A stretch of DNA of 64,000 nucleotides from Ophiura sarsii. Its lineage: Eukaryota; Echinodermata; Ophiuroidea; Amphilepidida; Ophiuridae. Under the pieces are notes generated by a model that did no database searches, was not told the origin of the DNA, and worked only from the letters and a program-made list of their open reading frames with translations. Both the position numbers and the translations under genes were made by a program. Shown here one piece after another: positions 1-64,000 of this stretch (the stretch's first letter is position 1; each line of letters begins with the position of its first letter). The stretch lies in contig CM069452.1 in NCBI GenBank assembly GCA_035610835.1, positions 9,443,109-9,507,108 on the forward strand, in the 5' to 3' direction.

Positions 1-914
1 ATTAAAACTCACGCAAAATTCACTGTCAAATAAATGAACCGAGAGCTTTCAATATGTACATATACGTGAGGAGATTAAATCAGATGTTAGGCACAAAAAA
101 AGTGTCTGTCTCACATATATTTGGGATTTGCAATTTTGTGTGTGTGTGTTTTTGGCCCACTTTTATGTTTTGCTCTTTCAGAGCCAAATAAAAATAAATC
201 CCAAAATTTGGCTCATCGCGTAGTGCTATGCAGCAAAAGTGACTCCACATATATGCATGCAGGGTATATGTGAAACAAAACTTTTTTCTGTCTTGGCCTT
301 ATGTGTGTTTCGTTACGAGTAACCCACATGCCAAGATTTGTGGAATTTCAAAGGGGAGGGTACCCTCTTATTAATTTTGGAGCTTATAGTTGGCATTATT
401 TTTGAACCACAAGTCATATCTTGTTTAATCATGTTTTAAAACCTGACAATTTTGATTATTCTTTTCAAATTCTGACTATGATGTTTTTTAACCTGGGCTA
501 CATTGGTGTTACATGGTCTATTTCATGAAAATATACTTCCTTTCGCAGTTTCAGGAGAATATATCAAAACATTTACATCTAAAGGGTATAAAACTATATA
601 TATTTGGAAAGCTTATAATCTAAAGATTGTGAATGGCAACTCAAAATCAAATATACAGGGTGACCTAAACATTACACAGGGTGCAACATTTAAAATTTAA
701 TACAAAATGATGATTTTTTTTTCTTTTCTCCATTGTCTAAAAGCAGGACCTTTTTTAAGGCTAGGTATTTTTTGGTTGTAAAAGAGTAAATTACCCATCC
801 AGCCATATACATTATTAAATTAATTGGTCAGCTTATTAGGAAATATATATACCGGTTGGTCAAAATACCAAATATTAAATACTGGAAAAAATAACTAAAT
901 TATGCAAATACAAA
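1..914. other. AT-rich non-coding sequence
   Basis: No gene is supported. A short (TG)n tract lies near 137-150. The inverted pair GAGCCAAAT (181-189) and ATTTGGCTC (206-214) could form a small hairpin. The open frame at 503-700 has no recognisable domain and looks like chance. Confidence 0.5.
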
Positions 915-918
915 TTAA

Positions 919-1275
919 AGGTAGATGACCCGATCACATTTTCGTAACACAGAATTATTTCAAACATACGAAGATTTTCATATCATATGAAAGCTCGTAT
1001 TTTTCTCATCATCATACTGAAATTTGACGGCCTAGATCGGTATAATTACGGAGAAATCGATTAAATAACGTCGAATTACCGCGAATGGTGGTATACCACC
1101 GATATAGTTTGTGTACAACTCAATGGGTACAGTTCACAGCATCTTGTGCGTCTAAAATAAGAACCATTAGAGCTATGCAACTCAAACTTTGGAACACAAC
1201 TTTTTTAAGGATGACCTTTCATGTAGAATAGAAAACTTCAAGTTGAAAATCGGAATGTGATCGGGTCATCTACCT
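919..1275 (+). mobile_element. Family A MITE, copy 1 (TTAA target)
   Basis: A 357-bp element bounded by TTAA on both sides (915-918 and 1276-1279). Its ends are inverted repeats of about 22 bp beginning AGGTAGATGACCCG, read on the minus strand at the right end. There is no transposase ORF. The interior recurs at 34,780-35,132, nearly identical over long stretches, and the end motif recurs at 49,396-49,883. TTAA duplications are typical of the Kolobok and piggyBac superfamilies. The TTAAAGG start resembles the Kolobok/T2-type end motif known from frogs; this superfamily call is inference. This is the most complete copy in the window, with both TIRs intact. Confidence 0.88.
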
Positions 1276-1279
1276 TTAA

Positions 1280-2437
1280 GACTAACTGCATCAAAATCAG
1301 AGCCTTGATAACTCTTTTCCAATTTTCCTTCAAATAATACTTTGAAACGTACGCAAAAACGGATTTGTGACTATATATATGCACATGGTTCATCCTACTT
1401 CGATAATCAGATTTGAAAATTAGTTAATTAGCTAATTAAGCAATTAAGCTAATTGATACTTTAAGTAAATGATGTAAAGCATTTTTGCATAACTAAACTG
1501 ACATAAGAATAAGAATTAGAAAGCTCTAATTACATGACAACGCTCCATTTTCACCCAAATTTTAGACAATTATCTCCTCCTCCTCATCCACTTCCTCAAC
1601 CACCCTGACTAATTGTGCTTTAATCAATTCTCTCTTCAGATTATCAAAGAGTATTAAATTGCCTTTAAAATAAGCCCAAACACAAGTCGATCTCGTGAAG
1701 GGTTAACACAAATACAATAGCCTAAAGACAAAAAAATAATTAAAATGCAAAATAACCACCTTTTTGGTGCTGAGGTAACAAAATATGACCTTATAAACAG
1801 TTGTGAATTCAACTTTGACTTCCTTGCACACACATCCGTACTTAAAGGTTGAACAAAGAATAAAAAGAAAGCTTTTAGTTTCTAAGACGATTTTGCATAA
1901 CCACAACAAAATGGACATACAAATTTATACTAATTACTACGCCATATAACTGGGGTACACTTTCCCCATACCATACTGAATACAATCTGTGGCATTAAAA
2001 GCCCTGATGAAAGTAACAAATTTGAAAGAGAAAGTAAAAATATTTTCTTTTCTTCTATCATATTCTGCACTGACAACTATTGATTATAATATAAAGATGA
2101 CAAAAGACTAAGCTCTATCATTTTATCAAAACAGCATTAGGGAAAATGACTATCAATAATTACTACTGCCAAGTGCTGGGGAAACAATTGATCACAAAAA
2201 ATAGCCGCCCGTCACTAAAAAAATAACTTTCTGTGATGATCGTCATAATGACTATTTTATAGGGTTGAAAAATGGCAAAGGTGAGAACATGCGGCAAGCA
2301 GGTGAATGGCATTGAATTGTTGTATCTACTCTCTTTCTAAGATGGGCGTGGTGACGATGATTAAAAAGAAAGATTTGCCTGAAAATGATCTCTCAATCTA
2401 CGAGTTGAGTCGCTCTGGTTAGGATTATTTCTCTTGA
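1280..2437. other. AT-rich non-coding sequence
   Basis: No gene, tRNA or clear repeat boundary was recognised. The open frame on the minus strand at 1703-1918 is hydrophobic low-complexity sequence without domain features. Confidence 0.5.
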
Positions 2438-2441
2438 TTAA

Positions 2442-2749
2442 AGGGAAGCGGTCATGGTGAGGATTCTAACGAAAATTGAACAGCGCGCAGCGACTATTTG
2501 AATCTAAACAAGTTGGACATTGGCGCAGTCTGTAATTGTTCTACGTATGTTTACATGCAAGCGGTATTGTGTGCGACTCCACAACAATCTCTTAACCCAA
2601 TGTGAACGGCGCGCTCAATCAACCATCCTTCATTTGATTGAACGCATTTTCTATCGTGTGATATAAGTGATGTATTAGTTATTAGCTAAGGTTTAGCTGG
2701 ACCAACAATCGCCGTCAGCGGTTCTTTTCCTCACCATGACCGCTTTCCT
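2442..2749. mobile_element. Family B MITE (TTAA target)
   Basis: A 308-bp element with TTAA at both borders (2438-2441 and 2750-2753). The inverted ends are about 22 bp: AGGGAAGCGGTCATGGTGAG on the left, and the reverse complement of CTCACCATGACCGCTTTCCT on the right, with one mismatch. No ORF is present. The TTAAAGGG start resembles family A, suggesting mobilisation by related TTAA-specific transposases (inference). Only one copy is seen here. Confidence 0.88.
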
Positions 2750-3147
2750 TTAAGATTGGTTTCTCTTTCTACCTAATGCCATCTCAATTCAGCAAAAATA
2801 GAAATATTTTGGATGTCTTACAATATGGAAATATGATTATTCCGTGTAGATGTTTAAGTAGATTTTTCAACTGGTAGAAAATTCAACCTTACAAAAGTTA
2901 TGAATCATGAGTTTGTCTACTTTTAAATTGTCAGATAGGCTTTAACGACGGGTATAAGTGTTTAACGGGTTCGCCGTCAGACAAGTTTAATGCTGTCAGG
3001 ATAAGCTCAGACTTTTAAAGGACCAAATTATAATAATATTAAGCAAAACATAGAGATTGCCACTTCTCTATTGTTATCATCATTTGGGCTGCCCCTTGCC
3101 CGATGATTTTAGAGTAGGTGCCCCTTGTCTACTTGTGAAAGATTGGT

Positions 3148-3269
3148 GGATCAGAAAAGAGCCGTTCAGATGGATTGCCACTTTTCCACTGAACAGAGAT
3201 GGTGGCTCTGAAAAGAGCTCTAAACGTAGGTTGCCACTGGCCGACTATAACTTTGGCTCTAATAGAACC
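3148..3269 (-). repeat. Repeated histone-3'-stem-loop-like hairpins
   Basis: On the minus strand three related hairpin motifs sit 51-56 bp apart, at 3255-3269, 3204-3219 and 3148-3163. The middle one reads AGCTCTTTTCAGAGCC followed by ACC. It differs by one base from the metazoan histone mRNA 3' stem-loop consensus GGCTCTTTTCAGAGCC. The one at 3148-3163 keeps GGCTCTTTTC but has two changes in the 3' arm. The one at 3255-3269 is shortened. No histone-like protein is encoded on either side. This could be a decayed duplication of histone gene 3' ends or an unrelated short tandem repeat that happens to resemble them. Confidence 0.4.
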
Positions 3270-3299
3270 TATTCCAAAGGACTGCCTCTTGACCAATGT

Positions 3300-5140
3300 A
3301 AATAATGTACAGACTGCCCTGTCTACTATAGACTACAAAAAGTCTAATGCACAGTATTGCAGTCACTGATCTGTAAAGATCGTATGAATGTTTTGGTTGA
3401 GATCAAATCCAATTCATAAATCCATGAAAATCACAATACTGACTCTTTAACATGAACTGCGTGAATCATTATTGAATCTTCTAACCATCTCACGGTCTAT
3501 GCATCAATGTGATTAAAAACCTGAACACAAATAAGGAATACTTTTGAATGAAATGAATGCCTATTTGTTCCTAAAACTCAATTATCAGGTCTGTATACTT
3601 TTGAACACAACAACTCGGCATCTTCAAATTCATTTTTTTACAGGATTTATCTGAAATGAATTTGTCAGATATCCCCAGTTTAAATTGTGAATTACTTTTC
3701 AATGTAAAGTCAATTAAACTGAAGCTTTTCAATTGCAACTTTCAAAGATTGGCAGAAATTAGGGCATATTGAAATACATGCAGTGAATAACAAAATTTGG
3801 CACGTACAATTAAGCATTATTTGCAATAACAACCCAAAATTATCCGTCAAAACGAAACATTTTATTTAAGGGCAGAAAATGATTGAGGCTGCTCCTTATT
3901 TTAAATTCAGGATATTTTGGTTTATAAGCAAGTAGGCTTAGATGGTATCAAAACCAGTGCCTTTATGTATTTCATTGAGTACTGGTACATTATAAATAAA
4001 TGTAATTCTAGTTTCACCTTACATTGCCTAAATGGGTTCTACATGCTAAACGGTATGAGACCTGGAAAAAGGCACATTTTTTCTTGGCAAGATAAAAACA
4101 ATTTCCCTTTAAAATACAAAAATGTCTTCCACATATTTATGTATTGATTCTTTATTAAATTCTAACATCATTTGAAAGGAGCGCCTTGAATTACCCATTT
4201 TGTCCAGACCTGAGTAGTAGACGTATCATATGACTAATTGTATAAAGCACAAATCAACCTGCAAGTCTCATTAAGAAACAGTTATGACGCAAATTAAAAA
4301 CCCCATAATATTTGAAGTAAAACTAAAAGGAAAAACACACCAATAAATGGTGACGGAAGCAAAGCAAAAATGGTGACGGAAGCAAAGCAAATGGGTTTAT
4401 CATTATCACGCAACATACAAGCTTTCGTACCTGCAGGGTTTCTGACATTTTAAAACAGTGCTGATGATTACATCTTTCACCTGTCTGAGAGCATTTCCAT
4501 GTTCTCTACTATGCCATGGGTTTCAGTGTGGACAAATTCCCACCAATTGGAACATTTTAGTGAAAGGTTTGTCCTACTAAAACTTTGATCAAACTTTTGT
4601 TCCACCTACATGAAATAAAACTTCTTGAGCAGAATTTTGGTATGATAATCCTACTTTGACATGTCATCAGCATTTTGGTATGATAACCCTATTGACAGGT
4701 TGTTAGTAACCTTTTAAAATGACCAATCAACATAATATGAATTTAAATTCCCCATTTTCATTCAGTTGGGTATAAATTGAACAAAGTTTATTGCAGGTTC
4801 TATATGATTATACAGTGTTTTTCATCATTTTGACCTATTTGTTGTTAATGGTAATGTCACTATTATCCTCATTCTCTCCCAGAATGAGTAATAAATTAAG
4901 ATAGGAATATTAGCTGCGAGATGACATTTATTTAATTCATGATTATTTATATGCACAAAACTGCATTTTCACAACCAATAAAACTCATAATCAGTCGTAC
5001 ATATAATACTGTACATGGTTCACAATAGAAGTTCAATATTAAACGGGGTATTCAAATTCCATTCCTTTACATGGCTGAACACTAATGAAACACTTATGTA
5101 CTTTGCTTGATATGGGATAAAAGCACTGTGGTGAAACAAC
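3300..5140. other. AT-rich non-coding sequence with small duplications
   Basis: No gene is supported. An acceptor-like tract ending in TTTTTTTACAG at about 3645 precedes a 42-codon open segment, but there is only a weak donor. Two near-copies of ATTTTGGTATGATAA lie near 4633 and 4675. The end near 4900-5140 is plain AT-rich sequence. Confidence 0.45.
4346..4390. repeat. 22-bp tandem duplication
   Basis: The 22-bp unit beginning AATGGTGACGGAAGC occurs twice, at 4346-4367 and 4369-4390, separated by one base. The copies are identical, so the duplication is probably recent. Confidence 0.85.
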
Positions 5141-5365
5141 TATAGTTTGATCAGCTCCAAATTGGCGAAGCCGCCTTACAGCGGCGGATGAATACAGAGG
5201 GACGCGGGCGCGCATGAAGGCAACAAGCGCACTGTGCATCATATATGTGACACGTGCGTGCGGCCAATACCGCGTGCATGTGGACATAATCACGGGCGCA
5301 CGCTTTTGAGCGCGGAGAGATAAAAAACGAGTATTTCTCGCCAATTTTGAACTGATTGAACTATA
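5141..5365 (+). mobile_element. Family C MITE, copy 1
   Basis: About 225 bp with terminal inverted repeats beginning TATAGTTTGATCAG and ending in the complement TTGAACTATA. The repeats extend through CCAAATTGGCGA, giving about 28 bp with mismatches. The interior is CG-rich compared with its surroundings, with motifs such as GCACTGTGCATCATAT. The same interior occurs at 28,947-29,179 in this orientation and at 5500-5709 and 47,971-48,210 in reverse. No transposase ORF is present. The TA-rich ends fit a TA target site (Tc1/mariner-like), but the exact duplication cannot be fixed because the TIR itself begins with TATA. Confidence 0.87.
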
Positions 5366-5499
5366 AAATCAACTACACATTATACAATGTTCATTCGTAA
5401 CATGGATGGTTAAGGAAATGCAAGACTTTTATTAGCCGATTTTCAGATAGCCAGAATCTGTTTCTTCTTAAACGGCAGAATATACACAAAACTGTAACT

Positions 5500-5709
5500 T
5501 TAGTTTAATAATCAGTTCCAATTGGCGAGAAATATTTGGTTTTTACCTCTCCGCGCGCAAAAGTAATTCAAGCATACACGCGTGATTATGGCCACACACA
5601 CGCATATGATGCATTGCAGTGCTCTTGTTGCCTTCAGCCCGCCCGCATCCTTGTGTATTCATTCGCTGCTGTAAGGAGGCTTTGCCAATTTGGAACTGAT
5701 CAAACTATA
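5500..5709 (-). mobile_element. Family C MITE, copy 2 (reverse)
   Basis: A second family C copy only about 135 bp downstream of copy 1 and in the opposite orientation. The right end GATCAAACTATA is intact. The left end (TAGTTTAATAATCAG) is slightly degraded. The pair could fold as a large inverted repeat, which is relevant to small-RNA production (inference). Confidence 0.85.
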
Positions 5710-8205
5710 GTAGAGTTGTGCCATATAAAAGACACTGGCTATATCTTGCCTCACGTCCCGTACGGAATAAACCGTGTATAGCTACAACGTATTTTAATTG
5801 GTTTGAGCATGCGCACTTGAGTTACGGGACGTCTAGCAAGACATTGCCAAGACACTTCCTTTATACTGTTAATCAGCACACAGTGGCGTAGCAAGGGGGC
5901 AGAGTGCCTCCACCCTGAAAAAGGTGAACATTAAAATTCATAGAAAGAATACAAACCCTGCTAAATCAGTCCATTATGGACCTTCTTCACCTTCCGACCG
6001 ACCGGGACAATTTTCTTTAAAAATGGGGCTTGCATCTGAATAACCGGGCTGGCCACAACACTGTCTGAATTGATGCATTACGTGAGCTAGTACAATTGAA
6101 AACTACATACTTTCAGAATGTTATTTGAATTTTAATAACAACTTTCAACCCCTGCTTTTGAAGTAAAGTATTTACTAAATCACCCCTTTTGACTCACCCT
6201 GTATGAATATAATATCAACAAGTTGAAGAGCATGAGAGTGATGCTAGCAAACACAGCACAGACTATGGCAAATTGTACCAGGACAAATCCAATATGAAAG
6301 TATCTAAACATTGATTTTTGCCCATCGCTGAACAAGCCCCACGACCTACTTCAGTGTTAGTGCATTAGAGGAATGTCCTCGTCTGTCTTTCGATTACATC
6401 GAGCGTTGCTCTAGCTTCATGGTAGATGTGCACGTTCCCCAAGCTAATTTGTGGTGGCAGATATTGCTACATACTATCGTTTACTCGGCAGCAGTATACT
6501 ATTGGATCGGGAACAAATACGTGAAATTTATAGTTTGTGTACAGTACTGAATTATATGACCTGGTTATATAGCGATCTTAGAATCTTGCGGGAAAATGTT
6601 TTGTATTGTACCAGACTTGGTTAATCACTGGATGAAAGTTGGGTTTACTTTAAATGTGGGTATGGCTAGGGAAGGGGAAAATGAAATCTCTTTTTTTCCC
6701 CTACCCTAGACAGCATAAATGCATCCTTGGTGTGGTGAACATTTTGGTTGAATGAAGGGGCTAGTAAGGTTGGTGTTGATAGAAGGTGGTGTGGGAAGGT
6801 TATTGAATGTTGTGGATGGGGATAGTTTTGTTTACAAGAAAATAAAAAGAAGATTGGGCATGCTGGGTCAGTCAAATTGAAGGATGAATGAAGACAGGTA
6901 TGTTCTTGGTAGGGTGAACTAGTGTAATATTTTAAAATAGACGGCAGATTGATTGATCAGGGAGAGTATGATAGCATTTTTGTGTCTAACAGGAGGTTAT
7001 GGTATTGGTTCTTAAAGCAAGGGATGGTACAACTACATGCAATACAATTAAAGTCATTGGCGCTAATTATGTACACTATAGTCTGTGTTGAAATGAATTT
7101 GAATAAGTGGGCATATAAACTATGTATTAGTAATCATTAATCTCAAGAGCATAATGTTGACTAGGTTCTTGAGACATCTGATTGTCATATTACCGGTAAT
7201 ACATTAGTTACGCAAGCATGTAAATTCTATGTACAGCTGGCTGTCGCGATGACTTTGACGTCATATTTGAAGCTTTTCAACCAAACTGAACAAACATTGC
7301 TCTTCCTGACCATTGTTTTAATCAGCGTTAAAACCGTTTCAATGCATGAAATGCCCGCAACTGACAGTTGTCCTACTCTCTAACAAACAAATCAGCTAAT
7401 GGTGCTACCTAGTGGCAAGTGCTAACAGCATTGGGAATACACAATACCCCCGATTACATACATTCACAAATAGTGTCATTCCCTCGGTAGCAGCGAGTAC
7501 ATGACACTTCAAAGTTGAAAAGTACATATTTACATTAATGACCATAATTGATACAAGTGAGTAGGTATGTTAGAGCTCCCGACTGTTCATATGCAAATAT
7601 ACCCACACAGTGGACAGACACAAATCATCTATGAAAGATATAACTGTTACTGTAATAATAATATTGACCATTTTTGTATCAATCTACCATGAAGAAATTA
7701 AAAAACAAACCTACCTATAATCACAACAGTAACCGGTGTCAGATTTATATCCTTTCAATTTTGTCTCCCGATATCATAATACTATTTTATCACTTGTATC
7801 GTGACGCACGGCAAAACTAGTACATATTTTAACACGTTTCAGCAGTCAGCATTTACACACAGCGAGGACTAGATACAAGCTACGTGCGGTTGACTCGCAC
7901 CTCGGAAAATCTGTGGCCACTGCTACAACCAATATGCCAAAGAGTAAGTAAGTACAGCCGGCATAGTAAAGGAACGAACGAGCCAGGAGAGCGTCACAAT
8001 CAATGGATTCACTCGTGCATGTCAGTCACCAGTCTATTGTGTCTTGTGTCATTTAGTTATCAGAAGTACAACTAAATTACAACTAGCAAAGAAAATGATT
8101 GTGGTTTCATAAGATTACAAGTAGGTTTGTATCACTGATTGATGTATGACGGGTCAACAACGTAGGGGTCAAGTAAAATAATGTTTGGATAATTTAGTTA
8201 CAACT
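5710..8205. other. Non-coding sequence with a possible 5' exon-like spot
   Basis: A fragment AGTGGCGTAGCAAGGGGG at about 5883-5900 resembles a widespread repeat end; a related complement is at 14,265. The palindrome ATTACCGGTAAT lies at 7189-7200. At 7934 an ATG reads ATG CCA AAG A and then GTAAGT at 7944, which could be a start codon followed by a splice donor. Nothing else supports a gene. Confidence 0.35.
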
Positions 8206-8209
8206 TTAA

Positions 8210-8410
8210 CTCCCTGGGGTCTACCGGCCTATCTTACAGTGGTTCTTATTGGTGTATTGCAAGATATACTCATTTGAATAGCCAATTAAAATGCAGCTTG
8301 TAAATTATTTCACTCCAATCTTTTTCAGGGATACAATTATTCTAACACTGTCTCTGATTGGCGCAATAAATTAAATCTTTCTGACCAATCGGCCGGTAGT
8401 TCTCAGGGGG
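8210..8410 (+). mobile_element. Family D MITE, copy 1 (TTAA target)
   Basis: A 201-bp element bounded by TTAA (8206-8209 and 8411-8414). The left end is CTCCCTGGGGTCTACCGGCC. The right end is the complement of CCCCCTGAGAACTACCGGCC, so the TIR is about 20 bp with a few differences. It is non-coding. A reverse copy is at 16,566-16,770 and shares interior motifs such as the GGGATACAATTATTCTAACA region. Confidence 0.85.
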
Positions 8411-8414
8411 TTAA

Positions 8415-11400
8415 ATAGATTTGTATCCCTTGCAAATTTGATTGCTGGAAAGAAGTGGGGAATTCAGGAACCTGGTACCCAAGAAATTGTGACTTTGGAG
8501 GGAAATTTTATAGATAAATAACAAAAATACATTTCAATTTGAAGGGAATATTTTCAAAGTGCCGTTCCCAGGAAATTTACAATTTTGTCTGGCCTTGCTT
8601 CCCTATATCCACATCACGCACTGTCAGTTGGATTAATAATTCACATTTCAACCAGGCTGAACAGAAAACGTTATACTAGAAAATATGAATTGATCGCGAT
8701 ACAAAGCAACTTTTAAAAATAAAAGATTTCTAACTCAGACTACAGTATTTATAGCTAAACCAAAATAGTAATGATTATTTTTACGAGTTCACTGCAGCTG
8801 CCTCAAATACATAAAGCTATACATTAAACATTTATGCTTACATGATAGTAAATGTATCATGAAGCACATATCATGAAAATCTATTTGAAATGAATTTATA
8901 ATTTTAAACAAGCCAGGCAAATTTCCGCAGAAACAACTGAGTTTTTACAAACTCTATACAATTCCCAGGGAGCCACATATTATGTTGTCTTCTGACTTGC
9001 AAATACCCTAGAAACAATTTGAACTATTTTCCCATTTGTCCTACATTTTTGGACCATATCAAGTTATTAATGCTCAAAACCCCATTTCCTTCGTTTTTGG
9101 CTGCATTGAGTATTGACACTCTAAGTCATACCTTAAATACCAGAGGCTTCCCCCAACCCCGGTAATTGTTTACAAATTGTAGCAGATAATTTAAACACAT
9201 GTGAACATGTTTTAAATTTAAAAATTTTAAAAACCAAACATTATAAAATACAGCACACAAACAAATAGATAAACAAACAAACAACATCCAAACAGACCGA
9301 CACACATAACGAACATCTAAACAGAAACTACCAATATTAATAATTTTAAGTTGTAAACAATTCTTGCTTACATATAGTACAGATATCGTAGTATTTAAGT
9401 CCTACAGAGCTAGCACATGACCCATGCTGATGTCTGAATGCCAAACAGGAAGGACCAAGTTGAGACTCAACTTCCCCTCAACATCGATGACGTCCATGCC
9501 TGCCCTATATGCTGGCACTGTACACACACACGATACATGCATACTCACTAACACAGGCAGCATATTAAAACGCTGTACTATCCACTATTAGATATTCAAT
9601 AAGAATAACACTGTAACATTATAAACCAACCTTGTCAACGATCGTAAAGAAATAGTAGAAACTTGCAGTACACGTATATAGTTATCAATATCCTAGTTTC
9701 TAAAGTGGTTACATTTATTCCCTGTACAGATCCATAACACATCAATGGCACATCAGAGTAAGTCAAGGCTAGATAGTGACTATACATGTAATGATGGCGT
9801 AGTTGTGTGAGTGAGTGTAAGCAGTACAGAGCGTAGTCAGCAGCCAACGTCCCAGGAGGGGAGCCAGAAGTCAAGGGTCAAGTCAACACTATCCAAGGTT
9901 GGGGGCAGTCTTACTTGGTGAAACTTAAAGAGCAGCAGACAGCGAGATAATTATAGATCTTGTAATGATTATTGCATGTGCATAACATCCTATATTGTAT
10001 GAACTAAAGGAACTGAACAAAATTCAAATAATGTAATCTCTCCGTCCCCTTCCCTATGATCTTCATTATTTCTACATCATTATAACAAACTTTTCGTGAA
10101 AAGGTATTCAATTTACAAAGTACACAGGAAAATAGATGCGATGTGGTGTAATATTTAAAAATAGATTGACGTATATCTATGCTTCTACTTTATAATAACT
10201 TTAAAATCCTATTGTTTTAGCCTATTATTCAATTGGGCAAAACTGAAGCATGGGAAATTTGAGGCAATTCCCCAAACCGATGATAGTTTCAAACACGGTT
10301 ATACCGTGTTGAATTATTGCATATCAAAAGGTTCAAGGAAATGGTACAACAGCAAAGCAATTATGGGTCAGTTATCTAAATCTATACTGATTACATCCTA
10401 TTATCACTAACAAAAATAGCTCTCAAATAATAACACTACTACTAGGAACTAAAATTGGAGAATAATTTCAAAAATAGAAACTCACCGATGTAAGTAAATA
10501 TATCCACACGGTATCCCCCGCTTAGTGCACAACAAATCCTTATTAAAACTACAAGGCAAAGGTCCGCAGCCACACAAGTCTATTGTTGAACTTACACACC
10601 TATTTCTGATTATTTATTTTCTGCTTTCTTCAATAAATCTGTTCAAAGCTTAAATATCATTGTCGCTGACAGCGTGTCAATGACGGACAGCACTGCCCGC
10701 GCCTGATTGGACGAAACACAACCAGTCGCCATGCATAACGCACAAGCTTATTCATGCCCGATTGGGCAAAACAATTCAAAGTACGGGCAAATAATAGGGG
10801 GAAAAGTACACCAGCACAACGTCCATCAGTGGGGTGTGTTTGCCAGTGTCATATTGGTGTGAGAAAACCGTGAGTAATGGTTAAAGTATCTTCACTTTTG
10901 CAATCCAAGATGATGGGAACACAGTGGCGTCAATGTTTAATTACTGGACACTGATCTGACATAGCGCTTCCCTCACAGCAGGTATGAAGGGGTGTAGTTT
11001 TCTTTTGGAGACCGTGGAATTGGATCATTAGGGATCGGAACTGATGTATGATTTATAAAACTGATGTGTATGGGTAGGGCAGTGTAAAGACAGTTTTATT
11101 ATTCCTTCTTAGGCTATATTAAAAAAATCTTTTGACTCAAAGCTCTTCAGTTTTTCAAAACCTAAATGCGAAATGCAGGGTTTTTTTAAAAATATAAAAT
11201 ATTTAAATCCTTTCAAAGTGACCTTTTGTATTTAAAATTATTTGATCAATGAAAATCTGAAAAATCTGTGAAATGTTGGGATTTTCTTTCTTTTTTGAAA
11301 AAAAAAGATTTTTTAAGATTTTTGTTTTCTAATGTGCATCAATAAACTAACGTGTGCGGGAGCTTTGAGACAAATGATTTTTTAAATTTAGCCTTACACA

Positions 11401-11879
11401 ATTAAAACCTTTAAACGTCTCTGAACCAATAGAGCAATATCAATTCTATACAGAGCCAAATTCCACACAGATATTATGTTCTTTGGCCTAACAATATTCT
11501 GTTATTAAAATTGAATTAACAAAGATTACACTTAGTTCTACTGAAGAACATACAAGGGCTACTCAGATTGTGTGACAAAGAAGCAGATAGGCTTCTACAA
11601 AAATTAAGAACCCTGTAAAATTAAGTTGGTTTCCGGTATTTTTCTTATCCTAATCCATAAGCGACAGAGGCTCTATTGAAACGTAAAAAGTACTATCATT
11701 CTTTGAAGTTGAAAGAAAGTTAATCAATCATCATTATTGCTTTCAAGGGTAAGAGGTATGAAATATTATAATCAATATTGTCTGCCAATACATAATGGAT
11801 AAATGGATCTTATTCTATTCCATATTATAATAATAGGAGTCAGAATTATACAGGTGGGAAAGGGGCACTTAGGAAAAAC
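8415..11879. other. Long AT-rich non-coding stretch
   Basis: No gene was recognised. The stretch holds a short (CAAA)n run near 9270-9285, a perfect small palindrome AACACGGT/ACCGTGTT at 10,292-10,310, and A/T-run low complexity at 11,110-11,340. The interval 10,670-10,870 is less AT-rich and contains two inverted CCAAT boxes (GATTGG) and a donor-like GTGAGT near 10,870. It could be promoter-like, but no transcript feature confirms this. Confidence 0.4.
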
Positions 11880-11984
11880 ATGAGCAAGGAAGCAAGGGCA
11901 AGTTCAGGCACATCAATGACGATGCTAATTCCTAAAAGATGCAAAATTTGGATGCTCAGTGTTCAGACGATGAGCGCTAACCTA

Positions 11985-12370
11985 GAGATTAGTGTCAAAT
12001 TTGCTAATCTTGAGATTAAACTCTCGATTAACAGCCGTGTGAATTGTGTCATGGTTAACTAACCTTGAGTCTTAAAGCTGGAACTCTAACCCTTTCTTTA
12101 AAAGATCTAGCAGTAACCTAGTTCTGAAGCACTAACCGAAAGTTAACCGAGAGCGCGTCTGCCGTGTGAATCCTTCAACTATGTTAACCGCAAGTGAGAT
12201 TAGCAGAGGGTAAACTAGAACTTTAGGCAATCTGAGAATCGCGCAACCTTGAGTTAGTTGAGCTACCACAAGTATCGCTAGCCTCGAAGCTAAGATTGTC
12301 GTCTAGTTAGCAGTGTAATTTTTTAAGCTCGAGACCAACTAGTCTCTAGACTAGCGGCCGTCTGAACAGG
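11985..12370. repeat. Degenerate TAACC/GAGATTAG motif-rich segment
   Basis: Across about 380 bp, variants of TAACC, GAGATTAG, GTTAACCG and GCTAACCTAGAG recur in both orientations. This compositional regularity is not shared by the flanks. The segment ends near AGCGGCCGTCTGAACAGGCC, and a related phrase (CAGCCGTGTGAATT) occurs near 12,031. It may be a decayed transposon or internally repetitive MITE. No clean TIR pair was found. Confidence 0.35.
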
Positions 12371-12655
12371 CCTTATATGACAATGTGAAAGATAGTGCAA
12401 CTTTTAACATACAGGGTCAGAAAGCTCATCAAAGGTGGCAAGATTTATGAATTTGTGCAATATCATTTTAAAGAATCAATGGATTCTACTCTGTTGGAAT
12501 AGTGTATTAAAACATTTAATAATTAATTTTGGGACACCAACTTGGTTATAGACTCTCACATTTTTTTCTGGTGAGAATCTTTGCATTAGACTGATTTTTT
12601 GGATTCTCATCAAATTTCTGCCCCTGGTGCATACCTCCATACATATGGTGACACA

Positions 12656-13010
12656 CTTACTGAGAGATACGTATTGGAGTGCACCCTCATATTTTTTTTG
12701 GAAATCAAGTTTTTTTTTGCACCTACATGTACGTAATACTTAGGCATACGAACTACCATCTGAAACCATTTACCTTATAATTCGCCGTCTATCATGTAAA
12801 ATTGCACAATTTGGTCATTTCTATGTAGATCACATCGATATCAACAGCATCACTCACCACGTAACTTGCTTCAACCAAATGTCAAGCTTGCGCCATTATT
12901 CAACCGTTTCCCCCTAAACCATCACACTTCACGGTTACTACGTACCTTATCTATTGAAACAATTCCTTTTTTCCAAAATTCATTTTTCTCAGCAATCTTT
13001 CAATGCCCCT
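12656..13010 (+). mobile_element. Family E MITE, copy 1
   Basis: About 355 bp closely matching 59,178-59,532. Both start around CTGAGAGATAYGTATTGGAG and end CAATGCCCCT. The left terminus is degraded here: the AGGGGCA of the TIR is lost. The right end is intact. There is no transposase ORF. The open frame at 12,866-13,087 is simply the MITE sequence. Confidence 0.82.
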
Positions 13011-13926
13011 TTAACTTGCAACAACAAATAAAGGTGTGTTATTCTATCATCAATAACATGTCAGGCATATTTTACTACTTCATTTGAATAATGTTTATAA
13101 GGATGAACAAATCCAGACAAGAAAACAAATCTTACAATATAGAATGCGAGAATCTTGTACAAGTATCGAAAATACAGGTTTCATTCTTTTGTACAGTAAA
13201 AGTTAAAAAACATGACAAAACATCTTAATTATTTTGCAGGTAGTGGAGGCCATCAATCAATGTTTGGCCTTTAATATTTTTTGTGAGCGAAGCCAAATAA
13301 CCCTTTTTCGGATTTATTTGGCAACATTGAGAATAAGGGTATAGTTACCCATACTCAACTAATAAAGAAGTGGTTTCCGACTCTGTGACTACTACAAAGA
13401 ACTCATTCATCCACACATGGGAAGTGAGAGCCGTCTACGGTACCATCATATGCACCACAGGGTGTGTTTACTGTTTTGGTTTTGGCTCAGGTGTAGGTGA
13501 TCTAAATGTTAAATTATTGGTTACGATTACAAGACTGAGCAGCCAAGCTTGAAACTACGCACCTCTCATTGGATATAAATGGTTACTTGATGAGGGCCTC
13601 TTGATTAGACGATACCAATGCTCATTAGCAAACTAGTGCTGGCTTCACACTCACAGCCAGAATAATTGAAGGCAATTAAAACAATGGCTCATGTATAAGA
13701 CGGTGTGGGTTATACGGAATGCAGGATGCATATTGACTCGACAAAAACAACATCTTGGGTCACTGACATGATGCTATGCACATACTAACAAATTTGAAAT
13801 AAAAGTTCACAGCAAGAACTATAGGGAACAAGGGGCAACTTGGGTGCTAACATATCAAAATGGCCATTTATAAAGTTAGGATTTTTATTAGTGAAAATCC
13901 AATGATTCATTATTGGTTCTTAGCTC
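13011..13926. other. Non-coding sequence with one acceptor-like site
   Basis: A strong acceptor-like tract (TTAATTATTTTGCAG) ends at 13,239. It is followed by about 34 open codons (VVEAINQCLAFNIF...) to a stop, with only weak donors (GTGAGC at 13,283 or GTATAG near 13,339). It is recorded as a lead, not as an exon. No other gene-like feature was seen. Confidence 0.3.
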
Positions 13927-13949
13927 GGGGGGGGGGGGGGGGGGGGGGG
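13927..13949. repeat. Poly(G) tract, 23 bases
   Basis: An uninterrupted run of 23 G residues. It is followed by C-rich and A-rich low complexity to about 14,100. A similar G23 run is at 29,812-29,834. Confidence 0.95.
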
Positions 13950-14209
13950 AGAGGGCAAATGCCCCCCCTGACGAAAAAAACCCATTTGTGCCCCCGCCCC
14001 CCACCCCCTAAAAAAAAAAAGGGGTGAGAAAAAAAGGAAATAGGAAAAAATTGAGAAAAAAGACAGAGGTTATTAGCCAAATAGAAGGCAAAATTGTAAA
14101 TGGAGTACATTTACTGTGCATTTTTTTTTTTACTGTGCGATTTTTGTTGGACTGTGCGAAATTTTTCGACATTACCCGTGACTAAGTGACTAGAATTTTG
14201 TTGGGGGCA

Positions 14210-14275
14210 ACCTTTTACGAAAACTTTAGAAATCTTGCCCCCCCCCCTGAAAAAAATCCTAGCTACGCCACTGGT
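14210..14275. repeat. C-rich end of a dispersed repeat
   Basis: A C9 tract (about 14,239) is followed by CTGAAAAAAATCCTAGCTACGCCACTGG. Its complement CAGTGGCGTAGC is also present at 5881-5892, suggesting a shared repeat end. The other boundary is probably near the poly(G) tract at 13,927 but cannot be fixed. Confidence 0.4.
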
Positions 14276-16065
14276 TCTTGCAGAGAATATTCAGTAAAGT
14301 GGCTAGAATTGACTATTTATGAGGATCCCTATGATTCCTAAATGAGTTGTTAAATACCTTGGAGATCACAATTCACAGACGACGGTGGTCATGAGTGGCC
14401 GAACATTTTCAATCCCTGTTGGATTCAAGTGGTTTCAATGTAAAAATGGATTTTGATTATATGATTCCATATGTTGGAACTAAATTATTTCATCCTAAAA
14501 CAGCTGGAGATGGAAAATCAACTCCAGTTTAAGTATCTATTTTTAATGTCATCTGTCATTAACAATTTGTCGCATTCGGTTGATAACGTAACCTAGTACG
14601 CATAATTTAACCATGAATATTTGTGAACTAGCGCATGTCCGGCAGACAAGTTAGGGAACAGCTACTTCCACCTTAGTACAAAATGTTTTAGTTAGAGCAT
14701 ATACCAGAGAACACATGATATTTTTAAAGCGCTTTTCCAGCACATGACTCTAATGCGCTCACGTATGTATTCACAGTATCCGAAACAAAGTCTCTGCTCT
14801 GTGCAGGCCTGTCTGACCAGGTTTTAAAACCATAAAAATGACGTTGTTTTATACATAATCACATTGACATCAAAAAGTTTGAATCTAGAGATTCGAAGCT
14901 ATTCAACATCAATTATGTTCCAAGGCTATCTCCATTGTATAAATGCAATATATTTACCATACAATTTGATAGATTCACATGTTTGTGCATGTCTATACTG
15001 ACCGACACATAAGTCGATTCTATACCCTTCTAACATAAAGACAATCAAATAAACAACAAAATCCAGACACCCACTCATCAACAATACTGACTAACTTTTT
15101 AATTAAAATCCGACTAGATTTTTTTATTTTAACGCAAGTGCCCAGGGACAATTGCGCCATGAAGCTCATCCGTTTACAATATATGCCTGAAATCGATGTA
15201 ACTCGTAACAAGCGTCAATAGCACTTGATTTCCGTGTGTTAGAACTTGTGTGTAATTACATCAAAAATCACTGACCAACACCTGATTATAATGATGATGA
15301 TGATGATGATGGCATTGACTCAAGACATGTATGTATATCCAATTGTATTATCACTGATTTTGTAAAGCAGGAAACAAATAGAAAATATTTCAGATTTTCA
15401 TGTGTATTGTGTAATTCATCATAATTAATGGGGTGCGGGCGAACAATGAGCAATCAATCGATCACGTTTGTCAAAGACATAACAAATTTCACGCCTGGAA
15501 TTCTGTTGGTTAATTGCTTTGATGAGCTAGTCTTCTATTTTAAGCTGATATCCTTGTCCTAAATATCCCAATAAAAAAATGATACAATTTTGCTATGTAC
15601 AATATAATTTGTCGACTGCAGCGCAACCCTATCATCATATGCGACGACATTATTTGGCAAATTTTATCTATTTTTTTTCTTCTTTTTCTATATTTATTTA
15701 TTTATTTATTAATATATTGCCACCTAGTACTCGGAAAGGATTTTGTCCCCCTGCGCTGCCAAAGACACCACCTTCTCTACCAAAATCAAGGAGCAATATG
15801 ACAACAGACCAGAATGCCGCAATGTTGCAGAGTACAACCAAGGAGATGTGGTGCAAAAACAAAAGAGAACAGACATGCCGCTAATACAATGGACTCACTG
15901 AACTGACCACGCTAGCTGCATATACTCCTCGCACAGGAGGACATTTTGTTTTTTAATCTATTTTCATTTTTTTAAGGATTTGAAATCATAGCAATTCATT
16001 TTCAAATTGTAACCTAATTCCAGTGTTTAAATGTAATGTTTATAGCACCGAATGATACAAAAATG
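14276..16065. other. AT-rich non-coding sequence
   Basis: No gene was recognised. An (ATG)n microsatellite lies at 15,290-15,311 and an (ATTT)n run near 15,690-15,710. The two overlapping open frames at 15,579-15,884 have no domain features. Confidence 0.45.
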
Positions 16066-16069
16066 CTTA

Positions 16070-16310
16070 TTCAGCATAAGATGCACAAAAAAAAAAAAAA
16101 AAATTGTTTTGAATTTTGAAGGATTGGTTTTTTAGTGTTTTTAAAAAAAAAAATATGACAAAATTGGAAATTTTGATTTTTTTGAAATTTTTGTGTGTAA
16201 ATTTAGAAAATTCCCATTTTGTTTGTAAAAGACCAACAACAAAAAACACCAGACCGACTGACCCTACCTGAGAGGTCTGTTTGCCCATAGAATGGATGTC
16301 ATCCCCGGCG
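16070..16310. repeat. A-rich repeat containing GACCGAC motif
   Basis: It begins with an A17 run (about 16,087). Further poly(A)/T segments follow, then CAGACCGACTGACCCTACC near 16,251. The combination of A-rich sequence with a GGGTCGGT-type motif also occurs at 18,090-18,318 and 40,636-41,030, suggesting related elements. Boundaries are uncertain. Confidence 0.35.
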
Positions 16311-16565
16311 CCTAACAAATATCACAGATTGAAAATATGCACTTTTTGGGTGTAACCATAGACAGTGGTGTAGCTCACTCAAGCAGACCAATTATTTTCT
16401 TACTATACTTTATTTAATACCAAATAGGCACAAATTGTGAGGCTCATTTCGCCGCTAACAAGAATTCCAACTGTCACACCACGCATTGATCTCAAGCCTG
16501 TATGGGCATATCATATGCCCTCCTTGCAGAGCTGCTATTACAAAAATCAGTCTATCCAGGGTTAA

Positions 16566-16770
16566 CCCCCTGAGAACTACCGGCCGATTGGTTAAAAAGA
16601 TGGATACATCATTTATTGCACCAATGAGAGACATTGTTAGAATAATTGTATCCCTGATAATTTTTTTTAATTTTTTTTACAAGCTGCATTTGAATTGGCT
16701 ATTCATATGAGTTCATCTTGTAATAAACCAATCAGAACCACTGTAAGATAGACAGGTAGACCCCAGGGGG
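16566..16770 (-). mobile_element. Family D MITE, copy 2 (reverse)
   Basis: It starts CCCCCTGAGAACTACCGGCC after TTAA (16,562-16,565). It ends in CAGGTAGACCCCAGGGGG, followed by TTAT, a one-base change from TTAA. The length of 205 bp matches copy 1 at 8210-8410 in reverse orientation. It is non-coding. Confidence 0.84.
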
Positions 16771-17449
16771 TTATAGTGGTTCTTGGATTCTTAGTCTAGT
16801 GTGAAAACTTCATTCTGGGATTATAAGCTTCATTCAGTATAATCCATCAATGTAGTCTTTAGTCTTTACCCTAGACTTATTACTCTGCCTCCCTTACATG
16901 AAGGTTATACCAGTCTTTCTTGATCAATACAACTTCATTATAAATATAAGGAGAGACAAAAATATGTGTAAAAATATGAAAAAGATCACATAATATTGCT
17001 TTGAATACGCACTGTACCCTGTATTTGCGTTTCTGAGAAATGTTTATCAGAAATGTAACGGACTGAAATGAAACTAATTACCAGAAACAGTTTCTATGAA
17101 ATGTGCTACAACTAAGCTTTTACAAAGTCTAGTGTTATCTAATACAAACATAATAACTCGATAATTTTCCCAATACAGTTAGTAGGATGTTTTCCCCTCG
17201 TATCTCACCTTGTGTGTACTAGTGCTGTGTACAAAGGGAATTCCCCTTCATTTTACACACATGTTTTTTTGTATTAAGATGTCTCAATCGTAAAGCTAAT
17301 TTGACTTGTATCTGACATAACTAGGTAGGGAGTTTAACTGGCTTTATGATTTTATGGTATCAACTGTGTTCCAAAAAAGGAACCATTATGCAACAAATAT
17401 TTAATGACACAGATATGTTTGACACACTTTCTTGATATTGTACTTTGTT
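16771..17449. other. Non-coding sequence
   Basis: No repeat boundary or gene was recognised between the family D MITE and the nested element downstream. Confidence 0.5.
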
Positions 17450-17882
17450 CATCAAACTCTGTGCAGTGACATCTGTGTATATTCTAGTGATTGATGCAGG
17501 TTGATCCCATATCGAGGGTTGAGCGCCAGAAGGCCGTAACTCAACTTTTGGGCATGATGAGATTTTGGTATCAAAATAATCCATATAACCTAGATTTTCA
17601 GAATCATAAAGAGATAACTCATAAACACTCTTAATTTGACTAAAACTAGAGTTATAAGTTGGGTGCTACAGTGTATTGTAACGAGTCCTGAATATTTGAA
17701 AGTTGATTTATTAATCTCAGAATAGCATTTTTTGAGTTACGGCGCTCAACCCTCGATATGTGCCTGGATTTGTGTTTGATCAAGTTCGTACCCATTGGTT
17801 TGTACCTATGCTAGCATATTCACGTATACAATAATAAAGTGCAATTAGAATACACTCTGATGTCACTGTGCAGAGTTAGATG
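17450..17882. mobile_element. Outer element of a nested TIR pair
   Basis: Inverted ends of about 38 bp: CATCAAACTCTGTGCAGTGA at 17,450 and its complement, ending GTGCAGAGTTAGATG at 17,882. They enclose a different TIR element at 17,508-17,760. Without the insert the outer element would be about 180 bp. A partial relative of the outer end lies at 56,813-56,873 (AACTCTGTGCAGTGA... TATTCTAGTGAT). It is non-coding. Confidence 0.7.
17508..17760. mobile_element. Inner TIR element
   Basis: 253 bp with perfect 20-bp ends CATATCGAGGGTTGAGCGCC. The CGTAACTCAA segment just inside also pairs across the two ends, offset by a short spacer on the left. It sits inside the outer element at 17,450-17,882, which indicates a later insertion. 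It has no coding potential. The target duplication is unclear. Confidence 0.78.
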
Positions 17883-18089
17883 AATGAATTGTATAACTCA
17901 TAAAACAATGATTTGACTGATGAGGTTTACAATCTGAATCAATCATACCTTACACTTTTGATTGATACAACTAATCTAAATGTTTCCATACAAATGTGAA
18001 CCATATGAACATAATATTAGTAAAGTATTCCAAATGAGACTTTTCTCCATGTGATTTTTGATGGGGATTTAATTCTCTTTTAAAAATTA

Positions 18090-18318
18090 AAAAACGCTGT
18101 GCTACGGGCAAACGGACAAGTTCTCAGATAGGGTCGGTTGGTTGGGCGTTTCCAAAATAAAATGATTCAAGAAATGTTTGTGAATTTTCAGCAATTTTCA
18201 CCCTTTCTTTAAAATAAAACTTTTGCACACAAAAAGGAAAAATGTGACAAAAAAGGGGACAGAAAAAAGAAAAAAGAAAAAGAAAAAGGGTCGGTCTGGC
18301 CCGTAGAACAGGGTTTTT
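18090..18318. mobile_element. Short TIR element with GGGTCGGT motifs
   Basis: The ends AAAACGCTGTGCTACGGGC and the complement of GCCCGTAGAACAGGGTTTTT are inverted repeats with two or three mismatches. The interior carries GGGTCGGTTGGTTGGG near the left end and an A-rich stretch ending GGGTCGGTCTGG near the right. It is related in style to 16,070-16,310 and 40,636-41,030. Confidence 0.6.
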
Positions 18319-18626
18319 ACCCCCGCTGCCTAACAGTGCTATGTGCAGTGATACCTGCGCAATTTCTTATGCATTATTCATATTATTTAACAGATCCCTC
18401 AAAAGAATAATAGCTGCACCAATTTCTTACATATTTTTTGTTTATATTATTAATAACGCGGGGATCACCCTGTTTGATTGTTATTGCATAGTGTACGGTA
18501 GATGAGTTACTATGTAAAACCTTGATTCACCACACCAACTAGTTTATTGTTATGCTTCTTTTTTCCCCTTGAGTTCATTCCTATGACTAGACCCGGAAGA
18601 AAAAACTCCTTCTTTTTGATATAAAG

Positions 18627-18809
18627 CAAGAGCATTTTTAAACAAAAACGTGATATACCACGATTTCACTAGATGCGTACACAGGGAAAAGCAAAAAGTG
18701 GAGTTTGCGGTGTGATCACGCAATCAACAATTTCCAGGCGCTTTTCTCAGGATTTAGCGTGCATCTAATGAAATTGTGGTATATCATGTTTTGCTTAAAA
18801 ATGCTCTCG
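18627..18809. mobile_element. Foldback element, 183 bp
   Basis: Two arms of about 54 bp are inverted copies with a few mismatches (CAAGAGCATTTTTAAACAAA... against ...TTTTGCTTAAAAATGCTCTCG). The spacer is about 75 bp. It is non-coding. The transcript would form a long imperfect hairpin. Confidence 0.75.
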
Positions 18810-19382
18810 TTTTTACCGAAAAAAATAGCCTGCCAATTTTATTTTATTTTGAGCATCGACTTTGGGATGTGCATTCAAAATTTGTATTCTCTAAATACTG
18901 GAATCTAACAAACGGAGGATAGAAAATAAATTTTATTTTGCCACAAATGTTGATAATATTTTTACACTAACGGTTGGGTTACCAGAAACCAACACTTATT
19001 TTTATTAGGCCTTATAACCACATTGAATTGAATCCAACGTAAACTATACAGCTTCAATGCAAAAATTGACCAGAGAGCTTGTTTGTAGAGCTTCTAACAT
19101 GAATCCTTATGACTGGATTCAGTTATTTTAATAAACAAAAAACAAGTCTTACAATGTTTGTAGATTGAATGCACAAATTGGCCTGTGGATTGTGTGTAGC
19201 CTCTCTACAAATCCATGACTAGATTCAGTTAAGTCATATGATGTTGACAGGATGCAAAACAACTGGCCTGTGGGATTGTTGGTAGTCCTTTACTCAATAC
19301 AAATTCTTTTGACAGGGTTTCAAGTCATCGATGTCTGGATGCAAGCAGCCTGTGGGATTGTGGGATTGTGGGTATTCTTATA

Positions 19383-19630
19383 TTGAGGGCTCAGAACCAC
19401 AAGGCCTTATCTTCATTTTGACCATTTTGAGAAAAAGACTATTGAAGATTTTTAAACACATTGGGGAGATGGAGATGAGGCATGAGTGATACTGGCTATA
19501 ACTGTGAAAGGGGTTGTGTTATGGAGATAAGGCTGTTTTACTGGAAAGAGAATTTCTTTCTGAAACCTTTGATACCAAAATCTCATTTTTGAAAAAATGG
19601 AGATGTGGCCTTGTGTTTCTGAGCCCTCAA
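19383..19630. mobile_element. TIR element (TTGAGGGCTCAGAA ends)
   Basis: 248 bp. The left end is TTGAGGGCTCAGAACCACAA. The right end is its complement TTGTGTTTCTGAGCCCTCAA. Pairing continues imperfectly through AGGCC and the TTATCTTCATTTT / AAAATGGAGATG segment. No ORF is present. Confidence 0.78.
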
Positions 19631-21102
19631 ATTATGATCTACTTGATTTGCCAAAGTTACACCTAGTCATGGTGCTTTGAATGTTAAAACTGGCCTGTGA
19701 GATGTTGTTGACGGCCATCACTGTGAAGTGAGGGTGTTGGCCGTGGCACCATCATGAATACATGGGCGCACCACACCAAATATCTTTCTCATTGAAATAC
19801 GTGTAAAAGTGCCATATTTCAAGACACCTTTTCTACCCTCCGGTTACATTTATTGCATACTTGTCACCTATGACCATTTTCAGTAACATCTCAACTTTAA
19901 TTTAAGCCTCGTTTCATGAGGGGTTATTAAGCTAAGTTTCCCGCTACGGACCTGCACACAGCGCCATCACTTTTTCACGTTTTCTGGCATGCCTGTTCAC
20001 CATTTAGGCAGGTGCTTACGCCCTGGGCACTATTTAGGTCGATAAATTAACAATATTGTATTTTATCATTGTAGGTGCAACGGATAGGTCCCACTCGTTC
20101 ATTTAAATACAAACATACCATCCCCGGAGAAACAAATTGCCCGAAAACCTCACATTTACAAGCCTAGTCGTCGTGCTTTTCCGGAACTACTACAGGATTA
20201 CACGAATTGCGCATTGATTTGATGTGGTGCTCTCACATCACTGATTTGAGTTGCAAATGTCATACGTACAGCCCGTGTGCCAAAATTGGCCTATGGAATT
20301 GTGGGGCAGTACTTCCCAACATGAATATAGGATTGAGTTATCAAATCACATTACCTGGGTGCCAATATTCACCTACGGGATTGTGGGAAGAAACTTACCT
20401 GTCAAAGAATTAATCAAGCCCCATATAGATTCACAGATTTTCAAGTTGACTACACAACACTATAGACAGATATCCACTGGCCTTGCGGACGGGCTACTTA
20501 TCCACTGAGCTAAGGAGTTGTATTTCCCCCTCAAAATGACATCAAAGTCATGCCCACAATTTATGAAATGAAAGACAAGTCAGCAGCTTCTCTTCGTACC
20601 TATGTATATATCCTTTCATGTGAAAATGTAGCGCTGTCACTTATCCTTCAAAACAACAGATATTTGGCAATCGATGCTTGCCAATGTTTACTGACAAATG
20701 ATGGATGGATCAATGCAGAGTAATATTAAAGCAACTGACAAAATACAATCAAGTCATATGTGGCGTACAATTCAGGCAAAGCAGTCCTTCAAGTGTAAAC
20801 TCGCTGTGAGACGTATAATAAAAGCTAGCTGTTGTGTTTATTTCTTGATGACAATTTAATTATGCACTGGTTAGTACTCCCTACTGGCATGATCCAATCA
20901 ACACATCTTAACAGTTATGAATTGGGATTCCTTCCTTAACTAGCTGATATCCTTATCAATAGGCAAAAACATTGGATTCATTCATCTTGATTGGGCAATG
21001 CTTAATTAAGTAATTAGTCAATTAATTCATTCATATTGTAGTAACCTTGTAAACACACACACACAGGGTGCAAATTCATTTAAAATTTGCTATAATAAGG
21101 CC
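19631..21102. other. Non-coding sequence
   Basis: A (CA)n microsatellite is at 21,053-21,065. An acceptor-like site near 20,073 is followed by 30 open codons without a usable donor. No gene is supported. Confidence 0.4.
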
Positions 21103-21716
21103 TAGTAAAAAAATTAACATGTTTCCCGTCCCCGCCCGCCTCCTTTATGGCCGCCGCCTCCTATTTTTTACTATTTACTATTTCCGAAAATTCTGTAAAA
21201 AATAAATAAATAAAAAAAAAAAGATTTTAATTTTTTTTTTTAATTTTTAATTTTTTTAAAAATTTTTTTAGTGATTGATCCTTTGCCCATAGGAATGGCA
21301 GGTGTAATAGAAATGCTGTATCATTTCATAGCATGTTCATGCCATGCATGACACGGAATTATTGACATGGCTTCTCAATTGAAATAGTAAGTATGGGGAC
21401 CAATTATACATAGGCCTACATCCTTTCGATCAATGATGTTTTGTTCCTCATTCAACCTGAAAAATGAAGAAAACATATTAAGAAACAATGTGTAGTTGGC
21501 TCTATATATTAGGTAAACCTTTTCATATTTTTATTCCTCTGGCAATTATCGTGGAAAATCCTGTTTAGGAGTGTCTGCAACACAGTCAGTTGGTCACTTT
21601 CGACTTGGCGGCCATCTTGAAAAAATATCAAAAAATGGGAAAATAGTAAATAGTAAGACCCTCCCTCCTCCTTTTTTTAAAAAGTCCGGACGGGAAACAT
21701 GTAATTTTTTTTACTA
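21103..21716. mobile_element. TIR element, 614 bp
   Basis: The inverted ends are about 27 bp: TAGTAAAAAAATTAACATGT on the left, continuing TTCCCGTCC, and the complement ending ACATGTAATTTTTTTTACTA on the right. A second inverted pair, TACTATTTACTATTT / AAATAGTAAATAGTA, lies inside. The interior includes long A/T runs at 21,200-21,270. No transposase ORF was seen. Confidence 0.78.
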
Positions 21717-22292
21717 TGCCTAATACTATACAAGTATTTTATCTGATTATTTATTATATTAACATAGGGCCTTATTAGAAGGGTTAAAAAAAGTGGCATC
21801 AATTAAAAACAAATTATTTAGGAAATATAATTTATAAAGTTTTGGTAACATGTGTTACCATTCTGAAAGTAAGAGAAGTAGATTTTTTCACAGTAAACAA
21901 TAGTTGCAAAACGTTGTAACATTTCCCCTCTAACCCTTGCATGTGCTTGGAACGATATGAGAGTAAAAATAAATCTCTGGAAGCAATTTTCATTTGTTTG
22001 TTTGTTTGTTTGTTTGTTGTGTCTTGTTTTCATGGAATGGCCAGTATGTGATTGGACACTTCAGGTAGTGCAGTCAGCAGTGGCATGAGATATTGCATGC
22101 CTTTACCTCTCAAATGGCGGGCACAAAGGGAGAGGAAGTGCTTCCACTTCGATAATCTTATGTCAGCTCAAAAGATTCCCCAAATAAAAGCACGCCCCTT
22201 TTTTTGGGCCTGCCATATTTCAAAAAGGCTTTATGCAGATAGGGTAAATGAATTTCAATTCAAGTTAATACAATAAATACAAACTTATGGCA

Positions 22293-22358
22293 ACCATTTG
22301 TATTCTGTCATTGTATAAGTCTGGCAAAACATTTGTATTCTGTCATTGTATAAGTCTA
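22293..22358. repeat. Tandem duplication, two units
   Basis: The phrase CATTTGTATTCTGTCATTGT with TATAAGTCT appears twice in succession. The unit is about 36 bp. Confidence 0.85.
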
Positions 22359-23241
22359 TCATTGTTCCGCTACATTATTGTAAATGGCTCCTTTATTTCA
22401 TCACCTTTTAAACTCTATGGTCTCTCTGCTAGTAAGCGAAGATCCTTCAATACCTATGCCAAAATGACCTGACTTTATGAATAAAACATGACACCAAACT
22501 ATCTTCAGATCAACACTATTTTCCTATTGAGAGAGGAAAAAAATCTTTATGACGGAGGTCAAATCCCGACCTGCATTATGGTGGTGTGCGTACTAAAGTA
22601 AGTAGGTGGGCATCATCAGGCAGTCAACAAGACAGGTCTAGGGAGAGAGAGCGATAGAGAGAGGGAGGCTGATTTCAATACATTGTAAAGCAACAAAAAT
22701 GTAGGGTAGGTTTACTACTCGGTGGCAGGCTGGCTTACCATCAATGGTCATAGCACTTTACATGCTCCCCCATTCTATGCATGTAGCAAACACCGGTTAG
22801 TATTTACCAACATAGAATGGCACTTGACTTTATCACATACTAGTGCTCTTCAGTTGGGTATGGAGTCAACTTTTTAAGTGCTGAATTACTAATTCGCCCC
22901 ACCATCGCCAGCGCGCTAGATAACCAAACCAACATGTATGGATCCATTTGAGATGCTGCTCGCGCTACTCTCTGCTTGTCATGAATGATCGCCGCACATT
23001 TTGACAAGGTGAAAGCGCCAAGTTCAACGAGGCTCCACATAAAGTGGACAGACCCACTTTAACATACGTGCCAGGGGTAGATTACTATTTCACTTTGGTT
23101 TAAATAAAAGCACTGTACAGACCCACAACTTTTTGTCTTACCACCACATTACCCGAAATTCACAATTCTGTGCTATGCACGACCAGTTATACGCATCCGA
23201 CACTTGTTTTTCTACAGTGTTTTCTCTTTGGCATGTTGTGT

Positions 23242-23270
23242 GATAGCATCCTAACCTTGAGGATGCTATC
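23242..23270. repeat. Perfect 11-bp hairpin
   Basis: GATAGCATCCT (23,242-23,252) pairs perfectly with AGGATGCTATC (23,260-23,270) across a 7-base loop. The purpose is unknown. No adjacent gene end is evident, so it should not be read as a terminator. Confidence 0.8.
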
Positions 23271-24838
23271 CCAGGAATCCCACACTCACTAAATGATCCA
23301 AAGAGTATACTGCTGCCTTCGATTTGCGGCAAAGAACATTATTATCCTCAATAAGAACGAACTGCATACAAACCATACAATAAAGAATCACAATTTTATA
23401 TGTGAATGTCAGGTGTTTTTTTCCTTCACCATTCCCTTAACTTAACTCTTTCCACCCAGCTATTAGTTTTACCATATAAAAAACAGATTTTCAGAAACCT
23501 TTCCCGATTTTTCAAAGTCTATCTCAAGGATTACTGAACCAATACGAGGCATGTTTGTACTTATTTCAATGCATTTCACATGGTGATTCCAAATATGGTT
23601 ATGAAATTTAACAATTTTGACATTTTTTAAACAGTTTGAGACATTTTGGAATGTCGTCTGCAGCTGCCTGCCGCGTGGAAAGTGTTAAGCTTAGGTTAAT
23701 CTACCACAGAGCTTTGTCAATTATTTCCTACATTGTACAATAGATGACGATGCATCTATACAATAGTCTCCCCCTACATTGTAGTCTCTGCTTGTCACTA
23801 CAGCATACTATACAATACTATAATGTAAAATGTTGGAAGCAGAAAATTCATATTTAATCTGATGAAATAAATTAATATAGTCAGATAGATTCAGTATCAG
23901 ATTCATCGCATTGCAGCTAACTTGAAGTATTTAATGCAAAATTCATGACGGACTTCATTTTGAAATTTACAAAAAATCCATTTGGTAAAACATGATTATG
24001 AAATTTGATTAAGGGCATGGTTGAGAAAGAATTATAATGGGGAAAACTTGTGGTTTCTTAAATTCAAACTGATTTGTAACAAATCAATAGATCCTAAATT
24101 GTAGAAGGGTGTAAAGGTTTGGAGCCCTCTGCTCCATACACCCCTGCATAGCAAAATTGAACTTCTAACTTCCTCGAAAAATTAAGATTTGCAGGGCTAC
24201 AAAAAGTATTGCTTTGCATATACATTTAATAAAATAAACAACTCTAGCTTGGCTGAAACAAAAAAGAAATATATAAGTTACACTGATGATAACTTTAATA
24301 GAATGAATATTATATAGCTTTTGGGCATCAGACAAAATGCTATCATCCCTCTTTCTAATTCCACATGCCACCGTTTCTTCATTTCGCTCGTTATTCGAAA
24401 AAACTCGGCAATCACGATTTATTGCTTTTCCTATCAAACTTGCCTAGCAATTTGATTGACAACACATGTCTGACTCCCGACCTTACAATAGTCATCAACC
24501 ACAGCTAATTGAAAAGAAGATAGGGGAAAAAACGACGTTGGCTAAGTGTTAGACTCCTACATAGATAGTATTTGACAACATCTACCAGTTTCGTTTATAA
24601 ATGAGAGTAGGAACCATAATGAACACTCCATCAACACCTCATTTAGCAAGCTGCTAACAGTATATGAAACAAACCGTATTTGATCCGGATGACTACATTT
24701 AACAGGGTAAATAGTTTGTAGGTAAATTGAGCTTCAAACATGGTTTCAAACAAATTATATTCTCCCTTTTACAGCAGCATTTTCTAAGGTACTGAGATTA
24801 ATTCAATTGATTGGAAACAGTTGGTTTAATGAACCTTC

Positions 24839-26470
24839 GCTATCTTCTGCAGATAGCATTCAATTGATTGCAATGAATTGGTTTAATTACATTCACTATT
24901 TTCAGTAGATAGCGTCTGATTGATTGCTATGGATTGTATTAATTGACTTTGCTATCTTCAGTAGATAGCATTCAATGGATTGCTATGGATTGTATTAATT
25001 GATTGTGTTATCTTCAGTAGATAGCATTCAATGGATGGATTGCATAAATTGACTTTGCTATCTTCAGTATATAGCATTCAATGGATGGCTTGCATAAATT
25101 GACTTTGCTATCTTCAGTAGATAGCATTCAATGGATGGCTTGCATAAATTGACTTTGCTATCTTCAGTAGATAGCATTCAATTGATGGATTGTATTAATT
25201 GAATTGGCTATTTTCAGTAGATAGCATTCAATGGATTGATATGGATTGGATTAATTGACTTTGTTATCTTCAGTAGATAGCATTCAATGGACGAATTGCA
25301 TAAATTGACTTTGCTATCTTCAGTAGATAGCATTCACATTCAATGGATTGCTAAGATTGTATAAATTAACTTTGCTATCTTCAGTAGATAGCATTCAATT
25401 GATTGATATGGATTGCATTGTATTAATTGACTTTGCTATCTTCAGTAGATAGCATTCAATGGACGAATTGCATAAATTGACTTTGCTATCTTCAGTAGAT
25501 AGCATTCAATAGATTGCTATGGATTGTATTAATTGATTTTGTTATCTTCAGTAGATAGCATTCAATGGACGAATTGCATACATTGACTTTGCTATCTTCA
25601 GTAGATAGCATTCAATGGATGGATTGCATAAATTGACTTTGCTATCTTAAGTAGATAGCATTCAATGGATCGCTAGAGATTGTATTACAGTCCAACCTCT
25701 GTTATCCGGACATGATCATGATGATGGGACCAAGCAATGGCTGGATAAGTGAAAAATCTGGATAAGCGAATTATGTGTAATTCTGCATTGACTCTCCTGT
25801 CCTGATGTGCTCAAATTGGGACAATAGAAGGGTACTATTAAAATGAGGGGTAATTACAGTGACAATGTATTATTAAGCACTAAACAGCACTACCAACATT
25901 AAAAGACAGCCGTCAAATGCTTCAGAGTGTGAAAATAAGGTGATTAGGCTGTAAAAAAACTTATTTTCTTTGGGGATCATTCAGCCAGATAACAGAATTA
26001 TACGGTTAAAAGAAGTCAGATAACCGATGTTGGACTGTAATTTACTTTGCCATCTGCAGTAGATAGCATTCAATGGATTGCTACGTACTGGGTTAATAGA
26101 CTTTGTTATCTTCAGTAGATAGCATTTAATGGTTTGCTACGTACTGGGTTAATAGACTTTGTTATCTTCAGTAGATAGCATTTAATGGTTTGCTATGGAT
26201 TGGATTAATTGACTTTGCTATCTTCAGTAGATAGAATTTAATGGTTTGCTATGAATTATATTAATTGAATTTGCTATTTTCAGAAGATGGCATTCCATGG
26301 ATTGCTACATACTAGATTAATAGACCGTGCTATCGTCAGTAAATAGCGTTCTAAAAAACACATTTAATCGATTGCTATGGATTGGGTTAATAGACCTTGT
26401 TATATTCAGTAGATAGCATTTAACTAATTCTTATTTGCTATCGTCAGTAGATAATATTCAATTGATTGCT
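24839..26470. repeat. Hairpin-containing satellite array
   Basis: About 24 monomers of roughly 50-65 bp. Each contains the inverted repeat GCTATCT-TCAGT-AGATAGC or a close variant. It is followed by an ATTCAATGGAT(T/G) segment and a TAAATTGACTTT segment. The monomers between about 25,050 and 25,680 are most alike; those at both ends are more diverged, as expected if homogenisation acts in the middle. A Tigger-like MITE (25,688-26,037) splits the array. A lone copy of the hairpin is at 55,234-55,252. Confidence 0.9.
25688..26037. mobile_element. Tigger/pogo-like MITE inside the satellite
   Basis: 350 bp flanked by TA on both sides. The left end is CAGTCCAACCTCTGTTATCC and the right end is the complement ending TTGGACTG. 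The CAGT...TTATCCGGA pattern, with repeated GGATAA motifs just inside, is characteristic of Tigger/pogo elements (established family knowledge). No transposase remains. Removing it restores a normal satellite monomer (GATTGTATTA then ATTTACTTTGCC), which proves insertion after array formation. Confidence 0.88.
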
Positions 26471-26474
26471 TTGA

Positions 26475-28946
26475 AGCCACGGTAGATATTAAGAGTGGAT
26501 TGTTATTGTTCAACTTACTTGATATCAGGAAATGGGGTAACTGCCTCAAGCATTACCAGTGTAGAACACTCCTCGTATATCTTCAATCTCTCTATCTTCA
26601 ATCTTTAACCTGTAATGAGAGTCAACAATGATACAAAACTGGTCAAAATTATGTCAGAAATGACACTGAGAAGGATTATTTAAAAATCATAACACAAAAC
26701 ATTTCACTACATGGTGGATCCTCAATAAATTACAGAAGACTAAATACTGGTCATATGTGATGCAGCACATCAAAAGGGGGGCCTTTGCAGGTGAAGTCAA
26801 TTCTGAGTTTATAATGTGTGCTCTCAAAGCATTTTGTAAGTATCTAATAACACCAAATTTATCAAAATTTATCAAGGTATTCAGATTGTATGAGTGAAAA
26901 TGACTCCTAAGTTCTTATTATCTTCTTTATTTTTTGCTATCGGTTTTCATTCTATATCTTGAAAAACACACAGCTGCAAAGTCCCCCTTTTTGATGAGCT
27001 GCATCACATATGTTTGCTGGTCAAACACTGATATGTGTTGGACACTAAACTGTCAACACATACCAATCACTCAACTGTCTACCACTCATACCTGTACTTA
27101 TTGACAAATTCTACAAAATACAAAAAACCTTTCATTGATATTAGAATAATCACTGGTCAGCTTCATATTAAATATTGAACAGATTGGCATGGTCGCAAGC
27201 TTTACATGATTTTACAACACAAAATTGCATCTAGGCCAAATATTTTACAAACATAAAAGACATGTTAGATCCCTTTTCAATATTAAGTGTTAAAACTCCA
27301 GATTACATTAGTTTTAACTTTATTTAAAAGGCTTCTACTTTCAGATACTTTTAATTTAATTCTTTTAATTTAACATATACTTTTCTCCCAACTGATACTA
27401 CATAATTGCACTCTCCAGTCAGATGTTGGGTTGTTAACTCAGATTTGACTTTGGACAGACATGGTTCTTATCCACACATAAACCTGATGATGCCATTTCC
27501 CTCCCCTCCTGATGTACCCCCATGCCTGAAATATCACCTGTTCGCAATGTTTGGTTGAGGGAAAGTGTTGCAAAGGATGGGCAACATTTGACAAACTAAA
27601 ATTGGGCAAGTTTAGATGAAACTTTGACCTGATAGAATATCAGATTTCTTACTTCTATGCTTGGTACAGGTAGTAAGTAACATACACCCCAGTGATTAAT
27701 CAAAGTAATCTGAAGTTCCAACCCTGTATGTACCCCAACAAAATGGGTTACTGTTTGACTGACATGCCTTATTCATTTGCTATGAACAAAAAGATGTCAA
27801 TGGTATTTCCCAATGGAGCGCTATCTGATCCCCGACAATAACAGCTAATCTCTGCAACCAATCTACCATCCGTTGTCTTCAACATGAAATTACCATTGAT
27901 TTTATTCTACTATTGCCCGGCATTAATATACAATTTAAAGGTGAGTCAATATGCAACCGCTCAAAATGAAGCACTGAAATCTATTTTGGATGTCAGCATA
28001 TGCGTTGGTGGAAGTTGTCTACATTAGTATTTTGAACAATGCAGGGTGGTATTGGTTTTTGTCATATTTTGTTGTTTTGTAACTCCAAATTTGACAATAT
28101 GGGCCATAAAACTTGGCATTTTTCATCAATTACTTCATGCATTGGTTCAGAACTTTAAAACCCCAGGTAAACTAAACCCTTTTGAATTCCTAAAATTCAG
28201 CAGATGTAAAATAAGTCGCGATATATTTTCAGACTTTTCTAGTACTGGTCTTTAAACCAAAATAACTGAATAACACTAAACAAGAACTGCTGCGCCACCA
28301 TATTGCCACATGGTTATCCTTTGCCGACCCGCCCAGATTGGTCAATACCTGTATTTTACAGTTGGTAAAGCAATGCAATGCAATTTGAAGCCACAACCAA
28401 GAGCAGCTAGGCAATGCCAAGATGCGATACTGATGTCTGCGAATGAACACATTGATTTTCACTCTTAACCTGACACATTGAAGAAACTGTATCTTTTCAC
28501 TTAGCTGATTTCTACTTGTCATTTGTAGTCAATTATTTCCACCATTAGACCACACACTGACAAGCAATAAGAGTGGAGACTAGCGATAGATTTGTCATTC
28601 TATCGACAAAACAAAATGCTTTTCATCCCTGTATGAACATCACATGTAGAATTGTCTATCCAGCCAGAATATTGTTGCAAAGTGTGGGCACAAAAGTGCA
28701 GAATTGTGTCCAGCTGCGGGCATACTACTGCTAATGATTTCTCCCATCTGTTCTGATATAAGATGGCTGAAGATATATGGAATCAATCAAAGTTTTTAGT
28801 TTTAAATAGCATGACAAATGTTCAGGATTCTGTCACAAGAAATAGGGAAAGAGGTTTGTACTATCACCCAATTCACACAAAATGGGAACATTTTGAGTCC
28901 TAAACCTTACGGCCCTGAATGCTAAACATACTACTCTACTAGGTGC
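26475..28946. other. Long AT-rich non-coding stretch
   Basis: No gene, tRNA or repeat boundary was recognised. An AG/GTAGTAAG site near 27,670 resembles either splice site but has no partner. Confidence 0.45.
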
Positions 28947-29179
28947 TATAGTTTGATCAGTTCCAAATTGGTGAAGCCTTTTTACAGCAGCGAAAGGAAT
29001 ACAGAAGGATGCGGGTGCGTTGAAGGCTCAAGCGCACTGTGCATCATATGCTTGACGCGTGCGTACAACCAAATTCGCATGCGTGTGGCCATAATTACAT
29101 GTGGACCCTTGGATTACTGTTGCGCGCGGATAGATACAAACCGAATATTTCTCGCCAATTTGGAACTGATCAAACTACA
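28947..29179 (+). mobile_element. Family C MITE, copy 3
   Basis: 233 bp with left end TATAGTTTGATCAGTTCC and right end GGAACTGATCAAACTACA, in the same orientation as copy 1. The interior GCGCACTGTGCATCATATGC block is conserved. Its right end directly abuts the SINE-like unit at 29,181. Confidence 0.87.
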
Positions 29180-29180
29180 G

Positions 29181-29429
29181 TAGCATGCGCTTCTCCAAGT
29201 CTATCTCCTGGCGCACCCAGTTGGGCTATCATATGCAGAGGAAAATCTTTAAATTTTCCAGGCCGTCTCCGGCTGGCTTTATTAGATAGGGACGGGATTG
29301 CCACACAAGCGACCACCCAGGTTCAATTCCCAGTGCCAGTAGAGCATGCCTCCCCCCACCAAATAAAATACAAAGCCTATTTTTCTCCCCTGGTAGTTTT
29401 ATTACCAAACCATGCCGCAGGGGTTGGGT
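29181..29429 (+). mobile_element. SINE-like unit, copy 1
   Basis: About 250 bp beginning TAGCATGCGCTTCTCCAAGT. It contains a Pol III box-B-like motif GGTTCAATTCC at 29,320-29,330 and ends around CATGCCGCAGGGGTTGGG. The same order of motifs is found at 35,315-35,500. The region before box B (GGGATTGCC...AAGCGACC) looks like the 3' half of a tRNA. Box A is not clear. No poly(A) tail is evident. The family is unknown. Confidence 0.6.
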
Positions 29430-30521
29430 TCAAGAATGTTATACACTCTTTTAATTTGATGTAGAATATCAGATGAGATGATCTTTTAGTACATAGACTA
29501 CCAATTCCGTGGCAAAAAAATGACTAAAAGCCATCAGCTATTCTTCCATTCTTTCCCATTTACCATCTCTTCATTACTTTTTTTTCTCCAAGTGATACAT
29601 CAATTTGTGGGTTTGATTCAGCAAAATGCACTTCCAAAACATAATACATTAGTGGATAATGCGTTGCTTTTGTGGCTGGTGACGTCTTTTTACCAATTGT
29701 TATAAAATGCAAATCTAATTGGCACTCAAGGAAAGGTGATGTGTCAGGTTTATCCGATTTATAAAGAGCGGTCAGTATTTTCATTTACCACAAAAATCCG
29801 ATTATCATCTAGGGGGGGGGGGGGGGGGGGGGGGCGGCGTCTCAACATTCTTTTTAATTATTTTTATTTTTATTTACCGTAAAATAACATCTTTCAGATA
29901 AACCATAAGGAGATGGGTTTTCTTCAGTGCTCAATGTTCACTGTAACTTTTGAATATTGTAAAAAAAATGAGGCAGAAAAATAAAAGCAAGCTGAGTAAG
30001 AAGCGATCAGATTTGACACAACCTAGCGATAGATTGATGTGATTGGTCATGTAGCGGCTCTCCCATATACTGACTATCTGCCTGCGGAATAATGGATTTC
30101 TTTACAAAAGTTAAGTGCCACAGCAGCCACATTTTTATGTTTAGCATATTGTGAATTTTGTGCAGGAATTGAATTAAATGTTATTATTAATATTATTATT
30201 ATTATTATTATTTATTGAAATGATAGAGGCAATAGATAAAACAATTGTATTCCCTTTAAAGATTAATCCTTTTCCCTGTATTATTTACAATCTCGGTATG
30301 GCAGCATGTGTATAGAATTCTATCGCACATCAGGCTACAGTATATATCATACTAGAAACTAAAACCAAGAACTTTCAAAATCCTCATTAATGTAAAATCC
30401 ATTGGTGTAGATGTTTTGTTTTTGCACATATTGGAATAAAGAAAATGTGTTTTTAAGGTACTTCTATCAAACAGTATTATTGAACATCTTTAAAAAGAAA
30501 TTGCCATTTTAGGACTGATCT
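29430..30521. other. Non-coding sequence with poly(G) and (ATT)n
   Basis: A poly(G) run of 23 bases lies at 29,812-29,834 and an (ATT)n microsatellite at about 30,179-30,214. No gene is supported. Confidence 0.5.
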
Positions 30522-30703
30522 TACTCGGCCAACTGGCATGTATTAAATTAACAAAGACCTTAAAAGTACACCGTCTCGAAACCAGTCGTCCTAATTCGCT
30601 TTCGCGGAGAGGATCGCGAAAGCTAGCGAATTAGGACAACTGGGTTTTAGACCGGGTATTTTTAAGGTCTTTGTTAATTTAATTCACATCAGTTGGCCGA
30701 GTA
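30522..30703. mobile_element. Near-perfect foldback hairpin, 182 bp
   Basis: Almost the whole element is two arms of about 85 bp. The left begins TACTCGGCCAACTG and includes AAATTAACAAAGACCTTAAA and CCTAATTCGC. The right is its complement ending CAGTTGGCCGAGTA. The central loop is only about 8-12 bases around GCTTTCGCG...CGCGAAAGC. It has no ORF. Ends starting TA fit a TA-target element. Transcripts would form a long double-stranded stem, so it could be a small-RNA source. Confidence 0.88.
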
Positions 30704-31954
30704 TATATATATTATTTATTCATTTCACTTACATGGCCTGTATCATTTGCTCGATTCTCGGGTGTATTAAATTGAGTTTCGCAAGTCATATATTCTGCTA
30801 GAATCATGCATATAGGCCGATATAATAGTTAATATTTACAATTAAAAAACATTCAATTTCAGGTTAAGTATGCCAAATTTTGCAACAACTAAAGTTGGCA
30901 TCGCAAAATTTTCAAAATGCAAAAAAGACAGATTCCAGCAATTTGCTAACATTCTAATACAGTGAAATATTTATGCTTTTACCGTTTTTCTATTGATCAG
31001 TTAAACCATCTGGAATACGATTAGAGTTTTAATTTGAACTCATACCAGATGGATGAAGCAGCTAAGATCTAGTGAGTCTTTGGTAGTGGATGATACATTT
31101 TGTAAAAGTTTGAAGTCATTACATTCCAAGCTCAAGGTTAGGCTTGTGTAATATGAATTACAAGAGATGGCTTGGAGGGACAAGAAGACACACCATGGCT
31201 GCTAGGGTACAAATGATGCGGAGGATAAGGAGAGGAGAGGAGGATTCAGTCAACCAAGCAATACCAAGGCAATAATCATTATATTTTGTATCTGTCATTT
31301 CAAGGTGCACACTATAGCCTCGGGTGATGCTGCAAGCTCTACTAAAGGTTAGCAATGACGATCAAGTTATCAACAAATCTTTAATTTTCTTTAGAATCTT
31401 CACATTCACTTTTATAATAATCTTTGAATTAATACAGATAGCAAGACGTCTTGAAATCCTGTTTTCACATCAAAATTCAAAACATATATATGTTTTTTGT
31501 ACAAATAAAAAAAAAGGCGAACACTTTGGAACTCTTTACCAATTCATAATTCATATTTGTCAATCAAATTATCTTCATCGTTATAAGTCAGCATTCAAAA
31601 CATTATTCGATGCTGCTTATGACAGCTAAATATGACTGTTTCATCAATTGTAATTTATTTTGATTTTGTTGTTAAGAGCTAGCAATATATGTTGGTATTT
31701 GTTCCGTGCAGAATCTGCATTTGATCATTTTTTCTAATTCACAATTCTGTGCTTTCAAATGCTGTCTGTCGTGTTTGCTCTACTGTGATGCTGTTTTCTT
31801 ATTTGTGCAATAGCACTTTGGATTTTATTTCGTTTCTAGATAAATGGTGCAATGTAATTGCTTATTTAAAAATTATAATATTATTAATAGTGTACTAGCA
31901 TACATTTGGATATGAACAATTGTCATGAAAATTGTTGTAAAATGCTTATTATTA
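30704..31954. other. AT-rich non-coding sequence
   Basis: No gene or repeat boundary was recognised. A GGA-rich patch lies near 31,218-31,245. Confidence 0.45.
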
Positions 31955-31958
31955 TTAA

Positions 31959-32634
31959 CCCTAACCTGACCCCTGGGCTTTTTAACAAAAATGGGGAGAA
32001 GTGACAAGATGAACCAATACATTGCCGCTCCCCGAAGGGGAATCGATCCGGGGACCCTCCACGTATCAACTCGCCATCCTGCATAGGCAAGCCACGACTA
32101 TCAGCTTCACGTTCATATTACACTGCGCTGACTCTATAGGCTTGGTTGATTACGTCATTGAAAACAGTTCACGACGCGCTAGGAGTGCCATGGTATTTTG
32201 TGGTATTTGGTAGGGTTAGGGTTAATATTATTACTCTTTCCACACATGCGCTGGGAGTGCTACGATATTTTGTGGTACTTGGTAGGGTTAGGGCTAATAT
32301 TATTACTCTTTCCACACATGCGCTGGGAGTGCCGTGGTATTTTGTAGGGTTAGGGTCAATATTATTACTCTTTCCACACATGCGCTGGGAGTGCTGCGTT
32401 ATTTTGTGGTATTTGGTAGGGTTAGGGTTAATATTATTACTCTTTCCACACATGCGCTGGAAGTGCCGTAGTATTTTGTAGGGTTAGGGTCAATATTATT
32501 ACTCTTTCAACACATGCGCTGGGAGTGCTGCGTTATTTTGTGGTGCTTGGTAGGGTTAGGGTTAATATTATTACTCTTTCCATGACATGCGCTGGGAGTG
32601 CCGTTGTATTTTGAGGTATTTGGTAGGGTTAGGG
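31959..32634. mobile_element. Telomere-like-ended, tRNA-bearing element 1
   Basis: 676 bp between TTAA tetranucleotides (31,955-31,958 and 32,635-32,638). It starts CCCTAACC and ends GGTTAGGG, the same short inverted ends as at 59,767-60,056. The left third holds a tRNA-like T arm on the minus strand (32,020-32,110). The right two thirds are a tandem array of a roughly 72-bp unit that itself contains the right-end sequence. TTAA targets suggest a piggyBac- or Kolobok-type transposase acting in trans (inference). Confidence 0.7.
32020..32110 (-). pseudogene. tRNA-like relic
   Basis: On the minus strand the segment contains GGATCGATTCCCC, close to a Pol III B box with its T stem-loop. The upstream part TGGCTTGCCTATGCAGGATGG could be a degenerate anticodon arm. 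Box A is not convincing and the isotype cannot be assigned. Confidence 0.3.
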
Positions 32635-32638
32635 TTAA
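32177..32638 (+). repeat. TTAGGGTTA-containing minisatellite
   Basis: About seven units of 60-72 bp. Each runs GCGCTGGGAGTGCC, TATTTTGTGGTATTTGG, TAGGGTTAGGGTTAAT and ATTATTACTCTTTCCACACA. Short units lack about 10 bp after TATTTTGT. Every unit carries two tandem TTAGGG-type hexamers. The array explains the open frames on both strands at 32,146-32,481; these are not genes. Confidence 0.9.
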
Positions 32639-32928
32639 TATTATTAATCTTTTGAAGCTGAAACCCATTCGAACAAAATCTCTGCTTGTTATTCAAAAGA
32701 AATTGGGCAACACCTTTAATAGGCATTCATGGATGGGCAAGGGATGTTACCTTTCCTGTTTAAAAAAATTGAAACGTAACAATTTCCTTCTGGGAAAAAG
32801 AGTCAAATTGCTAATGTATGGTTATTGATCTCATTTAAAATGTTTTTGTTGTTGTTACAATTGATATCAGTTCAAGGAATATACAATTTGATTTTGATGA
32901 TGTCACATCTAAAAGTTCAAACACGTTA

Positions 32929-33675
32929 CTGTAAAACAAGTTAATTTCGCGAGCAATTTAATTTCGCGAAAGGCTCAAATTCGCGAAATTATATTGCCGC
33001 GAATTAATGTGTTTGAAGATTATAGAAATGGTAGCATAATTCGGCAGCCTTTACACTGGATTCACATTGATACTACCAGTATCTATGTGTATCCAGTGTA
33101 CATAAAAACAAAGCTTAATTGACCCACACGATTCATTTTTAAAGTAATTGCAATGATATCAGTTGAAAATCGCGTTCATTTGACTTTTTCAGTTCAGAAT
33201 TGTCGTATTTGCGATTGATTTACTCACCATGCTCACTGTTATATCGCGACAGATTCATCTCTGTGCGTATTTTGTACTGTGTTAGTTTCCTCTTTTGCGG
33301 ACCAGCACCGGTCTGTGATTCAACATCGAAGGAAAACCGAATAGCGATTGTTGATTGCGCGTGTAATGCCTGCTTGAACCATCGGATCAGTGGGTTTTTT
33401 AGAAGAAATGGAGGGCTAAACACACCACTGTTAGTAATAGTAACTGTTGTGCCTACAAAAGGCACAGAATAGCTCAGAATTCAGCCAAAAACTGTATCAT
33501 ACTTATTTTATAATTGAGTGTAGGGTTCAAAATTCGGCAGTCTCGACGTCTTTTTACGTGTAGCAAATAATTTAGTAAAATGAAATTTTAGATTCGCGGA
33601 AACTTAATTTCGCGAAACTAATGATGATTAGCAATATGCGAAAAAGACATGCCGCGAAATTAACTTGTTTTACAG
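32929..33675. mobile_element. TA-target TIR element, 747 bp
   Basis: Flanked by TA (32,927-32,928 and 33,676-33,677). The ends are CTGTAAAACAAGTTAATTTC and its complement ending AACTTGTTTTACAG. Several TTCGCGAAA-type motifs lie just inside both ends. The CTGTAAAA terminus is shared with elements at 45,845 and 57,092. An inner inverted pair near 33,050-33,110 (TTTACACTGGATTCACATTG / TGTATCCAGTGTA) suggests another fossil. There is no transposase ORF. A Tc1/mariner-type MITE is likely. Confidence 0.82.
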
Positions 33676-34775
33676 TATTTCAGTTTATCAGGCTGACGTA
33701 AGTTACAGTGCCCACTAAGAATTATAAGTATGCAATATATTTTTTCTTAATTAAAAAGGTGATATTTAACGATATTATTTCCAATACAGGTGAACTGTGC
33801 TATATTCTCTGTGTAAAAACACATGTAAATTTTAATTTTGTTGTGCATAATTAAATATTCGTTGAAAAAAGTATCATTCTGAAATATGATAGTGACACAA
33901 TATCAAATTTGTCAAACAAACTGCGAGTACAATATCAATACAACCATATTGTCACACTTAACAAACCATTTACACAAGTCAAGCACTTTTGTGACTATCA
34001 GTTCCAGGGGCCTGTTAGCACATATGAACAGAGTGTTTTAAAGAGCACTAAAACATCCGAGCAATTACGAACAAAAACTAGAGCAGGTTTAAATGATCAC
34101 ATGTATTGGATGATTCTCTCTAGATCTTTTCCTATTTGGAATTGTGAGAAAATGAAATTAATTATCTGGTCCTCCAATTCCCTCAGCTCCCTACTCCTCA
34201 TCATATAAACAATATTAGGGACACTTGATAGGGTTTAGGAGTGAAAGACAAGACTGAATCAGTGTAGCGGCAACTTGCTTGCGCAGTGCGGGGTGTCTGA
34301 TGAGTCTACGCATGAGGTGACGTCAAAAGAAAGGAAAGTGGCATACTTAGGTGTAATTCACAGGAAATATGAAATTAGGCCTCACGTTCCTGCTATGGAA
34401 ACTATACATTGTTCAGTACGAGATAATCTAAACGTTGGGCTGCCATAAAAGGGAGACTGTTTTATTATGTATTTCTCCTTCGGTAAACAGTAACCCACAC
34501 ACAGCCGATTCTATATAGCACACCTACCCACCTTCTCCTACATGATCATAAAGTTTACTAATTCTATATTCATTTGATTAAGTATGACTGTCACTTATTA
34601 CAGGGTTATTTTGTTTATGGGGTATGGTAGTTTTAAAACAAAAACATGTAAAAGTTTATTCTATGATCAATTTTATTGGACAGATATGTCTCACTGTGGA
34701 CAAATCAATTTTACATGGGAAAACTAAAATGTTTCATCAAACAAAACAAAGCAAATCTGTTAATTTTATTCCCAC
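33676..34775. other. Non-coding sequence
   Basis: No gene or repeat boundary was recognised. The 99-codon open frame at 33,909-34,208 has no domain features. Confidence 0.4.
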
Positions 34776-34779
34776 TTAA

Positions 34780-35132
34780 AGGTAGATGACCGATCACATT
34801 TTCGTAACACAGAATTATTTCAAACATACGGAGATTTTCATATCATATGAAAGCTCGTATTTTTCTCATCATCATACTGAAATTTGACGGCCTAAATCGG
34901 TATAATTACGGAGAAATCGATGAAATAACGTCGAATTACCGCGAATGGTGGTAACCAGTTTAACCACCGATATAGTTTGTGTACTACTCAATGGGTACAG
35001 TTCACAGCATCTTGTGCGTCTAAAATAAGAACCATTAGAGCTATGCAACTCAAACTTTGGAACACGACTTTTTTAAGGATGACCTTTTATGTAGAATAGA
35101 AAACTTCAAGTTGAAAATCGGAACATCTACCT
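34780..35132 (+). mobile_element. Family A MITE, copy 2 (TTAA target)
   Basis: Bounded by TTAA (34,776-34,779 and 35,133-35,136). It starts AGGTAGATGACCGATC. The right TIR is shortened (GGAACATCTACCT), having lost the GTGATCGGGTC part seen in copy 1. The interior is nearly identical to 919-1275, apart from a small insertion near 34,955. The high similarity suggests fairly recent activity. Confidence 0.88.
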
Positions 35133-35314
35133 TTAACGTCCTCCACTGCTTTAGCCCAACCCCAACCACTATTGCTAAACAAATCTCGGGGCATAATTCT
35201 GTTATACCCTTCACACCAACATCGGTAGTATGCGTCGTTCTTAAAAATCATGCACTATGAATACCTCTGTGAAGGGTATAACAGAATTACTCCCAAATCT
35301 GTACTAGGTGCTGT

Positions 35315-35500
35315 TAGCATGCACTTCCCCAGTCTCCAGGAGTGCCGGGAGGAATTTTAAATACGGATGACAATTTTCTACGCTGATTTCTTGGCTCAAT
35401 TACATAGGGGTGGGACTGCCAAGAAGGCGACCCGGGTTCGATTCCCCCTATCAGTTGACCCGTTTTTCTCCCCTAATAAAACATGCCACAAGGGTTGGGG
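35315..35500 (+). mobile_element. SINE-like unit, copy 2
   Basis: It shares with 29,181-29,429 the TAGCATGCRCTTC start, the GGGAYTGCC...AAGGCGACCC segment, a box-B-like GGGTTCGATTCC (about 35,434-35,445) and the end CATGCCACAAGGGTTGGGG. The segment before box B resembles the anticodon arm and variable region of a tRNA with CTGCCA. Box A is not evident. Confidence 0.6.
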
Positions 35501-35607
35501 CTATTAATAAATGCACATAAGACTTTTCATATAAATTTATTAACAAATTACTGAAAATGGTTATTTAAAAATTGATGTACTATGGTAGTTACATGTGACT
35601 GAACTTA

Positions 35608-36476
35608 CAGGGTGTCCCAAAAATATGTTAACACTCCGGGCACATAAGATATCTTAAAAGGACAGGAACACACGGGTCTAATCTTGATGTATTATGAAAG
35701 CTGAGTAAATAAGCTTTCATTTGCATTCCAATTGGTTATTTAGAACGGGAGATATGCTTCAGCAAACATGAGGAAGCAAAATCGGCTTGGTCCAATCCTC
35801 TCAGTATGAAAGTAAAGCTTTTAAAATGCACGAAGCAAGAAGCAACATGATTAAGTCACACACACACACATCAGTTAATCTCTTCTTTGTTCTTTTCAAC
35901 GCATTCTTTCGATTCACAAGATTAAAAGACATAAATAAATATATTCCACATAAATTATATATTGCAATGGGTAGCTGTCAGTAAAGCAGTCTTTAAAATT
36001 GAAATTGAAACATTTCATGTTCTTTGTTGAAATGGTCCATCCAATTAAATAAATTACCTTGCACATGGAAAAAGAGTATAGAACTTGAACTCATGACAAA
36101 ATACCTTTATAATTTATGTGGAATATATTTATTTATGTCTTTTAAGCTTGAAAAGAATCGAAAGAATGCGTTGAAAAGAACAAAGTAGAGATTAACTGAT
36201 GTGTGTGTGTGACTTAATCATGTTGCTTCTTGCTTCGTGCATACATTTTTTAAAAGCTTTACTTTCATACTGAGAGGATTGGACCAAGCCGATTTTGCTT
36301 CCTCATGTTTGCTGAAGCATATCTCCCGTTCTAAATAACCAATTGGAACGCAATCAAATGCAAATGAAAGCTCATTTACTCAGCTTTCATAATACATCAA
36401 GATTAGACCCGTGTGTTCCTGTCCTTTTAAGATATCTTATGTGCCCGGAGTGTTAACATTTTTTTGGGACACCCTG
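35608..36476. mobile_element. Long-TIR mariner-like foldback element, 869 bp
   Basis: TA flanks (35,606-35,607 and 36,477-36,478). The ends are CAGGGTGTCCCAAAAATATG and its complement ending TTTTTTTGGGACACCCTG, a terminus typical of many mariner-type elements. The arms are exceptionally long, about 350 bp each (35,608-35,960 and 36,115-36,476), with high identity and a central spacer of only about 150 bp. There is no transposase. The open frame at 35,787-35,984 is arm sequence. Confidence 0.9.
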
Positions 36477-37116
36477 TATTGCTGTAGCTTGGTAAATCTT
36501 CTTACAAAATCATCATTAAGAACATGAGGCATGCAAATAGGTTTGCCGCACAACTATTATCTAGTGCTCGCTGCTGGGTCATTTACACATTTCAGCGTTT
36601 AAAAACAAATGGAAAGGCCACTAAATGTTTACTAAACTCAATACACAATTTGTGTCCATAGTCGTTTTGCGTCAGCAGTTTATATCGTGCGATCATTTGG
36701 GATTTTCAACTGTTTTAGTTAGCTTAGAAATAAAACATAACCAAATAAAATATAATAGTTCATGTTCCGTATAATATTTGTATTGAACAACGTGTTGGAA
36801 AACTTGATTACAAACAATTTATTCTGTAAGAATTGCATTTAACTGGAGGCGCAAAATTTGGCAGTTGTTAAGCTGTTTGTTTGTTTAATTTCTAACATAG
36901 TTTAGCCTTAAAATTATCAACGTTTAGGAACTTAAATGGTAACTCCTTCAAACTAGACTAACACTACATGTATAGACCAGGATTGTATAACAACTCATTT
37001 ATGATACTGTATTAAATTGCCTTTAGCAAAGATCTTACATGTTGCATATATTCATAAACTGTAATTCATGTAATTTTGTATTTTTTCTTAAATAATTCAC
37101 AACTTCACCATTTCCA
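36477..37116. other. AT-rich non-coding sequence
   Basis: Nothing was recognised between the foldback element and the tRNA-bearing element. Confidence 0.5.
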
Positions 37117-37254
37117 TTAATAACCCTAACCCCACTAGACCATACAAAATCATCCAAAATAAAACTATCTCCACGCGTGTGCTGCTGCATTGGCTCGATT
37201 ACGTCACCTACCGCAGGCATATGTGGCCACGAAGTTTGTGGCCGCATATGCGCT

Positions 37255-37325
37255 GGGGAGTTAGCTCAGTTGATAGGGGCACAGACTGGGGTGCGAATGG
37301 TCCCGGGATCGAATCCCGGGGGGAG
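37255..37325 (+). pseudogene. tRNA-like unit a
   Basis: Box A is TAGCTCAGTTGATAGGGGC. The T arm CCGGG-ATCGAAT-CCCGG has a perfect 5-bp stem. The anticodon arm is degenerate (GCAC/GTGC around AGACTGGG). The acceptor arms (GGGGAGT and a G-rich 3' side) do not pair. It is therefore a tRNA-derived Pol III promoter rather than a functional tRNA. Confidence 0.6.
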
Positions 37326-37526
37326 GGGGAAAAGGGGGAAAAAGTACAATTTTTTTAGGGTTAAAACACACAATTTTTCAATGTTCCATAACCCTAACCC
37401 CACTAGACCATACAAAATCATCCAAAATAAAACTATCTCCACGCGCGTGCTGCTGCATTGGCTCGATTACGTCACCTACCGCAGGCATATATATGTGGCC
37501 ACGAAGTTTGTGGCCGCATATGCGCT

Positions 37527-37597
37527 GGGGAGTTAGCTCAGTTGATAGGGGCACAGACTGGGGTGCGAATGGTCCCGGGATCGAATCCCGGGGGGAG
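37527..37597 (+). pseudogene. tRNA-like unit b
   Basis: The second tandem copy, identical as far as read to unit a, including the perfect T stem and the unpaired acceptor. Confidence 0.6.
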
Positions 37598-37798
37598 GGG
37601 GAAAAGGGGGAAAAAGTACAATTTTTTTAGGGTTAAAACACACAATTTTTCAATGTTCCATAACCCTAACCCCACTAGACCATACAAAATCATCCAAAAT
37701 AAAACTATCTCCACGCGCGTGCTGCTGCATTGGCTCGATTACGTCACCTACCGCAGGCATATATATGTGGCCACGAAGTTTGTGGCCGCATATGCGCT

Positions 37799-37869
37799 GG
37801 GGAGTTAGCTCAGTTGATAGGGGCACAGACTGGGGTGCGAATGGTCCCGGGATCGAATCCCGGGGGAGG
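37799..37869 (+). pseudogene. tRNA-like unit c
   Basis: The third tandem copy. Its G-rich 3' flank is slightly shorter than in units a and b. A further inverted fragment of the T arm (CCCGGGATTCGATCCCGGG) lies at about 37,925-37,943. Confidence 0.6.
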
Positions 37870-38379
37870 GGGAAAAGGGGGGAAAAGTACAATTTTTTTA
37901 ACCCGAAAAATCACCGAGCACCCCCCCGGGATTCGATCCCGGGAAAAAGTACAATTTTTTTAACGCATATTAGGTGACATATTAGGTAGGTGACGTAATC
38001 GAGCCAATGCAGCAGCACGCGCGTGGAGATAGTTTTAGCCACAAACTTCGTGGCCACATATGCCTGCGGTAGGTGACGTAATCGAGCCAATGCAGCAGCA
38101 CGCGCGTGGAGATAGTTTTATTTTGGATGATTTTGTATGGTCTAGTGGGGTTAGGGTTAATGTTGATTTGCAATCCTGATGAACTCATTCAAAGAAAAAA
38201 AGGAAACGGTTCCAACAAGGTACACATAGCTCAAAAGCATTCTTTCATTGCTTGACTCCTCTGAAAGTACATGGGAAAAGTTCATCAACATTTTCTGAAT
38301 CAAATGAATATCCAGTGAAATAACGTTACTTTAAAAGATTCAAATTTGATATGATTTACTATTTTTATCATTTTTGCAG

Positions 38380-38424
38380 GGAAGGCATGCAAGCAGCACA
38401 AAACGCATCTTCAGAATTCGAAGC
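38380..38424 (+). CDS. Candidate 45-nt microexon
   Basis: It is preceded by a pyrimidine-rich acceptor (TTTTTATCATTTTTGCAG) and followed by a strong donor (AAGC/GTAAGTG). At about 47 percent GC it stands out from AT-rich flanks. In the frame that uses one base from the previous exon it reads EGMQAAQNASSEFEA; the other frames are also open. In that frame it ends with GC, and the 56,230 segment starts with G and continues YAKEKYNLDGNAPH, so the phases are compatible. The protein family was not recognised. Confidence 0.38.
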
Positions 38425-39579
38425 GTAAGTGAATTCTGGCCAGAAACCACTTGTAAAACCAACCATACAAGAGTATATTACTCCGATAGATAAAAAAGAA
38501 AAAGAAGAAAGAAAGTTCTGAACAAAATGCACGTTTCGCTCCTAAGGGCAAAGAGTAAATGCTTTATCACACATGTGTTACTACTGCCTTGAAGTTAAGA
38601 GGACGATTCTACCTGTACTTCAACTATCAATTTTAATACACTGGCGGACAGGCAGTCAAGATCATGCCTGCTAGCCCTCGGGGGATATCGCTAGCTAATC
38701 ACGCAACCGCCAAGGTCACAAATTTTACACTTGGAATACGGCACAAGATTAATTGGTCCTAGCACAGAGAAGCAGAATGGTCCGCTAGGGTGGGGGTTGA
38801 TAACCACACGCAGGGATGCAGTAAGAAAGAACTTGAGACGTCAAAAGTCATCAAAGAAACATTGATTTTACTGCTCAATAACCTGTGGTGAGGGGCGTTA
38901 TCACAAAGAATGAAACTGAGATTACAGCATCAATTTGATCTGCACAATTCATTTTAAAAATCATGTTAAAACATGCTTTTTTACAGAAAGTAATAACTAG
39001 ACAAATTTGCCTAGTCCATTCATTATAACTGAAGGGTTTTTGTTTATCATTCTATTTAACTGCAATAAGTTCCACTTGGGAACCTTTGGGGATTGCTAAA
39101 CTGTTAATTAAAGTCAATCAGATAGTTGATTGTCTTGTGGCAATTTGAGGGGGGGGGGGGGGGGGACCAGGGAGTTTAATAGTAATGGGAGAGGCTATTC
39201 GAATCGCAAATGTGAAGCCTGGGCATATGGGCGTGATTTCGCAAAATGTACCTTGCAAAATGGGGGCGCTATCTTGACAACGCCATGATTGACAGCACAA
39301 AAGTCCTTATAAGGGACATTGAGATGTTCGATGCAGCGCGGTGTCTGCGGGATGTACCTTCTGCGTCAACTCATTAGCATAAATGTACCTTGTAAATCGA
39401 GGGCGAAAAACATTAGAGGCTTCAATGTCGGCAATGGGAATCTGTGTACAGTGGCACCGACCTGGGGGGACTCTGTCTAAACATTCAAACATTTATTGAT
39501 GTATGACACAGGATCCAGGAAGGGGTAATGTACTACTAACAAATATATGACAACCCACATGGTTCACCCTTTTATACAT
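38425..39579. other. Non-coding sequence
   Basis: A poly(G) tract of 17 bases is at 39,149-39,165. A duplicated ATGTACCTTG phrase flanks about 140 bp near 39,246 and 39,384. No gene is supported. Confidence 0.45.
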
Positions 39580-40021
39580 ATATCGTCAGCCTGCTTCGAT
39601 AATTGCCTAACTCACTTTTCAGCGAAATTGAGTTTTTTGCATAAATCATGACTTCATTACATTATGCACATGCTGTAATAATATCTAAGTCATTGGCAAA
39701 TCAAAAGTGTTGATAAATGCAGAATTGCAATTCTGCCTAAGTCAGCATTGTGAATTAGGCAGATTGTAATAATTATGTAAAAATGGGTAATATTAACTCG
39801 TATTAGGCCTATAACAAGCCACATTTTACTTAAAGGTATATCCCCACCTAATTATATCCAACAGGTACTGCTCCTGTTGGAATTCACCTGTACTATTGAT
39901 GGTGCTATTCAACATATCGTCAGCCTGCTTCGATAACTGCCTAACTCAATTTCCTATTTTTGTTGTTTTCTCAAAACTAGAAAAAAAGAGTTAGGCAATT
40001 ATCGAAGCAGGCTGACGATAT
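39580..40021. mobile_element. TIR element with an internal extra end
   Basis: The sequence ATATCGTCAGCCTGCTTCGA with AT(A)ACTGCCTAACTCA occurs directly at 39,580-39,614 and 39,914-39,948, and inverted at 39,988-40,021. The last two form a tight foldback with a loop of about 40 bp. The outer pair could be the ends of a 442-bp element. It is non-coding. Confidence 0.72.
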
Positions 40022-40122
40022 ATTCAGTATACAAATGAACTCTTATTTCTTTAGTTTGGTATATTTTGTTTTTAAGCTGAGCATTAAAATAAGTGTAACC
40101 CTGCATCATCCATTTATTTCAG

Positions 40123-40208
40123 AAAACCTTTTCAATCTTGGATAATTTAAAATACTTTTGTGGTAAACAAGAAATCAAAATGTTGCCGATAGATCTCCCA
40201 AATGACAT
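40123..40208 (+). CDS. Candidate exon, 86 nt (weak)
   Basis: The acceptor-like CCATTTATTTCAG and donor-like CAT/GTAAGTTA bound an 86-nt segment open in one frame, starting KTFSILDNLKYF and ending LPIDLPND. Its composition is AT-rich like the flanks. It leaves two bases (AT), compatible with the 56,230 segment, but not with the preferred frame of the 38,380 microexon. It could be chance. Confidence 0.2.
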
Positions 40209-40635
40209 GTAAGTTACATTCATAGGACGATCAAATTTTTCAGTTTTGGCCTAAAAAAACTGGTTACTTTTGTGTGTGCAAAGATTACACAATATAAGTC
40301 ATACAGGTCCAACATTTAAAAAACATATAACGTTGTGTACATTTGACTGTTCTTTGACACTGACGTGAAAAAATAAACCGTACAAATATATCATTTCTAT
40401 CCAGTTTTATCTCATCTTACGAACGAACGTGAGGGGATTCCTAGCAATAACACCCGGTTAACCAAATGTGGAAATGGTGTTCACCAATCGCCTCTAGGCT
40501 TTGTGATGGTTTCACTTAATGTACCAACTTACGAAGATTCTACAGTCATCATTCACCTTGATCGTTATCATAATGATCACTTGAATTCACACCACACCCG
40601 CTGACCTACTACTACACTATTACACCAACGCACTA
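40209..40635. other. Non-coding sequence
   Basis: Nothing was recognised apart from AT-rich sequence. Confidence 0.5.
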
Positions 40636-41030
40636 AGGCCAACAAAAAAGGAAGTTGTGTTGCCCTCAGCGACCGACCCTAAAATCGTAAAAACTAGGGT
40701 CACATTTATTTTCTTATTTTTTTAAAGTGTCTAAATGTTACTATTTCTTGCTTGAAATGAATAAGTAAGCTTAAATAAATGTTTTTTAGACTATTGTCAC
40801 TCTAGAAACACTAGTTAAATTGGCATATGGGCCTATATCAATTTTGTCTTGACATAAACCATATATTTTTCCGCCCAAAAAAAGAAATTGAAACAAAGAA
40901 TTTGAAGAAAAGAAATGTGAAGAAAAAAAATGTGAAAAAAAAGAAGAACAAAAAAAGGATTTCCGACCGACCAACCCGATTTTAAATTGTTGGCACTTGA
41001 GGGCAACACAACTTATTATTTTGTTTGCCT
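40636..41030. mobile_element. TIR element, 395 bp, with GACCGACC motifs
   Basis: The ends AGGCCAACAAAAAAGGAAGT and the complement ending TTTTGTTTGCCT form inverted repeats that include AAGTTGTGTTGCCCTCA on both sides. CGACCGACCCTAAAATC on the left matches GACCGACCAACCCGATTTTAA on the right. The interior is A-rich on the right half. The open frame at 40,786-40,974 is low-complexity. Confidence 0.75.
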
Positions 41031-43604
41031 AATAGGGGTTCGGGGGAATGTGCTTGTTGTGGTTTATAGATTGTGAGTACAAGTTGTGAGTTTGAAGTTA
41101 CGAGATTGAGTGACTTTAACCAAACTTCAATCACAGATTTGGAGATAAACAAACATTTAAAAGCGAGAAGCACACAACCGGGTATCAATCGATTTATAAA
41201 TTCCAATTTATAGGTTATTTTGTATAACTTGCAACTTGCACACAACAAACTAAAACTCACAATTTACAGATTTTAACTAGTAACTCGCATTTGTGACTTG
41301 CAAAATAGCTAGACCACACCAAATGGAAGACATACATCCGGTGCATTGACCAATAAGGCATCAAATTGAACTTGGGATGGCATTTCTTGATATTGGTTGT
41401 GGGTTTACATTTATTTGTACAGTGGTTAGAAGTCCTAATACTACAGACTAACCTTGCAAGGATCATTTGGTTTTGTAAGTTGAATTGTTTTAAAATATGT
41501 CTATATGCATTTTGTATGTTTTAAAAGTTTGTTATCAGTAATTGGAGCTGATACTTCTTGATATTTTCTTCATTGGTTATTGTATATTAAAATGAACGTT
41601 TTGCCAAAACCAGAAATTGATACAGGAGATGAAATAAAACTGATATGGTGTTATACTTCCATTAGCTTTCTTTATTACAATCATTTTTGTTGTTTCAATC
41701 AACATGATCAATGCCCCATAAAGGGGTGAAAGTCAATAGATAAACATTAAGCTTGTCACATTGTTATGTCTGTGTAGACCTAGCGAAAGGGATGTATAGT
41801 TAAATGGATAACTCATGTGTAGGAATAATAAATAGCACACGCCATAGACTTTATGTGGCGATCATATCAATCAGGGTTCAGGACTCAAAAGATGAGGTAG
41901 TGAATATCCAATTCCACTTATTATATACTATCACTTTGTACCCCAATCTATCTTGCCTTAAAATACATTTGTACATGTTATCACTTTTTATAATCGATTG
42001 GATATGATGCAGTTCTAATGAGTAAATTGGTAACCTGGTGGGAGATTGTTAAGAAGTTGGATACCACAAGACATTAAGACAGTATACCATCGCCACATGA
42101 AACCAACCAAACCTATTCACCCCTAGGACTTATGTACACAGGAAATGGTCTCCCCTTAATGAAAAGTAATAGCCGTTTCATACCATCAAATCATTTCCGT
42201 ATGGTTAGTTGGGTTGATTTCTTGGGTACTATGTTTCTGGACTATAGATAATATAAACCGATGAAAAGCTTATTCTATCAAACAAAAACAAAAGGGTTAA
42301 TCTCAAACAGGGGCTCTAAATGCTAAGGTGACACTGTTCAGGGTCCATAAAGCACACTTTTCACTCACTCGTATGTATGTATAATGAGTCCAAATGGGTC
42401 AAAACACCAACCTGGCAACAGTGTACAAACTTTTCCATCTTTCAAGAAATGCTATTGTGGGGGCAAAACAACATTTTCTTTCATAGGACCAAACAGAAGA
42501 GGCAGTACATTATACCATACATAATATCATGGTACTCTCACAGATAGTCTTGTTTATATTCTTTTTCTCAAAGAAAAGTTTTGGCATCAAACCGATCTAT
42601 TAATGTTTTTAATTGTGTCTATCTGTTAACATACCAAATGTACCCTAAATGTGTGAGTAGTATATAATACTGAAAAAATGCCTTGAATGCCCTCCTAAAT
42701 TCCAATACCCCAACCATATGGAAACGTTTAAGGCCAATTGTCTCATAAAAGAATTGCTACACAGCGGTACAGTGTGTATGCTCAAATACAATGGTCAGTG
42801 CACACAGCGTATATCAGTTACTTGGACTATACCATTATTAGGCATGGGGGAGTTCCCTACTTGAGCAATACGAAAATGAACTCAACGTATAAAAGAACAA
42901 GATAAAATTAATTCTTATATAATTAATTATAATCTGAAACTATAACATCTTTAATGGTTCAACATTTACACTTAGTCAGTCAGTCAATCAGAAATTGAAT
43001 CTGGATGATATCGGAATGAACAATACGAGTGATACCCCACACTGGAAATGTATGCTTCCGGTTTGACGACGAAGGTCAAACAGGTCTTACCATTGGCCGT
43101 TGTTTTGCAAATGCTCTGCCGCCAATACGATAGAACCAATCATAATGAGTTTTATATCAAATTGAAGCTATTAAAAAAATCTCCAGAATGGCATGTGAGA
43201 CTTATATACTAGAACCTACCGGTAAGACGTTATAGCGCCATCAATGCCAAAATACCTGCAAAAACTTACAATATTTTGATCAGGGCCATTGAGAAATCGT
43301 GAAATATAGGTGCAGCAAAAAGCCTCTGCCGTGAGAACGTCACTATTATTTTAGATTATGTTTACATAATTGGTTAGAGAAATGTATTTACTATCAAATA
43401 AGAAGCGAGACCTAGTATCCACACTCAACAGATTTCTCGCTATGGGTACAATTACCAGAAAATATGAAAGTCGGCCCCATGCTTAAGAGTGTAATTGGGG
43501 GTAAAATCAGCAAATGAGACCACGTTTCCATATGGACCCAAACACATTTATGGCACATTATTCCTCACTTAACAATGATATGCAACAAGATAAGCTAACA
43601 CGAA
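41031..43604. other. Long non-coding stretch
   Basis: No gene or clear repeat was recognised. The open frames on the minus strand at 40,982-41,466 have no domain features. Confidence 0.4.
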
Positions 43605-43920
43605 CAGGGTTGTATTGTAGCGAGAGCAATTTCAGTGCCGTGCTCGAATCTCCCGGATAGGAGTATTACGATGTAAGCTTTACTGAATTTATTGACCAAA
43701 TATTGATGTATTTATTATGTGAACAAAACGGTGAAAATGCCATAAAAACTCAGTTTTCCTTCCACACACTTGTTAATATTGTATTTTTAAAGCTTATTTA
43801 CTACAATATTGTGGTGAATTAGTGCCGGGCAGGAGGGTTTTCATTGACTGTGATTGCCGGGCGCAAATTACTAGTCCCAGGCCCGTCCACCCCGCGCTGC
43901 GGGTCGTAGCTACAACCCTG
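43605..43920. mobile_element. Possible short-TIR element
   Basis: CAGGGTTGTATTGTAGC at 43,605 and its approximate complement GTAGCTACAACCCTG ending at 43,920 form short imperfect inverted ends. The interior contains GTGCCGGGCAGG-type GC-rich sequence on the right. The target duplication is not clear. Confidence 0.45.
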
Positions 43921-45108
43921 CACATTAATTACATTTCAGAACTAATGGCATTCATAAAAAACAATACAAACTAAAAGAACAAAAGAATGGGTTTCCTCCT
44001 TCATACAACTTCTAGCGTGTATTGACCTGCTTTGAAAAAATGTATGACAGTATGACAAATAATATAGGTCTAAGGTATGACAGTGAGAATTCCACATGTA
44101 TGTAATGCTATTTATCTAAGCTGCTGGGAATTATTACAAATATTTCTGGGAATATTTTGCCATCTCATAATGTGAATGAATGTACAGGAAGGGCAGCCTG
44201 GGAGCAAGAATTGACATTGATGGTTGGTATGTATGAATTATAGATCGCCTAAATCTCATCCTTTAACTCATCAAGAAGCCATTTCAGTACTAGCTGACGT
44301 TTCATTTTGACGTTTCATTTTTTTTGTCCTGATATTTCAAGTATATTCTGCTAATATTATTTTGTCTTCCCCCCCCCCCCCCCCATATGATCCCTATTTT
44401 CCTCCACCAAGCATGAGATTTATTTACATTTATAATCATCACTTGTCTTTTCAGCGTATCATACATTCACACATGCATGTTATAGGTATTAGAATGAAAG
44501 TTCATCTGTTATGCGTTACAGTTTAATCCCCATTTTTACACAGTTTGTACGGATATTTCAAATTACTTATTTTTTTGCGCTTTGCAGACTTTCAATTGTT
44601 TTGCGTGTTTAGCTTCATGATTCATCACATTCAAGTATACCTATACACAAACGAAATATATTCACATGTTATTATTTTTGCAGTAAGCAAAAAGCGCAAC
44701 AATTTCCACTTTTACAGGACCCAATGTAGGACTATGGTCCTAGAGCCAACCCCATAACTGTTTGTAAAATGTAAATTCTTCCAGCTCATTCAAATCCAAA
44801 TCATTTGAAATTCAAGTTTAAAAACAAATACCAGTTTTGTAATAATACATTTTTATCGTTCAACAAATTACACCTAAATAATTCAACTTAGTTACAATAT
44901 TTTGGCATTCCCAGTTGAGTTTGTACTTTCCTAAGATTAGGATTTGATTGTTTTAGATCGCTTTTGTTTTTGAGTGAATAAAGTATAACTTGTACTATCA
45001 ATGATGCCCAAACCTAACCTATTTTCCTCAAAACACAATGTTGCAATAAAATACATGTAATTATGTCAAGAAAGGAATCAACAAGTCTTACAATTTTGTT
45101 AACCCTAC
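43921..45108. other. Non-coding sequence
   Basis: A poly(C) run of 16 bases is at 44,369-44,384. An acceptor-like CTTGTCTTTTCAG at about 44,454 precedes an open segment without a strong donor. No gene is supported. Confidence 0.45.
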
Positions 45109-45296
45109 CTGTCAATCATTTTCCTGAAAGTTTTTTTGGTTGCTAACCTGAGTCCTAATGTATCCAGGAAGTGTATCGACGTCTTGACTCTCCAACCCCC
45201 TGTTCGTAACATTAAATCTAATAGAACCTTTTTCCTGAAACAGCCAGCAAGTCTTGTCATTTCATCGTGACTCATCCCCAAGTCGCTATCCTTTTC
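45109..45296 (-). CDS. Candidate internal exon, minus strand
   Basis: The minus strand is open from the start ATG-proximal region (45,302) to a good donor GACAG/GTAGGG at 45,109/45,108. A moderate acceptor (TATTTCTTATGAAG) is at 45,297. The protein includes SHDEMTRLAGCFRKK, LLDLMLRTGGWRV and FLDTLGLRLATKKTF. It has a balanced, helix-prone composition unlike the AT-driven ORFs elsewhere. The spacing of LLDLM, GGW and FLDTL loosely resembles death-fold helices, but this is only an impression. Length is 188 nt, phase 0 to 2. Confidence 0.35.
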
Positions 45297-45753
45297 CTTC
45301 ATAAGAAATACAGTGTGGGGTATGCTGGACTTTAACAGTCATAGTCTGGGCTAACTATACTGCAGTTTGGCGGCCAGAAACTAACCAAAATGAATTGGCT
45401 TGCTTGGATGAAAGTGTGTCAATGTTATGATCTAAACTTAGAACTATGATGATGTCGGGGGCTAAAACGGTAACAGTTTACTACAACTCCGGCTATTTTT
45501 GGTTTCAGTGGGCATTTTCCAGCATTGCAATTTATTATTAGTGTACTGATGAGTAGCTGTAGGTAGATGTATACAATAACAATGTGTATGCTATATAGTT
45601 CTGGGACTAGAACTCATTAAAAAAACTTTACTTTTACCTGTCCACTGGTCTGCCTCAACTTATTTTTCTTCTGTCCACTAACAATCAGTACTGCTAACAA
45701 TCAAACCTCTGGAACTACTTCGTAAACCAATTTTACTCTGAATATTAAACTGA

Positions 45754-45772
45754 CCCCCCCCCCCCCCCCCCC
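45754..45772. repeat. Poly(C) tract, 19 bases
   Basis: An uninterrupted run of 19 C residues, followed by ACCCTCCTC. Confidence 0.95.
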
Positions 45773-45844
45773 ACCCTCCTCATCATACAACCCTCTGATC
45801 TAGAAAGCGGACTTAACTTCCTACCATTAACCACATATCCACTA

Positions 45845-46001
45845 CTGTAAAAGCCAACATTTTCGCGCATTTTGACATCATAGACATTTTGCGAATAGTT
45901 TTTGACCTCCTGGATGCACTGCAGGAATGTTGAAAACAATATTTTCGCGAAAAATATTTTGCGCGAAAATAAAACCACTGCAAAAATTTCAGCTTTTACA
46001 G
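45845..46001 (+). mobile_element. CTGTAAAAGC MITE, copy 1
   Basis: 157 bp with TA on both sides. It starts CTGTAAAAGCCAACATTTTC and ends TTCAGCTTTTACAG. The interior contains GCGCATTTTGACATCATAGA and ATATTTTGCGCGAAAATAAA blocks shared with 57,092-57,272. It is non-coding and likely Tc1/mariner-derived. Confidence 0.86.
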
Positions 46002-47089
46002 TATCTTCCTTAATTGCTTAGTGCTTATCCCCTGACAACCCTGTTAACTAATCTCAAATCTGCTTCACTGTAATTTTATCTTATCCACTAACAACCCTAC
46101 TCACTCATGTTAATCACTGATGTTACTTTTGTCCACTGAAAACTATGTCCATTGTCCACTCTGATTTCCCTCAGTCAAAAAGTTAATTTAATTGACTTTA
46201 ATCCTTGTCCATAAAAATGCTGTCCACTGATTATCCTCCTAACCCAGGGTGGTTTGTAATCAGGGGGAAACATGGGACAAATAATGATACTGGTCAACAA
46301 AATGTGTGTGCCGCCCCGAGGGATCAAACACGGGCCACCGCGGCCGGAGACAGGTGATCGCATCATGCTAACGGGTCGGAGCCTATATGTGACCCGTCAC
46401 ATCAAAATGGACATGTTGGAGGCCCAAGTCAAATCTCAGTTATTGGTAGAACTTGAAAGAGCACAATGTCAAGCTTTAAAATGACACTATATTGAAGGCC
46501 ATGGGACTTTGTAATCACGAGATATGATTTGAAGAAGTATATTTGTTTCTATTCTTTTCTTTATATTTCACCAAATATATTGGCCTCTATCTCAAAACTG
46601 TGTTTGCCGACAACATGTCCTTTTTGACGCGATTGGTCACATATGTACCTTTGCGTGATCGCACAATGAGATGGGGGTTCGGGAATTGTGGTTCACTGGC
46701 ACGGAGCTTCTGCTGGATTTGTTGGATTTGGCAGTGTTGGGGTTATCTGATTTTACTTGTGTCTAATAATTTTAACTGATTCAACTGAATTGACTGAAAT
46801 CCTGTCTACTCTACTGACTCTCTCCCTGTTCACCGAGTTCCTTGTCACTTATCCTGTCCACTAAAGCTATTGTCACATGTGCCACTGGACTTTTTCATTA
46901 ACTTGTCCTCCTCAAATCTACGACTCAGTAAAGTGATATTACTACTTTTAATATTCCACTTACTGCAGTTAGCAGTTATTAGGACAGGATTGGTTTGAAT
47001 TCACTTCCATGCAGGTAAAAAACCGTTCCAATTTCAACATGGTTCACAGCTGCATGTAGCATCTGCTGCTAGCAAAAAAAAGTCAGCAT
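46002..47089. other. Non-coding sequence rich in TGTCCACT
   Basis: Variants of TGTCCACTRA recur from about 45,640 to 46,240 and again near 46,800-46,870. The pattern suggests a decayed short repeat. A tRNA-like relic is included (46,309-46,378). No gene is supported. Confidence 0.4.
46309..46378 (-). pseudogene. tRNA-like relic (Asp-like)
   Basis: The minus strand reads CGTTAGCATGATGCG (box A-like), CACCTGTCTCCGG (anticodon-region-like, containing GTC) and CGTGTTTGATCCCTCGG (box B-like). Stems are poor. It may be the head of an old SINE. No telomere-like ends were found around it. Confidence 0.3.
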
Positions 47090-47288
47090 CATAATGCTAT
47101 GGACAAAATTCCAGCAATGAGTGTGTGCCTGCGTAAACCCTGAAGTGTGTACCGAAGCAATAAAAAATAACTGCATGTCCTGATTGGTCAATCGTGAGAT
47201 CACCATGCGCGAACAACTATTATGCACTTGGATGCAACTACAAATAACGCTCGTATAAAATAGCTTAAATTTTGTCCATAGCATTATG
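47090..47288. mobile_element. TIR element, 199 bp
   Basis: Perfect 21-bp inverted ends: CATAATGCTATGGACAAAAT plus T at 47,090, and the complement ending TTTGTCCATAGCATTATG at 47,288. The interior is non-coding, with a GCGCGAACA segment. Only one copy is seen here. Confidence 0.85.
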
Positions 47289-47970
47289 ACAGTGACTATA
47301 CTAACTGGGAAGCACTAAAAACTGTTTGTATACATGTGTAGTATGAATTGGCCAACTCTGTGAATATTTTAGACGAAGCCCCGAACCAGTCTGCTATCCT
47401 AAGGCTGAGGTAACTAGACCCAATATGTGACGCCATTGGAGCGTTCAAGGTACATGAATTGAAAATGGGTATATGATCCAACCATACAATAAGGGTTGAC
47501 AGACATGTACAAGTATTGATTTACCATAAAAAGAGTGAGATTGCTCATGAAAGTGCCACCAAAAAAGTGGGATATATCTTCTTTTTTATCAATTTATTAC
47601 AGAAAAAAAATTTAGCTTATAAATCCCTTTCTAACACAGAATTTTATGGTAATTACTAAATCTGAATGATTTCTCTGTTCTGTGCCACTTGGAACAAAAC
47701 CTTGCAACAAATTGGCAACCAATTAGCTATGTTTCAATACAAGTAACTTTTTAAATGGCCAACTGATGTTTACTAAACAGTTTGTTTTAGTTTCTGGTCA
47801 TCAATGAAGCTTTTATCCAGAATTTAACCACTTCCTCAGATAATGTTGTCTAGTTCATGAAAACATCCTAATTGTTTCTGAAAAAGGTTGATATATATAT
47901 CTATAATATATCCTGTGTATAAAATGGGTCTCTTATTTCCCACATTTTCCCAAAGATGTGATTATCCTTA
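47289..47970. other. Non-coding sequence
   Basis: Nothing was recognised apart from AT-rich sequence. Confidence 0.5.
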
Positions 47971-48210
47971 TATAGTTTAATCAGTTCCAAATTGGCAAGA
48001 AATATTCATTTTTTATCTCTCTGCTCGGAAAAGTGAACCAATCGAACACCTGTAATTATGGCCACATGCATGCGGCATTGGCCGCACACACGCATCACGC
48101 CACGCATATGATGCACAGTGCGATAGTTACCTTCATGCGCACACGCCTCCTTCTGTATTCATTCGCTGCTGTAAAGGTGGCTCCGCCAATTTGTAACTGA
48201 TCAAACTATA
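47971..48210 (-). mobile_element. Family C MITE, copy 4 (reverse)
   Basis: 240 bp, starting TATAGTTTAATCAGTTCC and ending TAACTGATCAAACTATA, in the same orientation as copy 2. It carries a short internal duplication of the CACGCATCACGCCACGCAT region compared with the other copies. Confidence 0.86.
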
Positions 48211-48492
48211 GTAATACCAGGGGACTCCGGTAAAGAACACCACATAAGTATCTATGGCGGATGTCCTTTGGGTGGTAAAGTAACATAAGGTAGGAAATAT
48301 GCATGGACTGTTATAGCACATACTAACCGGTTAAATCCAAAAGCTTTGGTTAAATCCTAGTTATGGTTAACCAGAAATGCCTTCATGATATTGCATGTGA
48401 TTTAATGATTACACACTCATGTGCTTTCTACTCCTGATAGCATTCCATGCACTGGGCAGCAAACTCTTCAAATGATCCTCATATTGGCATTA

Positions 48493-49175
48493 CAGGGTGT
48501 ATCAAAAAAATTAGGACACTTTTTCATGACGGTGTAATACTTGTTATAACCATTGGACCATGACCAATTTAGTCTCAATGTAAAGCCCAATTAATTATTA
48601 TGATATTCTGATAATATGAGATCAATCCGATGAAAAATAAGAAAACCAGCATACTTTGTGTAAACCATGTCAGTTACTGGTTTGTACAATGGGATTTACA
48701 TGTCAAGACCAGTAAATAACATGGTTTTCAATACGTTACAATAATTAAATAGAAAATAATCTATCAGTCAATAGCAAAGACTAGATTGGTAATCCATATA
48801 ATTCTGGCACAAATCAATTCTGGCTAACTAATCCACAAATCAGATGCATGCATATTCTGTGCAAATTAAAAAAGTTCTCGAACCCACTGTAGATGGTTCA
48901 TTAGCATGATAAGAAGTAGAATTGGCATACATAGTGTGCGCGTTCATGTAACTCTACTGTTACTGTGTGAATGACCATTGTACATACTACAAAATAGATT
49001 GCCTTGCCTAATAGGTCACAATTTCCTTAATTAATTATGGATTTTTCTCATCTTTTGAGGATTTTATCTTTATCGGTTGTACTTTACATTGAAATAAAAA
49101 TTGGTTATGGTTCAGTGATTTAACAAGGATGTAAACCATCATCAAAAAGTGTCCTAATTTTTTTGATACACCCTG
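48493..49175. mobile_element. Mariner-like MITE, 683 bp
   Basis: TA flanks (48,491-48,492 and 49,176-49,177). The ends CAGGGTGTATCAAAAAAATT and the complement ending TTTTTTTGATACACCCTG continue through AGGACACTTTTT, giving about 32 bp of almost perfect TIR. The CAGGGTGT start is shared with the element at 35,608. No transposase reading frame survives. Confidence 0.88.
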
Positions 49176-49343
49176 TATAGACATCATATGTTACATCATT
49201 TAAGTGGACAATAATTCCTCCACTTATAGGTCATAGTCTAAAAAATCTTTTTCATAATGTATGTCAACAAATAATCGTAAGAATAATATATAGAACAGCT
49301 TTTATTTTATTTGTTTTATTAAAAATAAAACCTCTTCCCTCAG

Positions 49344-49397
49344 GTGGAATACAGAGATTATCCAATATACTCATGTTTTCCTACGAGAGAATTAAAG
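49344..49397 (+). CDS. Candidate exon abutting a MITE (weak)
   Basis: A strong acceptor (CCTCTTCCCTCAG) is followed by 18 open codons reading VEYRDYPIYSCFPTREL(K). The only donor-like site (AAAG/GTGGAT) lies at the edge of the family A MITE, so the element either supplies the donor or interrupts the exon. No family was recognised. Confidence 0.22.
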
Positions 49398-49883
49398 GTG
49401 GATGTTCCGTTCACCTTAAGCTTGCCCTTTTGCCTACAACATATTTTGATACCAGAAGAAACCCCATTTTTTTCTGATTATTTCTGTAAAATGTTTGGTG
49501 CAAAATATGATCCATTTAGACGTTATAGGCCAAATACTCAATGGGCAAATGTTAAAGTCACATTGTGCTTCTAATATAAGAACCATTGGAGTTATGCAAC
49601 TCAGATTTTGGAATACGGCTATTGTATGGATTTTGATACCAGAAGAAACCCCATTTTTTCTCTGATTATTTCTGTAAAATGTTTGGTGCAAGATATGTTC
49701 CATTTAGACGTTATAGGCCAATTTCTCAATGGGCAAATATTAAAGTCACCTTGTGCTTCTAATATCAGAACCATTGGAGTTATGCAACTCAGACTTTGGA
49801 ATACGGCTATTGTATGGACGAACGTACATGTAAAATAGAAAACATCACGTTGTAAATCGGGCAAGGAATCGGAACACCTACCT
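49396..49883 (+). mobile_element. Family A-related MITE, copy 3, internally duplicated
   Basis: TTAA flanks (49,392-49,395 and 49,884-49,887). It starts AGGTGGATGTTCCG and ends CGGAACACCTACCT. It is longer than copies 1 and 2 because a unit of about 187 bp is present twice in tandem (49,444-49,630 and 49,631-49,815). The phrases AAGAACCATTGGAGTTATGC and AACTCAGACTTTGGAA echo copies 1 and 2. Open frames on both strands here derive from the duplication. Confidence 0.84.
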
Positions 49884-49887
49884 TTAA

Positions 49888-51347
49888 TTAAATTTATCGA
49901 TAGTTTTGACTTGTCATCTATTGAATCTCTAACACTATTTAGATTATTTAGAAAGCCAGCTACTCAGTGCCATCTTAACCATACAATAATGGACATATCA
50001 CAATCATGCTCCACTATCTGTAAGCTCCTCTTTAGATATTATACAATGCGATGACCTTTTTAAAACACAATTTAAAAGTGTAATTTCTGTCACATCTGGA
50101 CAGAGCTACTGCCATGACCCAGACCTTATGTGTTAGGACTATGGAACTGCAGGCCAACTCATCTCACTCCTGCTACTGTAGGTAAAGTTGCCCCAGCTCC
50201 CTGGGTACATCAAAATAACGGCACCTCGACAACAACGGCCAGACTCAGGGAGGACTCGGGAGAGTTGGTTAAACTATCCCATTGACGTCATCGGCCCTGC
50301 ATTGAGCGTGACTGCTGCAACTTGACTAAAGCTACGATGTGCTGTTTTTACTGTGCTCTGAGTTTCCGGTCCGAAATATACAGTAGACCGATTTTGACTT
50401 GGGACAATTTGAAACTATCCGTGCACACACATTAAATGAATTGTTCTCTGTATCAGAATAAGAACTTCAGCTATGATTTACTTATATATTTGTGTAACAA
50501 CTCAACATCAAACTCTTCCATCAGACTGCAATTTACCATAGGTTTAAAATATCAAATGAAAAAATGAAAAATGGAGAAAAATTGGGTGCATCTTTATTAC
50601 ACCGGCTAAGTTAAGTAAGTCTAATAATTTACCCTGCCTGCACTCCACATTCACATATTGGATCATGAATATTCAGCTTTATTGCAATAAAACTTACAAA
50701 CTACTTGATAAATTCGTGATATGATACATCATAAGTAAATACAAATTGTGTCGAATGTGAGAAGTAGGTGGAAAGAGTTGATAAGTTTCATCAGTGACTA
50801 TATCACTTCCTCGGTTGACGCGAGGGCCTCATCTTGCTCGACGACGCTCTTTGCTAACACACACCTGAATTGCAGGCAGAGTATGCCTTTATAAATTTGT
50901 GTGCATATTGCTTAGCAGCCCCCTTGGACTAGTGCGTCAAGGGTACTTGTGCATGGGGTAATCAACATTATGTAAAATTCATAACGCTGTATGAAATTAA
51001 GAAGTTGTCTGCACTCCAGATAGTTCCATTAAACTCACTGTTAAGAGCAGCCATGTGATTCTGTAAACCCAATAATATTGGCGAGCTGGGTGAAACGTTT
51101 TATATAACCTATATCTTCTTTTTTTATTCCTCTTTAAAAATACGTAACTGACATGGCAAAATCTTATCTAGCCATGTCCCAAAACTTGTCACAATTTGTT
51201 TGTTGCAATATTTTATTATAATGTTAGGGTTGCGAGTAAGCATCTTTAATGATCTCATATACCGTGTGTTGTTGTATTGTTTGTCAATTAGAATCCATGA
51301 CTGCTCTATATCACTACTATCTGGTCTGTACTCTGTTCATCGGAGAC
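49888..51347. other. Non-coding sequence
   Basis: No gene or repeat boundary was recognised. A single GTTAGGGTT lies at about 51,223, but no matching partner on the far side of the tRNA-like gene was found. Confidence 0.45.
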
Positions 51348-51420
51348 GGCCGGGTAGCTCAGTGGTTAGAGCGTTCGACTTGTGTTCGAAAGGTCACGGG
51401 TTCGATTCCCGCACCGGCTC
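51348..51420 (+). tRNA. tRNA-Thr(TGT)-like gene
   Basis: A cloverleaf can be drawn. The acceptor GGCCGGG pairs with ACCGGCT (one G-T, one mismatch). The D arm is GCTC/GAGC around AGTGGTTA. The anticodon stem TTCGA/TCGAA is perfect, with loop CTTGTGT giving anticodon TGT. The T arm ACGGG-TTCGATT-CCCGC has one A-C mismatch. Boxes A and B match consensus well, and a T5 run follows at 51,431. CCA is not encoded, as usual in eukaryotes. The acceptor and T-stem mismatches leave open that it is a tRNA-derived SINE head or pseudogene. Confidence 0.6.
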
Positions 51421-51430
51421 ACGTCCTTGC

Positions 51431-51435
51431 TTTTT
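51431..51435 (+). terminator. Pol III T5 terminator
   Basis: A TTTTT run starts 11 bases after the tRNA-like gene, at the expected distance for RNA polymerase III termination. Confidence 0.55.
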
Positions 51436-53578
51436 AAGTTGGGATATGAGTCGAGGCTTGTTTAATGTTTGTTTGAGTTGTGGAACTTGTGGTAGTTATC
51501 TGCCTCGCTGTTAAATTATGCAATATTTTAGTCAACTTTTCCTCCCTAAATGTGAGTTGTCATAAATGAAAAATGAACCTACAAAGGTGTTTTTAGAAAA
51601 CGAAGAGTTAGGCATCGCCACTGTTTTTTTACTTGACTTGACTTACTGTCTCAAAACTTAAAACCTGACTTGAATTACTTATCCAAAAGACACGACTTTG
51701 GAGTGAATTCCTGTATCCAAAAAAACAGAATATCTACTCATTTACTAATTAGTAATGGTCAACAATTATGATTATGTGTCATACTTCCATGTTATAACCA
51801 ATGATGTTAATTAGGTAAATCAAATTATGCACAATCAGTGCTGCAACTGTGTAAAGCTCATTACATCTTTTTACTATGAAGCAATGACAACTGGCTAACA
51901 ATTAAGGGACCTTGTGACTTCTTGACAACGTTTTCTTTCCAAGCTTCTGCGCTCATTAGAGGTGGATGACCTGATCAATAGTAAACACCAAGAGAAATAG
52001 TTGGCTGAAATTGATCGCCAACTTTTATTACATAAAACTTGTCGTAACGGAACTGGTTATCTATCATATCTTACCTAAATCGTAGGTTAAAAGTGCAGCC
52101 TAAAAATTATCGTAGCTCTTATCTTAGTTCTACATGATAAGTCAACTATTAAGTAACCAATCTCTACAGTCAATGCAACACCAGCCACGATAATATAAAT
52201 ACACAAGAAAACCATATTGATTACAAAAAATAATTGTCTGGCCTACTTTTGAACATTAACCTTTATTTTTAGTGATAAAGGTTTCCTTTGATCAAACTGC
52301 ATTTGTGAACTCCTTCTGTCAATACTATAGTCCGATTTTTTCTTCTTTCTACAAGCTTACGCAGCATACAGCGCGAGTGTGTACGCATATTGCAGCATAC
52401 GCAGCACATGCTGCTTGAACTTGTTTACACTATTTCGGAATTGTTCGTTCAATTATTAATTAGACTATAGTTTATGAATGTTATTTACATTGTTCAATTT
52501 CATATACTTTTAAATCCTACATGTATTTTGAAGTTTGTCTCTTTGAATCCATTAATTTAAAGACTTGTTATTTAGGCTGTTCAGTTCAGGTCGTTCTCCT
52601 TGTGTACAGGGAAATACTACAAAAATATGATTTAATGGCTGACTGGCAAATTGCCTCCAATATATAATAGGTGTTTCATTTTTGAAATGGGCCCAATGTG
52701 AATCATTTGAATAATTTATAAAACCTCTTTGCGCACCTTTTCCTTTCCATTTCTTTTTCGATGACTACGGACAAGCCAGTTTTGCCAATATGTATTGGGC
52801 TAATATAGCATGGGTTTATGAACACTGTACCAAACCACTTTTCAATTCTTCCGCACATTGCTTTTAGTTGCTCTTTTAACCATGACATTAGTAACAATAA
52901 AACACTGCGCACTTGACTGATGGAGCTATTATTTTGTCAAATCAATTATATTAAAGCAACATCTATTGTATTTCTTGCTGTATTTACATGAACGAACACT
53001 GGCAATTATAAGGCCATAATAAACCTATTATGGAGAGAGTCCATTTTAATGACCAGAAACTACACAAGCCTCATCAAGTTTCTCAATGGTACCCCATTTA
53101 TATGGACAACATGTCAATTGAATCAATTATTTTAATGCATTGTCAATCAAAAGTAACTGGATAATGCATTTTGCTGAAAACCCGGCATTCGTATAAAGTC
53201 AGCTCCTGAAAACAAAATACGCTTTGCTTGACGACAAACGAATGCAAGCTGTACAGTATCCAAAGATTCCACTTGAAATGAATTAAGACAAGTAATAAAT
53301 TTAAAACAAAAAGAACCCTCTTCCCTAAGATTCCATTAATGTTTCTTAATTAGTGATAACATTATCATGAGATGTCGATACTGTTCCGAACAATTTAAAA
53401 TTGAAATTTCACTCCCAACAGTGGGTTTTAAGTGTTCAGTGGCAGTCAAAGTGGATCAAATTTATATTTAATGTGGGGATGGGGGTGGGGGTGTATTATA
53501 ATAACCCTTTTCCCATTTGCACCTCTCCTATTGTCCTAAAAAAGAATGGCAGTACTCTACTTGTCTTTACTTCAAATA
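51436..53578. other. Non-coding sequence
   Basis: A loosely repetitive GCAGCATACGCAGCA patch lies near 52,360-52,415. The minus-strand open frame at 52,703-52,912 is mildly protein-like but has no recognised domain or splice context. Confidence 0.4.
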
Positions 53579-53795
53579 CTGTAATAAAACCACTTAAATT
53601 CGTGAGGGATTTAATTTCACGAGTTTCGCAAGGGAATTGGATTTGTGAAATTAAATACCAGCGAAAGTGACAATTTTGCATTGAAAGTAACAGTAAAATG
53701 TTCCGATTTGCAAAACTAAATGCCCGCAAAATTAGCAGTAAATTTAAAATTCGTGAAATAATGTATCCGTATAAGTATGTTAAAGTGTTTTACAG
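53579..53795. mobile_element. TA-target TIR element, 217 bp
   Basis: TA flanks. The left end is CTGTAATAAAACCACTTAAA and the right end is the complement of CTGTAAAACACTTTAACA. TTCGTGA-type motifs recur inside, like the TTCGCGA motifs of the element at 32,929. It is a diverged member of the CTGTAAAA-type MITEs. Confidence 0.7.
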
Positions 53796-55346
53796 TATCC
53801 ATCCCTGATACGCCTTAATAGTACAGATCCAGGGAAAGGAATCCTGTTACCGCTACAAAATCAAATTTGCAATCTAAAATCCAATTTGATAATATAGCAG
53901 ATTAGAATAAAAGTAGCACTGATCCACGTCAACACTCAAGCCAACTCAACTCTTGTATACACGCAACTCCTGCAGCCACATGGCCCATATCGAACGGAAA
54001 CTGGGAATTTCCTTCATGGGGGCAGACTGACGCAACATGACCGCAAGCTAATGAGATAGTTGGACGGGTGGGCATTCACTCAAGATTGAAAGGGTTAGCT
54101 GACCTTTGACCCCTGGATACTTGTCAGTATCTCATATTCAAAATCACTTACCCAATGTCAAGTAAGCTTAACCTTGCCCCTTCCCCTTAAATATTTTAAC
54201 TTAGAAGGGAATATGTTACATATCGTAAAAGTCAGCATTTTCAGAGATTATAGACTAGGTAAGTACTCTACTCTAAAGAAGTTGAACACTGATAAAAACT
54301 TTTCTATTTTGCTAAGAGCAGAAATTGTCATAAGGCCCTTCACAATCGATGTTGAGTTTCCGGTTGCCGCCCGCGTCCAAAAACGGTACCGCGTCACTTT
54401 TTTGATTATGAATTATTTACACATTCTGCCGCAAAAACGGATGTTTCTTCATCAAAATTCACCTTTTTTACTACATCACGAAGTTCATTCGGAATGCGAT
54501 CCATATCGATAGCTAGGGACCAAGATTGCAGTCTCTGTACATGCATTTTAATTACTACTGTGAACTCACAATTTATTGTAAGAGTGTACTTTTGAAATGT
54601 AACAGAGTTTGCTCTGTACCGTATGTTTTTAGCTCCAATCACTGTTTACTACGCTATTAATATTCCAAAAGATAGCGGGTATCGGGAAATTTCATGTCAC
54701 AACAGTATGGACGTTCAAATATCATTTATCACAACACTGTTCACTACAAACACAATAAATGAACTTTGATTTCTAAAAAATGAGCTTTAAATAGCGCCCC
54801 CAAATTCAACTGGGTTCCTTCTGACAAGGTCTGGATAAAGCCCAAGTCAAATTGAGGGCGCTAATTCAGTTGCCATGGATGGCTTATAAATAAATGGCGA
54901 GATTTTGTTCCCATATCGCGGCGTAAAAACTAAAAATATCTATCGTATCTATCCTTTGGTAGACATCACTGAACGTGTACTGTACAGCAGTTGACATCAA
55001 CTCACATAGTATTTGGATTTACCAACAAATATATAAAATTCATGAGTTAGTATTAGTAGTGTATATCATCCCCAAATTAAAAAAAAAAAATTGTCAAGCA
55101 TGCAACTTCAAGGGAAGGTGCAGAATTTGACTAAATCTTCAGGCGGTCACGTACGTCAGTCAAATTTAAATTTTGTTTGTTTGTAAGTTTGTTTGGTGGG
55201 GTATTTGTATTGTTGTATTTTTTTCGGGAGATTGCTATTTTCAGTAGATAGCGGGGTAGATAGTAACTCGAAAACGGAACCGCCAGCCAGGTTGTGGTGT
55301 GAACTGAAAAACTGGAAGAATTAACAAACACATGCATGAAACTTAA
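53796..55346. other. Non-coding sequence with small inverted repeats
   Basis: TAGCGCCCCCAAATTCAA (about 54,793) and CAAATTGAGGGCGCTA (about 54,857) form a short inverted pair. A solitary copy of the satellite hairpin GCTATTTTCAGTAGATAGC is at 55,234-55,252. A donor-like CTAG/GTAAGTAC at about 54,258 has no convincing exon. Confidence 0.4.
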
Positions 55347-55615
55347 CCCTAACACTCCCGGTGGATTTTCCAACGAAAATTCTTTCAAGCCAAAAAAGCA
55401 CACACAACAAGAGGTGCCACGCCCCGGGGTTTGAACCCACGACCTCTCGGTTGACAGGCGAACGCTCTACCAACTGAGCCACGGGGGAAGCTATGCTGGG
55501 CGAGTGTACTCGCCCAGCTATGTAGCCCGGGGCCATTATTTCACCCAAAAACCTCAGCGCCAGGTGGAACCGACAGGCTGGGAAATGGGATTTCATGGGG
55601 TACGGGGCTGTTAGG
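55347..55615. mobile_element. Telomere-like-ended, tRNA-bearing element 3
   Basis: 269 bp between TTAA (55,343-55,346 and 55,616-55,619). The left end is CCCTAACACTCCCGG and the right end is the complement of CCTAACAGCCCCG, so the right end lacks one C. The element contains the Asp-like tRNA unit on the minus strand. It is the simplest member, without internal tandem repeats. Confidence 0.7.
55417..55488 (-). pseudogene. tRNA-Asp(GTC)-like unit
   Basis: Minus strand: box A TGGCTCAGTTGG, D stem GCTC/GAGC, anticodon loop CTGTCAA (GTC), T loop TTCAAAC after GTGGG. The acceptor TCCCCCG against GGCGTGG has three mismatches, and the anticodon stem has one. It is tRNA-derived but unlikely to be functional in translation. 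Confidence 0.6.
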
Positions 55616-56229
55616 TTAATGTACAAAATGAAAAGCCATGGAAAAACCTTAAAAAGCATAGAAAAGCACATTTATGGTCAACATACAATATTGACCTTTG
55701 GAGCCAGTCGATTCATCCAAATACTGAAGCGTCTATTACAACTCCATAAATGCGTATCACAGTAATTAAAATATCAATAATTAATAATTAAAAGTCACCT
55801 CGTCCCTTTTTTAAAACCTGGAACAGGAAACTCAACATTGATTGCGAAGAGGTTAAAGGAGCATAAACACCATATTTAAACCAAATTGTGACAAAATGTG
55901 TCCGTTCTGATTTTTTTGAGGAAGCATACAGTTCTGTGTTCAATTGAAATCTTGATGAAACTACCTATGATATTCATCAGCATTATACAAATGCAAAATT
56001 TGCATCGATTTGTATACCACTTTGAAATCATGGCTGGCGAGGTAGAGACTAATCACTATGATAATATTATGGTGGAAATCATAATGCGCAACATTCTATT
56101 CAAGCTTAATATTGTCGACCTCCCTCACCAGTCTTTTCCTGCATTCACTATACACAGTACATTGCAGTTGTGATGTTGTTAATAATTTGTATTCATTTAT
56201 TCATGTTTGCACTGATTGTTATTTTACAG
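55616..56229. other. Non-coding sequence
   Basis: TTAAAGGAGC at about 55,853 resembles the left end of a TTAA-type MITE, but no right end was found. No gene is supported before the candidate exon at 56,230. Confidence 0.4.
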
Positions 56230-56314
56230 GTACGCAAAGGAAAAATATAATCTTGATGGAAATGCTCCACATACAAAAATAGTGCATTGGCTGTTATGTA
56301 CAATTCCTGTTTAG
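56230..56314 (+). CDS. Candidate terminal coding exon
   Basis: An acceptor-like tract (TGATTGTTATTTTACAG) is followed by an open segment. After one base it reads YAKEKYNLDGNAPHTKIVHW and ends at TAG (56,312-56,314). Phase fits the 38,380 microexon (GC+G gives Ala) or the 40,123 segment (AT+G gives Met). No clear donor precedes the stop, so it would be a last coding exon. No polyadenylation signal was identified nearby, and no family was recognised. Confidence 0.28.
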
Positions 56315-56612
56315 ATATGTTGCAGGTCACAAAACAATTCTTATATACCTGGATTTTAACATGGCTCTAGTGAATTGCTACCCTCGCCATCTTTGTTGTG
56401 TAGCATGACCAATAGCTAATTTCCGAAACCAACCAGGATCTTATTCATAATTAATCTAGACATTATTATTTGATTGTCGTGTATTTGAGTTGATTTGCAT
56501 TTTTATCATCATTTTAGGATCGTTTGGATAGAGTGTACTTTAGGTGTCACACAAGCATCAATCACAAGGTACAAAAAAGTCTGTAGTTTTAACTAGACTT
56601 CATTCATCTAAC

Positions 56613-56813
56613 CAGGGTCAGAATTTTGTCAAAGGTTGCGAGAATCCATTTAGATTCCTGCAGAGGATTTTGCGAGAATCAATGGATTCTCTTCCATTCA
56701 AATTATGTGTAGACAGAATATCTCTACGAGAATCAACTTGGATTCTCGGAACTTTACCAGCGGGAATCTTTGCGAGAATGGATTCTCGGATTCTCCTCGA
56801 AATTCTGACCTTG
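56613..56813. mobile_element. TIR element rich in GAGAATCC/GGATTCTC
   Basis: The ends AGGGTCAGAATTT (56,614) and AAATTCTGACCTT (ending 56,812) are inverted repeats. The interior is built from repeated GAGAATC and GGATTCTC words. Related text occurs at 12,412-12,625 and at 63,890-64,000. The open frame here is repeat-derived. Confidence 0.65.
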
Positions 56814-56873
56814 TCTAACTCTGTGCAGTGATTTCAGTGGGGTATTCTAGTGATCAACACAGGTTGACTCGTG
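56813..56873 (+). repeat. Fragment of the 17.45-kb outer element
   Basis: AACTCTGTGCAGTGA, TATTCTAGTGAT and ACAGGTTGA occur in the same order as at 17,454-17,506. The fragment abuts the preceding element. Confidence 0.6.
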
Positions 56874-57091
56874 TAACATGCGCATGCCTATGAGACACTT
56901 TATTCCATCAATGACTCTTGACGGGTGGTATGGACCTAAAGTACGACAATTTCTAATACATTTTGTAGTTGCAGCTGAATCCAGTGATCCTCTCACTATT
57001 TGTATTCCAGTTCAATCAAAGAAATTCCTTGGTCTTCATTCTGCTGCACCAGTCACAAATCAAAATATGTTTTCAAATTGGAATACTGTAA

Positions 57092-57272
57092 CTGTAAAAG
57101 CCAATATTTTTGCGCATTTTGACATCATAGACATTTCGCAATTTTTTTTTCACGGGCGACCTTCTGGATGCACTGCATGAATGTTGAAAACAATATTACA
57201 GCGTGATATAATTTTTGCGGAAAAATATTTTGCGCGAAAATAAAACCCCCACGAAAATGTCAGCTTTTACAG
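57092..57272 (+). mobile_element. CTGTAAAAGC MITE, copy 2
   Basis: 181 bp sharing the ends (CTGTAAAAGCC / CAGCTTTTACAG) and most of the interior with 45,845-46,001. It has about 20 extra bases near 57,200. The right TA is present; the left border reads TAA. Confidence 0.85.
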
Positions 57273-59177
57273 TAGACCATTAAAAGAAATATTATGAAAT
57301 GTGAAAATATTTACTTACTTTTTACTGTGTGCCCTTAAAGTCTGCATACTGCCAAGTTGAACTGAATAGCTTCTGAAACTGCGGGCAGTTTACACCTCAA
57401 TTTTAAGACAGACAAATAATAATGTTTCCAATTTCAAAGTACTTACCAAGAGGGTAGACAAACCAATAAGTCTTGCTTTGCTGAATGCTGAATCACTATT
57501 CAAAATCTGTAAATGAATTAAAATACAGATCAACAGATTATAGTATAATTCCCATAGATCAAGTATATGATGTGCCACTACAAGTAGGAGTAGCCAACGT
57601 GGTGTACTACATAGGTCAAATGAAAACATAAATACGGATGTGAATTAGGTAAAGGATAACCACTAACATTTAATTATAGAACCATAACATCCAAAAATAG
57701 CAGGTGTACTAAATGACAGCGATATATAGGCCTAGTCTCTCATCATTATCATAATTCCATTATCTTCAACGCTGCATATCACCTGATGATAGGGGCGGGG
57801 GAAACCATTGCTTACTTTGGCAGATAAAAAGTTGTCCTTTGCGCCTTTGATCGTTGGCCAACCTGAATGTTTCTTTGCTGAATTTTGACGGGTGAAAAGG
57901 GATAGTTCTGCAACTAGAACTTAAGCAAACTTCATCCACCTTTAGAATACATGTACATGTAGGGGAGGTGTGTGTACAGTGTGTGTGTAGGGGGAGGGGA
58001 GGTAAGGGATGGTAAGATGTTATTGGCCATTTGCTACATGCAGGTTTTTCAAGTGGGGGGGGGGGGACAGAAATATAAGTGAACCTACAAGACTTTACTG
58101 AAATGTTGCCACGATTGATTGAGGTACATTTTGGCTTTAAACAATGCTTTTAAATAACTGAAATTAACGTTTTGAGGGCACTTCTGTATCGTGCAAAAAT
58201 GGCTATCTTTGAACTCATTTCACAGTCATGATTCCAGGATTCCTCTTGTCAAATGAACCAACCGACAGACTCATATATTACCCTCCCCCACCCCACCCCA
58301 CCCCACCCGCTACACCATGTCCCAACATTCTGTTCTACTTATTGAACCATAATACTGTTGAAATCCATGGCTATAGACACAAGTTCTAAACCAGCACTAA
58401 CAATTGTAATCTACTATTTCTGCTATACGAGATTGACTATGACCTGCACGATTATACCGTTTACTATTTGGCTTGCTTGGGTGAATTCCAATCAGGTACA
58501 CAGTCCCTCGTTTTTTTCACTAGCCTTTGTTATAACATCAAAATCTTATAATCAATCTTGCATATTCATTATTTCATTAGAAAAGACTCTGGATGCAATA
58601 AACTCAAGTTCAATACAATAATAGCATTTTGGTTTTGGAAATACACAATCAAAAATTGTATCTCAATTTATGAAATATCTAGGCAAACTGATGCTGTAAT
58701 TAGTTAACATCTAGAAACACCTTGTCTAAAGCATTTTGATTTTTAAAGTTGCCTTGCCGATGGCTGTTCCATGACCCAGAATCTAGCAGAGAATCTTATC
58801 AGTTGTGTGGTAACTATTGCAGTATACTCACATAATATTATTCAGTTTGTTATACAGATGAGTTTATGGAAGGATCGAGTCTGGATCTTCCCCATGTCAC
58901 CGATGCATGGATGGGGAAACCTGATTACGGTTGTCATGACGATATCTCACTGATTAAGGCTTCAGATAACAATGACAATTTTGTACCAATACAAACATCT
59001 TGTCACAGCAATGATTATCCCATGTCACAAATCGTCTGACAAAATCAAATTGGGTGTTACATTGCTAATAAGTTTATCAAATGACCTTATACCTAACCCA
59101 GTTAGACACTAATACTTTAAGTAATTAGGGGTGCAGCACAAACGGCAGGCCCTTCTCTGTTAAAAATCCTTCCCCTT
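57273..59177. other. Non-coding sequence with G-rich patches
   Basis: GT/GGGGA-rich sequence lies at 57,960-58,015. A G12 run is at 58,055-58,066. A C-rich stretch at 58,281-58,310 has a CCCCA repeat that could form a G-quadruplex on the minus strand. No gene is supported. Confidence 0.45.
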
Positions 59178-59532
59178 AGGGGCACTGAGAGATATGTATT
59201 GGAGTGCGCCCTCAACTTTTTGTGGAAATCATTTTTTTTGCACCTACGTAATACTAACACATATTCTACCTACCATCCAATACCGTTTACCATAATTCGC
59301 TGTCTATCATGTAAAATTTCACGATTTGGTAATTTCAAGGTAGATCAAATTGAATTTATCAGCATCACTCACCACATACATAGTAACTTGCTTCAACCAA
59401 ATTTCAATCTAGCGCCATTATTCAACCGTTTTCCCATAAATCATTACACTTCAGGATTCTTACGTACCTTATCTATTGAAACAATTCCTTTTTTCCAAAT
59501 TTCATTTTTCTCGGCAATCTCTCAATGCCCCT
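59178..59532 (+). mobile_element. Family E MITE, copy 2
   Basis: 355 bp with inverted ends AGGGGCACTGAGAGAT and the complement of AGGGGCATTGAGAGAT. The interior matches 12,656-13,010 closely, including TAACTTGCTTCAACCAAAT and ACCTTATCTATTGAAACAAT. This copy has both ends intact and defines the family. No transposase is encoded. Confidence 0.87.
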
Positions 59533-59766
59533 TTATTAAGATGACTTATAAATAATTTGAGAAGGAACAATCACCCCCCCCCCCCTTACTTTGCATAGAA
59601 GGGGTGGGGAAAATCATGTGGTTGGTATACGGATAGTAGATCAGTGTCTTCGTGGTGAAAACAATGCGTTGTAAATACATTTTGTATCAATTACCATCAA
59701 TAATGAAAGGTAGGTTAGTGGTTGTTTAACTCTTGGGGTCAAACTAGTGTTTCTTAATTTGATTAA

Positions 59767-60056
59767 CCCTAACCGCACTACGTCTCACAGACACATCACA
59801 GCCAGCACCACTTGGCTTGCGGGCGCACAAGTTCTATCTCATGTAGCACTAAACTACGGGTATATATATTATATGGTCTCCGATTTTTTAGCCTGTGAAG
59901 CCCTCCCCCCGTGGCTGAGTGGTAGTATATCTCGCCTGTCACGCGGCCGACCCGGGTTCAATTCCCGGGGCCGGCGGACATAATTTTCCCCATTTTTTAT
60001 TGAACCTCCTCCCCCGTTCTTCGTTCTATCCCCACTGCCACGTTCTAGGGTTAGGG
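59767..60056. mobile_element. Telomere-like-ended, tRNA-bearing element 4
   Basis: 290 bp with TTAA at both borders (59,763-59,766 and 60,057-60,060). It starts CCCTAACCGC and ends CTAGGGTTAGGG. It carries a tRNA-Asp-like unit in the plus orientation in its right half. Beyond the CCCTAACC/GGTTAGGG ends and the tRNA unit it shares little obvious sequence with elements 1-3, which is the odd aspect of the set. Confidence 0.72.
59905..59976 (+). pseudogene. tRNA-Asp(GTC)-like unit
   Basis: Box A is TGGCTGAGTGG. The anticodon region CTCGC-CTGTCAC-GCGG gives anticodon GTC, and the CGCCTGTCACGCGG stretch is what eukaryotic tRNA-Asp has. The T arm CCGGG-TTCAATT-CCCGG is perfect. The acceptor CCCCCCG against GGCCGGC pairs poorly, so it is a tRNA-derived promoter rather than a working tRNA. 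Confidence 0.65.
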
Positions 60057-61917
60057 TTAAAGACAGAGAGGGGAACATAATGATCTTCTGGATACTCAAA
60101 GCAACTGACTGCTATGCAAAAATAATGTTGAGCAAAGCAATGTGAGAATTTTGTTGAAGTGAGGGTTAAAGCAAGATGGCCGAGTCTTGTGACCCACAAA
60201 TACAATATAATAATATTAATAGCAGACTTTACAACATTGAGCCAGGAAAAGCCAGGAAAAGCCTAGTCCTCAAACAACATCACATGTTGGCACTAAGACT
60301 GTTCCTTACAGCAAGGAAACCTAACCTCTATGTCGGCCGCCAAGTCTAGAACGTCTAGAGCTTTCTGGCGGGCGGACGGCACACATAATATGTGCAATGC
60401 AGCACTGAGCCTCCAGCTGAATGTATTGCATTGCGTGTGTGTGGAGAACCAAGGTCTAAACCGAAAGTGTGACAATTTCACAAAATATTTGATGAGTAGT
60501 TCAAGATCAAATTAAACTGTATCTAAACAAGGCTATCTTCATTTTGATCCCATTGCAGGATTTAATTGGCCAACCATATGCTAAGTAAGACCTGGTGGTA
60601 TTCATCTGAAAAATAAAAACATGATTTGAGGGAACATTTTTACAGCTTTCGGGTAATTACTTCATCACCCAGTCCTAAGGGAAGAGAAGGTGGTTTCAAG
60701 AGTTCCGCTCCGCTACTTTGACAACAAATTGGCAGTATTTAAGCCTGTTTCCTTGATAACTCTATCCAATATAATTAGTAGGATTTCAGTTAATATATTA
60801 AAAGGGGAGGTAATCTGGATTTATAAGCCCTTGTTAAATCAGTCAACAAAAAACATGATTTGTCTCCGAGTCAGCTTCTTAGATCAAATATAAGTCATTA
60901 TTTATTTATTTCATTTTATTGGGTTTTCCCCCTTTTTTTGGTGGGGGGGAGGTGGGAGAGGAGGCAGGGATATTTTTTGTTTATTTTTTTATATTTTGAT
61001 TATCTTTATTATAACCACACATACGACTAAAAGAGCAACAGTTTGGTTGAAAACAACTTTATGAAGATGTTCATTGCAATAATGATTAAGAATATCAAGG
61101 AATAGTTGGCCCCAGTGATGATATGCATGAATTCCACAGAAAGAAGGCCATTTTCACTAAGCACGATAATTACCCTCGATGTCATCGATGAACACTAGGA
61201 ATGAATAGTAATGGATCCATTGCAGATTAGAACTGTTGTAACCACCATTACTAACCCTTAAATGCAAGGGAACAATATCAATTGTTGTCATTAAATCACT
61301 CCATCTTTTATCAAAAACAATTACCACAAATCAACATTTATATACCAGGTGGAGATTCCCATGTATTGTGCTTTTTTAATTTTTGGTAAAATTGTAAAAT
61401 TATCTGGTATTGATAATCTAATAATCAATATACTTGTCTTTCTGTCTGTCTGTCTGGGTTATTCTTGAAGTGCTAGCTGCCACAGGACTTTAATGAATGC
61501 AGGTTTTTCTCATTTGTGGTGGGGTCTAGACCAGAGGGGCTAGGGTAAAGTGGGGGCATTTTGGAAGGTATTTTGAAGGTCATCTGAGATGTTGTGGATG
61601 GGGACATATATTTTGAATGTAAAATAGAGTAGAGGTCATTCAGGGTCATCTGAGGTCAAATCAGTTCCTATGATCATTACTTATAATAAAATAGTGCAAA
61701 AAGGTTTTTTGAAAAGGACAAGTGCTGGAATACAGGACTAGCCCTTTAACAGCATCAAATAAGTAACCAAAATATAAGGGAAATCATTTTTTAGGGGACA
61801 AATTTCACTATCAACTGATTGTGGAATTCCAAATAAGGAGGACCTGGGGCCAAATGCATTAACAACTATCTTTGATTGTGACAACCCTTTAATATAGGCC
61901 TAGAGAATGAAAACATT
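60057..61917. other. Non-coding sequence
   Basis: A (TCTG)n microsatellite lies at about 61,438-61,455. AGCCAGGAAA is duplicated near 60,241. A possible microexon is at 60,559-60,584. No gene is otherwise supported. Confidence 0.4.
60559..60584 (+). CDS. Candidate 26-nt microexon (weak)
   Basis: An acceptor-like TTTTGATCCCATTGCAG and a strong donor-like CTAA/GTAAGA bound 26 nt. In frame 1 they read DLIGQPYA plus two bases. Such a short segment carries little information, so this is only a lead. Confidence 0.2.
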
Positions 61918-62594
61918 ATCACTGTCCGGACAGGGGTCAGACCCCCACCCTTTTTATTTTACCCCCACCCTTTTTACAGAGCCACCCTTTTTATTTGGGA
62001 ATGTTCAACCCCCACCCTTTATACCGAAAAGGGGACATTTTGGATCCCAAGAGCTTTTTTATAGGGGTCCATCAAATTTGCGTCATGTATGCAATGTATT
62101 ATTAAGCTAAAATAGTGTAATGCTTCCGAATTCGGAAGTTGTTCGGAAGTTGATGATATCAAAATACTACCTACTTATGGCACATATCCATCATCAAAAT
62201 AAATAATTCTAGGGCACAACAGTAATATGTTGGGTGGTACCAACATAACAAATTAAAAGCTGGCTTTGAAATGTGGCAAAATAGAGCAGAATTTACGATA
62301 TAATTCATGGGAGACGGGCTGTCCGTACCAAAAGTCCGTCGGAATATGTTGAAACTTGATTGAAATAATTCGCTGAAATTGGTGGCAAATGTCCTATTTT
62401 TTTACAATTTCTTTCAAAATGAATTAAACTACTTTATCTACATGTGATTTGTTTAACCCCCACCCTTTTTATTTTATCTCCACGCTTTATACAACTACAC
62501 CCTTTATATGAGAAATATTCGAACCCCCACGCTTTTGTTCATTTTCTGATTTCTGGAGTCCCACGCTGTATAAAGCGTGCCGTCCGGACTATGA
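61918..62594. mobile_element. Possible TIR element with CCCCCACCCTTTTT blocks
   Basis: ACTGTCCGGAC near 61,921 and GTCCGGACTAT near 62,582 are short inverted ends. Just inside both lie direct blocks of CCCCCACCCTTTTTATTTTA, followed by variants with TTATAC. The direct, not inverted, arrangement of the inner blocks is unusual for a MITE, so the boundary is tentative. Confidence 0.45.
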
Positions 62595-63889
62595 TTATAC
62601 ATTTATACAAGTTTTCTTCACCTCATTTCAAAAAGTCATACTCACCGCCCCCCCCCCCCCCCCCCCAATAAAACCTGATACCAACAGGGACCATTGAAGT
62701 TCAAATCTCCACCATAGCCTTGTGCTGACCCCTGCAACAGACAATGTGAAGACCTGGGAGGTTCCCTAGGTACTGGGTTACAATGTCATTCATTAATCCA
62801 GTCTCATCAAGATTCTACATGGGACATTCACAATTGCAGCTCTTAGATGACTTCAGGGCTAGAAAGATTCAACTGGGCTGTCAAGACCAATGAACATTCT
62901 AAATGTATAAAATACCAGCAAGATAGTTGAGATACACGAACTAAATTCATGTTAACATTGTGTTATTTCAAATGTTATAGATTCTGTAATGTGCATTTGT
63001 ACACGGATTTGGCTACAATTTACTCAGTATGAAATGGGTACAAAATTAATTGCTTTCTGACAGAACTCTTCAGTGCAACTTTAGGTCAAAATGTAAAGAG
63101 TCAAATATTGACACAAACACAATTTTGTCAACTATTTTTGCACATAGACAGTAACTCCAGCCCAAAGACAGTTACTCCAGCCCAGTACCCTGCAATGATA
63201 AGTCACTATTGAAACTTTCGGTGCTTGTGTAAAACCTCACGAAAAAGGGTGTATATATGCCACAGTTTATTAAGCAAATTTTTGAAATCACTAATATTTC
63301 ATTTAGAAAGTTTGTAAAATCCTGAAAAATGGTATTCTGTCCAAGAATGCAAGGGGAAAAGAACTCCATTGCCCATATTTAGGCACATGATGGGAACTGC
63401 ATGAATGACGCAATGGGGATGATGGGGGCATATTGTATCCCCATCAATAAATTTCATCAGGCATCAAACTTTCAGACAGACATTTGTTAATAGATGGATG
63501 GCAGACGATACTGACTTCTTAAGGATGTTCCTATGATAGCTAGAACAAATCTTAATATTGAAGTATATAGCTGGTTGAGTACAACAAAAAAGTCTTTTAT
63601 TGGAGGTGATTCGGGTGTACAAACTGTATGGTTCAAAAAATATAATAAGTCATTTTGAATTTATTTGTATTGTTTTTCGACTAATAGAGGGCAGTCTATT
63701 TTCTTTTCTTTTTTGTTGGTTTTTTGACTCCCTAGGTAAAATTTTCTGGAAAAAGTTTGTTTTTGCTCTAATTTTTTCGTTTATGTAGATGATTACGACA
63801 TTATACCTGACTAGGCGCTCTCAGGCAAACTTTTCAGTTTTATTTCAGGTTATATCCAAACAATTGTTGGATATACTCGTCGGCATTCA
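62595..63889. other. Non-coding sequence
   Basis: A poly(C) run of 19 bases is at 62,648-62,666. A duplicated CAGT(A/T)ACTCCAGCCCA phrase lies near 63,150-63,183. No gene is supported. Confidence 0.45.
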
Positions 63890-64000
63890 TCTCAGGGGTA
63901 GAATTTCGGTGCGAATCCGCAAATCGATTCGCGTGAAGATTCACGTAAAATCACTACTGCGTGAATCCAGGTGGATTCGCGCAAAAAAAACCAAAAAACC
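63890..64000 (+). repeat. Truncated GAATC-rich repeat at window edge
   Basis: It begins CAGGGGTAGAATTTCGGTGC. GCGAATCCGC, GATTCGCG, GTGAATCC and GGATTCGCGC words follow, resembling the 56,613-56,813 element with C/G substitutions. It is cut by the window end. Confidence 0.45.

Follow-up and report, generated by a model that had tools for sequence, protein, structure and literature searches.

TTAA-flanked elements with telomere-like tips and a tRNA-like core in a 64-kb stretch of Ophiura sarsii DNA

At positions 37124..38156 (+) of the window, i.e. the whole 64-kb stretch of Ophiura sarsii DNA analysed here (G+C content 33–40 %), inverted ends and a telomere-like start coincide with a tRNA-like Pol III promoter at a single locus, hereafter E1, which raises the question of what kind of element this is and where its limits lie. 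The initial annotation had placed these limits at near-perfect inverted ends of 122 bp, each opening with two telomere-like hexamers, with a unit of about 270 bp bearing the tRNA-like promoter three times in between. The observation is real and unusual, and the co-occurrence of inverted tips, tRNA-like promoter and telomere-like start described for this locus recurs in three more elements of the window, i.e. E2, E3 and E4.

The reported locus consists of three direct units followed by a broken inverted copy, with ATAA as its left neighbour (37120–37123) and TTAA as its right neighbour (38157–38160). The threefold repetition was read correctly: the direct units form a head-to-tail tandem array (37120–37900, period 272, 2.9 copies), in which the promoter boxes start at 37262, 37534 and 37806. 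Unit 1, the basic element of 237 bp (37124..37360, +), reads CCCTAACCCC...TTTTTTTAGGG, with ATAA on its 5′ side and TTAA (37361–37364) on its 3′ side, and is separated from the next ATAA|CCCTAACCCC by a 23-bp spacer (37365–37387). Unit 2 (37392..37632, +; 241 bp), which shows a 4-nt AT insertion relative to unit 1, again lies between ATAA and TTAA, with a further copy of the spacer behind it (37637–37659), while unit 3 (37664..37900, +) lacks the terminal GGG|TTAA. Since units 1 and 2 both terminate in TTTAGGG|TTAA, one unit is already an element, which had been missed earlier. The last duplication within E1 was probably recent, because the stretches 37219–37490 and 37491–37762 are identical over all 272 nt; the third repeat copy is 93 % identical over 137 nt.

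The inverted ends themselves do exist, with arms (37121–37242 and 38038–38159) of 122 nt that are 99 % complementary, but the right third of the locus is made up of several pieces and does not form a single clean arm. This rearranged inverted part (37901..38156, −) comprises an inverted B box (37922–37944), a direct tail piece (37941–37962) and inverted pieces at 37985–38037 and 38038–38156, the latter being the right arm and corresponding to the first part of a unit in inverted orientation. The complementary ends are due to the broken inverted copy that follows the three direct units, and the view that they define the element is not supported; its basic unit measures 237–290 bp with matching tips of only 6–8 nt. 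A strong hairpin lies 5′ of the tRNA-like core (37217..37251, +; z −6.33 for 37210–37258), and its 3′ stem contains the inner boundary of the left arm (37242); the palindromic B box is the site of another rearrangement junction. The long inverted ends probably represent a secondary rearrangement.

Regarding the telomere-like start, the tip of E1 is ATAACCCTAACCCC, which amounts to two TAACCC hexamers only when the flanking TAA is included. Seven of the eight outer tips of E1–E4 adjoin TTAA, the exception being the left tip of E1 with ATAA; the telomere-like start is thus explained most simply by a CCCTAACC tip adjoining a TTAA site, an arrangement that nonautonomous, piggyBac-like DNA transposons of TTAA type would be expected to show. 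When both strands of the whole window were searched, TTAACCCTAAC gave nine exact matches, compared to none in 10 Markov simulations, and all nine lie at tips of E1–E4 (internal tips of E2 included). With up to one mismatch, 20 matches were found versus a mean of 0.9 in the simulations; three of them lie outside the elements (45099, 48360 and 60159) and were not counted as tips. The two tips match over 8 nt in both E2 and E3 and over 6 nt in the E1 unit; in E4, the match is 7 nt long and requires a gap of one base. Longer matching ends are found only in the rearranged E1 as a whole. As TTAA is palindromic, a duplication and an inverted repeat look the same in the sequence of these filled sites.

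The three further elements, which the TTAACCCTAAC matches delimit together with the damaged tip of E4, are of similar size, i.e. 263 bp for the basic element of E2 (31959..32221, −), 290 bp for E3 (59767..60056, +) and 269 bp for E4 (55347..55615, −), and each has TTAA on both sides; the E4 tip at 55615 has one C missing. E2 is accompanied by a tandem array of its right end plus flank (32176..32652, +) carrying seven TAGGGTTAGGG tips, the outermost of which ends at 32634 and is followed by TTAA. The spacer of this array matches the outer flank at 13 of 14 positions; among 5000 shuffles 11 did as well, as did 20 of 5000 window pieces. This suggests that the array grew in tandem once the element had inserted, taking in the flank. 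The E1 spacer may have arisen in the same way, but it does not resemble the left flank significantly (883 of 5000 shuffles and 351 of 5000 window pieces were as good).

The tRNA-like core was delimited by scanning the whole window for A and B boxes 30–59 nt apart with a score of at least 16/19. Nine places reached this limit, six of them being the three E1 units, E2, E3 and E4, and the other three a tRNA-Thr gene (51348), a SINE-like locus (35392) and a weak match at 2521. In E1 unit 1, A box to B box spans 37262..37316 (+), repeated at 37534–37588 and 37806–37860, with the boxes 44 nt apart in each unit. E2 has weak tRNA-like boxes (32089–32039, −), the core of E3 is tRNA-Asp-like (boxes 59912–59965), and E4 contains a tRNA-Asp(GTC) recognized by both ARAGORN and Rfam (55416–55489, −). 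The A box starts at a nearly constant distance from the tip of the same sense, i.e. 139 nt in E1 unit 1, 143 nt in units 2 and 3, 146 nt in E3, 135 nt in E4 and 133 nt in E2, where the first of the seven right ends served as reference. If the boxes were placed uniformly, a spread of at most 13 nt across E1–E4 would occur with p about 0.0009; the calculation used 136 nt for E4.

As tRNAs, the cores are of very unequal quality. Only that of E4 exceeds the Rfam gathering score of 29 (32.5 bits), while E3 (14.8 bits) and E1 (11.2 bits) fall below it; ARAGORN made no tRNA call at the E1 core, which is degenerate as a tRNA. The E2 core has no Rfam match, and its tRNA likeness is weak and based on the boxes alone. 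Among 200 resampled sequences per element, the observed box score was reached by none for E1 unit 1, two for E2, none for E3 and one for E4; when pieces of the window as long as the whole of E2 were scored, which may overlap E1–E4, 31 of 300 reached the E2 value. The two Asp-like cores, E3 and E4, are 74.6 % identical over 71 columns, while those of E1 and E2 are degenerate. A hairpin upstream of the core is present in E1 and E4 and absent from E2 and E3. According to the initial annotation, genome-wide copies of the ends without a tRNA unit, or of the tRNA unit with other ends, would reduce the combination to chance nesting. Each of the four paired tip sets in the window comes with a tRNA-like core, although that of E2 is weak, so that ends without a tRNA unit are not seen locally; tRNA units with other ends do occur in the form of the tRNA-Thr gene and of two SINE-like loci, which any such genome would be expected to contain.

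Apart from tips and core, the four elements show little resemblance. When the terminal 7–8 nt were excluded and shuffles served as comparison, the 5′ ends were equalled by 161 of 2000 shuffles over 25 nt and 158 of 2000 over 40 nt, and the 3′ ends by 1072 and 185 of 2000, respectively. The best of the six pairs of 5′ ends, E2 and E4, was equalled by 79 of 2000 shuffles, and the leaders showed no convincing likeness either (30 of 500). Via the core, a profile of the four elements also matches a SINE-like locus and the tRNA-Thr gene (E 1.1e-4 and 1.1e-9, respectively). What E1–E4 have in common is thus the tips, the core and the layout, and common descent is not shown, because there is no significant likeness beyond the tips and the tRNA cores. 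Judging by sequence, the observed pattern would result either from an old family that kept only tips, core and layout or from convergence by repeated capture.

Searches of other collections, which are viral and prokaryotic and hence not very informative on relatives of a eukaryotic element, gave few matches. In a collection of viral contigs, the E1 tip word had no match, two patterns combining tip and boxes had none each, and a 17-mer of E1 was found in five stretches, while a pattern from the B box to the right tip occurred in one stretch of the prokaryotic genome contigs (an Aeropyrum MAG). No report of tRNA-bearing TTAA elements was found in the open-access literature, which is weak evidence of absence.

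TTAA-type elements are not limited to E1–E4, as the window contains at least six others, which fall into three further tip families. TTAA-flanked elements whose inverted tips are of AGGTAGATGACC type are located at 915–1279, 34776–35136 and 49392–49887; the first two are 95 % identical, and the third contains a 188-bp tandem duplication (49443–49818). A MITE family of TTAA type with CCCCCTG tips has members at 16562–16774 (right neighbour TTAT) and 8206–8414, which are 83 % identical and have no tRNA-like core, and a TTAA-flanked AGGRAAGCGGTC element with AGGRAAGCGGTCATGGTGAGGA-type inverted tips lies at 2438–2753. Using a B-box score of at least 8, an A/B-box pair is absent from five of these six elements and weak in the sixth; the weak pair at 2521, inside the 2438–2753 element and about 80 nt from its tip, is probably due to chance. 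A scan for paired TTAA sites yielded 16 pairs (four in E2, four in AGG-tipped elements, seven in two large palindromes and one at 23442–23688), compared to eight for AATT, five for TATA and 13 for ATAT, with many of the pairs located within large palindromes. Given the 13 pairs of the ATAT control, the scan alone does not single out TTAA. Since the scan is no proof by itself, it is the repeated families adjoining TTAA that carry the case for TTAA-type elements.

Taken together, E1 is a tandem and partly inverted array of a 237-bp unit, and this unit is quite probably a nonautonomous TTAA-type transposon. More generally, E1–E4 probably belong to the cut-and-paste transposons and would take a tRNA-type promoter with them as they spread in the host genome. 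A piggyBac-like transposase acting in trans would move the nonautonomous unit, with TTAA as the duplicated target site, and TTAA plus CCCTAACC would thus mimic a telomere repeat without being one. Retention of the tRNA-like core might be explained by bound Pol III factors that help the element to persist or to stay accessible. After insertion, E1 would have been duplicated along with 23 bp of flank, and a template switch during replication at its palindromes (the 37217–37251 hairpin and the B box) could have generated the inverted right part, while E2 would have expanded by tandem growth taking in its flank. It is tempting to speculate that this is a kind of TTAA cut-and-paste transposon that has telomere-like tips and cannot work without a tRNA-type Pol III promoter set at a constant offset, only tips and core being constrained while the remainder drifts, even though we regard this as doubtful. 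If so, the elements would supply the genome with Pol III/TFIIIC sites that are mobile and ready for use, with E4 still callable as a tRNA gene.

Other origins have to be weighed against this. Separate short TTAA elements with similar tips might have captured different tRNA genes, without any common descent, and both the lack of convincing likeness outside tips and core and the differences between the cores (Asp-like in E3 and E4, degenerate in E1 and E2) would fit such convergence. It has to contend, though, with the agreement of the offsets within 13 nt (p about 0.0009) and with the lack of a convincing core in the other TTAA families nearby, so that we hold it to be possible, yet not the probable course of events. 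Regardless, convergence concerns the origin of the elements and is compatible with TTAA-type mobility. Less credible is the view of the whole of E1 as a single foldback-type transposon of 1.03 kb with terminal inverted repeats of 122 nt. While the 99 % complementarity of the arms over 122 nt and the TTAA at the right end agree with it, units 1 and 2 are each already bounded by CCCTAACC and TTAGGG|TTAA, the right part consists of rearranged pieces, and E2–E4 measure just 263–290 bp and lack long arms. The whole of E1 may still have moved at a later time.

The telomere-like appearance of the tips could also suggest linear DNA capped by real telomere repeats and inserted at breaks, with the tips as relics of telomerase. 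The tips are indeed in telomere orientation, with CCCTAA on the left and TTAGGG on the right, and two hexamers are present at the right ends of E2 and E3. However, a telomere would go on as CTAA at the left and as TTAG at the right outer tips, which none of those of E1–E4 does, seven of eight reading TTAA instead. Together with a telomere-repeat tract that never exceeds about two hexamers and with the constancy of the tRNA offset, this renders such an origin very improbable. Slightly more remote still is the idea that E1–E4 are tRNA-derived, reverse-transcribed SINEs that lie beside interstitial telomeric repeats by chance. Internal A and B boxes are present in all four, and the window does harbour two SINE-like loci with a tRNA-like head (29264–29385 and 35379–35500), which share the body TTTTTCTCCCC...ATGCC.CA.GGGTTGGG. 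These loci nevertheless lack the CCCTAACC tips of E1–E4, the 5′ match to the tip being just 6/12 at 35392; the box score at 29264–29385 is under the limit of 16/19. Since Pol III transcription is expected to begin a short distance 5′ of the A box, the 133–146 nt that precede this box in E1–E4 make SINE identity unlikely. Moreover, their tips are inverted at both ends and adjoin TTAA, and a 3′ tail that is A-rich or made of simple repeats is lacking. The tRNA-Thr(TGT) gene (51348–51420; ARAGORN, Rfam 56.7 bits) looks intact and sits outside any TTAA element.

Among known systems, the closest resemblance of the proposed nonautonomous TTAA-type transposons is to piggyBac, the tips of which begin with CCC, as do those of E1–E4. 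Like nonautonomous piggyBac-type elements such as human MER85 (PMC2268245), they are short and geneless, with TTAA on both sides and inverted tips. The same source gives piggyBac elements inverted repeats of 13–15 nt next to the flanking TTAA duplication, and excision without footprint is described for them elsewhere (PMC3878927). With matching tips of only 6–8 nt, E1–E4 differ from these elements and are therefore likened to the piggyBac type and not filed as members; unlike MER85-type elements, moreover, each of them has a tRNA-like core at a fixed offset. The TBEs of Oxytricha (PMC4724952) carry a telomere repeat in long terminal inverted repeats, generate ANT target duplications, encode three ORFs and belong to Tc1/mariner. 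E1–E4 resemble them in the telomeric repeat at the CCCTAACC tips, albeit of only one to two hexamers, but have TTAA neighbours and, at 237–290 bp, are too short for three ORFs. With tRNA-derived SINEs they share the internal A and B boxes (weak in E2) and differ in the long leader, the inverted tips and the TTAA sites; at their 3′ ends, they show TTAGGG beside TTAA in place of an A-rich or simple-repeat tail with a longer, variable duplication. TTAA sites are also used by Kolobok-type transposons, to which the AGG-tipped TTAA elements of the window may belong; the tips of E1–E4 differ from these.

A DNA transposon that regularly carries tRNA-like genes would represent a spread route besides retroposition and could account for some scattered tRNA pseudogenes. 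Both tRNA genes and B boxes bound by TFIIIC influence replication, chromatin boundaries and nuclear position. In addition, the imitation of a telomere repeat by TTAA plus a CCCTAACC tip may mislead searches for interstitial telomeres.

Regarding coding capacity, no transposase was found above the Pfam cut-off among the 20 ORFs scanned of the 475 in the window with at least 45 aa, and five matches within these 20 were sub-threshold. One candidate, the ORF at 54099–54509 as A2M, was rejected, its Pfam match being sub-threshold (E 0.029) and unsupported by a PDB sequence search.

Some minor observations may be added. The sequence GATTACGTCA, which we take to resemble a CRE-type site, is present in both E1 (37197–37206) and E2 (32148–32157) at a similar offset and in opposite orientation relative to the core, and a longer match between the two elements around it has an E value of 0.44. 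A large inverted repeat with arms of about 350–370 nt and 93 % identity is located at 35606–36478, near a CAGGGTGTCCCA start. Finally, the tandem arrays at 24804–25670 and 26044–26347 are built on the palindromic core CTATCTTCAGTAGATAG, which is found also near 55240, in the neighbourhood of E4.
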